64,000 nt of DNA, taken from NCBI GenBank assembly GCA_037349315.1, contig JBAIAC010000008.1:37484001-37548000 (forward strand), given 5' to 3'. Under the pieces are notes generated by a model that was given only the letters and a program-made list of their open reading frames with translations, made no database searches and was not told the DNA's origin. Positions 1 to 64,000 of this stretch are shown here, piece after piece. The stretch comes from Chelydra serpentina. Lineage: Eukaryota; Chordata; Testudines; Chelydridae. Numbering within the stretch: position 1 is the first letter of the stretch; each line of letters opens with the position of its first letter. The translations under genes and the position numbers were made by a program.

Positions 1-2299
1 CATCTACTTTTGCCACTCAGGCAATGCAAAAGGCAGACTCTGACCCTCACTGGCCAGCTGAGAATTCCTCTAGTGTCGGGAAGTTCCCAGCAAGCATAAA
101 GCAGCATAGCCAGCTTCTATAGCAACTCCTCCCCAGCATTGCAGTGTAGAGAGACAAGGGTGGAGCACATCCATTCTCTACTACTTCTCATCTGGCCTAT
201 GGTCTCACAGGGACCATAGATAGAAAGTGTAAATAAGGGCAATCCCTTAGCTGCTCTAATTTACACTGGTGAGCTAGGTTAGCACATCTGCACCATGATA
301 ATCCCTCCTCCCCCTCTTCCCTAGATCTTGACTGGATATTGATACAGGAGAGAATTTGGGTTATAGTCTCGATCATTTTTGCAAATGTCAAGATATTGTC
401 TTCTAAAATAGTTGAAAAATTTTCCTAACAGGGAAAGGCACCTCATTCATGGGATGGAGCTTCTCTGCTTATAGTTTTGAGTGTGTGCATTTATATACTG
501 TCTGTACAAGAGAAGCGCTTTCAAATGAAGTAAAATGGCTGCATGTTTGCAGCTCTATTGTAATGTATATTTTAGCTGATTCAATTCCTCTCTGAGATCA
601 AGTAGTAGGTGACTTGCAACACAGAGAGCAACTTCTTGAAAGTCAGAGTGCTGGATATGTGGTAGGAATGTGCTTTCTGGGGAGTAATACCTCACGGTGA
701 GAGATTTAGCAGCAGTTTTCACTTTGTACAGCTGAGTACTATATTACAATACCTCTAACTTCAGCACATTAGAAACTCTTTCATGTATAAAATATTTGTA
801 TCCCCAAAGATACCATCTTCTAGCATTGTTTAGTTCCCACATGCAGAGCCCAAATCCAGCATGCACACACCTCCTGGGTAAAACTCTTCCTTTCTTTCCC
901 ATTTCCTGGTCAACAGTCAGACTGCATGGGTCAGAGAGTGAGTTCTGCAGATTCTTGGGCTCCCCAATAGGAGATACAGGCAACTCTATTGCAGTGATAA
1001 TGATGATTGATGTGAAAACTGGCATGGGTAACTGAAGAAGATGGATCTACTCTGCCAGAGCACCTCCTTTGCTTCCCTGCCCCTATGTAGGTATTTTTAA
1101 AGGGCAAATGCATTGTCACCCTAAGGCTGCTTTTTAAATCTTCTAAAACTTTCTGCTCCAGTTGAACTCTTCACTTTGTACTTGAGTAAGGTGATGTGAC
1201 TGATGCAACCTGATGTGACACATCACAGAGTGACTCCACACTTAGAAAATTTAAAATGTCAAGAGTTCTGAGAAATGAGTGAAAGAAAATGCATTTTTAA
1301 ATGCAAATGAAAGGCCTTTACCAGTCTTTTCTCCTTCCTCCGCCCCTCTGCCCCCAAATAAATAAACAAGCTAACCATGGAAGATTGGGTACTAGTTTAC
1401 TTTTTTTATGGTGGCAAAATGCTTCAGTCCATTCTCCTTCAACTCACATGATTCCAACTAGTGTGTACATCAAGGAGACTATCCCCTTCCCACTGGCAAT
1501 GAATTGGAAGGCTTCTTTCCCCCAGACTCTTAGAGGATGCTATTGCTAATTACATGATGAATCTTCCACCTCACCAAATCATTCCAGAACCAAAGAGTTC
1601 TGATGACTCCTGAGAATCAGAAACCCTGTATCCCAGGCAGGAGACTTCTGCATCAGTCACCAAGCTCTGCCTACTGGCCCTGTCTTTTGCATCTGTAGTT
1701 AAAAATAAGATCCAGTTAGAAAGTAACTTCATGGAGAAATCCAATAGCGCTATGTGTAAGAAAATGGTATAATGTTTTTAAGGGAGCAGAGTGGAGTTAC
1801 CTCTTGCATCCAGCTAGTGATTCCAGACAGGACCAGAAGCAGCCAGGCAGGGACTGCTGCATTGGGAGGTAAAATGGGGCCCAACCTGTCACCCTTTGGA
1901 TCCAGAACAATGTAGGGAAGACTCCCCATACTCTGACACCACTGGGAATCAGGTAGTGCCTCCTCTGCCTCTCTACACTATGTCTTGGGGGAACAACTGC
2001 AGAAAGCAGCCACCCAGAGACTCCTGCCAGTAGGAACAGGAACAGTCAAAGCAGAGACTTTTGAACCTCTGGGCATTCCAGGTAAAACCATAGAATGTTC
2101 TGACATTCTCTTCCCTGTGCTAATTGGCTGTTTGTGCCAGCTTGCCCCCTCCCTCACCATCTCTTCACCTCAGATTCACTCCACACCTTCCCCGCCCTGT
2201 CCCCCTCACTCTCCTTCCTTCCCCTTCCCTTTTCTTTCCATTTAGCTGATCCCCTCCTAGATTACCACCCCTGCAAAACCCCAAATGAAATCACATAAA
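1..2299. other. anonymous non-coding DNA
   Basis: I see no gene, RNA or recognisable repeat here. Open frames are under 100 codons, overlap each other on both strands and show no domain. A pyrimidine-rich tract lies at about 2190-2240, just before the first SINE. Confidence 0.6.
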
Positions 2300-2479
2300 G
2301 GGGCGGAGGGATAGCTCAGTGGTTTGAGCATTGGCCTGCTAAACCCAGGGTTTTGAGTTCAATCCTTGAGGGGGCCATTTGGGGATCTGGGGCAAAAATT
2401 GGGGATTGGTCCTGCTTTGATCAGGGGGTTGGACTAGATGACCTCCTAAGGTACCTTCCAACCCTGATATTCTATGATT
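2300..2479 (+). mobile_element. tRNA-derived SINE, turtle CryI type
   Basis: The 5' head reads GGATAGCTCAGTGGTTTGAG (A-box-like), followed by GAGTTCAATCCTTGAG (B-box-like): a tRNA-derived RNA polymerase III promoter. The body carries GGGGATTGGTCCTGCTTTGA, then GGACTAGATGACCTCC, and it ends in ATTCTATGATT, the CR1-type 3' tail. This head-plus-CR1-tail structure is the turtle polIII/SINE. The copy is near full length. A point change (GGTTTTGAG for the usual GGTTGTGAG) alters the B-box region. No clear target duplication was found. Confidence 0.93.
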
Positions 2480-2599
2480 AACTAACATGCCGTTTTCTGC
2501 CATCACATTGTTCACCCTGCTGGTGTCTGCTAGCTTGTCCTGCTCCCTTAGTCTGTCTTGTCTATTTAGACATCGTTGTCCCATTGTTTCCATGCACTC

Positions 2600-2750
2600 C
2601 CTTGTTTGTCAGTATCCCTCTGTTGTCTCTTCTCTTATACTTATATTGTAAACTCTTTGGAACAGGAACTGTCTTTTTATTCTGTGTTTGTTCAGCACCT
2701 AGCACAATGGGCTCTTGATCCAGGCTGAGACTACTAGGCTCTACAATAAT
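2600..2750 (+). mobile_element. L2-like 3' tail fragment (ancient repeat)
   Basis: The segment reads TTGTAAACTCTTTGGAACAG, then a T-rich stretch, then TTCAGCACCTAGCACAATGG, ending in CTCTACAATAATAC. This is the layout of L2-clade 3' ends (gtaagctc...gggcaggg...tagcaca...). The same family occurs on the minus strand at 4118-4215 and 47100-47235, so it is a dispersed repeat. Divergence is high. The exact family name is uncertain. Confidence 0.6.
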
Positions 2751-4117
2751 ACAGGAAAACAACAGTGTGTGATTGGTTGCCCTTGTGAGGAAGCTTTTCT
2801 TCTGCTGCTCTGGGTGCTACTGTTTATTCCTTCCCTTGCCCAGTCCAATGCCGACTCATGTTCAAGAGTTTGTTTTGGTTTGGGACACATTACTGTCTGT
2901 TTGCTACCTCTGCCTGTTTATTTTTAAGCCCAGTATTCATTACTGTATATTTGTCAGCATTTAGTATGATTTGCCACATCAGCCTGTTTACAAACCCTTT
3001 TGAATTTGACTCACTGCAATTTCCATGCTCTCTCAGTTCCCCTCACTTTTGCATTATTAGCAAATTTGATTTGTCTCCCTTCGGTGCCAGTCTGTAGGTC
3101 ATTTATATTGTTTGAAAGCAGCAGAGGACCAAGCAGTGACCATGTGCAAGTTCAATTGCTATTAAACCAAGTTAGACAAAATTCTCGTGTGGCACATTGT
3201 GTGCATTCTCTAGCTTGTCTATTGAAGCCCACTTTTCATTTACAATTTATCTGTGCCATGCCATAGATAAGCAGTGGAATGATGATGTTACTGACCTCTC
3301 ATACAATGAGCTGTCAGAAGAATTTTACCTAGTGGAGAGGGGACACAAGTATTTCCAAAGAGTATATTATGTTAAAGTGAAGAGCTCTAACTATAATTTT
3401 TCTCTGCTGTAATAGCTATAGAACTTTGCTATCTCAAACATTTATTAACCTTTACTTGAGGTGTACTAAAATAAATGTTTAGAAGCACTAGCAACATTTC
3501 ATTCTTTCTTTTGCCTCTCTGTCTGGTGTAGACATGTTCTGTATATCCCACTAGCATTTGATTTAAGTACTTAAATAGTCTTCTTTTGGTTTTGAAGCCC
3601 TTTGATTAGAAGGGTCCAGTTATCAGAGTATTAACTTTCTGCTCCTCTTTTTTTATGTCAGAAGACAGCTCCAGTCCTTCTGAGGCAGTGACTGAATATT
3701 TCTTTTATTCTTTTATTTTTGTGTTTCTCTTTTCGGTATAACTTTGCTATATATATGGTAGCTGATGTACATGCTATGCACATATGCTCCACCTGGGACT
3801 GTGAAGTCAAGAAAACCTTCCCCAGACTCAGTTGCAGGATATGATATGCTGCGTTCACTCTGCCTACTAAAATACAACCTATTCTCTCAGGGCACCCATT
3901 CCTTACTGATCAGAAAATTGGAACCCCAGATTATCTATATAGTATTGCACTGCTTACCAGCCAAGTTATTATGAAGCCCTTTCTTGATTGATCTACTCAT
4001 GCAAATTTGCCACCATGTTTATCTTTTCTGGTTTAGGCCAATTTAGGACCAAATACTATAACTGCAAAATGTTCTGTCACAGGGTTTTACACTGCTGCCC
4101 ATCACTATACTATCTGA
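2751..4117. other. anonymous non-coding DNA
   Basis: AT-rich sequence with only short overlapping reading frames, none with a recognisable domain or a methionine in good context. No repeat was recognised by eye. Confidence 0.5.
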
Positions 4118-4215
4118 GTGCCTTTCATGTACTGTTACTACTGATGTCTCGAAGCCCTAGTCATGGACTAGGACACCAGTGCTAGGTGCTGTACAGAGAA
4201 CAAAAATAGATTAGC
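4118..4215 (-). mobile_element. L2-like 3' tail fragment (ancient repeat)
   Basis: Plus-strand text runs AGCCCTAGTCATGGACTAGG, CAGTGCTAGGTGCTGTACAG, AGAACAAAAATAG. Its reverse complement matches the family seen at 2600-2750 (the ...TGTTCAGCACCTAGCACAATGG... portion). It is short and diverged. Confidence 0.5.
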
Positions 4216-6113
4216 AGTAGCAAAACTAAAAAGTTTGAGTGAGTTGCAATTGTCTCTGTCTACTGAGGTTGTCTAGAACTAACTGTCATATTCATTCAGT
4301 GAATTTGTGTTTAATATGCTGTACATTCTCATTCAAGAGAAATAGTTGAACATATTCATTTGAAAGACTGGAATGCATATTTTCATCCTGCTGTCTAGCA
4401 ATATTCTTATATGGTATAATAAATAAATATCCTTTCTTCTGCAATCTTTTCCATTTTATGTACTAAAGTAAATGTGATCCTTGAGAAAAGACATTTTATT
4501 TCCTAGCATCTTGGTTTGATAATATCTCTGTAGAGAATTAGCCACTTAAATGACCAAACCCTCTGGCATATGATAGAGCTGAGACTGGTAATTAACCCTA
4601 ATTGGATACTAATGATACAAGCATGGAGGGAGAGCTCATAGATCAGGCTCTGATATATCTGGTAGTCTGGAGACAGGTGCTTAATGTTGCAGGTTCTTTC
4701 CTTGTGGAGGACTTCTGTTGCAATAGAATGCTACCAATCACTTCTGCATTCTGTTAGGAAGGGCCACCTGAAGAAGACTCCATTTTAAAGCCCTTATAGT
4801 TAGAGGACCAGGCTAAAGAACAGATTTCAACTATGAGTCACTCATAGACTTGCCCCAAATTAGGGAAATGTTGGCCCAGAAGTCCCCCCCTTTCTGAAAC
4901 AGAGAGACTACTTTCAGGAAAAGTGACTCATTAGTTACAGTGGGGCTTGACGTTTTTGCAGATAGAGCACTGGCAAGAACCTATGAGGTAAATGTGACGG
5001 GGGAAACTCTGTAATGGTAACTAAATCACTATCTTTCACAGAACAATGACCTTTGACCTGATTCCCTTCAGGGAGTACACAGATACTCTCTGCATGTGTC
5101 TTGAAGTAAAAACAACAAATTTCAGAAGCACAGTATACCTACACTGTGGATCACTCCCTGCATCTAGGTAACCCCCATCTGAGGGGCACAGAGATATCAT
5201 AGACCTGGGACATACCAACTTCACAACTCAGAATCAAGTAGAATGTGCACATTATAACCCATTCTCCCTGCTGACAGGACTTGTCTGCTTGGGTAATTTG
5301 AAGCAGACCTGTGGCAGGCCTTTCTGTTTCTCCCAAAAACTGAGCTAAGCAGCTGCTCTGGTCTAGTCTGGCACCTGTTATCAAGGTAGATCTGACATGA
5401 CTTCCTCCTATAGGCCAATCTAGCTGAACTCCTTCTCTCCAGCATGTCTGGTCTGCACCTTCCTAGAACAATGTCAGATCTAGTCTAGCTCAGCTTCCCT
5501 GTTACAGCAAGTTCCCTCTGAGTATGTTATTCAATAGGGCATCAATCCTCCTTGTATGACAGCTTTACTTGGTACCCCTCACTCAAAAATCTCCATCCCC
5601 CTTCAGTCCTTCACAAGCTAGGGTAACCAGTGCAGGCAACATTCCTATTTCCCCAACATGCATAAGCTTATCCAAACAATCCAACGATGAAATAAACTGT
5701 GCCTATCACAATACAAATTAAAAAATAATGTTACGGCTACCAAAAATACCAGCTTCTTGAGAGCCCTAACAGTTCACTTTGTTGTTCTTTCTTCTCCAAT
5801 TAGAATGTATATATTTATAATACGTAATCTCTTCCATATATTAAAACTTTCAGTAACTGGTCCAACATTCCTTTATTAGACTGGAAACTCTAAGATGCAG
5901 TAACCACCTTTTATGCTGTCTGTACAACATCCAATACAGCTCTGATTGGGACACACAGACGCACTGTATTACAAATGATAAATAATGTTGATATTAACTC
6001 ATCCTCTCTCTAATCATGTGTTGCATAGATGACCCTGTGCCTGCTGACAGGGTGTGGGGGAGGGCACAACCGTAGAGCAGCTCTGGTCATGCCCCCACCC
6101 TCGGCAGCCCCTC
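4216..6113. other. anonymous non-coding DNA with a weak L2-like tail near 5860-5960
   Basis: No gene seen. Around 5870-5960 the text GACTGGAAACTCTAAGATGC, CTGTCTGTACAACATCCAAT, GTATTACAAATGATAAATAA has the word order of the L2-like tails elsewhere in the window but is much more diverged. The 5221-5445 frames overlap on both sides and show no domain. Confidence 0.4.
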
Positions 6114-6118
6114 CCCTC

Positions 6119-7220
6119 TGTGATGGGTTCCCCCCGGGGTGCCACCTGGAACTGGGGTACCACTGAGCCCAGCTGGCCCACCAGCCTGGGCTCCCTTTAT
6201 ACTGTACTGCTGTGACAGGCCCTCAATTCCCCCCCCAGCACACATACAGGTAGGGACACACCCAGCTGAAGCTACACACACATATTCTGAGATCAGCTCT
6301 GCATGGGAAAGCTCAGCTAAGGCACTCCCAGTTCCTATGGCACGCACCCCCATCTGAAATGTAAACCCAAAATTATACCACCTTGCGCTGCACAGGGAAA
6401 TGTACAGCATAAGCTCATAAAATTCACCCCTCCCTCAACGTGGAGAGAGCTATGCAACAGCTTTCTACCCAAAGTTATAATTTCCATGCACAGGTTTTAG
6501 ACAAAACAAAAACAAGTTTATTAACTACAAAAGATAGAATTTAAGTGATTATAAGTGATAGGAAACAGATCAAAGCAGATTTCCTAGCAAATAAACAAAA
6601 CCAGAAACTGAGCTTAACACACTTCATAGGTAGGATATGAATGAGCAAATTCTCATCCTCAATGATAAACAGGCTGGCAGATTCTTAAGACACAAATTGC
6701 TTCTAGCCTGGGACCATCACTTCCACAGTTCTGTCTTTATTCCTCAGGTGTTTCCAGATGTAATGTTGTAGGAGGAGTGAGGTACCATCATGATGTCATT
6801 GTCCCCCTTTTATATCTTCTTCCCACTTGTTGGAAAGTGCTTTTGCTGTGACCTGGGTCAAACAGTTTCCATTGTGTAGTGCTATTTCTGAGAGGTTTCT
6901 ATGGTACACAATTCCTGGGGTAATCCTTGTGCTTGTGTGCATTGCCTTAATATGCCATTAACATTGTCTGGTCTTTTTACTCTTGTACCTGAAAGGCTGC
7001 TTGTGGGTGTTTTCAACCTCACAACATGTTTCAGTAACACACACATAGCCAAACTTCATAAATTCACATACGATGGTAGCATACCATCACATACAATCCA
7101 ATGAAATATTAATGTCTAGCAGCTCAAGACTTTTAGAATGATACCTCACAAGGCATACTTTGTACAACACACATCCTAATTACATGATAGTGGTGAATAT
7201 TGGGGTGCCAGGGTGTCACA
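6119..7220 (-). mobile_element. solo LTR of an LTR retroelement
   Basis: On the plus strand the unit opens TGTGATGGG and closes GGGTGTCACA, so on its own (minus) strand it begins TGTGACACCC and ends CCCATCACA, giving TG...CA ends. The five bases CCCTC flank both ends (6114-6118 and 7221-7225): a perfect target duplication. On the minus strand there is a TATA box (ATATAAAAGG, near 6806-6816) and downstream an AATAAA (6517-6522), in the right order for U3-R-U5. No internal region, gag or pol lies next to it, so it is a solo LTR. With 5-bp TSDs it could be ERV or Ty3/Gypsy; the LTR alone does not decide. It interrupts a GC-rich block (about 6040-6118 and 7221-7400). Confidence 0.85.
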
Positions 7221-7420
7221 CCCTCCCCTTCCAGAAAGCAGCAACCCCTCCATGCAGCTCTGCTGCCTTTCCGTGCCCGGTGGAGCTCGCTGGCTCAGCT
7301 GCTCTGCAGGGAGGGGGCCTGGCCACACCATGTGACTGATCAATCTGGGAGGAGGAGGTGTGACCCCATATACTCCCCCACATGTCACCACTGATGTGTT
7401 GGCTAGGCAAGTCAACAGGA
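7221..7420. other. GC-rich block interrupted by the LTR
   Basis: GC-rich sequence continues across the LTR from about 6040-6118 to here, so it was probably one insertion target. It looks like part of an older repeat, but I could not identify ends or family. Frames on both strands are mutual shadows. Confidence 0.3.
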
Positions 7421-7502
7421 GGAAGAATTAAAAGCTTTTCATTTATTTTTTCTGACTAATCTAATCAATATCTGTGTCAATAAAGTTTACTTCAAGAAAA
7501 AT

Positions 7503-7552
7503 GTCAGACTAGATGATCACAATGGTCCCTTCTGGCCTTATAAGTTATGATC
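7503..7552 (+). mobile_element. CR1 LINE 3' end fragment
   Basis: GTCAGACTAGATGATCACAA, GGTCCCTTCTGGCCTTATAA and TTATGATCC form the terminal part of a CR1 3' UTR (compare GGACTAGATGACC...GGTCCCTTCC in the SINE tails). Only about 50 bp remain, severely 5'-truncated as is usual for CR1. Confidence 0.7.
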
Positions 7553-8132
7553 CATAACTGTGTATGCATTTTTAAAATTTTGAGTATCAGCTTGTGATGT
7601 CTATTTCATAGGGCAACAAAATGTTGACAATATGAAGGATGTGCTGATGCCAGAAGGTACAGAACACAACACATTATTAAACTTTTTCATAGGTCATAAT
7701 TTGAATGATGGTCTTACAGGTACTTTTGGTTTGAAAATGAAAAATGAAGTTCTTAAAACCAACTACACACAAGCAATAAATAGCATACAATGGATGGGCT
7801 GTGTCAGCATTTGAAGACACGTATAAAAAAGCTTATGGTGATTTCAGTAAAAGTACTAAATATTTAACACCACAAAGTGAACACAGGATCCCCCATTACC
7901 TAAAAATAAATGTGATATAACTTTTGTAGTTTTGTTTATTGATGACATTATAGCAGAGTTATGAATAATGTACTGTGCAATTTGCCATGTAATAACCTTT
8001 TAGTAAATCAAATATCTTTAATTGGATAATGCAATATCTGATTGCCACAGTAGATATTTTTCAACCTGGATCAGGGAAGTGCCACGGGTTCTTAGCTATA
8101 TAATTAAAAGAAATTAATCATGATTCCATAGT

Positions 8133-9432
8133 TAGGGCCCTACCAAATTCACAGTCCATTTTGGTCAATTTCATGGTCATAGGATTTTTTAAATCCTCAA
8201 TTTCACGGTTTCCACTATTTACATCTGAAATTTCCCGGTGTTATACTCATGGGGGTCCTGACCCAAAGATAGTTGTGGGGGGATCGCAAGACTATTGTAG
8301 GGGAGTTGCGGTATTGCCACCCTTACTTCTGCGCACTGCTGCTGAGGGAGGTATTGCCTTCAGAGCTGGACAGCTGGAGAGCAGTGGGCAGCGCAGATGG
8401 GAAGTTAGCATGGTATGGGGGGGATCATCACTTTTTTGTGGGGGTCAGGGCTGGCTTTATGAGTGGGTGATTATCCAGGGCCCAATGGTTGGGGGGGGCA
8501 CTGTGATTTCCTCCCCCGCCCCCCTGCACGCAGCCAGCCAAACACCCCTTTAGCCCCTGAGCACTGGGCCCAGAGCCGGGGAGGGGCAGAGCTGGGGGCC
8601 AGGGCACCAGAATCTTTGTAGAAGTGAGGGAGCACCAGCCCCAGAACCGGGAGTCATACCCCGCCCACTTTTTAACATGAGTGTAGTTTGTGGGGTAGGG
8701 GATGCCATTGCCCCCCATAAAATGGAAGCCTCGGGCAGACACAGAGTGGCGCCAGCAAGGGCTTTGCTTCCGTGGTGGGGGAAATGTATAATGGTGATCA
8801 ACTCCTCTCCCACAAAGCATAGACCACTCCACGCCTTCCCAAGATTTGCATTTGGGCGGGGGCAATGCTGCCCCCTGCCACCCCAAATACACCCATGTTA
8901 AAAAGTGGGGGTATGGCCACTGGCCCCCCCACTTCTGGCACTGTTGGATGGTGGCACCCCAGCTAGAGGCTCCTATCATGTGCCAGGCTCCAGCTGCTAG
9001 TCCTGGCCAGGCTGGGGAAGGATGGGACTTCCTCTTTCTCTGCAGGGGCCGCTCCCAGGCCGGGTCAGACCCACCTCCAGAAACCACTTCTGGCTGCAAG
9101 AAGCTCCATGGCTGCTCCCTGTACAGTGACCCCGTCCTCCTGTGGCTAGGAAGCGATGGGGCAGGAAGTGGGGTGGGGGTGAAGTGCTTCCTGCACCCAT
9201 GGGAGGTTCCTGGAACTAGGTCTGACCTGTACCTGGGAGAGGCCCCTGCAGGAGAAGAGGAAGTTCCATCCCAATGCAGTCCCACCAGGACTAGCAGCTG
9301 GAGCCTAGTGCATGGTAGGAACCCTGGCTGGGGCACCTCCAATCCTGCCCCTCCCTGGCAGATTTCACTGGTGCAACCAGATTTCACGGTCTGTAACACA
9401 TTTTTCACAGCTGTGAATTTGGTAGGGCCTTA
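8133..9432. mobile_element. hAT-type non-autonomous DNA transposon, 1.3 kb
   Basis: Terminal inverted repeats: left TAGGGCCCTACCAAATTCAC, right end GTGAATTTGGTAGGGCCTTA. The 8-bp sequence TCCATAGT lies directly outside both ends (8125-8132 and 9433-9440), a perfect hAT-length target duplication. The interior is GC-rich and contains a second inverted repeat (about 8650-8735 against 8850-8920, sharing CACTTTTTAACATG and its complement). The long frames inside (326 codons on minus, 197 on plus) have biased composition and no transposase motif, so the element is non-autonomous. It has CACGG-type sub-terminal repeats (TTCACGG near both ends). Confidence 0.9.
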
Positions 9433-9440
9433 TCCATAGT

Positions 9441-11063
9441 GAAAAATCCCCCTGGTAATTGTGAAAAATGAGCTGAACTGATGACTTTCGTGTCACATAA
9501 CTGAAGAAAACAATGGAAAGGGCCCACAGACTGAAGGTATTTCACTCTTCAGTGATCAGTTCTTGTCTGGGGGCTAACAACAAAGAGGGAGTTTGGTATG
9601 AAGATTAAAAAAAAGAAGAAGAAGACGACAAACAACTATGGACAGGTGCACATTGCACAGAGAACTCCTAACCACAAAACCAACACATCCAGATGAGAGC
9701 AGCTATTCCCGCATCTAACTCACTGCAGGAGAATTAGTCTTGCCTAGAACTGGATGAACTCCTACTTGCTGCATTGCTGTGGTACGAAGTTGAAGTTTCT
9801 GCGAGTCAGAAATACCACAGCACACAAAGTGGGAGGAACTCATCAAGCTAGCTCCCAGTTCTTGGAAGCTTTGCAGGAAGTTGGGCTCCTTTGACAGACT
9901 GACATTTCTGTTTAAATAGGTTGGCTTGTCATGGAGACAAGATTCACAGTCTTTGGGGCTTGTAAGGCCACCAAAGGTATCTTGTGTTGAGTTAGGCACT
10001 TTGTTATAACCTCTATTTGACCTTATTTGACTCATTTTGAGCTGTCTTTCATGTCTCCTGGACACTTTCTTTGTTTACTCAGCCTCTCTTATCCCCTTCT
10101 TGATTTCTTATGCATTCCCTGGCCAATTTACAGAAAAGAGCCTGGCTCAGCCATGGAAGAGTGCAATACCTTCAGGCACTAGCTCCTTTATACTTCTTTT
10201 CCAAGTTAACTGACAACCAGACAAGATTCGGAAGCTCACCCCCACATTGGGATATTTAATAGAGACCCTAGTTTAATTACCAAGAGAATTAAACAATTAA
10301 ACCCTAGTTTAATTCACTCATCCAACTTTTAGAGCAAGAGCTTATACACTGAAGAATTCTAGTGTCATTTTCCATTGGCTTTACTGTATAATTTATCTTC
10401 AGTTACTTAAAAGGAAAACAAATACTTTTTTTCAAAGCACTGTCGAATGGATAAGTATAGATTTTGGAGCTGGGAAATCTTGTTTCTTTATAGGTCAGCC
10501 ACAAACTAAAGCATATTACTTACAGTGTGGTGTTGGGCAAAAAAGGGCGCTTTTCTACTCATAAAGTCTACATTCTGTGTGTATGCTTAGTCATAGCTTC
10601 TCTTTGCTTTAGTGGAAATACTATTTTTTTACCTCCTTAGTACTGCAGAGGAATTCAGCTCAGAGGTTGCGAACTGGATTATTCTGTTCCTTCTTATGAA
10701 ACCAGCAACAGAATCACTTAATAAATTCTAGTTACTGAGCTACTCAGTGTTGTGTGCAAGCTCATTTAAGTTAATCAGGTTGTGCAGGTATTATCTAAGG
10801 CTCAATGTGAGGATAATGAATAGGTGTAATTGAGGGCTTAATTTGGCCAATATAACTTTTAATCCTGGTGATTAGACCTGATTAGAATTAAGAAATACAT
10901 TTCCAAAGTCATCGGGATAAATTCTGCTCTCAGATACATGGGTGTAAATCTGGAGTAATTCCATCCATTGACCCTTACATATTTTTCTGCTAATTTTTAC
11001 TCAGGAGTATTTTAATCCTTGGAACATAGATATTTCCCAGACTGTAAAACACAGTAGCACAGA
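9441..11063. other. anonymous non-coding DNA
   Basis: No gene or RNA seen. The minus frame at 9715-10065 (116 codons) shows no domain. A short direct repeat CCCTAGTTTAATT occurs at about 10265 and 10301 around an inverted TTAATT/AATTAA motif. Confidence 0.5.
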
Positions 11064-11248
11064 GGGGGGGAGGGATAGCTCAGTGGTTTGAGCATTGGCC
11101 TGCTAAACACAGGGTTGTGAGTTCAATCCTTGAGGGGGCCATTTAGGGATCTGGGGCAAAAATTGGGGATTGGTCCTGCTTTGAGCAGGGGGTTGGACTA
11201 GATGACCTCCTAAGGTCCCTTCCAACTCTGATGATCTATGATTCTATG
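11064..11248 (+). mobile_element. tRNA-derived SINE, turtle CryI type
   Basis: Full-length copy: GGATAGCTCAGTGGTTTGAG head, GAGTTCAATCCTTGAG B-box region, GGGGATTGGTCCTGCTTTGA body, and a terminal ATGATTCTATG repeat. It is closely similar to the copies at 2300, 33482 and 38786. The 5' end runs into a G tract, so the exact start is uncertain by a few bases. Confidence 0.94.
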
Positions 11249-11316
11249 AGAGGTAGTGAATAGGTGGACCACAGGCCAAATCTGGACCACCAGATGCTTT
11301 TGAACGGACCCCAACA

Positions 11317-11352
11317 TCATCTTCTTCTTCATCATCATCTTCTTCTTCTTCT
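11317..11352. repeat. CTT/CAT trinucleotide repeat
   Basis: Mixed TTC and ATC triplets (CATCTTCTTCTTCATCATC...). It gives runs of acidic or basic residues in antisense frames, which are not evidence of coding. Confidence 0.8.
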
Positions 11353-12797
11353 CCTCTGGAGTCTGGACCTTGACTATACCTTGACCAAGAAATTTGGATT
11401 TCAACAAAAAATAATTGCTACCCCTGCAGTAGCAGTTGTACTCTGCACATTCTAAATCCCATTAATTAGTAGAGCATATGCATTTGTGGCCCATTAGGTG
11501 GCAGTAGGAAATACTGTACAATTAGGGCTGGGTCAAGTTTGTTTCTGGCTTGGCCAGAAAGGGGTGAGCAAGAGCCATTCTCCAACTATCTCCCCTGGTT
11601 CAGCTACTCAAGGGTCACACACAATTGCAAGAAAGAAGATTTAGGCCCTGATTCATCAAGGCACTCAGCATGTGGTTAAGTCTCCATTGGATTTGCTAAA
11701 TACAAGGTCTATATTTTATTTTTCTCATAATCTTGGAAATGTCTCTGTTCTAAGGATTAAAATATTTCTTTGAGCAACAGCTCACTTCATTAAAAAAAAA
11801 TATGACCACATTCCAAAAAATGCAACATATAACAGTTTAATTAAAACAAGGATCACAGCATTTCCAGCTATATCCAGTATTGGAACTATCCAGTACTCTG
11901 ATCGCATTTATTAATAATTTACTACAGTATTAACATTAACATAATAAATACAGTTCTAATTACAGGAACTCTACATACAATTACTGAAGGAACAATCATC
12001 ATTAGCACGAGAGCTTTGTTATTGCGTTTGAGGGGGCATAATTTGCAGTTTTATTTCTCACTGAAAGTTCTTCCAAGACAAATAGCAACTGTTTAGGATT
12101 AGAAATTAGCGGATCAGTTTTGCCTGAATACTGGGGTACTTGAAGCACTGAAGGTCACATCAAAGTAAACATTAGGTCCACCTTAGGTTCCTTACTCAGA
12201 TTAACCTCTCATTGGCCGCCATGAGACTCTGCTCAGGCCAGAAATCTGCTAATTTCTAATCCTAAACCTCTACTAGACAATCTAGATGCAAAACTGGGGA
12301 ACTGTATTTTTTAAATCAAAATGTTGTTAACTTTTTCTGTTTGTTGGCCTCATGGAAGAAGCAGATCTTTAGGCGGAGTTTTAATGACCACAAAAAGGGG
12401 AAGTTGTATTCTGTGCTTATCTGAAATGTGCCTATTTGATCAACTCTGCTATTTTTTGTTGATAAATTTCATAGACGCCCACCATATAAAACCTAATGTA
12501 TTTGAATAAGGACCTTGCAAATGGGCTCCCCAATTCTATAATAAAACAAATATTCTTGCAGAAGGATGAATGGGTAATGTAAGGTTGGTGTTATATGCCA
12601 ACTGAGCTATGTATAATAGAAATCACCATGCTATACTGCAATAATTCTTGTTAACTGGAATCCTAAAATGGTTTCCATTGTTCAATTAAGTCTTGTGCTC
12701 TTTGAGAATATTCAAACATGAATAATAAATGTTGACCCTCGACATAAATAAATATGCCTGTTCTGAATAATCTTATACATGAAAGCTTACATTAGTG
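11353..12797. other. anonymous non-coding DNA
   Basis: AT-rich, with no recognised repeat or gene. The only open frame above 60 codons (12321-12509) has no recognisable feature. Confidence 0.5.
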
Positions 12798-12860
12798 CAG
12801 GGGACTGGACTAGATGACCTCTTGAGGTCCCTTCCAGTCCTATGATTGTACGATTCTATG
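12798..12860 (+). mobile_element. CR1-type 3' tail fragment
   Basis: GCAGGGGACTGGACTAGATG, ACCTCTTGAGGTCCCTTCCA and ACGATTCTATG are the last ~60 bp shared by CR1 LINEs and the turtle SINE. With no head present, it is either a 5'-truncated CR1 or a SINE remnant. Confidence 0.8.
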
Positions 12861-12941
12861 ATTTGAAAGACCTAGATTTCCTGGTGCGTACTATTTCCTT
12901 CATTTTCCACTTCCTTTCTTCGTCAAATTGCTAGAGGTATA

Positions 12942-13120
12942 GGGCCAGATTTGTAAGGATATTTAGGTGCCTATAGATGCAGATAGGAGCCTAGTGGGAT
13001 TTTCAGAAGTGCCTAGATGCCTAAATCCTTTTGAAAATTAGGCACCTATGTGCTTTTGAAAACCCCACTAGGCACCTATCTGCATCTTTAGGCACCTAAA
13101 TACCTCAAAAAATCTGGCCC
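12942..13120. mobile_element. fold-back MITE with GGGCCAGATT termini
   Basis: The segment is an imperfect palindrome over its whole length. It starts GGGCCAGATTTGTAAGGATA and ends AAAAAATCTGGCCC. The arms contain ATTTAGGTGCCTA, GATGCAGATAG and CCTAGTGGG, mirrored by CCCACTAGGCACC, CTATCTGCATC and TAGGCACCTAAAT. Total about 180 bp with a short central turn. It carries no coding capacity. Superfamily not assigned; no clear TSD. Partial relatives lie at 40852 and 46728. Confidence 0.85.
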
Positions 13121-14744
13121 ATTGTTCTCTAGAAGGATTCTCGTTTGTGTTGCTGTGCACATGCCAGTTTGCATACTTTCTATAGATCTATCTAGCTAGA
13201 GGATTCATAGGTTATTGTGAGCTACACAAGATGATTTTTAAGTTTAGAGATGCATTTTCTATTATTGCTATGGCAGCATGGTGTGTTTCATTATATTTTT
13301 GATCAGCAGGAGTAGCAAGAGACAAAAAGAGGTCATCAGAAGAGGACAAGGGGGGTTATTTCCTCAGCGTGATAATGCAGCTGAGCTGTGTACACGTCTG
13401 GTAGCTTAGAAGTGGATCAAAAGTACTACTTTGAATGCATGCTGAAAATAAAATATAAAGTTAGATGTCTGAAACTTTGACTTTTTTTAAGACTTTGCTT
13501 TAAAGAAAAGCAAGTGCCACCAGTTGTGATGGAGGACATAATACAGATCACGTCAGAGAGAAATAGGTGCAAATTATGAGGAACAAGTACTAAAAGGAAT
13601 GAAAAAGAGAGGAAGAAAAGGAAATCAGGTAAGACGCTAAAGTAGAATAGATATGGTTACAACTGATCAACAGAAGGCAAGGCACTGTAAAAGGGCTGAA
13701 AGGGTGACTGCAGTATCTGCTCTTTAGGTTCCTTCCCAGATGATTTTCATTTTAAGGAAAAGGCAATTTTGATCTCATCTTCATGAGACAGCTTCTTCCA
13801 TCTCTCTGCCTTTCATAAAATGCTAGGTGTGCTCCTTTCTTGTATCACTTTTCTCTCCTGGGTGTGGGGTTGACTGTCTCTCTCTTTCCTCTCTCTGTTT
13901 TAGTATATTCAGTCTATTATTTGTCTTGTGATATACTTTTTTCTTTCTTAAAGCCTGCTGGTACTTGAAAGAGTGTATGTGTTTGTATGCATGTGTTTAT
14001 GGAAAAGAAATAGCTAGTGAATGCCAAATAGGCATCAAAATGCCTATGCTTTGATATTTGACCTTTCTAATGTTTATGGGTAAGCATACACGAGGTTAAT
14101 TAGCCAATTATTTTTAGCTAATACATGGCACCATGCACATAAACTATTCTAGGTCTTATCTATTGTGGCATTTGCACAGCAACGCCAAATCTATGTACTG
14201 CTGTCTACTTATACCGTACAGTGCTACTTCCAATGAAAATGTACTGAATGCTCTTCTAACTCTCAATGTAACAACTGCGTGGTTAATATCCCTGAAATTT
14301 GTAATGCTGCTAATGATAGTGATACTTCCTATTTACATAATTTAACAGTACATCGTCATGATTTTTTGGGGGGCACCTGTTTACATCATTGTGTCTAGAT
14401 TCAGATGTATTCTGCATCCCTAACTCCTTAGCTATTTCCTCTGTGTACCTGCCTGTAACTTGCAATGGTAATGAATGATGAATGTATGTTTGAAATTACT
14501 TCTCAGTGACTGCGAGTACCATATGTCCTACCTCACAGCATTAATTGATACAAATAAGAAGTCCAGTTTATTAAATGCTGTCATGTTATGACACTGCTTT
14601 ATTCACATAATCTTGAAGTTCTTAAGTGAAATTCGGATTTCTTTCCAAAAGATATCCCTTAGTTCAACCATACATGACTGGGATCCATGTGTAAAGTACT
14701 AGATGAAGTTCTATGGCCTGTATTATTCAGTAGCTTGGACTCAA
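13121..14744. other. anonymous non-coding DNA
   Basis: No gene, RNA or repeat recognised. The 70-codon plus frame at 14133-14345 is hydrophobic but has no context or domain support. Confidence 0.5.
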
Positions 14745-14807
14745 TAAACACTTGGACTCCTAGTTGTTTTTGCTGATACAGACTAACATGACTACCACTC
14801 TGAAACC
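14745..14807 (-). mobile_element. fragment of the palindromic retroposon (head only)
   Basis: The plus-strand text TTGTTTTTGCTGATACAGAC and TAACATGACTACCACTCTGA is the reverse complement of the head (TCAGAGTGGTAG...) of the element at 29751-29938. Only the 5' head and the first AGGAGTCC motif remain. Confidence 0.7.
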
Positions 14808-16514
14808 TGTCACCATAATAAACACAATGGTACCTTTTATACTAAAATCTATGATCTCTAAGTCACCATCTTGACAAATGACCAAACGCACATAGGAACT
14901 AAATTCAATTAACTGTCAAAGAAATCAGTGGGGGAACTTGAAACTTGTATTTTTGGGGAGTGATCTGTACCTTAGCCAGAGATGCAGTTCCACTAACTCT
15001 TGGCAGGAGAGAGATTTTTATATTTTATCCCCAACTCTTTACAGAAGCCTGCTCAAAAAAATGGCAGCATATAATACAATATCCTTGCTAGGATTTACTA
15101 AGTTAGAAGAATAAGAACTAGAGATACCAAAGGTCAGAGATGTACACACGTTGGATTAAGTGAGGTGAGGAGAAAATAAGGAACTGCACATCTATGTGTT
15201 TTTATTCTCCTCCTGAGTAAAGGAAAAATGGGACACTGGAGGAGTAAGATTCATCCTCAACGAACAGTTCAACAGAAATATGGACAATTTCAAAGTACAT
15301 GAGACAGAATATGTCAAGTCAACATAAAAATCAACTGGCGGTAACAAGCTGAGCATGATTCAACTTTCTGCATCAGCAGGCATGAATTGGAATAAAGAGG
15401 GAGAACTGCATGAAACGTTAGTTCTGGAAGAAGCAAAAAAGAACCAAATAAAATGCATTTTGAGGATGTAAAAATGAAAGAGGAGTCCAACTGTTTGAAT
15501 GGATTCTTTTGGTTTCCTTGAGTCTTAATTGCTGTTTCAGAAAAGGGAATTAGAGGGTTTTAAATCAAAGTGAAGCAACAAATAAAATCTGGTATTCATT
15601 ATAAGCACCCAGATTGATTGCTTTACAAATGCCTGAGATAGATATATAGATTCCCTAAATAACAGATGTTAGTTGTACTTGTCAATTCTACAGTAGCCCT
15701 GGACCTAATATGGATTGCATTAGAGTGACCAGGTTTTCAGGCATTCACAAGAGTTCACCATCATAGCTAACACACACTTCCAGGAAAAATGACTCATTTT
15801 AACTATTTGTCTTAGAGGAAAATCTCTTCAAACTATCAAATAATAGATCTCTAAAAATTTCCAGGAGAGCCTTCCAAAGAGAACACTGATTGTAGATAGG
15901 GTTCTTGAATAATACTTCTAAGTATTTCTACCTAGGACTGCTAAACGACTAGCAGAATGGTGCCTTAAGCAATACATTTGTCAAAGCATGCATACCTTAT
16001 GTGTTCCACGGTTACTCTGGAATGGTGGTATTAATCTGATCCAAATATTAGATACTCTGTGATTTTTTATTCTCTTTGGCTAAACAACAGTAGAAAAAAA
16101 TGGACCTTATGATTCACTGAGAGATAGCCTTAGGCCTACGTAGCTGTATAATTCTCTGTGTTGCCAGAACCTCATACCCACTACCCGGCATCCCCCCCGT
16201 CCTGCTCTGTACCATCATCAGTAGGCCATGCATCAGTATGCTATTTCATGATCTAACTCTCTTCCCTTGCAAACACCACTTGTAAAGCTGCACTGTGACT
16301 CTGCCATGTGTCAAGAGAGGCTTCCTAGCCTCAAAAAGTCAGGGAAATGGGTCTAGGGAAAGGTCACCACCACCAGCCTATAGCTGCCTGCCACAGTTCT
16401 TGTAAATGTATGGAAGGTACGAAAGATATTGTTGGGGAGGGAGCGGGCTGGGGCTTCTCGATTGTACTTTATAAAAGAACATACAAAACCTAGTATTGGT
16501 TCTGTTTGCAAAAC
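14808..16514. other. anonymous non-coding DNA
   Basis: No coding, RNA or repeat feature could be supported. Confidence 0.5.
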
Positions 16515-16519
16515 AAATC

Positions 16520-17747
16520 TGTGATGTTATACCCCATATTCGTCATAGAAATATGGTTATGATATGAATATTGCATAACTTAGATATACTTTATGCAAGA
16601 TGGCTCATGTAGGATATCATTGAAAATATTATGATCTACTGAATGTGTTTATACAATTTGTATGCATGTATAACGTCTGTATCTGAAGTTAGGAATATTG
16701 ACCATGTATTTGTATTTCAGAATTGCCACTTTGGGTGACACCCACAACTAGCTCTTCAGATACAATAATGAAAAAGTCAGACAGGGCTGATGTCCCATCA
16801 GCAGAGACAATGGACTGTGAAAGAGCTTAGTCTTCCTGTGGATGCTCCAAACAGCCTGCGAGTAATGGCTACTATGACCCTGCAGAGACATGTGACTGAG
16901 TCACCTGGTACCAGACCTCACCTCGGAATGCCAGTGTTTTTCCACTGGAAAACAAAGGGTTCCTGCCATACTCAAAAGCTATATAAGGCAGGGGAGTGAC
17001 ATCACTGAGGTTCTCCTCTGCTTTCCCCCCCAAAGAGACACTGGGAAACACTTGGAAATGAGGACTGAAAGGGGAGGAGATGAGTTGAGCTCAGGCTGTA
17101 AGGGTGACTAGCCTGTGAGTAATAATACCTGAAGTTTCAAGCTGCAGGCCAGTGCAGCTGGCTTTCAAGAATATTTTCAATCTGCCTGAAACAACATTTA
17201 GGGTGAGAAATTACATTTTGTAGCCAATTTATTTAGTGTATTAAGTTTGGTCTGCGTGTTTTGCTTTATTTAGTCAGTAATTTGCTTTGTTCTGTTTGCT
17301 ATCTCTTAAAATAACTTAAAATCTGCCTTTTATAGTTAATACATTTGTTGTATTTATTATTAAACCCAGTTTGGGCAATTTGTAATGGGGGGGGAGGGGG
17401 GAAGAAGTGGTACATATCTCTCTTCACATTGAGGGAGAGGGCGAATTTTGATGAGCTTGCGCTGTGCAAATCTTTCTATATAGCGCAAGACAGTATTATT
17501 TTGGGTTATTCCCCAAAAGGGGTGTGCACGTGAGTGTTGGGTGAATCCTCTCACACAGCGCTGACTTCAGTCTGTGTCTGCAATTGGGTGTGGCCCTACC
17601 TGTGTGTGTGTGTACCTGCTGCAAGAGGCTGGAAAGCCTAATTCAATAAAAGAAGGAGAGGGAATCCAGGCTGGTGGAGCAGGAGAAGCTCAGTGAAACC
17701 CCAGTACATCAGGTGGCTTCCCAGAAGGGGGGGTCCAACCCATCACA
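16520..17747 (+). mobile_element. solo LTR of an LTR retroelement
   Basis: Begins TGTGATGTTATACCCC and ends CCAACCCATCACA. AAATC flanks both sides (16515-16519 and 17748-17752), a perfect 5-bp TSD. A TATA box (TATATAAGG, 16979-16987) precedes an AATAAA (17645-17650), matching plus-strand transcription. The ~660-bp distance between them is long for an R region, so another TATA-like site may be the real one. A G tract at about 17386-17400 and a TG run near 17600 lie within. No internal retroviral genes adjoin it. Confidence 0.87.
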
Positions 17748-17752
17748 AAATC

Positions 17753-19794
17753 TCTACAACTAGGTATAGTAAATGGACTCAGTCATGCAGATCCATACTG
17801 TAGTTTATTGGTACCATACTCTCAGGGAAAAAGATGACGGCCAGACAACTGTGAAGGTACACAACGATGAGCATTTTAGCATAGTGTAAAAGCCTCTAAG
17901 CAGCACAAAATCAGAGGACAGCAAAACAGATCGATTTTGCTGTGCTGAAGTCATACCCAGATAGGATTTACAGCAGAGTAATAGAAAAGACTATGGCTTT
18001 GTTTCTGAAAGGAGTGCTTCCCTAGGACTGTGAAGAGTTGGGACAAGGATGTCTTTTGTATTTGTAGGACATTTCACCCACATGGCTTACTCAGTTTTTG
18101 GAGCTGGGGGTGAGCCCTCATTGCCTGTAAATATTTGGCTTTAAACAATTTCTGCCAGCTATTGTTTTCTAGCTAAGCTGCTCTCTATTGAGTGTGTATT
18201 CAGCATGCATGTTTACTGCTGCTAACTGTTACTGGCAGGCAAATCTATTTTGTTTCAATTTTGCAGGGGCAGAAGAACCATTTTTAGGAGGCCCAGTTAA
18301 AGAGAGAGATTTTGTGAGCATTTATCCCGAGTAAAGAAGAAAAGGACAGTACATTTTAATAAGGGATGGGATACATTAATTGTAACAGAAGACTATTGTC
18401 TCATCCAGACTCCTGTGCACAGCATGCCGTAGTTGGCTTTTTGAGTTAGTTAGCCCTCTGAGAAGAAGGAAGGATCCCACACAGGTCAGAGGGAGATACA
18501 CAGCCAGCCAGCATCAGAGATGGAGCAGGTGTTACAGACAGTATGAAAAAGAGTATCAAGAGACAGAGCAGGTGTTAGATTTAGCTCTTTGAAGATGAAT
18601 TTAAAATGGAGTGGAGCTGTTTAAATGTGATAGGAGATGATAACGAACTTTTAGATCTTCAACACATCCCTTTAATGCTTCCTCTGGCTCCATAACACAA
18701 AAGTGGAAGAAATGGAACATGTATGAGGATTACAATAGTCTTAATCTCTCAGCAGTTGTTAGTGTTTTAACACTGTACTGTGTTTGCTAGGGAGTGCTCC
18801 TTCGTCTGATGAATCAAATGACCGAGTAAATGATATATGGACTGGTGTAAGAGCCTTTAAAGTTACTTTTTAACTTAGCCTTTTTAATAGCCTGTTACAG
18901 GGTCTGAACTGGTAAAGCACTTACACACATGCATAGCTCTAAAGTTTGTGTGTACTTCCACTGATTTCAATCGAGACAGTGGGAGAGACAAATTTGGACA
19001 AGTTGGAAAAAATTGGCTCTTACTGCTTCTAACCGCTTGCCCTTCTTCCCTCTCCATGTTTCTTCGCCTTAAACTGACCCACTGGGCACTCAGACACACC
19101 ACTGGTCCTCATCTTTTATAAGGCGAAGCTCACCAAGTGAAAACTGAAGCAAATTGACTGTTGGCTTTTCATGAATAGTGTGTTGTTGCTGGAGGCCACA
19201 GGAACACTGGAATTTAGGATCTAGGGCAGAGACGTATCTCATTTATCCTTGCTAGTGGTTACCAGAGAAACCACAGGCCTGGAAAAATAAGACACACTAA
19301 TATTTCCCCTCCTAACTTTCAGAGAGACCGTATATAGAAAATGATTCACAATAGCGTATGCTGATGCATGGGGTGAGGTCAACTGAACATAGACGGTTAA
19401 AAAAAAAGTGATATGAACTATCAGTTTCCACCATGTAATTGTTCTACTTTGATTCTCAAAATTCATGGTGAAAAGCAGTTTCTACATTATTCTGAAGATG
19501 CAGGAAGTAAAAATATAAAAACAGATTTTCAAAGGAGCTCAGCTCCCATATTGGCACCTAAATAAAGAGCTTAGCACTAAAAATAAATAAATAAATAAAA
19601 ATCTGACCCTATTAGTGCACAGTTTAGACTAACATTTCACTTTTATGACAACTTTCATATGAAAATTTCAAGTCCTGTGGCTTGCCCATCACACCATTCT
19701 TTCTTTCCTAACAATTCTCATTGTTTTCTCATCAAGGATAGGGAAGAAGGATAGTCTTACAGCTCAGTCATAGATTTGTGTCAGATGGACAAGG
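17753..19794. other. anonymous non-coding DNA
   Basis: No gene seen. A short (AAAT)n run lies at about 19580-19600. Frames at 18884-19102 and 19239-19466 (minus) lack domains. Confidence 0.5.
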
Positions 19795-19980
19795 TTGCAT
19801 TCCTGGATTTTATACTGGCTTCTAGCGTAACCTTGAGCAAGTCACTTCAGTCTTCCCACAAAATGTGGCTACTTAAACCTACGTCACAGGATGCGCTGAA
19901 GCTAAATTCATTAATACGGTACTGTTTTTAACTTTGATATCCTCAAAGGTGCTGTAAAAGTGCAAATTATTATTACTGTA
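19795..19980 (+). mobile_element. MIR-type ancient SINE
   Basis: The MIR core is visible as GTAACCTTGAGCAAGTCACT, followed by ACAAAATGTGGCTACTTAAA and GGTGCTGTAAAAGTGCAAAT, in the usual order (…gaccttgggcaagtcactt…, …gtaaaatggg…, …gctctgtaaagtgc…). Heavily mutated, as expected for an amniote-wide relic. Confidence 0.75.
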
Positions 19981-21113
19981 CTGCCTATCTTCTCTTTTCC
20001 TAGGTAAGATACCTCTGTGCACAGAGCGCACAATCCAAAATTGTACTGGCCCTTTAAAATACAGAACTATACCTATGAAAAGTGGTTGACCTACATCCGA
20101 ATATCAGCAAATAATGTCCATTGGCAGCTGCAACTTCAGGCTTTACATCCCTCTACATGATAAAAAATGGTGGGAGCAACCACCAAAATATGATGTATCC
20201 CTGGCTGTTGACATTATAGATCAGTTTGTACCTGACGCTAGCATGGAAAAAATGGGAGAGCTCAAGGAGTCTTTCCTCATTCCCTCCCACAATAACAGCC
20301 TCTGTGCTCTCCTGAGCACAGGCCCTGTCTCCCTGTTAGTGTCACCAGGGAGTATTAGCTAACTCAGATGAGGTGGGGAAGAGCAGGGAGGTGGTGGGCC
20401 TTGACCCCACTCACCTTCTTTATTGATCACTGTAGCTGGTTGGATGCACAGGAAAGATCATGCTACCCCCTCTTAAAGGGTGGTGCAGCCAGTATGTTTC
20501 CTCTGACAGCTGGGAAGTTCCAGGAGGCACCAAAGGTGCTGGAACTAGGGGTGTCAGGCTGCTGCTGCTGCACCCCCTGGCTTGAAGTGGCTTCCATCAT
20601 AGACAGGATTTACAGTTTGGTATTCAATTAGCTAAAATAAATTCTTATTTGATATTACTTCTGCATGAAAATCCACATCGATTTTAACAGTCACTTTCCC
20701 CCCACCCTCTCGCCCTTCTTAATTCTGTGTTTAGCTCCGTGCAGAATTATTTAGACTGATCACTGCAAATCATAACTATATCTCACCATATAATTACAGT
20801 AAACAAACAAGTCTGTTTAATCATTTCTGTCAGAGCTTTCTCTCAGACTGGAAAAATATTATCAGGCACAGGTCTTTTATTAATGGTAGTCTTCTGTTTC
20901 ACTGACTCTGTTAAAAGGTTTGTTAATTAAATTATTTGCATTCATATCTTCATAAGTTCCTCCTGAGCTCAAAACAACCTAGTTATTTGTGCTCATAACA
21001 GGTTTGTGGATTTCTTTAGGCTTCTACTATGCTAATTTTATTGAGCACTCTATTTGTGATTCATTTACAGAAGAAGAAAACAGCATAAGAAATTATGAGT
21101 GTAATGTAACTCT
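19981..21113. other. anonymous non-coding DNA
   Basis: Two plus frames (20114-20362, 20368-20631) have no recognisable domain and no homologous context. Nothing else supported. Confidence 0.45.
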
Positions 21114-21272
21114 AAGGACTTGCCTCCACTAGAAATTTACTGAAATAGCTATTCCTATACTTACTTGATATAAGCCACTGTATGAATATTACTGTTCTGC
21201 AAGAGGGATTTATACCAAAATAATTATTCTGCAAAAGCTATTTCAGTAAATTTTTAAGTGTGGACAAACCCT
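21114..21272. mobile_element. fold-back MITE with long terminal inverted repeats
   Basis: Left arm AAGGACTTGCCTCCACTAGA + AATTTACTGAAATAGCTATT; right arm AAAGCTATTTCAGTAAATTT + TTAAGTGTGGACAAACCC. The arms pair over roughly 35 bp. The consensus end (GGGTTTGTCCACACTT) resembles the TCTACACT-type ends of other elements in this window. About 160 bp, no coding capacity. Confidence 0.8.
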
Positions 21273-22477
21273 AAAGATATTAAGGACAATCAATTGTATT
21301 TTAGCTGCATTGTATCAGTTGTCAGCCTGACAATGGTAAAGGAGATCTAGAACAAATATGTGCTCTCAACGTATGCATTATGCGCTACAAAGATTGTGCT
21401 ACAACATGTCCAAAAATAGTGCTACATTTGCCTCGTTCAGTAACTGCATCAACAGTCTGAGGGAGAGTGCAAACCATTTAAAAAGTGATGCTAAAGGGTT
21501 TAAAATACAGAAGTCAACAGGTCTGATGAAAGATGTATTGACTTGATCGTACTGAATTTTATTTGCAGTGAATATACGGCTCTGTAAGAACTTATTTTTA
21601 AATTCTAAACAAACTACAAACACTTTATTTGTTAATAAGGTATCATTCTTTTCAAGACTTTAGGCCAGAATATGGCCTCTCCTGTATGCCTGGAAGAGGA
21701 GAAAGGGAGTGTTTCCTAGTGGAGGAGTAAGGGAGCCCTATGCCCCTGTGCCAGCAACCTGCGTCATGGTTATGGATGTGTATAGGGAAGCTGATCCTAC
21801 ACAGCTGCTATTCTTCCTCCTGTGATGGTAAGGAGTGGGTGGGCAGAGAAAACCATGGACTTGTTTTGTTCCAGTTGTAGGGCTAGTATAGGACATACTG
21901 GAGGGGGGAACCAGGAAGAAGATTATAGCCCTAAATTCCAGGCTGCTCTGAGAGTAGCATAACAATGCATTGCACGGGGCTGGGGAAAAGCTGCAGTTTT
22001 GCCCCTTATAAAGCCAATAGAAATACTTTTCTGCTCTGTGCTGTATGACACACCCAGCAAACGATTTTGCATAAGGTTACTGCTGCCACTGACTGCTAGC
22101 ACCTGAGCCACATCCTTCCATTCTGATCAACTGGTGCGCATAAACCATGCGTCTGTCATTTTTTCTCTTTATGGGCCAGCCTGCTGAGTGGAATGTCTAT
22201 AGAACGGGACAGAAAGGCATTCCCTCTTCTCCCTGAGCTTGCTCGCATAGTTTCAACTGAGCTCAGTTCCAGTCAATTTTTAATTCTTAATTAAATCAGT
22301 TGGCTTTCTAATTTTCCTGTAGATTCCTCATGAATTATCACTTTGAGCACAGCATTCCCCCCTCTCCCTCCTACACCTGTTTTTTCTCCATGAATAAATG
22401 TTGGTGTTCGAGAAATGGAGAGTTTGGTGTCGTAGACTGTGGTAACCGCTGGGTGGTGGTTACCAATAGGAAGGATG
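21273..22477. other. anonymous non-coding DNA
   Basis: No gene or repeat recognised. Frames are shadows of each other on opposite strands (21358-21546 with 21399-21623, for example). Confidence 0.5.
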
Positions 22478-22683
22478 GTCTTTTAGCTAGGGCACTAGCC
22501 TGAGACTGAAGAGAGGTGATTGTGAATCTCTGTTCTGCCAATGACTTTCTGTCTGAGTCTCTGTGCCTCAGTTCCCCCTCTGTAAATTGGGGATAATAGT
22601 ACTCCCATACTTAACATGGCTGTTGTGAGGGCATATACATTAATGATTGAGAGGTTCTCAGATAGTATTGTAACTCAGCCCCC
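22478..22683 (+). mobile_element. MIR-type ancient SINE
   Basis: GCTAGGGCACTAGCCTGAGA (tRNA-related region), then CTGTGCCTCAGTTCCCCCTC, TGTAAATTGGGGATAATAGT and GGCTGTTGTGAGGGCATA follow the MIR consensus order through the late core and 3' part. A near-full-length relic. Confidence 0.8.
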
Positions 22684-23750
22684 TTACCATAACGGGGACT
22701 ATGAAACTTTCCAGAGCTGAAGATTGCATCCCATAAGCAATGCTGTCCTGTTGCCAGGTGACCCTCTCTTAAGCAGAGAGGAGGCTGAAGGGAGGGAGCT
22801 ATGGCAGCAGTCCCAGATAGCCCGAAAGAGGGGACCTCAGAATGGTGCAGTACCACAGAGACAGAAGCCTGGGAGAGAGGAGCTGGACTCTCCCTCTGGG
22901 GTGGCAATTTAAAGGGAAGAAAGAGGGAGAGTAGCGGCGAGAGCCAGAGACAGGTGAGCATCCAGCTCCCCTCACGTGACAGTTTTGTCAACCGACGGAC
23001 AGTTAAGCTGGCTACCTCAGCTGTCTCTGCCTGCAACCTGATCACTGATAGTTACCGAGACTCAGCCAGAGGGAAAAGCAGAAAGTTTATAGCTAAGCTT
23101 GTTACCCCAGTGTAAGGAGGATTCAGACCATCCCCTAGAGTTAAAAAGGTATTTCTGAGAGCCAGGCTGTTCTACGGATCATTGGACCTTCAAGCAAGAC
23201 ACACACACCAGACAACAGTGTCTGGAACATCTACAAATGTACCACTGACGGGGATCTGGAGCTGGGACGGCTTGTTAGAGGGTTGACTTAACAACTAGCA
23301 TCAGGTAGACTTTGAGTGTTTGTGTAAGTGTCCCAAAATGGAAAAAAAAAAAAGGGTTTCTGGAATCCTCTATGGATGGCTGTGCTTAAGGGTTTTAAAA
23401 ATCTAATCATGTGTGTATGTATTTATTTAGTATGACTTGTTCTTTGCTTTTTTTGTGTTTATAAGTTCTATTGTTTATATATAGTTTAGTGGAGTTGTTT
23501 GGTAATTTGAGAATTGTGTACATGTTTATGACAGTATCCGCTGTTAAGGTGGATTACCCATCATTTCCCAGGAGGCACCACCATTAGAGTAGCAGATCAA
23601 ATAATCCAGATCACCACTGGGCGACGTCGTGAGTTCCGCAGGGATACCCAATTGGCAAAATGAGGCGGGACCTCAGGAGATAAAGCATAGCCTGCCTCTC
23701 CTGAGTTTGTAGTGCCAGAGGGATTACAGTAGGATAATGCAGGCATATTT
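22684..23750. other. unclassified block, possibly an older repeat
   Basis: A locally GC-richer segment at 22700-23110 holds overlapping frames (144 codons minus; 104 plus) with low-complexity composition and no domain. It then turns AT-rich with an A12 run at 23341. Near 23665-23705 CTCAGGAG and CTCCTGAG form a short hairpin. The compositional shift suggests an insertion, but I found no termini. Confidence 0.3.
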
Positions 23751-24050
23751 AGGGTATGTCTACATTGAAATCTGAGGTGTGATTGCAGTACAGATACACA
23801 TATCCATGCTAACTTTACCTAGGCAAGCGTGACTTGAAATGGCAGTGTAGACATTGTGACGTGGGCTTTAATGCAGGTTAGCAATGCAAGTATGTATCCA
23901 GTGTCCCTGGTGTGCTTGTACAGCCCATGTTGAAGAGTGTGCCTCTGCATCTACACTACTGTTTTTAGCCAGGCTAGTGAAATTAAAGTTAACATGGGTA
24001 TGCCTACGCATGCTGCAAACATACCTCAGCTTGCAGTGTAAGCATACCCA
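23751..24050. mobile_element. fold-back MITE with GGGTATGTCTAC termini
   Basis: Left end AGGGTATGTCTACATTGAAA; right end TGCAGTGTAAGCATACCC, the complement of GGGTATGCTTACACTGCA. Inward, CATGCTAACTTTA is mirrored by AAAGTTAACATG, and GGCAGTGTAGACAT by ATCTACACTACTG. The whole 300 bp folds on itself. The 23868-24138 frames on both strands are a consequence of the palindrome. Confidence 0.82.
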
Positions 24051-25965
24051 CAGAAAGATACACTGGTGGTGGATGAACACTCGAATTCTCCCTGTTGCTA
24101 TCACCAAAATGAAGGGGAAATCTGAAGTAATATATTAGAGTGGATATAGCCTCAGAGTCTGATCCTGCAGTCATTTCACATATAGTCATGGAAATGTTGC
24201 ATGTGGAAAGTCTACAGGTCTTGGTGACTCTTAGCATGCAAAATCAGTGCTATTTCCACATTGATCTCTCCTGAAACATTCACAGTAATGTGTTATTTTC
24301 TCCTCCGGAAATCAAATTCAGTTCATATATTATAATAAAGGATTGCAGTGCACTTACTTTAAACCCAAAGGAAATGTTCTGTTTGATACTTTGAAATATT
24401 ATTTTATGTGTGAACCACTAGAATATAGCATGGATAAACACAAGGCTGTCTTTGTCAGAAGATAATTGCAAGCTTCAAAACAGCAAGCCAATTACCCTTT
24501 CCAAGATGCTGTATTTGTGATTACAGACCTCCTAAGTACTCACATAAACAAAGTCAGGGGACTGGAGTCTAGGTGGTAAATACCAACTAGTTCAGACTAC
24601 TTCTGCTGAAAAGAAATTGCCCTTTTTATTCCCAGGTATATATTTTAATAATATTATGGAGCTGGTCTTTCTTCATCTACACATAATCAGTCACCTACTG
24701 CTTCTGCAGTTCTCTTATAACTAAAAATGTGCCTGCAATAAAAGATGTGTTGCTTACTTTTTTTACCTGTGAGTAGCAGAAAAATATTTAAGGCTAGATC
24801 ATGCCAGAGAGCAATGAGCCCACAGGGGGAGTGCATGCACTTCTCTGTTTAACAACTGTGGCTTTTTCACCTGTGTATTGGACCAGGTGTGTGGGCTGAG
24901 GGGGTCTTTTCCCAACTCTTATCTATTGCTACTTTCCCCCTTCTGGGCTGATTTGTGCTCCCAGGAGTGTCTGTCATTGGCATGGGGTAAACCTGAAGGC
25001 TGGGTGCAAAACTCTGCAAGGTCCCTTCATACAATTTTCCCCAAATCATTGCAATGTTGGTGTTTTGGTGTTTTTTGTGGCATCTTTAAGATTTCTTGGG
25101 GAGAAGCTGCAGTGTGAGACAGACAGACAGCCTTGAACTAACTTTACTAACAGCAAACAGAAAAAATAGTTCACATGAATATCCAGTCACTTGTGATTTC
25201 AAGTAGGGGAACATCCGTTACTGACTCCAATACTTTAATACATTTAGGCTTAGATCCTGCACACAATTATGCATGTCTAACTTTTCCAACAAAAGTCCTA
25301 GTAAAAGTTAAACATATGCACAAGTGATGGCAGGATGGGGGCATGACTGCTGGATCTAGTTGTCTCATCTGGCCTGTGGATAGCAGGAAGCATTATGGAG
25401 GAAACTGAACTTGTGCTTTCATTCCTACAGAAAAATAATTTTATTCTGTTAATTCTGCTTACTGTCTTGCAGTTGGCTGGAGGGTGAGTTTAGCAACTTC
25501 TGTCTCTGCTGTACTTGGAAATGGGCTAGTCAGAGTGAATCTGTGATACCAGTTTGAGCCATTGAGATCCCTAGTAGTACCGTCTCTAAGCAGTCAAGTG
25601 CTTGTGTCAAGCAGTCAAGATCCTGTGACAGAGGATCAGGACAGATCCCAGTTTCCCTCTCTTCTTCTTTCATATGTCAAGAGAGGTGATTAATAACATT
25701 CAAATAACCAAGTCCAGATTAGTGAGCCAGTGAGTAGCTTGGTGTAAGTCTGAGACAAGTTTCCTGTGACAGTAAAGCCTACAGAAACATCAGGTTATGG
25801 GGAGGGGGGGTCCATTTTGGCCAGGACATCCCAACTGGATTAGATTAATCTGATTTGTGTCTATTGGTTCTTCAGTTAAAGGTGTAGCCATTTTAACTCT
25901 ATACCATGTGCCTGCCTTTTCATGTAACCTGGAGCTCAACAAACAATTTATTGTTACTTGCGATG
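24051..25965. other. anonymous non-coding DNA
   Basis: No gene, RNA or repeat supported. Open frames at 24867-25117 overlap on opposite strands. Confidence 0.5.
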
Positions 25966-28212
25966 TACATAAGAACATAAGAAGATAAGAATGGCCGTAC
26001 TGGGTCAGACCAAGGTCCATCCGGCCCAGTATCCTGTCTACCAACAGTGACCAATGTCAGGTGCCCCTGAGAGAGTGAACCTAACAGGTAATGATCAAGT
26101 GATATCTCTCCTACCATCCATCACCTCCTTCTGACAAAGAGGCTAGGAACACCATTGCTTACCCATCCTGGCTAATAGCCATTAATGGACTTAACCTCCA
26201 TGAATTTGTCCAGTTCTCTTTTAAACCCTGTTATATTCCTAGCCTTCACAACCTCCTGAGGCAAGGAGTTCCACAGGTTGACTGTGTGCTGTGTGAAGAA
26301 GAACTTCCTTTTATTTGTTTTAAACTGCTGCCCATTAGTTTCATTTGGTGGCCCCTAGTTCTTGTATTATGGGAACAAGTAAATAACTTTTCCTTATTCA
26401 CTTTCTCACACCACTCATAATTTTATATACCTCTATAATATCCCACCTTAGTCTCCTCTTTTCCAAGCTGAAAAGTCCTATCCTCTTTAATCTCTCCTCA
26501 TATGGGACCTGTTCCAAACCCGTAATCATTTTAGTTGCCCTTCTCTGAACCTTTTCTAATGCCAGTATATCCTTTTTGAGATGAGGAGACCACATCTGTA
26601 CGCAGTATTCAAGATGTGGGCGCACTATGGATTTGTATAAGGGCAGTAAGATATTCTCCGTCTTATTCTCTATCCCTTTTTAATGATTCCTAACATCCTG
26701 TTTGCTTTTTTGACTGCTGCTGCACACTGCGTGGATGTCTTCAGAGAACTATCCATGATGACTCCAAGATCTTTTTCCTGATTAGTTGTAGCTAAATTAG
26801 CCCCCATCATATTGTATGTATAGTTGGGGTTATTTTTTCCAATGTGCATTACTTTACATTTATCCATATTAAATTTCATTTGCCATTTTGTTGCCCAATC
26901 ACTTAGTTTTGTGAGATCTTTTTTAAGTTCTTCACAGTCTGCTTTGGTCTTAACTATCATGAGCAGTTTTGTATCATCTGCAAACTTTGCCACCTCACTG
27001 TTTATCCCTTCCTCCAGATCATTTATGAATAAGTTGAATAGGATTGGTCCTAAGACTGACCCTTGAGGAACACCACTAGTTACCCCTCTCCATTCTGAAA
27101 ATTTACCATTTATTCCTACCCTTTGTTCCCTGTATTTTAATCCGTTCTCAGTCCATGAAAGGATCTTCCCTCTTATCTCATGACAACTTAATTTACGTAA
27201 GAGCCTTTGGTGAGGGACCTTGTCAAAGGCTTTCTGGAAATCTAAGTACACTATGTCCACTGGAGCCCACTTGTCCACATGTTTGTTGACCCCTTCAAAG
27301 AACTCTAATAGATTAGCAAGACATGATTTCCCTTTACAGAAACCATGCTCACTTTTGCCCAACAATTTGTTCTTCTGTGCACCTGACAATTTTATTCTTT
27401 AGTATTGTTTCAACTAATTTGCTCAGTACGGACGTTAGACTTACAGGTCTGTAATTGCCAGGATCACCTCTAGAGCCCTTTTTAAATATTGGAGCTACAT
27501 TAGCTATCTTCCAATCATTGGGTACAGAAGCTGATTTAAAGGACAGGTTACAAACCATAATTAATAGTTCCGCAATTTCACATTTGAGTTCTTTCAGAAC
27601 TTTTGGGTGAATGCCATCTGGTCCCGGTGACTAGTGACCCCTCCTCTAGTGACACTTCAATCTGTGACAATTCCTCAGATTTGTCACCTACAAAAGACGG
27701 CTCAGGTTTGAGAATCTCCCTAACGTCCTCAGCCCTGAAGACTGAACAAAGAATTCATTTAGTTTCTCCGCAATGACTTTTTCATCTTTAAGTGCTCCTT
27801 TTGTATCTCTGTTGTCCAGGGGCCCCACTGGTTGTTTAGCAGGCTTCCTGTTTCTGATGTATTTAAAAAACATTTTGTTATGACCTTTTGAGTTTTTGGC
27901 TAGCTGTTCTTCAGACTCCTTTTTGGCTTTTCTTATTACATTTTTACACTTATTTTGGCAGTGTTTATGCTCCTTTATAGATACCTCACTAGGATTTAAC
28001 TTCCACTTTTTAAAAGATGCCTTTTTATCTCTCACTGCTTCTTTTACATGGTTGTTAAGCCACGGTGGCTTTTTTTTTTTAGTTCTTTGACTGTGTTTTT
28101 TTAAATTTGGGGTATACATTTAAGTTGGGCCTCTATTATGGTGTCTTTGAAAAGTGTCCATGCAGCTTGCAGTGATTTCACTTTAGTCACTTTACCTTTT
28201 AATTTTACATAT
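25966..28212 (-). mobile_element. CR1-group LINE, 5'-truncated, about 2.2 kb
   Basis: Read on the minus strand, the element enters in the linker between endonuclease and reverse transcriptase (about 28210), runs through the RT, and ends in a 3' UTR whose last bases (25966-25990) are tandem CTTATGTT-type repeats. It lacks the ATTCTATG tail, so it belongs to a different CR1/L3-group subfamily from the partner of the SINE. The endonuclease domain and 5' UTR are missing. Coding remains are in three main blocks (28119-27688, 27558-26670, 26625-26398) shifted against each other by indels, so it cannot move itself. Confidence 0.92.
26398..28119 (-). pseudogene. CR1-group LINE ORF2 (reverse transcriptase), broken
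   Basis: Reverse transcriptase of a non-LTR retrotransposon, which would copy element RNA into DNA at a nicked target. From N to C: a basic linker (KKKKPPWLN, 28119-27688); RT fingers with VPNDWKIANVAPIFKKG and NYRPVSLTS (27558-27349); the first catalytic aspartate in VYLDFQKAFDKVPH; SGVPQGSVLGPILF; the catalytic FADDTKL (27389-26670 block); and the thumb with [13 protein letters not shown] and KVQRRATKMI (26625-26398). The catalytic triad is preserved. The frame is broken at about 27600-27690, near 27389 and near 26650. No endonuclease remains. Homologous to the fragment at 60118, but a different subfamily. Confidence 0.9.
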
Positions 28213-29740
28213 ACATACTGTGTCACTCTTAAAGTTATTGTAACAAGCACAACATTCATAAAAGCATACTTTTGGTTGACCTTCCAACTCCAGCCTGGAA
28301 TGCTTTCTCTTAAGAAGTCAAAAATCTATGTGAAACGGTAAACAATATAAGTGCTTTTACAGCGATCATGAATGTTAAGTTGTGTGTTGGAATCTCTTTA
28401 TGCCCCAAACCTTTCTGGGTTATGAGACAAGTTCTGCATATCAAAAATAATGCATTTTATGTGTATTAGTCTTTTAGATGGAGAGAGTGCATCATACTGA
28501 CAGTAGTTAGAGCTAATTATTGAAGGCTTGTAAAATAGCCCTAGCCTTTGATGGTAACCAAGAAATGACATCACCCTCTGTGTGAGTGCCACATCACCCG
28601 CAGTTGATGTTTTGGTCCCATTGTGTGGGTGTCTGCTAAAGGGATATCATTTCACTTCAAGAACAGCTTAGGGTAGCCCTGCAAGTGTAAATGAATGAAT
28701 CCCTCCCAGGAAGATGGGGAAAATCTTTAATGCCCATGGGAGCACAGTTGTTTTCTTGATTTGCAAAATAGGCAGTTTGTGATCTTAGCACCTGGTTTAT
28801 CAATTTTATAGGCTATTCCACTGCAGGAAACAAAGAAAATAAGTAACATTACCAATGTTTCCATGAAAATTTCTCTAGAGGAAATATCACTGCAGGTATA
28901 TGAACTGGAATATTACAATTTGTGGGGAGCACATAGATAACCCCAGATATTTAAAATGACCCTTGTTTACTATGAATGCCATAGCTATAGTTCACTATAT
29001 TTTGATAGGTATCAGGTACCCAGGGAAGTTTCTATGTATCTGTCCAATTTGCCATCAAAGAGAGAATGTGGATTAGGATTATATGATCTAGTTTCTTTCA
29101 GCATTGGGGAATCCATTCCAGCTGCTTTGTGGTGGGAAGCCAGTTATAAACTATATATTACAGAGAGGAAGTAATTGCATTCATTTTCTTGGGTGCTGAG
29201 AAATTTGACAAGATTGATATCTGGCATATTGAGCTGGATAACAGTTAATGTTTAAAAATGCAGAGAATATAGAACAACCAAGTTGGAGTAATTTGTGTTC
29301 AAAGAATAAAAAATGGTATTACATCTTGTATTTTCCAATGACAGTAATGGATGGGAAAAATATCTCACGAATCTATTGTAAATGCAATACTTTATTCTTT
29401 TCGTTTGAAATGAAGAATTTGTTTCTAAAGTAAACACACACACACACTCGGAATACAATAGGTAGTGATGGATATGTGTAATCTCATGTCACAAAGCAAT
29501 TTTACTACAGCTTGCTTTATGAAAAACAAGGAGCCTGATTATTTGATGTATTATTAATCCTGAACATATTACATTATTGAGATTCTGATTAGGAAAAGAA
29601 AAAAATGCCAATTTACAACTCTCTGGTCTACAGTATTATGACCAATATCAAAGTGTTGATATGCGAATAAATAGTTTAAATAATCTGAGAGAGAGATTTT
29701 CTGTGGTTACTGTCCTTCAGCATGAGGTTCATACTGTCAC
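28213..29740. other. anonymous non-coding DNA
   Basis: AT-rich, no gene seen. A (CA)n run of about 7 units lies at 29434-29447. Confidence 0.5.
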
Positions 29741-29750
29741 AGAAATAAGT

Positions 29751-29938
29751 ATAAAAACAATGAGTAGTCCTTGTGACACCTTAGAGACTAACAAATTTAT
29801 TTGGGCATAAGCTTTCATGGGCTAAAACCCACTTAGCTCATGAAAGCTTACGCCCAAATAAATTTGTTAGTCTCTAAGGTGCCACAAGGACTTCTCATTG
29901 TTTTTGCTGATACAGACTAACACGGCTACCACTCTGAA
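29751..29938 (-). mobile_element. palindromic retroposon, full-length copy
   Basis: AGAAATAAGT flanks both sides (29741-29750 and 29939-29948), a 10-bp target duplication. On the minus strand the element starts TCAGAGTGGTAGCCGTGTTA, continues GTCTGTATCAGCAAAAACAA, then a body made of two ~65-bp inverted arms (each containing CTTGTGGCACC / CAAATTTATTTGGGC / AAGCTTTCATG and its mirror), and ends in a T-rich TTGTTTTTAT. Long TSD and fixed 5' head are retroposon traits, not DNA-transposon traits. Family name not known to me. Confidence 0.75.
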
Positions 29939-30142
29939 AGAAATAAGTGTGAAGATTTCATTTGAGATGCGAAAAGAACATCCCACAACATCATTCCACA
30001 TGCTGCAACCATTATTAAAAAGTTAGCAATAGCCAGCAGTCACACACAATGAGACACCACAATTTCTGTCTATATTTGGAATAGGGAAATTGGTAACACT
30101 GTGGTATATGAAGTAAAGGTAGATTTATAAAGTGGCAACCAC

Positions 30143-30998
30143 TGTAGGGATATTACAGAAGGTATTGAAAGTGATTCCCCAAGTGAAAGTTATTCCCCAA
30201 GTGAAAGTGATTCCCCATAATTTGTCCCCAACAATGTTAGCATCACCAAGTAAAAGATCTCTTGGATATCCTGTTAAAACTTACAAGCTACTGTCTGTGT
30301 AACCCATTGATTGTATCTGTTCTCAGAAAGATACTTTATTGCTATGTGAAACTTGCAAGCTGTAGATTGTGTTAGTATATCGTAAGACAAAGAGCCTGTT
30401 CTCAAAGTAATACTTTAACAACTGTGACAAAGAATGTATGTTGATGAATGCTTGGTGTACATGAATGTTTAGGGAGGTGCCAGCCTAGGAATGCAATATC
30501 CATCGGCCAAAGAAGGTGTCAAGGAACCCCTGGAGGGTAAACTGAGATCCATACCACCACCTGGAAGGATGAGAAAAACAAACATCTGACAGCATGGAGC
30601 CATCAGGAATGTGCCATCTGCTGATTGATTCAGCAACAGCATGATGAAGCAATTCCCATAGACTGGCATAGGAATAAATCTCTATAAGTACAGAACCAAA
30701 AGACTCAGAACTTTGAGTCAGGTTCTGCTACCACCCGCCACACCACCTGACAAGGACTCGGCTCCACTCTCATGCCCAAGTTACCTGGCCAGTAACTTGG
30801 CATGAGCAACTTCTAGGCTGGTAACTATAACATCTATGCAGAACCTGTCTGTGTGGATGAGTGAATGTGAAACTGAATGAAGTGTTATAGCTATAACTGT
30901 CTGCTTACTATAATTCTTTTTGTATTCACAATAAATGTGACATGTTGTCTTATCCCCTTTAATAAGATCCTGCAGGTTTTTATTTTATTGGTATAACA
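30143..30998 (+). mobile_element. probable solo LTR
   Basis: Starts TGTAGGGATATTAC and ends TTGGTATAACA. The four bases CCAC flank each side (30139-30142, 30999-31002). A TATA box (TATAAG, 30683-30688) is followed 245 bp later by AATAAA (30930-30935), consistent with U3-R-U5 on plus. A three-copy 18-bp tandem repeat sits near its start (30167-30217). The short TSD could arise by chance, so the exact ends are less secure than for the other LTRs here. Confidence 0.6.
30167..30217. repeat. 18-bp tandem repeat, about 2.8 copies
   Basis: Unit GAAAGTGATTCCCCAAGT, second copy with one change (GTTATT), third copy truncated. Confidence 0.85.
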
Positions 30999-31654
30999 CC
31001 ACTTTGCTTCTACTTTTATCCAGAAAAGACAACAAACAGCAAAGTATTGGAGCTATTGGACTACATAGCAGAGCTCGGAATTAATAAATAAGGCATTGCG
31101 AATCTGTTCTGTTTTTCTTGCTTTCATTTAGGGTATCGTTTGAGTAAAAAACATCACATCTCTGTAGTGATTGAAAAAGTCTCATATTCAGACCTGTGAA
31201 AGGGTACGTCTACACTACAGAATTAGGTCGAAATTATAGAAGTCGATATATTAAAACCCGAATTTATGGAATCGATTGTGTGTGTCCCCACTAAAGAGCA
31301 TTAAGACCATGAGGTCAATTGACTGTGTCCACAGTAGCGAGACTAGCATCGACCTTCGAAGCATTGCATTGCGGGTAGCTATCCCACAGTTCCCGCAGTC
31401 TCCGCCGCCCATTGGAATTCTGGGTTGCGATCCCAAAGCCTGATGGGGCAGAAAACATTGTCGCTGGTGGTTCTGGGTACATGTCGTCAAGCCATCAAAC
31501 GTCCCTCCCTCCCTCCTTGAAAGCAATCTTTTTCGCGCCTTGTCTCCAGGGTTTCCATGTTTGCTACGGAAGCCTGCTCAGCTCACAATTACCGTACATC
31601 TCCAGCGTACGCCTGCATATTAGGTCTAGTGGGGATTCAGTCACGCTATAATAT

Positions 31655-31733
31655 GGGCAGAGGGATAGCTCAGTGTTCTGAGCGTTGGCCCGCTAAACCC
31701 GGGGTTGCGAGTTCAATCCTTGAGGGGGCCATT
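31655..31733 (+). mobile_element. SINE head (tRNA-like part only)
   Basis: GCAGAGGGATAGCTCAGTGT, then CCCGCTAAACCCGGGG and GCGAGTTCAATCCTTGAG: the tRNA-related half of the turtle SINE without the CR1 tail. It lies in the 5' region of the Harbinger element. Preceding bases (GGGATTCAG...GGGCAGAGG) resemble those before the second head at 32051, suggesting both arose by a local duplication. Confidence 0.8.
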
Positions 31734-31746
31734 CTGCCTGAGGCTG

Positions 31747-31953
31747 GTAGTCGCGGGACTGCACAGCATAAGCTCCTTGCCTTCTAGCTGCAGATGGTGC
31801 AATATGCCATAAATGGTTGTGGTTGCGGGACCATATAGCAGAAGCTCCTTGCCTTCTAGCTGCAGATGGTGCAATATGCCATAAATGGTTGTGGTCGTGG
31901 GACCATACAGCAGAAGCTCCTTGCCTTCTAGCTGCAGATCGTACAATATGCTT
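31747..31953. repeat. 72-bp tandem repeat, three copies
   Basis: Each unit contains AGCTCCTTGCCTTCTAGCTG, then CAGATGGTGCAATATGCCAT and AAATGGTTGTGG. Unit starts are spaced exactly 72 bp (31758, 31830, 31902). Because 72 is a multiple of three, the antisense frame (31946-31713) stays open and spells a 24-residue repeat; I regard that as incidental. The motif CCTTCTAGCTGCAGAT recurs inverted at 32145 and 32197. Confidence 0.9.
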
Positions 31954-32050
31954 GAAATTAGTGTGCTCCTGGCCAGCGGCCTTTGGTGTGGCTGGCCGGG
32001 GGTGCTTTTTTACGTTTTCTTTAAGGGAGATTCAGCACTGCCTGGAACAC

Positions 32051-32127
32051 GGGCAGAGGGATAGCTCAGCGGTATGAGCGTTGGCTCGCTAAACCCGGGG
32101 TTGCGAGTTCAATCCTTGAGGGGGTCA
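32051..32127 (+). mobile_element. SINE head (tRNA-like part only), second copy
   Basis: GGGCAGAGGGATAGCTCAGC, then GCTCGCTAAACCCGGGG and GCGAGTTCAATCCTTGAG, again stopping before the CR1-derived tail. It is closer to the head at 31655 than to full SINEs (both have CCCGGGGTTGCGAG rather than CCCAGGGTTGTGAG). Confidence 0.8.
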
Positions 32128-32144
32128 GGAGAGGTTATTGTACC

Positions 32145-32245
32145 ATCTGCAGCTAGAAGGAAAGGCGCCTAACCCTTGCTCACCGCATATTGTAGTATCT
32201 GCAGCTAGAAGGAAATGAGCCTAACCCTTGCTCCCCCCTCCCTCC
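32145..32245. repeat. 52-bp tandem duplication
   Basis: ATCTGCAGCTAGAAGGAAA followed by GCCTAACCCTTGCTC occurs at 32145 and again at 32197. The 5' half is the inverse complement of the motif in the 72-bp array at 31747-31953. Confidence 0.8.
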
Positions 32246-32384
32246 GTGAAAGCAACTGAGGGGGGAGCGAAAAATCCTTTTGCGCCTTTTTTCATGCGGG
32301 CGCCATATTGCTGACACCATTGTTATCCACCTGCCGCTTCTGCTCCCACTCTGCTGTCCTGCAAACAGCATACCAGGGAAAGCA

Positions 32385-33873
32385 TGGAGCACGATCAGAT
32401 CACCGCAACTGTTATCGCCATTATGAACGCACCACGCACATTGTCCAGGAGTATATGGAGAACGAGAACCGGGAGCTGCTAGAGCAACAGGAGGCGAGGA
32501 CGGGACAGCATCAGCCTGAGGACAGTGCTGAGGACATGGAGGCAGACCTCTCTCAAAAAAGGCCCCCCCGCAAGGTGGACATCATGGTGGTAATGGGGCT
32601 CGTTGATACAGTGGAACGCCGATTCTGGGCCCGGGAAACAAGCACAGACTGGTGGGACCACATAGTGCTGCAGGTCTGGGATGAATCCCAGTGGCTGTGA
32701 AACTTTCGCATGCGTAAGGGCACTTTCATGGAACTTTGTGAGTTGCTTTCCCCTGCCCTGAAGCACCAGAACACCAAGATGAGAGCAGCCCTCACAGTAG
32801 AGAAGCGACTGGCGATAGCCCTGTGGAAGCTTGCAACGCCAGACAGCTACCGGTCAGTCGCGAATCAATTCAGAGTGGGAAAATCTACAGTGGGGGCTGT
32901 TGTCATGCAAGTAGCCAGGGTGATCACCAAGCTGCTTGTACCAAGGGTTGTGAGTCTGGGAAATGTGCAGCTCATACTGGATGGCTTTGCAGCAATGGGG
33001 TTCCCGAACTGTGGAGGGGCGATAGACGGAACCCATATCCCTATCTTGGCACCGGACCACCAAGCCAGCGAGTACATAAACCGAAAGGGTTACTTTTCAA
33101 TAGTGCTGCAAGCACTGGTGGATCATAAGGGATGTTTCACCAACATCAACGTGGGATGGCCAGGAAAGGTACATGACGCTCGCATCTTCAGGAACTCTGG
33201 TCTGTTTCAGCTGCTGCACCAAGGGACTTTCTTCCCAGACCAGAAAATAACCGTTGGGGATGTTGAGATGCCCATAGTTATCCTTGGGGACCCAGCCTAC
33301 CCCTTAATGCCATGGCTCATGAAGCCATACACAGGTAGCCTGGACAGTAGTCAGGACCTTTTCAACTATAGGCTGAGCAAGTGCAGAATGGTGGTGGAAT
33401 GTGCATTTGGCCGTTTAAAAGCTCGCTGGCGAAGTTTATTAACTAGGTTAGATCTCAGCGAAAACAATATTCCCATTATTATGGGGGGAGGGATAGCTCA
33501 GTGGTTTGAGCATTGGCCTGCTAAACCCAGGGTTGTGAGTTCAATCCTTGAGGGGGCCATTTGGGGATCTGGGGCAAAAATTGGGGATTGGTCCTGCTTT
33601 GATCAGGGGGTTGGACTAGATGACCTACTAAGGTCCCTTCCAACCCTGATATTCTATGATTCTATTATTATTATTACTGCTTGCTGTGCGCTCCACAATA
33701 TCTGTGAGAGTAAGGGGGAGACGTTTATGGCGGGGTGGGAGGTTGAGGCAAATCGCCTGGCCACTGGTTATGTGCAGCCAGACACCAGGGCTATTACAAG
33801 AGTACAGCAGGGTGCGTTGCGCATCAGGGAAGCTTTGAAAACCAGTTTCATGAATGGCCAGAATGCTGTGTGA
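32385..33873 (+). pseudogene. Harbinger DDE transposase, interrupted
   Basis: The nuclease would cut at the element's ends and join them to new target DNA. The likely start is the ATG at 32385 (MEHDQIT). An indel near 32430 shifts into the frame carrying QEYMENENRELLEQQE. A TGA at 32698-32700 then stops it, and the same frame resumes for 387 codons from 32710. In that block: helix-turn-helix-like segment (YRSVANQFRVGKSTVGAVV, residues 47-65); first Asp in GAIDGTHI (D106); second in HDARIF (D156); third acidic residue in VVECAFGRLKARW (E230); a C-terminal CCALHNICE motif. A SINE (33482-33670) lies between the last two, in frame and without stops, adding about 63 residues. The catalytic triad is intact but the protein is interrupted. 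AATAAA follows at 33981. Confidence 0.9.
33482..33670 (+). mobile_element. SINE inserted inside the transposase gene
   Basis: Full turtle SINE: GGATAGCTCAGTGGTTTGAG head to ATTCTATGATTCTAT tail. Both junctions carry ATTATTA (33475-33481 and about 33664-33670), a likely 7-bp TSD. The inserted length (189 bp) is a multiple of three and the read-through frame has no stop, so the host frame stays open from one side to the other. Confidence 0.93.
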
Positions 33874-33980
33874 AAGTTCTGTTTTTCCCCAGTAATGAAA
33901 AGCCCCGCCCCTTCATTCACTCTACTTCCCTTTACCCAAACCGCCCTGCCCTCCCCCCCTCGGTCACCGCTTGCAGAGGA

Positions 33981-34020
33981 AATAAAGTCATTGTTGCTTA
34001 AAAATCATGCATTCTTTATT
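33981..34020. terminator. convergent polyadenylation signals
   Basis: Plus-strand AATAAA at 33981-33986 serves the transposase (108 bp after its stop). Minus-strand AATAAA (plus text TTTATT, 34015-34020) serves the Myb-like gene (about 160 bp after its stop). The signals face each other 28 bp apart, so the two transcripts probably overlap at their 3' ends. Confidence 0.7.
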
Positions 34021-34073
34021 AATTCGTAAAACACAGAGGGGGAACTATGGGGGTAACTGACACAGTCTCCCGG

Positions 34074-34152
34074 GATAGGTGGTGGAGGAAGGGAAGCACC
34101 AGGATGGGTGGTGGAGGAAGGGAAGCACCAGGATGGGTGGTGGAGGAGGGGA
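34074..34152. repeat. 29-bp tandem repeat, about 2.7 copies
   Basis: Unit GGTGGTGGAGGAAGGGAAGC + ACCAGGATG, in the predicted 3' UTR of the Myb-like gene. Confidence 0.88.
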
Positions 34153-34180
34153 TGAGGGAAGGACAAGGACACACAGCACT

Positions 34181-36196
34181 TTAAAACTTATTGAATGCCA
34201 GCCCTTTCTTGCTTGGACTGTTCTCTTGGCTTGAGTGGCTGGGTGCACGGAGGCCACCCAAACGCGTTCTTGGGCGTCTCGGGGATGAGGTTATGGGACT
34301 CGGGAAGGAGGGCTGTTGGTTACACAGGGGCTGTAGCGGCGGTCTGTGCTCAGGCGGCCTTTCCTGAACCCTATGCCTGTCCTCAGCCATAAGCCGGAGG
34401 ATTTCCGTTTGATCCTCCAGTAGCCTCAGAATTGCATCCTGCCTTCTCTCTGCACACTGACGCCACCTACTCTCTTCATCCCGCCGCTGTCTCTCTTCAG
34501 CCCGCCAGTCATTGTCTTCAGCACGCCACTTGTCTGCGCGATCAAATTCTGCCTTCCTGGACTCCGACAGTGTCTGCCTCCACGCATTCTGCTGGGCAGC
34601 CTCAGTGTGGGAGGATTCCATGAGTTCTGAGAACATATCGTCTCGATTCCTTTTTTTTTTACTTCTAATCTTCGCTAGCCTCTGGGACGGTGATGAAAGG
34701 GGTGGCGTTGAAACATTTGCAGCTGCGGGAGGAAACAAACGGGAGAGGAGTACTTTAAAAGACACATATTAGAGAACAATGCTCCAAACATTACATATCA
34801 CATGTGCATTTGGTCCAAGGTTGCACTGTGCCTCTTATATTGAGGGTCTGCTGGTTTGCTGTGAGAGATCACACAAGCAGGTCCGGCGGGCAACAGAATT
34901 CAGCTTGCAGACAGCCATGGTAAGACACTCTATAGGCTTCTTGAAGCTTCACAACATGTGGGATTGTTTTCAAACAGCAACCCCCTCATTTCCCATAACA
35001 AACATCCCGTGGGCTGGCAATTTAAAACAAACAGGTTGGCAATTGAAAAGTGAGGGGCGGCGGTTTTCGGGTTAACATGCAGCGCGAACCTAATCTCCCC
35101 CTCCCCCCCACACAGACACACATCCAAGATGTTTGCTGTACCCCCTCCCCCCACCGCGTGGGTCACAGCGGGAAAGATTTCCGTTCAGCCACAGGCAAAC
35201 AGCCCAGCAGGGACGGAGCCCCTCTGAATGCCCCCTTAATAAAATTCCCCTATTTCAACCAGGTGACCATGAATGATATCACTCTTCTGAGGATAACACA
35301 GACAGATAAAGAACGGATGTTGCTTGACTGCCAGCAAAAACCGGGACCATACGCCGCCATGCTTTGCAAAGCACTGATTCCAGACTACGTGCTGCTGGCC
35401 TGGCGTGGTAGAGTGTGTTACCACGGAGCACAGGATATGGCTGCCCTCCCCAGAAACCTTTTGCACAGGCTTTGGGAGCACATCCAGGAGATCTTTCTGG
35501 AGATGTCCCCGGAGGATTTCTGCTCCATCCCCGAACATGTTAACAGACTTTTCCAGTAGCTGTAGCTGTACTGGCCATGAATTAATCATTAAACACGCTT
35601 GCTTATAAAACATGTATTAATTTAACAGAGGTACACTCACCAGAGGTCCCTTCTCCTGCATCGAGCACGCCTTGGGAGGGTTCGAACTGTACTGGCTCCA
35701 GGGTGACAAAGAGTTCCTGGCTGTCGGGGAAAAGGGCTTCTCCACTTCCTTGCTGTGTCTGTGTGCTATTTTCAGCATCATTATCATCATCATGCTCCTC
35801 TGTGGGTTCTGATGATCCACATACGGAGTCAAACCACATGGGAGGGTCTGTGCTGGCTGCACCTCCTAGAATGGCATGCAGCTCATCATAGAAGCGGCAT
35901 GTCTGGGGCTGTGACCCAGAGCGGCTGTTTGCATCTCTGGTTTTTTGGTAGGCTTGCCTGAGCTCCTTAATTTTCACGCAGCACTGTTGCGCGTCCCTGT
36001 TGTAGCCTCTGTCCTGCATGCCCTTGGAGACTTTGGCATATGTCTTGGCATTTCTTCTTTTGGACCCTAGCTCTGCTAGCTCGGTTTCGTCTCCCCAAAC
36101 AGCGATCAGATCGAGTACCTCACGCTCGGTCCATGCTGGAGCTCGTCTTCGGTTCTGGGACTCCATCATGGTCACCTCTGCTGATGAGATCTGCAC
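34181..36196 (-). CDS. Harbinger Myb/SANT-like DNA-binding protein, two exons
   Basis: In PIF/Harbinger elements a Myb/SANT-like protein binds the element's ends and helps bring the transposase into the nucleus. Exon 1 runs 36196-35641 and ends TCTG|GTGAGT; exon 2 runs 34722-34181 after a pyrimidine-rich tract and CCCGCAG. The intron (34723-35640, 918 bp) is phase 1. Joined, the frame is open for 365 codons; a start at the paired methionines at 36169/36166 is equally likely. Residues ~12-115 form a trihelix-type Myb/SANT domain (RRRAPAWTEREVLDLIAVWG; KRRNAKTYAKVSKGMQDRG; CCVKIKELRQAYQKTRD; FYDELHAILGG). An acidic linker follows (EEHDDDNDAE). Exon 2 encodes a basic patch (RSKKKRNRDD) and a charged, helical, probably coiled-coil stretch (WRAEDNDWRAEERQRRDEES). 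No lesions are visible. The identity is secure; activity is inferred. Confidence 0.87.
34917..35559 (+). CDS. unknown small gene nested in the Myb intron
   Basis: I do not recognise this protein. It lies wholly inside the Myb-like gene's intron, on the opposite strand. A start codon in strong context (AGCCATG, 34917-34919) is followed at once by a donor (GTAAGA, 34920). An acceptor after a pyrimidine-rich stretch (TTTCAACCAG, ending 35262) joins GTGACCATGAATGATATC in the same frame (phase 0, 343-bp intron). The spliced product is 99 residues, beginning MVTMNDITLL. Unspliced, translation could start at the ATG at 35269 for 96 residues. Features: charged N-terminal half (TQTDKERMLLDCQQK), a central hydrophobic segment (YVLLAWRGRVCYHG), and a C-terminal helix-like region (LHRLWEHIQEIFLEMSPEDF). 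No signal peptide or known motif. ATTAAA at 35588-35593, 29 bp after the stop, is a possible polyadenylation signal. The frame is undamaged although the neighbouring transposase is broken. Function unknown. Confidence 0.6.
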
Positions 36197-36199
36197 TCA

Positions 36200-36549
36200 C
36201 CTGCAGCTCACCACGCTGGCCAAACAGGAAATGAAATTCAAAAGTTCGCGGGGCTTTTCCTGTCTACCTGGGAGGAGCATTCGAGCTCAGACCGCTGTCC
36301 AGAGCGGTCAGCTGTTGCACCGTGGGATAGATTTAGGAGGCCAATACTGTCGAATTGCGTCCTCACTAAGCCTCCATCGATTCGGCAATATCGCTTTAAG
36401 CGCTAATTCCCTCGTTGGGGGTGGAGTGGCGAGATCGATTTTAAGAGCCCTAGAAGTCGATGTTAAGGGCTTCGTCGTGTGGATGGGTGCACGGATCAAT
36501 CGGAATATCACTAATAAATTCGACCTAAACTTGTAGTGTAGACCAGGGC
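36200..36549. repeat. right sub-terminal region of the Harbinger element
   Basis: Non-coding 350 bp upstream of the Myb-like gene, CpG-rich, probably holding its promoter (no clear TATA box) and the transposase or Myb binding sites. It contains repeated ATCGAT/TCGATT-type words and ends with the right inverted repeat. The plus frame 36018-36536 crossing it is a shadow of the Myb exon. Confidence 0.6.
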
Positions 36550-36552
36550 AAA

Positions 36553-37872
36553 AAGAAATAGGATAAATAGTGTTAAACTATAATGATGGGCACAATTATA
36601 AGATCCTATTTAGACAAATAGAAAGTTATAAAATAAAGTACTGTAACAGTACATGCCACAAGCTAAGTATCCAAAACCACTCGTGCCTGCCATGTGTCTT
36701 CATTTCATTTTAGATAAGTTAAAAAAAACTGTTGCACAAAGAAGTATTTCAGTGGGGAAATGATAGAAGACACAGATGGAACTGAGCTGTGCATCTTGTT
36801 TACAGTTTGATATAACTATTTCCATGTTTGTTCTCCAGTTGTGAGATCTATTTCCTCCAGACAAATATAATTTCCTCTAGATACTGATTTTTAAAAAAAA
36901 TTATTTATGATGCAATGAATATACATGGAGTGCACCAGTGTTTTCAGATGCTGTAAGGCGTTATTGAAAACAGCTTTTGCTGTGTCAGAGAGATCTCTGA
37001 TACAGACAAATAGGGGGAGAAAAATAAAACAAAAAACAAAACATTGGATACAACAAATCAATACTTGATTTGCAGTGCTGGCAATTGTTAGGTGACTCAG
37101 TAGGATCAGGCTGAAAAAATCTTTGGTATCACTGCAGGCATTCTAGTTTCTAATCACTTGACATATGCTTCATAAAAAAAAAGCTGTCTTTTTATCTAAA
37201 CTGTAGTGAGGGCATGGTTACTTGCCACCACATGGTCTATTATTTCTGACAATCAGAATAGCAATTATAAGAATAAAAGAAAGCTCAATGTACCACAATT
37301 TGAGGTCAATTGTATGAGATCAGCTATTTGCTGATTACTTGAAAAAATTTAGACAATTTTCTTTAATTCATGGCAATTAAGAGAATATTCTATGTTACAA
37401 ACTTTAATTAAGGCTTCTTACCTCAAGAAATGTGGAGGAAAATATATTTAAGTACTGTCTAAAATACTGACAGACTCATTTCTGCCTAATATTGAAGATT
37501 TTTTAAAGGGTGAGATTTAAAGGATGATTATCAAGGTTTAACAGCTCTCCATTGTTAATCCTATGTGTCTATCCCTTGGAGTTATAGTCCAAAATGGAAG
37601 TAAAAACATAGGCGAGAAAGCAGACCAGCATTGCAATGGAAATATAGTTTGTAATTTGAGATAGATACATATGTAGAATCCATAAGCTCAAACAGTAATT
37701 CATACATTATACATAAATCCCCCACATTGTACACAGGCCCACTGAGAGTTTTCTGGCCATTTTGAATGTGGTCTGGTAACTTAATGGGGCTGTGTGATAA
37801 TGAATTGATTTACCCACATACCTGTGAAGAAAATGCCTCCTGCATTTCACAAATGTATAAAGTAATTACTGA
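36553..37872. other. anonymous AT-rich non-coding DNA
   Basis: No open frame above 60 codons, no RNA and no recognised repeat. Confidence 0.55.
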
Positions 37873-37877
37873 CCTAG

Positions 37878-39142
37878 TGTGACCCGTGGTGCCTGGCGAA
37901 GCCCTAACTGAAAATGCCAAGGTCAGAGAAGGCTTCAAAAAGGAGAGCAGAGTCTTCCCAAACTGGTGGTTAACACTGAGGTTAAACTCACCAACCAGTC
38001 AAAAACTACGCTGATTCCCCACACTGGTTATCAAGAAGCTGAAAAAAGAAATCACACAGCCCCCTGGATTGCATTCCAGTTCTCTGGCTCCCAATCAGCA
38101 CATAGGTCCAGTACAGTTAGAAGTTATTTAAAAGCTCTGATGACTATACAAAATGTTCTTCTGAGCCCAAAGGGTCAGCCACGTTACCAGGTCAATATTA
38201 GTTTGGATCTTACCCAAAATACCACACTGCCAGCCAATCCTTTAGTGTCTAAAACTAAATGTTTATTACAAACAAAAAAGAAAGACGAAGAAGAGAGTTG
38301 TTAAATGATAAAGCACTCAGATACACATACGGAGACTTCAAATTCCATATACCTGGTTCTTAGCAGTATTGGAGAGTTTGCAGGCCAGAAATTCCCTCTG
38401 GAACACATCCACAGCCTTGGATGGGTCATTCCGTCCTCTGTTCAGAACTTCAGTTTGTAGAAAAGTTACTCCAGAGGTAAGAAGCAGGATTGAAGACAGA
38501 ATGGAGAAGATGTAGCTGCCTTTTATATTCTTTTGCCATGTGGCTTGTACTTTCTGTGTCCCAAACACAAGCTTGACAGCACATGGCATGGAAAAAACGT
38601 GTAGTCCCCTGTACATAGGCATGCCCCTACAAGCCCTACTGATTCATAAGGTGTTACCTCTGTCTCCTTTCAATGGGTTCACCGTACAACTGATGACTCT
38701 TGATGGGCCATCAAACAGGCTTAGAGCTGATGGCAATCTGTCTGGGAATGTCACCCAGAAACACAGCACAAGTTTTGAAATACAGATCATAGAATCATAG
38801 AATATCAGGGTTGGAAGGGACCTTAGGAGGTCATCTAGTCCAACCCCCTGCTCAAAGCAGGATCAATCCCCAATTTTTGCCCCAGGTCCCTAAATGGCCC
38901 CCTCAAGGATTGAACTCACAACCCTGGGTTTAGCAGGCCAATGCTCAAACCACTGAGCCATCCCTCCCCAGATATCTGTAACTCACAATACGAAGATGAT
39001 GCAAACATAGAAACAAGATTATCATACTTGGAAAATCATAACATTTTCACAGATACCTTACATGGCATATCTGGCTTGCAATTTTATAATATTGGTATCG
39101 ACAATATCATAAAGTGTCTCCCATATTCCATACAGTGTCACA
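37878..39142 (-). mobile_element. solo LTR with a nested SINE
   Basis: Plus text opens TGTGACCCG and closes CAGTGTCACA, so on minus it runs TGTGACACTG...CGGGTCACA. Flanks are CCTAG (37873-37877) and CTTAG (39143-39147): a 5-bp TSD with one mismatch. On minus: TATA (ATATAAAAGG, 38519-38529), then AATAAA (38262-38267), the normal U3-R order. A SINE (38786-38970) is inserted in U3. No internal retroelement genes adjoin. The 112-codon plus frame at 37966-38304 is antisense noise. Confidence 0.8.
38786..38970 (-). mobile_element. tRNA-derived SINE nested in the LTR
   Basis: Reverse complement of the turtle SINE: plus text starts ATCATAGAATCATAGAATAT (CR1 tail) and ends CACTGAGCCATCCCTCCCC (tRNA head). 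Being inside the LTR, it is younger than the LTR insertion. A short CAGAT repeat at both edges may be the TSD. Confidence 0.93.
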
Positions 39143-39147
39143 CTTAG

Positions 39148-39876
39148 TAATATGCACATTTTTGGCTAGAACATACTTTTTTTTACCATTTCATAAACAT
39201 GTCTAAAATTATTTTTAAAAGTACTTTCCAGCTTCAGATTGGGAGAAAAAGAACATTCAAATTATCCGGGTTTTCCGGGGCTGTTTTGTCCAGTTCTAGC
39301 TAAAAACAGAGTAGAATTGCTTGACATTAAAACAGAAGGGGACTGATTCTCCTCTTTCTTACATAGATATGTCAGGAATATCTCAAATGAACTCAATGGC
39401 ATAGAAATATTGACACATAAATAAGAGGAGATACAGGTCCCAGTATTTTGTAAGCATTTAGTCACCCATGTGAAGTCATGCTCTCTTGATAATAAAACAT
39501 CTATTAGTAGTTACTCTCCCTAATGCTGAATTACTCTGATCTGTAATCATATGTGATTTGGCTGGAGATGTTAAGATGGTGTTTCCATCACAAATATCAT
39601 GTATTCTATAATTTATGTGGACATTATTATGCAAGATTTTTAAGGGATGACTTACTAATTATTGACTGTTATTTTACATTTTTAAATGTTAGATATACTT
39701 AAGAGTGGAGACTAAAGCATGAAGAGATGGAGGTCACATCAGTGCAGGCGAGAAGGCTCAGCCATGTTGTGAACCAGTGTTTTGGTGGTGGGGCCTATGG
39801 CAGGGTAGAGAGAAAAGAACATTGGTCAAAAATTCTCTTTTCCTCTTCCATTTGGCAAGAAAATTGAACCTACTAC
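39148..39876. other. anonymous non-coding DNA
   Basis: AT-rich, with no gene or repeat recognised. Confidence 0.5.
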
Positions 39877-39879
39877 TCA

Positions 39880-40175
39880 GGGCTTGTCTTCACTACCCGC
39901 CGGATCGGCGGGTAGCAATCGATCTATCGGGGATCGATTTTTCGCGTCTCATTAAGACGCGATTAATCGATCCCCGATCGCGCTCCCCGTCGGCTCTGGA
40001 AATCCACGTCATCGAAAGGCGGAAGCGGAGTCGACGGGGGAGCGGCAGCGATTGACTCGCCGCCGTCCTCATGGCCAGGTAAGTCGATTACGATACGCCG
40101 ACTTCAGCTACGTTATTCACGCAGCTGAAGCTGCGTATCGCAGATCGACCCCCCTCCCCTAGTGTAGCCCTGGGC
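39880..40175. mobile_element. Harbinger-type MITE, CpG-rich, 296 bp
   Basis: Ends GGGCTTGTCTTCACTACCCG and CCCTAGTGTAGCCCTGGGC form imperfect inverted repeats. TCA flanks each side (39877-39879, 40176-40178), a 3-bp TSD. The ends resemble those of the 31202-36549 element (GTCTACACTAC). The interior has several palindromes: CCCGCCGGATCGGCGGG; CGATCGGGG-type words around TCGCGTCTCATTAAGACGCG; and GCTACGTTATTCACGCAGC. The 92-codon frame 39777-40055 that crosses its edge is not coding. Confidence 0.88.
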
Positions 40176-40186
40176 TCACAAACAAA

Positions 40187-40316
40187 GACTTGGGAGTACC
40201 CTTCCCAGACCTGAAGAAGAGCTCTGTGTGGCTCAAAAGCTTGTCTGACTCACCAGCAGAAGTTAGTCCAATAAAATATATTACCTCAGCCACCTGGTCT
40301 GTCTTACATTGCTACA
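40187..40316 (+). mobile_element. relative of the palindromic retroposon, body fragment
   Basis: CTGAAGAAGAGCTCTGTGTG, GCTCAAAAGCTTGTCTGACT and AGAAGTTAGTCCAATAAAAT follow the same word order as the body of the element at 49739 (CTGAAGAAGTGGGT, GAAAGCTTATGCTCC, CTGTTAGTCTATAAGG). The head is missing. It begins almost exactly where the MITE ends. Confidence 0.55.
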
Positions 40317-40851
40317 CACAGGTGATGTCTTGATGTCTTGCCAAGGGTCAAACAGCAAGGCTGTGGCAAAGTGAGGAATAAAATATTTCTTGACTCCCTG
40401 TCCCTTATTCTAACAGCCAGGAAACTGTGCCAACCTACACATTGCCTATATTTTGTAGGTATTAAGGGAACTGTTTTATAACACTTTAGGTTGCAGTACA
40501 CATGACATCTGAGTAATTATGTATAGTACTAATTACTGATTTGTGCGTGTGAGGTATTAGTTTCCAAGTCTAGAGTTTTCCCTGAGACAAACATTGGTTG
40601 TGGTAATCAAGTTTTCAATGTAGGCCAATGTACAGTATAGTGAATGAGCATTGATTTTTAAATGAAACGTAGATACACGCATTGTTCATTTGCAAAAGTA
40701 CTCAGCTACTTAAAATACCTGACCACAGACATGTAGTCTATTCAATTTTTCAGCATAGCCACTACACTAAGGACCCAGTCCTCCAGTACATGTACAATGC
40801 AGGCTAAATTTCCATCCACATTAAAGGGGATTTTGCCTGTGAATGGACTTG

Positions 40852-40935
40852 AGGCCAGATTTTTAAAGGTAGTTAGGTGCCTAATTCCCATTGAAATCAA
40901 TGGAACAAGGCTCCTAAATATCTTGCCCTTGACTG
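40852..40935. mobile_element. partial MITE related to 12942-13120
   Basis: GGCCAGATTTTTAAAGGTAG, TTAGGTGCCTAATTCCCATT and GAAATCAATGG match the GGGCCAGATT...TTTAGGCACCTA family, including the internal small palindrome CCATTGAAATCAATGG. The right arm is degraded. Confidence 0.65.
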
Positions 40936-41496
40936 TGAAATCTTTGTGTCACAAGCCTGCTTGCATATATAAGACCAGTAGAGGGCCAAAGGGGTTTTCA
41001 CTCCTTGCACAGGTACCAAACACACAGGAATCGCATGTAGAGAACCATGACTCCATCTTTATCCCATAAAGCTGCCCTGGGCAGACAGGCTCGGAAACTA
41101 CACTCTTGGTTAGCATAGCAGCTGTCTGCCTTGGATCTGAGTAAGGCATTGTGACTGATAAGACACAATTCCTTCTGAAGCTCCTATGGAGTGGTGGTAT
41201 GCCTCTGCACCTTCTCCAGGATGGGATTGTGGCTCTGAGCCACATGGGTGCTGTTAATTTTGACATGTGTTTTATACAGTATGTTAAATTCCACTTTGAG
41301 AATGATTTCAGTATATGTTCAAACTTCAAAGGGCCTTTGCTTTGGCCTCTTTCGACCTAATTCTAGTGCTAACACTGAAGACTTACTGATCTGCCAGTGG
41401 GTATGAACATCATAAATCCTATGTATTTTCAGCTTTCATGAACGATGAAGAGGAGAGAAGCTCAGAAAAGTTAAAGAGCTTGCCTATGGGGCAGTC

Positions 41497-41700
41497 TGGT
41501 TGACTGGATTAGGCATCGTTAGCCAGGAAACCTGCATTTGAATCCTGATTCTGATATGAACTTGTGGTGTGACCTTGGATATGTTGCTAATATACACTTT
41601 TTTTCAGTTTAATCCCCACATCTACAAAATGTGGGCAATGATGTCTGGCACCAGGAAGATCTAATTCAGGATTTAAAGTTTGTACAGGGCCAGATGTTAT
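41497..41700 (+). mobile_element. MIR-type ancient SINE
   Basis: TGACTGGATTAGGCATCGTT (tRNA-related start), ACCTGCATTTGAATCCTGAT (B-box region), ACTTGTGGTGTGACCTTGGA (MIR core) and TCTACAAAATGTGGGCAATG, in canonical order. Nearly full length and clearly diverged. Confidence 0.85.
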
Positions 41701-41739
41701 TATTATCCTAATTTGCTTATATGAAAACTGATGCTCAGA

Positions 41740-42290
41740 GGGCTAGATTCACAAGCAGGCAATGCCTCGCTTTTAATCACTCTGCCAACTAGTGGAATTC
41801 ACAACCCCAAGTTAGGCACCCAGGCTCCCCGTACAGTGCTTGTGGAGAGTTAGGCCCCAGAAAAAGGGCCCCCTCAAAGGAAGTCAGGTGCCTATCTCAG
41901 GGGCAGAGTGAGGCACCTATCACCACTCAGAATTTACAGTCCTGAACCCTCTCCTAGAGTTAGCTGCCTAAGCCACATCAGCCTTGACTTATACCCAAAT
42001 AACCCACAGGTTAGAGCACTCACCCAGGCTGTGGGAAATCAGGACTCAAATCTCACACCATCCAATTTAGAGCAGGTACTTGAACTGGCATCACCTACCT
42101 TATAGCTACACACCTTAACCACTTGGCTATTGGGTATTTTGTAATGAGGACCTCTCAATCACTCCTCTTGAAGCTGTTGTACTCTGTCTGAGCTACTTAA
42201 ATAGTCATTAGAGCAAGGCCTGAAACCTGGGTCTGCTAGGAAGTGTGCTACGCACTGTAGAGCCATTCTCAATCTCTCTTTCTCTCTCTC
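41740..42290. other. unclassified repeat-like segment with a tRNA-like stretch
   Basis: Contains several TTAGGCACC / GGTGCCTA words of the MITE family near 41810-41920, then GGTTAGAGCACTCACCCAGG and GGACTCAAATCTCACACC (42011-42063), which look like the A- and B-box regions of a tRNA-derived SINE. No boundaries were found. Confidence 0.35.
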
Positions 42291-42670
42291 TGGCCCAATG
42301 AATGTTTTAAAAATGTAACAGTGGGTTCAATAATCTTTCAAATTTTGCCCAGAGTAACTAAGTAATTTTATCTCAGTATTGGTAGTAATCCACTGAGGTA
42401 AAGTTAACTGAGTTAACTAAGGCAAAACGAGACTTTTTTTTAGGTAAGGATAGAACTCAAAAGGTCAGAACAGTTATAACTGTGAATAATTTCCAGTATC
42501 CTGAAACTGTATGTGTGTACGCATATAATGTTGGAACTGCAACACTGCGTTAACCAAATTGGCAAAAGAAATCAGAAAACAAATTTGGCTGGTTTCACCC
42601 AACTCTATCAATGGGCCTTAAGATTTGCAGCAATAAAGATTCTCATTCAATCAGCCATCTACATACGTAT

Positions 42671-43548
42671 TGTCACAGTTCAGGGCAACTCTCCTGTATT
42701 CCCCTCTGTGGTACAGCAAAGGCAACCACTCTCAGGCTTCCAGCTTCCCAGCTGTTGACTTTCTTGGGCAGAGAGACGCATCTGTGTCCCTTCTGACCAG
42801 AATATGTCCAGGTTGAACAGTTTCTTGCCTCCCCGGTTATTATCAGCAAAAGACTCTGCCCAAGCAGGCCTGCTAAGTATCCCCTCAGAGACTAATAATG
42901 GAATAATCACTCATTCACCATTACAAGTTACCACACAGCACTTTTTGAGCAAGCCTATTTTATTCTTAAGGTAAAAGCACTACAGAGAAAACATCAAAAC
43001 AGTAAAAGTGCCCACGGGCCTGCTAATAAGCTTACCAGAGATCATCCCAAACCTAACATGAGTTTTGGCAGGATCACTCCTCAAAACCCCACCCAAGAAG
43101 TTTCCTTTCAGCACAGCTTCAGCTCAGAACAAGCCCACTTATGATGTGTTGAATCCACCATTCATACAGTTCAGAAGTCTTTGATCTGGTGTTCCCAGAA
43201 GAAGGTAATTAGCAGACAATTGCTTTCTCTCCCCAGGGTTTAACTTCAAAAGGATGGATTTGAAGTAGGTCATTTGGATTACTCCCCGCTACCCCAGGTA
43301 TTTCCTAGGAAATGCACCTTAGATGCATTGTCCCAAAAAGTCCATTGAAGTTCCTAACACTTTACATTAGTCAAGCCCTACAAAAGTTATATACAATCCT
43401 ACAATAACACATAAACAATTGCATTTTTAATATAATGGCCCCAAAGGCATTAAACCTAATTCAGTACAATTTAACTTAATTCAATAAAGTTCATCTTAAT
43501 TCCATAAGGTTTTTCCAGGATATTGCAAGTTATTGTCAGTCTGTCACA
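42671..43548 (-). mobile_element. solo LTR of an LTR retroelement
   Basis: Plus text opens TGTCACAGTTCAGGG and closes CAGTCTGTCACA; on minus it starts TGTGACAGACTG and ends ...CTGTGACA. Flanks CGTAT and AGTAT (42666-42670, 43549-43553) give a 5-bp TSD with one mismatch. A minus AATAAA lies at 42959-42964. No internal region. Confidence 0.72.
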
Positions 43549-43929
43549 AGTATTTTTATAACATAATTTTCTGTTTCTACAAGACTACGTCTTTCCCACA
43601 TATTTTATGCCATCTGTTGTATACAATATGATGTTCCTGCATGAATCCTCTTCTGTATTTATTATTTGCAATTACCATTTATGAATGTGTAAAATTTATT
43701 AACTGAAACCAGGAACACTGCACAAAATATGTGTGGAATAGTAAATTGGAATGCATTAGTAAATAGTACAGTATTTTTGCTGGGTGACAATCAGAGCAAA
43801 AGATAAAAATGAAAACGAAATCTGGACAAAAAAGTAGTGCATATGCTTTCATTTGGCAATGTATAAAGGAATGCCAGACTTAGCAGCTCATTGCTATGAT
43901 CACGGCCTTCATTACTATGCAGAGATAAT

Positions 43930-44040
43930 GATACAGGAAAAAGACTATATTTAACTTGATTGTGACCTCTTTGGGGCAGGGATCACGTCTGCTTGTACAT
44001 TTTTATGTCACTCAATGAACACTACATAATAATTAGTCTG
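43930..44040 (+). mobile_element. L2-like 3' tail fragment
   Basis: TTGATTGTGACCTCTTTGGG, GCAGGGATCACGTCTGCTTG and CACTCAATGAACACTACATA match the general L2 3' end (…ctcctt-gagggcaggg…, …tcaataaat…). Confidence 0.55.
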
Positions 44041-44289
44041 ATGTCACTGAACCTCAACTGCTTTTGCTCTACTTCTAGACAGGAATATTGTTGGCTCTTA
44101 TGTGCAGGATTTATTGTTCTCTCAGTTCTTGTTACTTCTACCTAGTTTTTCTAATAATAAAACAAACATAATAAACTATATATAAACTTCTTATAATACA
44201 TAAACTTCACATAATATTTTAACCACTTGCTACCTTACCTAGCTATACTTGAAACATTTAATTATATATGTATACATATATAACATGAA

Positions 44290-45480
44290 ACATTAAAATA
44301 TAAACCAGTTATATGTATTACTCAATTTACAAACAAACAAACAAAATTTGTGTATAAAAATCCAACTAGTTAAAGAAAAAAATTCAAGTTTCGATAAAGA
44401 ACAGATGCAAAGTTCAGAGGAGGGGGATAGAGATGTGGAGGCAAAAAAGTGGGTGGGGGGAGGGGAGTGAGGGGAGGCCCCTTGCATTTGGTAGGATAAT
44501 TCAGATACTTCCAGGAAAACATCCCATCTCTGAAAAAAAATTTCTTGGGTATTTCTGTTATGGTATACAATTCTTTCCATGGTGGCCATGCTTATGATGT
44601 CTATGCTCCAGTCTCCAGATGTTGGTCACTTTGGGGATTTCCATTTTTGTTGTACTTGTCTTTCATCAATTCTTAGTTCTCTGCTTAGCCAACGTTTTTC
44701 AGATTTATTCATTTCCAATTACATCCATTTGGTTTAAAATGATATGTTTAGTTTGCAACATAATTTTATTTAATATGAAAAAAATAATTTTCAGTTAAAT
44801 TCTGCCCAAAACATACAGGTGGAGGAGCATTCTCAGAGCATCTGGGTTAAGTTAGTACCTGCTGAATCACAGTGCCAGCATTTATCTGATTTAGTAGCAC
44901 CTGTTTCGAACAGTTGGAGATGCATCCTCCAGAGGACTTTCTGCTGGATTAATCATGAATGGAGATCCAAAGGCCACTTCAGAGGACTAGCTAAAAGTTA
45001 TTTTAATTGGTTAGCAGAGAATAATTGGCCCAGGTCCTTCTCCCATTCTAGGGAATTTTCTATTATCTGAACAATGTCTTTTTTTTTAAAATAAATCCCA
45101 CTTGACTGGGGTGAACCATATCACTCATTGCTTTTTCAAGCCTCTTAGCCAATATTTTTGAAAGTATTTTTATATCCATATTGATTAAAGAGATGGGTCT
45201 ATAGTTATTACACTTTTGTACATCCTTACCCAGCTTAACTAGTACAGTAATTAGGGTTTTTCTCTTAGTAGGAGGCAACATACCTTTCTTTAAGACACCT
45301 TCAGTAATTATAACAGCTTAGAAGCCAGAATTTCTTGGAGACTTTGATAAAATTCTATTTGTAAGCCATCAGGGCCAGGGGTCTTACCCAGATTCATTTC
45401 TTTCGGGGCCTTGATTATTTCCTCAGATTGCAAGGGTGAGGCCAACCTGGCCTGCTGCTCTTCTGAGATTTATGGTATAT
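44290..45480 (-). pseudogene. L1/Tx1-like LINE ORF2, palm domain deleted
   Basis: On the minus strand, 45480-45280 encodes GKTPGPDGLQIEFYQS, and 45281-45066 encodes NNYRPISLINMDIKILSKIL plus HPSQVGFI: the fingers of an L1-clade reverse transcriptase. Immediately after it (about 45055 down) the text reads as the C-terminal region: WEKDLGQL, SPLKWPLDL, SDKCWHCDSAGT (cysteine-rich motif), then MATMERIVYHNRNTQE near 44590. The catalytic palm (the xADD box) that should lie between is absent, so an internal deletion joined fingers to C-terminus. Stops and frameshifts are present. L1/Tx1-type LINEs are uncommon beside CR1 in turtle DNA. Confidence 0.75.
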
Positions 45481-45481
45481 T

Positions 45482-46727
45482 GGGAGTCAGGTGAGAGAGT
45501 AGGGAAAATTCTAACATACAGAATTAAGGTCAGAGGTCAAAAGTCCCAAATAGTACCACTCAAATCAGAATGAGGGCAGGTTATTACTTGTTTGAAATTT
45601 TACCAGGCTCTTTATAATAATGATTCACCACCTGCAAAAGGGCTGTCCAACAGCTTCTGCTTTTTAGGATTTTGTAGAAAGTCTAGAGATGGAGCAGCAT
45701 CCATAATGCTATTACATTAAAAGAAAGGCATTAGAATAGTATTTGATGAAAATTAGATGGGAAAAAAATGATTCAATTGCTGATGGTTGTAGATTTTAGG
45801 AGATGGGGAAAGGAGCTGTAAAACTATGCAGTCACCATCTCAACTAGTGGCTCCCAGAAGCCGCACTTCTGCCTAGTTTTTAAGCAATTGAGAGTTTGTT
45901 CAAACTGGATGTACTACTCTAAGTGGAGCCACCTTTCTTCCATACTACAGAATAATTCTCTCCAACAGACAACAGCACTGTGAACAAAAGATCATGAGGC
46001 GTATCAACAGTGGCACAATGACATATCTGTCACTGCAGCTAACCCAACACTGAATTCTGAGTACTATGAAATCAGCCTCATTTACTGTAGCTGTTCTTGC
46101 AGTTTGATGTTAAAAAACACAACTGATGGGAACTGACACTCTCCCCAGGTAGGATGTGACTCTGTAGGGGAAGCATTACAAAGGTTTTCAATGTTCTACA
46201 GGGGCATAAAGGAGTCATAGGGAATAAAAATTCTAACCTAATCTTCAAAATGAATTGTGAAAAGCTCTGGGGACAGGTATTAGCACACAGATAACTTTAT
46301 CTCTTGGCTTCCAGATTAAATATGGGCCAGGTCTGTAGTGACTGAAAGTTCCATTAGTTGCATATTTATGACTATCCTTCTACAGCAAAATATGAATGTA
46401 TGTTAAAAAAGTCAAAGTAGGGTCTAGGAGCCTTAGGTTCTATTTCCAGTACCTTCTTTTTTCAATAATAATTTAATATATAACGTGGTTGTCCGAGGTT
46501 CCCTGATGGAGATTTCCATTGCAGGAAGAGATCCTCTTTTAGTTTTAGAAAGTGGTCTTCATTGATCTTCTTTCTTTCCAGCCTTAATTTCAGTTTATAT
46601 TTGGCAATTTTTTCCATTTATGTAAATATCCAGCATTAGAAGGCTGCTGATCATCTTTATGCTTCATGCTGCAATCAGCAGATATATCTACGTCTACTTT
46701 AGTCTTAGGAGTTATTCACTAAATTAT
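45482..46727. other. anonymous, mostly AT-rich DNA
   Basis: Some of this may be the continuation of the L1/Tx1-like LINE toward its 5' end, but I could not read a convincing protein. No other feature seen. Confidence 0.4.
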
Positions 46728-46803
46728 AGCTCCTCAAATGTATTTAGGCACCTAATTCCCATTGAAATCAATCAAGGCACCTAAATACCTTTAAGGCTCT
46801 GAG
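46728..46803. mobile_element. partial MITE related to 12942-13120
   Basis: TATTTAGGCACCTAATTCCC, ATTGAAATCAATCAAGGCAC and CTAAATACCTTTAAGG: the centre of the palindromic family with its outer ends degraded. Confidence 0.65.
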
Positions 46804-46989
46804 CTGCAGTTAAGATTCTAATACCCTTTGAAACCAATAAAACTTTAGGGAAAGTAAAGTACTGACCAGCTTGAATAAAAATACCAGAATTATCCCTAAT
46901 TCTTACTATTACAAAAATGTCCGAAAACTAAAGATGAGAACAAAGCTGCAGAAAAATACATACTTTTATAATCTCCAATATGTTAGTTA

Positions 46990-46990
46990 A

Positions 46991-47021
<31 letters not shown>

Positions 47022-47022
47022 C
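46990..47022. repeat. (GATA)n microsatellite
   Basis: About eight uninterrupted GATA units (ATAGATAGATAG...). Confidence 0.95.
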
Positions 47023-47099
47023 TATATTTATAGGTAACTGATAATGCTAAGATTATAATGGTGACTAGTCTTATTATTATTTTTATTATTTATTTATGT

Positions 47100-47235
47100 T
47101 TCAATAGGTTGTAGGGATCCTAATCATAAACCCAAACCTCATTATGCCAGTCACTGTACAAACATGTAACAAAAAGACAGTCCTTGACCGAAGGAAGTTA
47201 CAATCTAAGTATAGGACAAGAGAAGATGGATGGGT
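47100..47235 (-). mobile_element. L2-like 3' tail fragment (ancient repeat)
   Basis: Plus text CAGTCACTGTACAAACATGT, AACAAAAAGACAGTCCTTGA, CAATCTAAGTATAGGACAAG. The reverse complement continues the family at 2600-2750 and is the best-preserved copy of its 5' side here. Confidence 0.65.
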
Positions 47236-47245
47236 ACAGGAGGTC

Positions 47246-47445
47246 CCCAGTATACATCGGGGGCGGACAAAAGGACCAGCTGCCCCGGGGCTGGCAATTT
47301 AAAAGGGCAGCAGCTGAAGCCCCGGGCTCTTTAAATCACTGCTGGAGCCCTGGGCGGTGTAGGCCCTGACCCTGACCCCCAACCCCGCCCCTTCTGCCCA
47401 AGGCCCTGCCCCTTCCGGGGGGGGCTGGAGTCAGCCCCCATACTG
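47246..47445. mobile_element. unclassified GC-rich insertion
   Basis: A sharply GC-rich 200-bp island in AT-rich DNA, starting CCAGTATACATCGGGGGCGG and ending AGCCCCCATACTGG. The CCAGTAT...ATACTGG ends suggest short inverted repeats of a DNA element. No TSD found. Confidence 0.45.
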
Positions 47446-49289
47446 GTAAGAGTTCAATTTTACTTTCCCCCCTGATATTAGGCCAAATTTAGCCCTTGCA
47501 CAACTCCCCTGAAGCCAGTGAAATTGTATCCATTTACTCCAGGGCTTAATTTGGCTCCGTATTAAGTGTTTCCCTATGACAATATAGTACTAAAAATGTA
47601 TTATTAGTATAATAGTCACATATAACTGTACTAGTGAGTGACAAAATACCGTGCCTGCTATTTTCTGTTAATTATTCCCTCTAGTTTGTTAAAGTAGGTG
47701 TTAGGTGTGTTTTGAATGGCAATAGGTTACAGCAAGCTATCATCTCACTTGAGTGAATGTACAGTATCCTGCTCGCTGCAGAGCAATTTCACTCTTCGTT
47801 CAATACAAATTGAAATGGACCTGCTGCCTTCCAATGCCATACCCCTACATGGCTCAGAAACGTGATTAAAGGTGATGGAAGCAAAGCACTTTAATCCAGA
47901 TATAAAAATGAGAACTGGTTAAGATCTTTAACAATAACTGCGTAACAGTATTTTGTCCAACAAACTACATTTAAAGGGGGATAGGCGACAAAATGTTTTT
48001 CCAGAGCTTTTATTTAATGTATTTAATGCTAGTTAGTTACATAACTGTAATTAGAAGTTGTTAGATCATTAATATATTATTCCTAATTTAACCTATCTGG
48101 CACAGACAGTTATGTGCTGTAATTATTAATTAGGAAGCATAAAAATCACTAATTGCCTTCATCTGAACTATTTGATTAAGAAGGAGACTAATGGCCAGAT
48201 TCCTTGCTTCCCCAGTTATGGAAGGTGAAGTGGAGATAGGAAGAGGGGCATCAATTGTGACTCCCTAATTCTCCATCCAGTTCAAGGGTTCCCAGTGCAG
48301 GTTAAAGCAGCCTTGGCGCTGACCTAGTTGTGCCAGCCAGTTATAGTCCCTAAGGGACCATCCACCAGTTGTGGATGCCTCTTCCCAACAAAGACACCCC
48401 TCCCCCAGCACTGGAGACTGCAAGATGAGTGCCATACAACAATTACATTACCTCTATGCCTGCTGGGCACATTCTCCATACCATAGGAATCCCCAGTGTG
48501 AGAAACTGGGGTGGCTGGTGTCTCAAAAGATTGAGGCAAGGGGAGCAGAGAGGGTAAGCAAATCTGCTCCTCAGTTACCATTAATTTCACTGGTGTGTGC
48601 ACTTTCTGTTCTGGGGCAGCAGAATTCACAGGGCTTGACTGTGATTTTTTAAAAGTCTGATGCCATGGAAATGTGAACAATTTCTTCCCTTCCAAAAGCC
48701 TTCTCCCCACCACCATGAATTTGCTATTTTTTTAAAAGTGTTCATGACAACGTAGTATGCTGTGAAATAATTATTGCTATGAAAACAGAAGACAAGAAGA
48801 CAAGTTAACTGACCATATTTATGGCTTTGGTAATGATTTAAGTGATAATACAGACAAGTCCCTCCCAAAACTTTACAGAACTTTTTTTAAAAATTACTTT
48901 AACAATACTTTACCACACAGCACTTTAACAATGCTTCAATGCTCCCCATAAAGGAACTCTAAACTGAGCAGTTAACATATAACAAAAACATTGAGCAAGG
49001 ATGCCCTTATGCATTATAATTGTCCTCAGCACAAAGGTCTACAGTCAAAGGTATTAATCCTGTGGGCCCTCCCCCAATTGTCATCTTTCATTAACATCAG
49101 CTGCAGGGGATCAAACCCCACCAAGGTGTCTCACAACAGATGTACGTGACAATAATATATTGAGCTTTTTCAGCAGCACAATAGTGTCTCTCGGCGCAGT
49201 CCCAAGTCATCTTCTGGCTCCCCACTGATCCATAATGCACAACGTAGGCGAGGCTAAAGGGGAATGCATCCACAGCAAGAGGGAACAGG
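47446..49289. other. anonymous non-coding DNA
   Basis: No gene, RNA or repeat recognised. Frames at 48324-48716 (minus) and 48371-48652 (plus) overlap as mutual shadows. The part after about 48880 may belong to the Harbinger relic that follows. Confidence 0.4.
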
Positions 49290-50650
49290 ACAGATCTATT
49301 GTTTTTCATAGCCTATACAGGCAGATTCCACCCATGAGCATACAGCTCCTGGAGGGCCAGAGAAATTTGTGATGTTGTATGCACATAGGTGAGCGCTGGC
49401 TTCCTGCACAGACTTTGAAAACAGTTCTGTCTTGTGCTCACTTGCTGTGGAAGGATTCCCCTTTAGTCTCACATACATAGTGCAAGGTACAGCACCCCAT
49501 GATAATCTGAACTGCATTGGCCACAATGGGGTCCAAAAGGGTCTGGAGGCATCACCAACGGGCTTTCAGCCACCCAAAGGCTTACTTCACCCTCCTTTTC
49601 TGGCTACTCAGTCAGTAGTTGAATTCCCTTTTTCTAGGTCAACAATGTCAGGGTATGGCTTCATGAACCATAGTAGGAGTGGGGTATGCAGGGTCCCCCA
49701 AAATAAGTGTTGCACAGAAACACCATAATCTATCATGTATCAGAGGGGTAGCCATGTTAGTCTGGATCTGTAAAAACAGCAAAGAGTCCTGTGGCACATT
49801 ATAGACTAACAGACATATTGGAGCATAAGCATGCATCTGAAGAAGTGGGTATTCACCCACGAAAGCTTATGCTCCAATACTTCTGTTAGTCTATAAGGTG
49901 CCACAGGCTTCTTTGCCATTTTTACATAATCTATCATGTCATTTCTGGGGAATAAAGTCCTTTTCTTCTTCCTTGTTGTACAACCCCAATCTCCTGAGTA
50001 TCCTGGTGTCACAGATCTTACCTGCGGGTCTAACATTCATTTACCGACCCCTGTGATCCACTAAGCCTTGGAGAACCAGTGAATAGTAACCTTTTTGGTT
50101 CTCTATTTACTAGGCCAGTAACCTCATCCTTTGAATTCCGGTAATAATTGCGGGGACTTCGGTTATGGCAACCTTGAACCACCCTTGGGTACATCAGTGT
50201 TGATCGTCTGGCAAACCCGTACACCCATTGATTCAAGAGTTAACTTCCCCACCCTGAACTAGTTTGCAGCTGACCTGTAGCAGTCATGTGTTGCCAACTT
50301 CTAAAAGACAACAGCCACCTGCTTCTGCATTGGTATGGGTTTCCAAAAGTGAGTGGTCAGGGGCTGGAGAGTTGGTGTAAGCTACTCACACAACTCCATG
50401 AAGGTCTGCTTCCTCATGCTATAGGACTACATTAATTGTCATCCTAGGTTTCAAGACGATATGTTCCCACTGCACTGTGCTGATTGTCCAGGACCAGAAG
50501 TGGTGATCCACCAGTGGGCATACTGTTGCAATTCCAGCATTCAACACACCTGTTCCTTGAGACCACAGTGGATTTTCATTCCCCCTCTGGGTCAGCCATG
50601 TAGGCATCTCAAACGTTTCTGGGCTCATTCTGTCCAGTATCCAGTGCTGC
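49290..50650 (-). pseudogene. ancient Harbinger transposase relic
   Basis: Minus-strand reading gives, in scattered frames: MRKQTFMELCE with stops (from 50417), LATHDCYRSAAN (helix-turn-helix region), GYYSLVLQGLVDHRG, then PAGKICDTRIL (the second catalytic Asp region), LILGDPAYP, FMKPYPDIVD, AFGWLKARW (here the position of the third acidic residue is lost or shifted) and CCTLHYVCETKGESF (about 49450). These align in order with the transposase at 32710-33873, but with many stops and frameshifts: an older copy, and its KGYYSLVLQGLVDHRG wording suggests a different subfamily. A palindromic retroposon (49739-49924) splits it. No termini, Myb gene or third gene could be recognised. Confidence 0.8.
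49739..49924 (+). mobile_element. palindromic retroposon, full-length copy
   Basis: CATAATCTATCATGT occurs on both sides (49724-49738 and 49925-49939), a perfect 15-bp duplication. Head ATCAGAGGGGTAGCCATGTT, AGTCTGGATCTGTAAAAACA, then arms containing AGAGTCCTGTGGCAC...TTATAGACTAACAGA and the mirrored TCTGTTAGTCTATAAGGTGC...CCACAGGCTTC; tail CATTTTTA. Same architecture as 29751-29938. It interrupts the Harbinger relic, so it is younger. Confidence 0.8.
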
Positions 50651-51940
50651 ACAGTGGGAACATTTGTCTACTGAGTATCAGCAGGAGCAGAACCACCTCA
50701 TTGCATACTTGCTCCACGTCTTCTGTTTGGCAGAAGAGAGATATGAGCAGGAGCTGCTGTCACCGATTGTGTAAAGGCAGCATACTGTACCAGAAACACA
50801 CAGCAAGTCAGTTCCCAGAGTGTCTCTAGTGACACACACAGGACTCTGGGATGCTTCCCCTGAAATGGTAGCACTACTCTTACTAAATACATTACTGTAA
50901 GCGTAACCCCTCTTCTAAACAAGCACTGCCTTCTTAAGTATTTCCCAGTTACTGTTTCATACCTCACTTGCCATTTCTTGATCAACTGCTTAAAATGGTT
51001 TGCACCAGTCATCTCAACTTACTGGTTGTACCTACACTCAAATGTTCAGCTGTGTTAACAATTGGCGTCACTCAGCTTTATCCCCTCTCAGTATTTCTGG
51101 TGGTATGGACACAGTCAGCCAAATACAATGCAGCCTTAACAAAGTGTGGGCAACTCTATCAGAAAGAGAGGTGCTCACTCAGTGAAGTGTTGAGTGTGGT
51201 TTCTTATTCCAAAATGAATGGACTGGCTTTTTGCAACACCAGGTTGGGCAGAAATAAGGAGCTGCTAATTTTTCTCAAACTAGACATGACCACATTGTTG
51301 GGATTTCTTTTACAGAGAGAGAGACAGCTGTGATTAAGGTTGTGAATTATTTATTTCTCCATACTTTATTTTTAATTAGCTCGTGGATTAATGACATTAC
51401 TGACCACGTCAGACAGTCATGCTGAATCCTTTGGAATTTTACCATGGTTTGACACAAGCAGCACTTCCTTATTTTAGGTTATATTTATCTGATCATATGT
51501 AATCTGTGTCACTTTGCTGCGTTTTTTTCTGTTCCCCTCCCAGTTTTTTTCTGATGTCCTCCATGAACTTCCATAGGTCTGTTGTTGTTAAGTGCTATGG
51601 ATTGTTGTTGCTGCTGCAGTGTTGGAGCGCTGAATGTCAGCTGCAGTAGCAGACAGTGCAGCATGTTAATTCAGCAGATCTCAATGTTGTTCATAAGAAA
51701 GACCAAAGGCTTGGTTCAGCGGTGAAGGTGCACGGATAGGTTTATTGTTGACAAAGCACGGTATTAGTGCTCCATAGGAGCTAAAGGTACACTAACACAT
51801 GTATGCCTGTGACAATGGTACCAACTCAGCACACCAGGATGCTATCGCCCCGGATGGCCAAAGGTGCCCCTCCTAGGACTTCTCCCTTTATAATGTATAT
51901 GAAGAAGTTATGTATTACACTCCAGACATTGCTAGTTACC
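50651..51940. other. mostly anonymous; possible upstream part of the Harbinger relic
   Basis: 50651-51000 on minus has low-complexity glutamate- and leucine-coding text that may be the N-terminal leader of the Harbinger relic. 51001-51940 is anonymous. Several frames of 60-120 codons have no domain. Confidence 0.35.
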
Positions 51941-51948
51941 ACCTTTCT

Positions 51949-52766
51949 TAGGGTTGCCAACTTTCTAATCACACAAAACCGAACACCCTTGCCCCACCCC
52001 CTTCCCGACCCCTTCCCACAAGGCCCTGCCCCTTCTCTGAGGCCACGCCCTGACTCACTCCAGCCCCCCCTCCCTATGTCGCTTGCTCTCCCCACCCTCA
52101 CTGGGCTGGGGCAGGGAGCTGGGGTGCAGGAGGGGGTGAGGGTTCCAGCTGCGGGTGTGCGTTCTGGAGTAAGGGCTGGGGATGAGGAGTTTGGTGTGCA
52201 AGAGGGGGCTCTGGGCTGGGGCCAAGGGGTTGGAGTGTGGTAGGGGACTCAGGACTGGGGTAGGGGGTTGGAGTGCTGGAGGGGGTGTGGGCTTTAGGAG
52301 GGAGTTTGGGTGCAGGAGGGGGTTCCGACCTGGGGCAGCAGGTTGGGGTGCAGGTGGGGGCATGGGGTATGGGAGAAAGTTAGGGTGTGTGAGGGGGTTC
52401 TGACCTGGCACAGTGGGTTCTGGGTGCGGTCTCCAGCCAGGCGGCGCTTACCTCAGGTGCCTCCCAGTTGGTGGTGCACATATCCAGCCCCTAGGTGGAG
52501 GCACGGCCAGGTGGCTCTTCATGGTGCACGCTGCATGCACCACCCCCGCACCTCCCATTGGCCGCAGTTCCTGGCCAATGGGAGCTGCGGAACCGGCAAT
52601 GGGGGCAGCATGCGGAGCTTCCCTGATCGTCCCTGTGCCTAGCGCCTTAGCCCCACTGCACCACCAACCAGACTTTTAATGGCCTGGTCAGCAGTGCTGA
52701 CCGGAGCCGCCAGGGTCCCTTTTCAACTGGATGTTCCGGTCAAACACCAGAAGCCTGGCAACCTTA
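51949..52766. mobile_element. hAT-type non-autonomous DNA transposon, 818 bp
   Basis: Left end TAGGGTTGCCAACTTTCTAA, right end AAGCCTGGCAACCTTA, inverted over the outer ~11 bp and weakly further in. ACCTTTCT flanks both ends (51941-51948, 52767-52774), a perfect 8-bp TSD. The interior is a G-rich, degenerate minisatellite-like block (52090-52440, GGGGTGCAGGAGGGGG-type units) followed by a GC-rich part. Frames inside (up to 146 codons) are composition artefacts. Confidence 0.88.
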
Positions 52767-52774
52767 ACCTTTCT

Positions 52775-53309
52775 CCTTGTACCTGCTAGTTTAAAGAAAA
52801 CATCCTTATCCATTATCGTGTCATCCCTTCCTTCTTCTACAAGGGGTCAATGTCTTCCTGTACTATCTCATAAGAATGTATTTATGTAGTTACTTGAGAG
52901 ATCTGTGTGTTTTTGTACCATCCTCTCCAGTCAAAAATGTGCTTATTGGGTGTTAACTAATACCTAGTGTGTTATTTTGCCAAGGCTAGGCCTTCTCTGA
53001 TTCACAGCCTTTGGTTCACACTGTTAGTTATGCCTACGGCTCCCACAAGGCCTACATTTGTTACTATCAAATGTTTACATTCCTTCCTTGAGTGAATTGA
53101 TTGTATTTTTGTTTTTATACAGTTTGACACAAACAGATCTGTTTATCTGAAGATTTTTCATAAATGCTCCTCCACTTACCATTTGATAAAGTTTTCATGA
53201 GGACATAGAAGGTTGCGCAATAAATATAAAAATTGCTTTCCCCTACACCAGTTTCAACCTGCGTGCTCTTTCTACTTTGATAGCAATAATACACATTCAT
53301 CACCTTTAG
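52775..53309. other. anonymous non-coding DNA
   Basis: Nothing recognised. Confidence 0.5.
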
Positions 53310-53660
53310 TCAAGTATGTTGGTGTTCTGATTGATTCCGGTTTTACCTTTTGACTGCAATGGTGACATCAGCTTTCTAACAGCTAGAGAAACATTTCCTG
53401 AATTCAGCCTTTCCCCCCGCTTTTCAAATGTAGAGACTTTGATCTATGTTTCTAAAGTTCTCCAGAATCAATTATTATAATACTTGATTTATTGGCATTC
53501 CAACACATTTGATTAAGAAGCAGCAAGCAGTGCAAAACACAGCTGCTAAAATTTTGCCTGGTGCTAAGTTACTTCATGTTGTGACTTTAATTTTCTCCCA
53601 GTTGTTCTGGTTGCCAACTACATTTAAAATTAGTCATAAAGTGGATGTGGGATCTTAAAA
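53310..53660 (+). pseudogene. L2-clade LINE relic
   Basis: Plus-strand reading around 53505-53640 gives KKQQAVQNTAAKILPGAK and SQLFWLPTTFKISHKV, the conserved C-terminal part of L2-clade ORF2 (…QNAAARL…, …LHWLPV..RI..K…). Upstream, SRINYYNT-like text matches the preceding region. Many stops. An amniote-old relic. Confidence 0.7.
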
Positions 53661-56565
53661 AAATATTGTGTGAACACCATACTTATGTAAACTGTTGTGA
53701 CCGTTAAGAACTCATAGTCACCTGGGAAGATGACTGACAGAAGGGCTGACGCTACATGTTATCAGCATGAGGAGCTCCTACTGAGAATAATGAGTTTCTC
53801 AGCCTGTGGGCTATCAGTTTTGGGCCCTAAATTCATACACGCTTCCTTCAAACAGTACTATATATTGACTGATCCTGTCCTAAACTCCTCTGCGTTTCTC
53901 TTCATCAGAGCAGATGTTGATCTCTGTTACACTAGTATCAATCTGGACACACTCTGGATTTTCAAAGAAAATAGGAGTTAGTCTTGATTTACCCAGAAAT
54001 AAATATAATCAGTGGTAGCCAGCAAAGCTCCTGTATTGCTTTACTATAGAATACAGCCAGGTACAAAATGGTAAATATCTTGAAAGAAACACAAAATGTT
54101 TAATTTAAAATGTGTTTGCAGAAAAATTCTCCCTTTTTTATGATACAAAACACATGTTTTGTGTGGATTTCCTTACTCTTCTAGTAGTGTATTTTTCTAG
54201 AGAAGGAGGGAGATGTATACTTTCAAATAATGTAGCAGAGTTTATCCACGTGACCCTTACAGAGTCCATAGAGAGTTGCATAACTAAAACCCTGTGTACT
54301 GCTTTGAGGCCTAAAACTGCCCAGGGCGTTTTCTCCCTTCTGTACACACCAAGTGCACCTGTTATCCACCAGAAGAGAGCATGGGTCTTTGTTTTCCTTA
54401 GAAGTGGTTAACAAGTTCACTACAGCTGCCACCTAATAGACTTAGTTTTCTAGCTCAAGCAGCCCAGATTCATACACTAAAGATCCCAGGTTCAAACTTC
54501 ACTCTCAGCACAAAGCAGAGCTGGTTACACACCCTCAGCAGCAGCAGGGTAGGATTCTAAGCTAGTGTGCGAGAAAGTGAGGTCTAGCCCACTGCCAACT
54601 AGTGCATCACTGCCTTAAGGGACTGACCGCAAAGCCAGCTCCCTTGTCCCTCTCAGGCTAGGAGATGGAAGGCTAATTGAATTAAGGTTCTATAAGTCAG
54701 GAAAGCTCAGTAAAAATAATGGAATTAGATTCACCTTGGCAAGTGCAGTCAATGAAACAGAATGGGAAATATACTTGAAATAATGTCTTGGGATTGGTCT
54801 CCATCACTTCCTGGGCAAGCAAAAAACCCCAAAACTACAGGCATGGAAATCAGTAATCCCAGTGTGAAAGGGTTAATAAAATCAGGAAGGACCTACTACA
54901 AAGTGGTTTCTTTATATAAAAGTTAATCCTAAAACTACTCCAAAAGCATATTTTTACTGAGTCTAAAAGTATCTTTAGAGTATATTTGTCTTGCTCTGAC
55001 ATTGTAGTGAATCCACTGAAGTATAATACTGAATATTGCAGCTTGCGGGATGCTGTTCAAGCTGGTAGGATCCAGGAGAGGATAGCATAAGAAGAGAATA
55101 TGCAGACCAACTGTCTTCTCGGGTTAATACCAGGGCAGAAAATCCTACAAAGCGGCTCAGTGGATGTTTATCATCCAGAACTGCTCCTACTGATGCTGAC
55201 AGAAACCGTGTCTATAACTGCGTAGAAATGATGTTGCCCTGTTATAATTTCTCAGGTGGGAATTATTCCAGTGAGTAAGGCTGGCATGTACTAAACCAAA
55301 GCAAGACCTTTGAAATATATATTAACTCCCATTCTCTCTAGATGCTTTTGAAATATACAAGAAGCACTCTCTTCCCAGTTGGAGTCCATATGGGGTCCTC
55401 ATAAGGTCATTTCTTGTATGTTCCCAAATCAGGATGTAAAAGGCTTTCTTCAGTTCTCAATTTGTGATGTGCAGAACATCCTCTCTCACTCCTCAAGTTG
55501 ATCTGAAAGTTATTTCATCCACAGCCCACAAATTGCCACCCAATCCACCCACAGCCCATCTCATTCACCTCTCTGTCAGCGACTCTGACATATTATACTC
55601 TTGAACCTCAAATTAAAAGTGGAAAAAAGAGATTCTTTTCAGACTACAGCACAGACTGCTTCAGAGGAGACACTGGTAGGAGACAGAGATATAGATATAC
55701 ACCCAAGAGATCTGGATAAAGGAGGTGAATCTAGTTTTCCTTTAAATGAAACAATCCTTAACCACACCAGAGCCCTCATGGTAGGTGTTCTGGACATGGC
55801 AGATATTTCTGACTCTGACCCTCTGAAATGTCACTGCTTCATTCTTTATAAACTCTATGTAGGTACATCCACATCCAATCATACTACAATATGAATGTAA
55901 ATAGAGTTGAATCAATCTGTGTATTTGGAACCTGGAGTAAGTCTTCTCCTGAGTTTGTTCACTATAAAAGTTAATCTTGTGTCCGAAGGAGACTGGGGAG
56001 TGGGAAAGGCAGTTGACCACAGGACAGAATAGGCATATTAGAGGGATCTGGTTTCACTTTCTTTCTGAAGACCAAGAAACTCAAGGAGGGATTATGCTAT
56101 ATACAAAGAAAACAATGCCAGCTTGTTCTGACCAAAATGTATAGCCCTTGCTGATTGTGTAGAGTTCAATATATTAGTTAAAACTACTAATTGGACTGTG
56201 CTACATCATATTTAAAATCAAATCAAATAAGGCAAGTGCTTTTGATAAACCATAGCTAACAGCAGGGATGTACTTCATAGAATAGGATGCAGCTCCTCAT
56301 TTCCAAAAGTGAGGCAGATAATGGAGAATTAATCTGTTTAAGATTAAACAAGCAACTAAGTCTAAAGACACTAAATAAAATGTCTTTACAAGTTATATAC
56401 AGTTCCTTCAGAAGAGCTCTTAAGAATCCCTTTTCATCATAGTTGCGGCTGTGATTTTAATCACTTAAAAATGAATGATGTGGAGTTGCAAAATGAACTG
56501 TGCTGAGCTCAAAGGCATTTCAAGTATATTTTATGTTATAGTTATCAAGTCTATTTTAGTACTTT
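53661..56565. other. anonymous non-coding DNA
   Basis: No gene or RNA identified. Near 54455-54550, AGCTCAAGCAGCCCAGATTC and ATCCCAGGTTCAAACTTCAC resemble a tRNA-derived SINE promoter but lack further support. The 97- to 99-codon frames have no domain. Confidence 0.45.
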
Positions 56566-56577
56566 ATTTTGTCATCA

Positions 56578-56798
56578 GCCTGGTGTGGTGGCACGTACCT
56601 GTAATCCCAGCTGCTTGGGAGGCTGCAGTTGGCGACTCGCTCAGAAGGTCTAGGCCGCTATGCGCTATGTCAATTGGGTGTCCGGTGCTACTGACAGCCT
56701 GGCCAGCGGGTAGTTGGAGGACTGGCTAGAACAACACGTCTGATTTGTTCTGATTGGTGCTCTCTCTGTGAGGGCTGATAGACCGATTGATGACAGTG
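56578..56798 (+). pseudogene. retroposed 7SL RNA / H/ACA-like RNA chimera
   Basis: ATTTTGTCATCA flanks both ends (56566-56577, 56799-56810), a perfect 12-bp target duplication, so the 221-bp unit was inserted by a LINE-type mechanism. Its first ~107 bp begin at the exact 7SL RNA 5' end (GCCTGGTGTGGTGGCACGTA, CCTGTAATCCCAGCTGCTTG, GGAGGCTG) and include 7SL-specific TGCGCTATG and GGGTGTCCG, i.e. the SRP Alu domain with a small internal deletion. From about 56688 it no longer follows 7SL. That part has AGAACA (56728-56733, fits box H ANANNA), a hairpin GCTCTC/GAGGGC (56759-56775), and ACA at 56793-56795 exactly three bases before the insert's end, the H/ACA snoRNA layout. No poly(A). Most likely a template-switch chimera; not an Alu. 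Confidence 0.72.
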
Positions 56799-56810
56799 AT
56801 TTTGTCATCA

Positions 56811-58037
56811 CATGACTGAAATCCCACTCCATGAAATTTCACAAGTCTGAAAAATCCAGTCACACTTTTGTTACATCTATGCTTGTGTGCTTCCCTTGTG
56901 CTACTTGTTCATGTACTGCTAACACATGTACCCCATGCGTGCTCCAAGTGTCCACATAAACCAAGTAGAGCATGGGTCCATACATACTTCTCCTTTCCAG
57001 TATATATTTAGTAAAAGCTGGACCTGTACAAGAATAAAAAGAGGAATTAACAGTGTAGTTTGCACTATAAATATGGAGTTAGTTCACTGACACACTTCTG
57101 GAGAATCTTAGAGGGCAAAGATAAAAAAAGAATAGAAATTAGGCCTAGATTTCTGAAGTCACTCCATAACTGGATATGCAGCCAGAGTGTCTTTGTGAGT
57201 GCACAATGGGGAGCAGAACTGAAACATGCATCCATGCCACCTCATCTCCCCTTCCTGTCCCCAACGCCACAAACCAGGCTAAGGTCAAGTGCAGTCTCAA
57301 CATTTGTTGTAAGAGAGGCCCTACTCTCTCACTCTTGGATGCACAGTTGTGGGGACCAATACTGAATCTATCTGGACAGATATGCACCCCTGGAGGAACA
57401 ATCCCATTGAAAAGTGGTGGGGAAAAGTAGTGCTATGGGAATGGTTCCTGCACACATCTGTAGAGCTAGCTGACTGTTGAGAGGAGAGTTGGCTGCACTA
57501 CCTCTCCTTCAGGTTAAACAACCGAGGGAGGGACATATAAGTAACAGACCTGCCAGGTGTTGTCAACACCAAGAAGCGCTGGATTAAATTTTTAGGCATT
57601 TCTCCTGAAAATGTAAATGATGTTGACTCAAACTCCCATTCGGAAACCTGGGAAACATATAATATAATGTGGGCACCCTTGGTAGGCAACACTTCCTCAT
57701 TGAGTCCAGATGTGTAAAACAAAGAACATTTTATTAAGGGGAAGAAGCGGAGGCCAATAGAATAAACTTGGGAAACTCATCAATTAACAATATCTATGAG
57801 GTAAGACCCCTCCTCCCCGCCCTCACGCCTGCTCTTTAACAATAGTCCCAACCTTAGTCCTCCTCCTGCAGCTGTGAGTGGCTAAAATGGGTTCTAGCAA
57901 CTTCCCTACGCCCAAGCTCCCCACTAACAGTTTGTTGTCCTGGGTTGGAGAATTCTAGCAGGTCTGTCTCCAGCTGCTAATGGAAGTACTGCCTGGGCTA
58001 CTCTAGGGGCTCTGCGTTAATTTAGATGGAATATATG
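56811..58037. other. anonymous non-coding DNA
   Basis: Frames at 57060-57365 and 57145-57387 overlap on opposite strands without any domain. No repeat recognised. Confidence 0.5.
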
Positions 58038-58042
58038 GGCCC

Positions 58043-58843
58043 TGTGACAGAGTGCACGCACCTCTCATGAACACCTCCTGGGTGTGATCCTGCACTCTTT
58101 TTCTCTGGTCCCAGTGCACCCTGTTATCTTGTTGTCTTTGTCGTGTGTGTCTTCAGTGGCTCAGCCCTCCACCCAAGTTACACGCAGTTAAAACTCATGA
58201 AGGAACCCCTTCAGCGGTAACAAAAGTTTGACACATGATCTGCCCTTACTAGGGTCTTCATCCTATCTCTGGGCCTGTTTAAATTCTAGCCCCTTACTCA
58301 GACATTTTAGTACTAAATTTTATCCCCCTTAGGTCACTTCCCTAGTGGCCATTGGGGGGAGTGGAGAAGACCCAGGCCCAAGCCCACCCACTACTCCAGG
58401 TTCCAACCCAGGGCCCCTATAAACAGCAGACACATTCTTCTTCCCTTTAATAGTTGCTGCAGGATTACCTGGTAGCTTCCCACTTGGTCCCATCACCATC
58501 TTGTGTTTTCTGTCTGTTCCTTGTTTGAACAGGGTCTCTCCCAGGCCTCTCTGCCTGGAGAACTTCACAGTCCTATCTCTGCTTGAATAGGGTCTCTCCC
58601 AAGCTTCTTTACCTGAGGAGTTTCACAGCTTTCCAGTTCTTCTTCACCCTTCTAGTCCCAGCCAGCAACTGACTTGCTCAGGCTCTGTAGCTCCTTTTAT
58701 ATAAGGCTGCTGAGCTCTGATTGGCTGCTTCTCTGCACCCTTTCTAGGCAGGTCTGAAAGACCCACCTTCACTGCTCTTTTTCCTGGGATGGGGAGTAGT
58801 AGGACGACAAGGCCTCCAGCGGGGCCTGATAAGTCCTGTCACA
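58043..58843 (-). mobile_element. solo LTR of an LTR retroelement
   Basis: Plus text opens TGTGACAGAGTGC and closes AAGTCCTGTCACA; on minus it begins TGTGACAGGACTT. GGCCC flanks both ends (58038-58042, 58844-58848), a perfect 5-bp TSD. A minus TATA box (TATATAAAAGG, about 58694-58705) precedes a weak ATTAAA (58446-58451). An internal duplication of about 60 bp (GGGTCTCTCCCA...TTCACAG, 58530 and 58590) is present. No internal retroelement genes. Confidence 0.87.
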
Positions 58844-58848
58844 GGCCC

Positions 58849-60117
58849 AAAGAGTCAAAGGTGTTAACATGACCCTGTTATTGTCCAGCCTAAAAAGTGT
58901 TAAACAAAGTTTGGTGTACAGACCTCAGGCTGCTTAGTACCATGGTAAACACATCACAAAAAACTGTTAAACCTTTTATTAAAGATACAGAAGAGGAGGA
59001 AAAATAGTTAAAGGATTTGAAATGTAACATATTGAATACAGTTTCCATTTTTACAACATCCCTTGTTCCTTTTCCCTTTAGCTGGAGGGAGTTTTTAAGA
59101 AAGAAGCTTTCCTTCTATTTGACAGTCTTTTAGATGGCATGAAAGATTATTATTGTCCTTTTTGGGGAAAAGAGAAGTTAGTTGAGATGGGCTGGAGCTA
59201 TTGTTGTTAAAGACTGATCCCGCTTCCTAAAAACAAAAGAAGACAAATAGACATAAAAGGGGAGAGAAAAGAACAGAAAAGAAAGAAATTCAGCTTCTGT
59301 CTCTGGTGTTAACTCTCACTTGCAAACTCACAGCTGGAAAAACACAGGCACAGCACACGGTTTTATCAGTCACTCCAACACCTGGCAAACTGGTGCCAGC
59401 ATCAGGCTGTTTAGAGCATTGCTTCCAGGTGCCTCTTTCTGGTTACAGGCCATAGCAGTGTTGCAAAATATATAGTCTTGGCTGGCTAAGCCAGACTCTT
59501 ATTAAACAGAAGGCAAAAGGAGAATGAGACAGAGAGAGAGAGAGAGAGAGAGAAAAGAAGAAATAAGGTGGGGAAGGAAAAGAACACACACGTTGTGTGT
59601 GTGTGACAAAGTCTCACATCCCAGGTTGTGGTTGGGATTTAGGCAAAGCTGGTAGAGGTGGTGAAGTCATTTTGGTTCCTCTTTCTGGTCTGGAGAGGAC
59701 ATCTCTCTCAGGATCAGGACAACAAAGGCAAAGTATTTTCACATTGCATCCTGGGGTACCAACCATGATGGTGAAGCTCACTCCTTCCTCTCTTTCAGGC
59801 AGTTAATGTTGTAGTAGCCAGCTTCCCCCCTGCCAAGTCTCTGTTTGAGTACCTCAAAAGGGTGGAATAACTCATCCCCTCATATTTGGGCCTAATTTCT
59901 GACAAATCAATTTTGGTTAATTGATTTCTAGACCCATACTTCTCTTTTTTACCTTGCATAATCTTAACACAGTCCTTGAGTTATATCAGTTGGCTTTCTT
60001 GCTTAGACTAATTCAGTCTGTCTCTTTTTTTCACCTTTTCCCACCAACGTTATTATAGGTTCCTGTGACATTTCATAAACTTTTACTCACTTTTTACAGG
60101 TAAGCTTACCATTAGGG
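58849..60117. other. anonymous DNA, possibly an old repeat
   Basis: Contains an (AG)n microsatellite at 59527-59554 and a short GTGTGTGT tract at 59595. Text around 58960-59060 has a dispersed-repeat look but no recognised ends. Confidence 0.4.
59527..59554. repeat. (AG)n microsatellite
   Basis: About 13 AG units. Confidence 0.95.
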
Positions 60118-60898
60118 TAAATGTGTAGACCCCTAGACAAACTGGAGGATTGGGCCAAAAGAAATCTGATGAGGTTCAACAAGGACAAGTGCAGAGTCCT
60201 GCATTTAAGATGGAAGAATCCTATTCACTGCTACCGGCTGGGGACTGACTGGCTAAGCAGCAGTTCTGCAGAAAAGGTCTGGGATTACAGTGGATGAGAA
60301 ACTGGATATGAGTCAACAGTGTGCCCTTGTTGACAAGAAGGCTAACGGAATATTGGTCTGCATTAGTAGGAGCATTGCCAGCAGATCGAGGGAAGTGACT
60401 ATTTCCCTCTATTTGGCACTGGTGAGGCCACATCTGGAGTATTGCGTCCATTTTTGGGCCCCCAACTACAGAAAGGATGTGGACAAATTGGAGACAGTCC
60501 AGTGGAGGGCAACGCAAATTATTATGGGGCTGGGACACATGGCTTATGAGGAGAGGCTGAGGGAACTTATTTAGTCTGCAGAAGAGAAGAGTGAGGGGGG
60601 ATTTGACAGGAGCCTTCAACTACCTGAAGGGGCGTTCCAACAAATATGGAGCTAGGCTGTTCTCAGTGGTGGCAGATGACGGAACAAGGAACAATGGTCT
60701 CAAGTTGCAGTGGGGGAGGTTTAGGTTGGATATTAGGAAAAACCTTTTCACTAGGAGCGTGGTGAAGCAGGTTTTTAAGGATTGACAAAGCCTTGGCAGG
60801 ACGATTTAGTTGGGATTGGTCCTGCTTTGAGCAGGGGGTTGTACTAGATAACCTCCTGAGATCTCTTCCAACCCTAATCTTCTATGATTCTGTGATTC
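60118..60898 (+). pseudogene. CR1 LINE 3' fragment (RT thumb to tail)
   Basis: Plus-strand reading: [20 protein letters not shown], then (60290-60574) [13 protein letters not shown] and [13 protein letters not shown], then (60591-60785) LTGAFNYLKGR, GRFRLDIRKNLF. This is the end of CR1 ORF2 followed by the 3' UTR. The last 80 bp (GGGATTGGTCCTGCTTTGAG to TTCTATGATTCTGTGATT) match the tail of the turtle SINE. Two frameshifts and a stop split the frame. 5'-truncated before the catalytic palm. Confidence 0.9.
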
Positions 60899-60899
60899 A

Positions 60900-61240
60900 A
60901 TTATTATAACTAAGGCTGTGATTCTTTCACAGAGGTAGTGGAAATCTCAGATTCCATTACTTTCCACAAACTCTGTGACTTCTGCAGTGGCTGGTGCGGC
61001 TGACTTCAGGGCCACCTGAGCCACTGGTTCCGGGGCCAGCTGCTCAGACGCCCCACGACCAGCTGCACCGGCTACTTCTGGAGCGATCTGGGGCTAGCTG
61101 CTCTGGCAGTCCCCAGGGCCAGATGCACTGGCTGCTGCTTGGGAGGCCTGGGGCCAGCTGGCTCTGGGGACCACCCGAGCAATGGCGAGTGTGGCTGGAC
61201 CCGCAGACAGCCATCTGCTGTCTTGAAGCTGCCTGTGTGC
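60900..61240. mobile_element. unclassified GC-rich repeat-derived segment
   Basis: Starts with words typical of hAT-like ends (TCTTTCACAGAGGTAGTGGA, ACTCTGTGACTTCTGCAG) and continues into a degenerate array with GGGCCAGCTG/GGGGCTAGCTG about every 55-65 bp (61031, 61092, 61150). Ends not resolved. Overlapping frames on both strands are artefacts. Confidence 0.4.
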
Positions 61241-61466
61241 TGAGTCTTAGGAGAGGAAATGCTAGTTTATATAGGCTACCAAGAGTAAATAGCATCCTTA
61301 ACAGAATCCTCAGCACCAGAGAAGCTATTGTAGCAGAAGATAGATTCCCCTTCTCTCTCTCCTCCTTTGACCCAGTCTAGCTCCCTTTTCCAACTATGCC
61401 TGACTGCAGAAACATTAGGTGAAGTTCTCTTGTCCTTTTACTACCCATCAGGGATAATAACATTTT

Positions 61467-61741
61467 CAGAGCCGGCTCTAGGCACCAGCGCAGCAAACGC
61501 GTGCCTGGGGCAGCAAGCCGCAGGGGGGTGGCTGACCAGTACCTGCGAGGGCGGCAGGAGGTCTGCCGGTCCCACGGCTTAGGCGGCAATTCGGCGGCAG
61601 GAACGTCAACAGTGCAGGACCGGCGGAGCACCCACACGAACACCGCTGAATCTGCGGGACTGGTGGACTGCCCGCAGGCATGCCGCCAAAGGCTGCCTGA
61701 CTGCCGTGCTTGGGGCGGCACAAAACATAGAGCCGCCCCTG
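61467..61741. mobile_element. small hAT-type MITE, 275 bp
   Basis: Left end CAGAGCCGGCTCTAGGCACC; right end ACATAGAGCCGCCCCTG; outer ~14 bp are inverted repeats (CAGRGSCGGCTCTA). AACATTTT flanks both sides (61459-61466, 61742-61749), a perfect 8-bp TSD. GC-rich, with GGCGGCA words. No coding capacity. Confidence 0.88.
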
Positions 61742-61984
61742 AACATTTTGTTGCCCCCATATTTGAAACTTAACTGTATTTTAACCAATATGCCCAAACT
61801 GTCACATAACTGAAATGTAAATAAGGCCTGGCCCATTCAGTCATTTCCCCTTGCTCTCCAACAGATGCCAGCAGAGAGCTCCCTCCCCTATGGAACCCTT
61901 TCCCATTCGGAGTTCTCAAGCAACTTTGGGCTGCTCTTCTCCCTGTTTACTAACAGATGTCAAAAGCGAGTTCCTTACTCTCTA

Positions 61985-62692
61985 AGGGTATGTCTACACC
62001 AGTGGTTCACAATCAGGGGTACACGTATCCCTGGTGGTAACTGAGGTCTTCCAGGGGGTACATCAACTCATCTAGATATTTGCCTAGTTTTACAACTTGC
62101 TACATAAAATGCACTAGCGAAGTCAGTACACACTACAATTTCGTACAGACAATTACTTGTTTATATTGCTCTATATACTATACAATGAAATGTAAGTGAA
62201 ATATTTATATTCCAATTGATTTATTTCATAATTATATGGTAAAAATGAGAAAGTATACATTTTTTTCCGTTATAGTGTGCTCTGACACATTTGTATTTTT
62301 ATGTTTGATTTTGTAAAGCAAGCAGTTTTTAAGTGAGGTGAAACGGGGCCACGCAAGACAAATCGGACTTCTGAAAGGTATACAGTGGTCTGGAAAGGTT
62401 GAGAGCCACTGGTCTACACAGCAAAGACACACTTGCGGCTGGCCCGTTCCAGCCGACTTGGGCTCACGGGATTCAGGCTGCAGGGCTGTTTTGCTGCCAT
62501 GTAGACATCTAAGCTTGGGCTGGAGCCCAAATTCTGGGACCTTCCCACCAAACAGGGTCCTAGAGCCTGGGCTCCAGCCTGAGCCTGGAAGTCCACATAG
62601 CAGTGAAATAGCCCTGCAGCCTGAGCCCCACAAGCCCGAGTTGGCTGGCATGGGCCAGCCATGGGTTTGTCTTGCTGCATAGACATACTCTC
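61985..62692. mobile_element. fold-back MITE, split by a hAT element
   Basis: Outer ends AGGGTATGTCTACAC and its mirror TAGACATACTCT. Without the nested element the arms continue as AGCAAAGACACACTTGCGGC and GGGTTTGTCTTGCTGC, then GGGCTCACGGGATTCAGGCT mirrored by AGCCTGAGCCCCACAAGCCC, converging near 62545 at AAATTCTGGGACC / GGTCCTAGAGCC. About 300 bp before interruption, almost entirely self-complementary. The 114-139-codon frames here arise from the palindrome. Confidence 0.8.
62000..62411 (-). mobile_element. hAT-type MITE nested in the fold-back element
   Basis: Ends CAGTGGTTCACAAT and TTGAGAGCCACTG are inverted repeats of the hAT CAGNGGTTCTCAA type. GTCTACAC lies on both sides (61992-61999, 62412-62419), a perfect 8-bp TSD. 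That octamer is part of the host element's own terminal repeat. The interior is AT-rich with no coding capacity. The strand follows the usual consensus orientation (…TTGAGAGCCACTG reversed). Confidence 0.9.
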
Positions 62693-62699
62693 AAGGTAA

Positions 62700-64000
62700 A
62701 ATAAAGTCAAAGATACATTAACTCTAGTAATAAAAACATGATCTGAGATGGTAATGTCCTTAATATTTAAATTTAAGAGCTTTAATCCACATGGGAGTAA
62801 AAACTCCAAAACGTGTCCCAGGCTCATGATGAGAAGGAAAAAAAATTAATTGCTTGAAAAAAATATCAAACAATCTAAAAGAGTCTGAAAAGAACTCAGC
62901 AGCCATGGAAAAAAAATAGAGAGAAATTAAAATCCACAGTGAAAATGATTTTATCTGTGCCAAAGTAAAGAGCAGACAGATAATCAGAAAATTCAGTAGA
63001 AAAATCTAAATTATTTGTAGGAGGCAAATAAGAGAAAAGATAAAAACAGTTATAAATTTTATGGTACAGGATGGTGTTGAAAAGGAAAAATAAATCTCCT
63101 TGACTATAATTTTTTTTTGTTTGTAAAGTGTTTTTTTTATATATATATGTTCCTACAATCCTTGACCTTTTCTTGTGGGAAGAAGTGCCCTTTTTTGTTT
63201 TGTTTGCAGGATGTCAGCATTGCTTGAAAGAATTTGTTTCACAGGTGGGAAATCCACTGCAGCACAGGTGGAACTTTAAGATTCTATAATTTTATCCTAT
63301 GAGTGAAATTGACTTCAGTGAGGCCAGGACTTTATCCTGTCAGTGCAAACATCTGTTCTGTGTCCTCTTCTTCTGTTATCCTTAAAAAAAAAAACCCGAA
63401 CGTAACTATAGCAGTAACATAAAACTGATGACAGACCTGAGCAAAGGCTGGTATGAAAACTAGTCATGCTAGGAACAGTCTTGGAAGGCACCCTGCCACT
63501 GAAACACTGTTCTGAGCAAACTTCTTCCTTTGTTCCTCTCCTGCTTCGTGGGAAATGTAAATTACTGATGTCATTGTAAAAGTGAAGGTCACTCTTCTCA
63601 CTTTCCAAGTGGGTGTGAGAGGGGAAACAGATCCAAAGCTCCTCCTTCTCCCCCCTGCCCCATACCCATTTCCCATCCACTTGCTCACAAGGAGAAATAT
63701 TTGGAGGGCAGGGGACATGCTCAGCAGGAGACCGTTACCCAAGATCCAGAAGGGCTGGGGTGTCATTCTCCTGCATGACCAACGAAGACAAAAGCATAGT
63801 CTATCCCTGGAAACATTATCAAATGTTATAACATCCGGTGTCACTTGGATGGCTTCTCTTCTAACAAAGAAATTGACATTATATTCAATAATATTTAGGC
63901 AAAAAGGAGTGGAACTGAATAGTTTTACATTATGATCTATGTAAGAATTACTTGCATGCTTTACATTTAGCATGAAAGAAAATATTCCCAGAATTGAGGA
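62700..64000. other. anonymous non-coding DNA
   Basis: AT-rich with poly-A/T runs (63110-63150, 63385). Frames at 63464-63973 (minus) and 63582-63935 (plus) overlap on opposite strands and have no domain. No repeat recognised. Confidence 0.5.

Follow-up and report, generated by a model that had tools for sequence, protein, structure and literature searches.

A probable third gene nested antisense in the Myb-like intron of a turtle PIF/Harbinger transposon lineage

This locus raises the question of whether a PIF/Harbinger transposon of Chelydra serpentina carries a third protein-coding gene, in addition to those for its transposase and its Myb-like protein. For described elements, two proteins of these kinds suffice in cells. 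Two genes are given as the mark of known PIF elements in passages of PMC9710019, and two ORFs as the plan of typical or most elements in parts of PMC9179366 and PMC4482050; for the zebrafish and rice elements, both proteins are stated to be required, and the zebrafish pair to interact (passages of PMC9710019 and PMC9179366). We analysed a stretch of 64,000 nucleotides (the window; contig JBAIAC010000008.1, positions 37,484,001 to 37,548,000), in which a sequence-only reading had described a short intact frame antisense within the intron of the Myb-like gene and had proposed that it is a real gene of the element. All the relatives compared come from the same 2.28-Gb genome as the window. The features are as follows, in window coordinates (here and below, a slash within a motif marks an exon-intron junction).

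31202..36549, no strand assigned: PIF/Harbinger element, 5348 bp, with ends GGGTACGTCTACACTACA ... TGTAGTGTAGACCAGGGC
32385..33873, plus strand: transposase gene, damaged in the window; Pfam DDE_Tnp_4 (PF13359), E=1.4e-33, residues 107-257
34181..34722, minus strand: Myb/SANT-like gene, exon 2 with stop; acceptor TTTCCTCCCGCAG; relative in the distant locus L067 37% identical
34723..35640, minus strand: intron of the Myb-like gene (GTGAGT...CCCGCAG), host of the third gene on the opposite strand
34795..34916, plus strand: probable promoter and 5' UTR of the third gene, with CACATGTG and the TATA-like TTATATTGAG; the promoter role is putative
34917..34919, plus strand: third gene, exon 1, the coding part of which is the start codon ATG alone; donor GTAAGA directly after
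34920..35262, plus strand: third gene, intron of 343 bp; acceptor ...CAACCAG ending at 35262
35263..35559, plus strand: third gene, exon 2, 98 codons and TAG (35557-35559); dN/dS 0.27-0.38 against 22 distant copies (alignment A1)
35588..35593, plus strand: ATTAAA poly(A) signal of the third gene, 29 bp past the stop
35641..36169, minus strand: Myb/SANT-like gene, exon 1; PF13837 (Myb_DNA-bind_4), E=5.4e-21; donor G/GTGAGT, join in frame

The host element has the features by which PIF/Harbinger transposons are recognized, namely a DDE_Tnp_4 transposase, a second gene of the Myb/SANT type, and TIRs with a 3-bp TSD. In the window, the TIR arms lie at 31208-31237 and 36514-36543, and the TSD is AAA (31199-31201 and 36550-36552). 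The ends were readable in 19 of the 21 elements tried (the window and 20 copies), and the 3-bp TSD was exact in 13 of these 19. Nine of the exact TSDs were TNA, including five of the TWA form given for PIF/Harbinger in a passage of PMC4482050, and the remainder were AAA, TGT, ATA and CTA. The close copies are 97-99% identical to the window over the third gene and 10 of 20 have an uninterrupted stop-to-stop transposase frame (454-457 codons), which suggests, as far as mobility can be read from sequence alone, that the family has been active recently.

The transposase gene has three lesions in the window. Two extra bases near 32428 are absent from all 19 copies covering the site, the TGA at 32698 is also found in 1 of 19 other copies, and of the 20 close copies, 18 retain both flanks of the SINE at about 33483-33666 and none of these has the insertion (the stretch around this site is missing from L011 and L026). 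This SINE is tRNA-headed and provides a stop-free read-through in the transposase, and copies 96-98% identical to it lie elsewhere in the window (2300-2479, 11065-11247 and 38786-38969). The 5' leader of the element contains two tRNA-like SINE heads (31649-31733 and 32056-32124), with about 89-90% identity to the SINE in the transposase, and about three repeats of a 72-bp unit (31747-31951); these heads and repeats look as if SINE pieces had been captured by the transposon. A transposase search of the genome, in which 147 of 22978 candidates were scored, gave an identical score (571.4 bits) for dozens of copies. Most of these have an open frame of 484 codons, and together the scores and frames point to a burst of this transposase family in the recent past.

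The anatomy proposed for the third frame proved correct to the base: ATG/GTAAGA, the acceptor at 35262, the continuation GTG ACC ATG AAT, the 99 residues and the ATTAAA 29 bp on. Its antisense location within the Myb-like intron was likewise confirmed, and the joined Myb exons (intron 35640-34723) give an uninterrupted frame of 356 residues. We infer from these signals that the third gene is transcribed and spliced as drawn. Two arguments of the sequence-only reading stood only in part. The third frame is indeed undamaged and the transposase does have three lesions, but this difference carries little weight as evidence, since the Myb frame shows no damage either and the third frame persists in every one of the 20 close copies. 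Similarly, the sequence does contain an intron immediately after the ATG, but an on/off switch of translation by splicing does not follow from it: a second in-frame ATG is present at codon 4, and the start-codon intron may therefore alter only three N-terminal residues. Translation would yield about 99 residues from the first ATG and 96 if it began at the second. The length of the frame is by itself unremarkable: when 34733-35641 was shuffled 2000 times with dinucleotides preserved, 498 of the shuffles had an ATG frame of at least 96 aa on either strand (263 for the plus strand alone), although the 170-aa stop-to-stop frame is rarer (50/2000). The case for the gene rests on related copies.

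The 20 close copies, fetched from 39 other places listed in the genome, all have the third frame intact and all retain ATG/GTAAGA. The changes among them amount to 27 nonsynonymous and 17 synonymous (a per-copy count, in which shared variants are counted repeatedly), which is close to neutral, like decay without selection. These copies were selected for similarity and are near-neutral, and older relatives were therefore needed for the test.

Such relatives were provided by a profile search with the Myb domain, in which 150 of 12922 candidates were scored and which returned 30 loci that were not chosen for the third gene. These distant loci belong to another Harbinger clade, with Myb exon 1 about 55-61% identical to the window over most of its length and three shorter matches at 72-74%. 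A relative of the third gene was found antisense in the same Myb intron at 28 of the 30 loci, and the two others are truncated (L038 ends inside the Myb exon and L042 just at the third gene). Other copies of the transposon thus do not lack the frame, as had been anticipated for a genuine element gene: it is present in these 28 Myb-picked loci, in 4/4 transposase-picked copies and in 20/20 close copies. Protein identity to the window is 59-70% in the 26 distant copies that align in one piece. The frame is uninterrupted in 22 of the 28 distant copies, two of which have small in-frame deletions; the six interrupted copies comprise four near-copies with one common TAG and two frame-shifted sequences. 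In a longer distant stretch (L067), all three genes are present in unchanged order, and the transposase core is 79% identical to that of the window.

A search of the genome with the third gene itself, in which scoring was limited to the best 150 of 13271 candidates, gave only near-identical copies of the element among these 150. The first-look candidate counts were similar for the third gene (13271) and the Myb domain (12922), with 150 scored in each case, and the other Myb type (PF13873) gave 15 matches from 38 candidates, all scored. When the first 40 of the 147 transposase places were compared with the 150 listed third-gene places, 13 of the 40 were matched, and the four fetched from the 27 unmatched places all contained an uninterrupted third gene (92-95% identical).

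Comparison of the window with the 22 uninterrupted distant copies (NG86; the six interrupted copies were left out) yielded dN/dS values of 0.27-0.38 (median 0.32) at dS 0.57-0.80, although these 22 comparisons are not independent, because one long branch is common to all of them. Among the 22 distant copies themselves, 139 of 231 pairs had dS >0.15, and all 139, which likewise have branches in common, gave ratios below 1 (median 0.30). The dN/dS below 1 predicted between copies of a real gene is therefore observed between lineages, whereas the young close copies alone are near neutral. A codon model for 23 sequences, with kappa fixed at 2, gave lnL values of -1569.5 (omega 0.2), -1558.2 (0.3), -1555.7 (0.5) and -1571.4 (1); it thus prefers an omega between 0.3 and 0.5, and the fit falls by about 16 log units from omega 0.5 to omega 1. 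Dead copies contribute terminal branches to this data set, which should bias the estimate upwards. The observed amino acid identity of 59-70% compares with the 33-53% expected from simulations of neutral drift, of which 164 to 449 of 5000 stayed stop-free, and the mean numbers of differences by codon position were 19/17/35. For three pairs, the other reading frames gave ratios of 1.1-2.3, except for the antisense -1 frame (0.34-0.46), the ratio of which is low because the wobble position is shared; that frame contains stops. A 126-aa frame on the minus strand was rejected as a gene, with stops in each minus frame of the three distant copies tested.

In the one pair compared (the window and L051/L067, one element), dS is similar for the third gene (0.57) and the transposase core (0.61), and the third gene therefore appears to have moved together with the element. 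As a separate observation, when the window is compared with L037-L066, dS is much greater for Myb exon 1 (about 1.1-2.4) than for the third gene (0.57-0.80), possibly reflecting recombination between lineages or a tail that is harder to align. The Myb dN/dS comparison comprised 21 rows (L060 has none), with stop-containing stretches skipped and one saturated value kept outside the median.

The boundaries of the third-gene intron are conserved across the distant copies and its interior is variable, in agreement with the intron initially drawn. ATG/GTAAGC is present in 19 of the 28 distant copies. Seven of the other nine have an altered start or donor site (ATA/GTAAGC in L043; ATG/GTCAGC in L054, L056 and L057; ATA/GTCAGC in L055; ATG/ATAAGC in L061; ATG/GTAAAC in L039), the junction is deleted in L053, and the site was looked for but not found in L041. 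The acceptor CAG and the initial G of exon 2 are present in 28/28 copies, as is ATG at codon 4, and codon 3 is ACC in 27/28, with CCC in three of the four late-fetched, transposase-picked copies. About 25 nt 5' of the acceptor, the four distant copies inspected all have TACTAA, a possible branch site, as do three late-fetched copies (the remaining one of that set is cut at this point); the window itself has TTAATA at this position. Among the 19 distant copies in which the donor is exact, the intron ranges from 291 to 701 bp. In L068, it contains a GC-rich tandem array (5064-5456; 4.9 copies of an 80-bp unit) with near-palindromic stretches, possibly a candidate protein-binding array.

Conservation against the distant clade, scored in 20-bp blocks, averaged about 0.63 (0.52-0.79) over 34740-34919 and about 0.39 (0.15-0.68) over the intron interior (34940-35239). 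Three upstream blocks reach 0.74-0.79, and CACATGTG and the TATA-like TTATATTGAG are among the upstream blocks. AATAAA lies between the third-gene stop and the Myb donor in 21/21 distant rows, and ATTAAA takes this place in the window. With a conserved upstream block and a poly(A) signal, the third gene therefore seems to own a promoter and a terminator that fit into its neighbour's intron. The unit would consist of the upstream block, a first exon in which only the ATG is coding, a short variable intron, the 98-codon exon 2 and its own poly(A) signal.

The predicted product has about 99 residues (11.6 kDa, pI 6.0), and 38 of the 98 columns of alignment A1 are invariant. No family match was obtained in a Pfam search for any of 21 members, no relative was found in PDB sequence searches (one weak row with E 1.8, and none in a second search), and none was confirmed in viral contigs and prokaryote genomes. 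The AlphaFold model produced without an alignment was poor (pLDDT 52.7), with helices at 13-25, 29-37, 64-79 and 91-96. TFIIH p8/TTDA appeared among the top Foldseek rows, but with a poor model, rmsd >10 and a probability <=0.10, this row is meaningless. Descent from the transposase or the Myb protein of the element was also rejected, as there is no similarity to either.

The occurrence of the gene in the distant clade, the dN/dS of 0.27-0.38 and the conserved splice signals support the proposal that the third frame is a real element gene. It is conserved in place, evolves under purifying selection and co-occurs with the transposase and Myb genes, and we consider it likely that this PIF/Harbinger lineage has a true third gene in the form of a separate small antisense transcription unit within the Myb intron, the protein of which has been kept in at least two long-separated clades. 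As it has been retained with the transposase and Myb genes in two clades, the simplest reading is that of a third trans-acting component that aids or tunes transposition. There is about an even chance that the product is a partner that assists or regulates the transposase-Myb complex; the steps at which it might act include entry into the nucleus, binding of the element ends and the choice of target. If two proteins suffice in cells, the third may be a lineage adaptation, either to the transposition complex or to host silencing.

The second of these directions corresponds to an explanation that also accepts the gene as real. The product could be a small host-directed factor blunting the silencing of the element (piRNA, KRAB or chromatin), and the promoter-like block, if it functions as such, would permit expression apart from the transposase. 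However, the product has no recognizable domain, and a dN/dS of about 0.3 with 38/98 invariant columns suits a conserved partner more than an arms-race protein, so we regard this role as unlikely.

The capture of a BEN-domain protein by the transposon was considered because, as judged by eye, the pattern of hydrophobic residues in the product and its C-terminal 'I..hVNrlF' are reminiscent of BEN domains (BANP, NACC1, BEND3, Insensitive). However, profile comparison and HMM search fail: Pfam matched 0 of 21 members, the BEN model gave 13 places from 22 candidates in the genome, far below the copy number of the third gene, and hhalign returned a probability of 0.08 for the third gene against BEN (a profile of three sequences), with 83 for a BEN-BEN control and values of up to 3.2 in 100 column shuffles. 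The BEN identity is thus rejected at the sequence level, and such an origin appears very improbable.

The nested antisense layout and the poly(A) signal near the Myb donor would also fit an antisense transcript through the Myb intron that matters in itself, by interference with Myb or as double-stranded RNA, with the frame as a by-product. Selection is seen at the codon level, however (19/17/35 by codon position; dN/dS about 0.3), and the intron interior is poorly conserved; this explanation is largely refuted by the protein-level constraint, and we would give it hardly any credence. A chance frame, still open because the copies are young, is practically negligible, since the frequency of such frames in the intron shuffles (498/2000) and the near-neutral decay among close copies are outweighed by conservation, with the same splice signals, in a clade at dS 0.57-0.80 and dN/dS about 0.3.

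The preferred reading, a true third gene, can be set against described elements. Zebrafish Harbinger3_DR and plant PIF share with the window element the DDE_Tnp_4 transposase, a Myb_DNA-bind_4 gene, TIRs and a 3-bp TSD. They are described with two genes, whereas the window element does not keep to the two-gene-only plan: it has both usual genes and a third, selected one, antisense in the Myb intron. That plan is how the papers describe such elements, and transposition does not presuppose it. According to passages of PMC4482050, NuwaI, NuwaII and Pangu, of the PHIS superfamily, likewise combine the two-ORF plan with a DDE transposase; the TSDs of NuwaI are CWG, whereas 9 of the 13 exact TSDs in the window family are TNA, and the description in those passages makes no mention of a third gene. 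In ISL2EU, an accessory gene (a YqaJ exonuclease) lies next to a related transposase (passages of PMC9179366 and PMC4482050), a likeness to the window element; the accessory protein is different, and the window element holds a Myb gene plus the third gene. We found no description of a third or additional ORF in Harbinger in the open-licence literature, and the ORF3 or third-ORF wording in passages of PMC5718144 and PMC7998251 concerns LTR elements. Repbase is cited as holding turtle and crocodilian Harbingers, and a frame of this kind may already be present in its Harbinger entries.

PIF/Harbinger elements are described as differing from other DNA transposons in their two genes, both needed for transposition, and a conserved third gene would make this picture incomplete for the lineage of the window element. 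We consider the odds evenly balanced that the whole Harbinger lineage, with probably thousands of copies, is a three-component system, in which a third protein of an undescribed family, encoded by a gene nested antisense in that of its partner and with an intron directly after its ATG, is needed for transposition or tunes it. The third gene would represent a new short protein family and would add a candidate for host domestication, one that is invisible to domain searches, given that none of the 21 members has a Pfam match.
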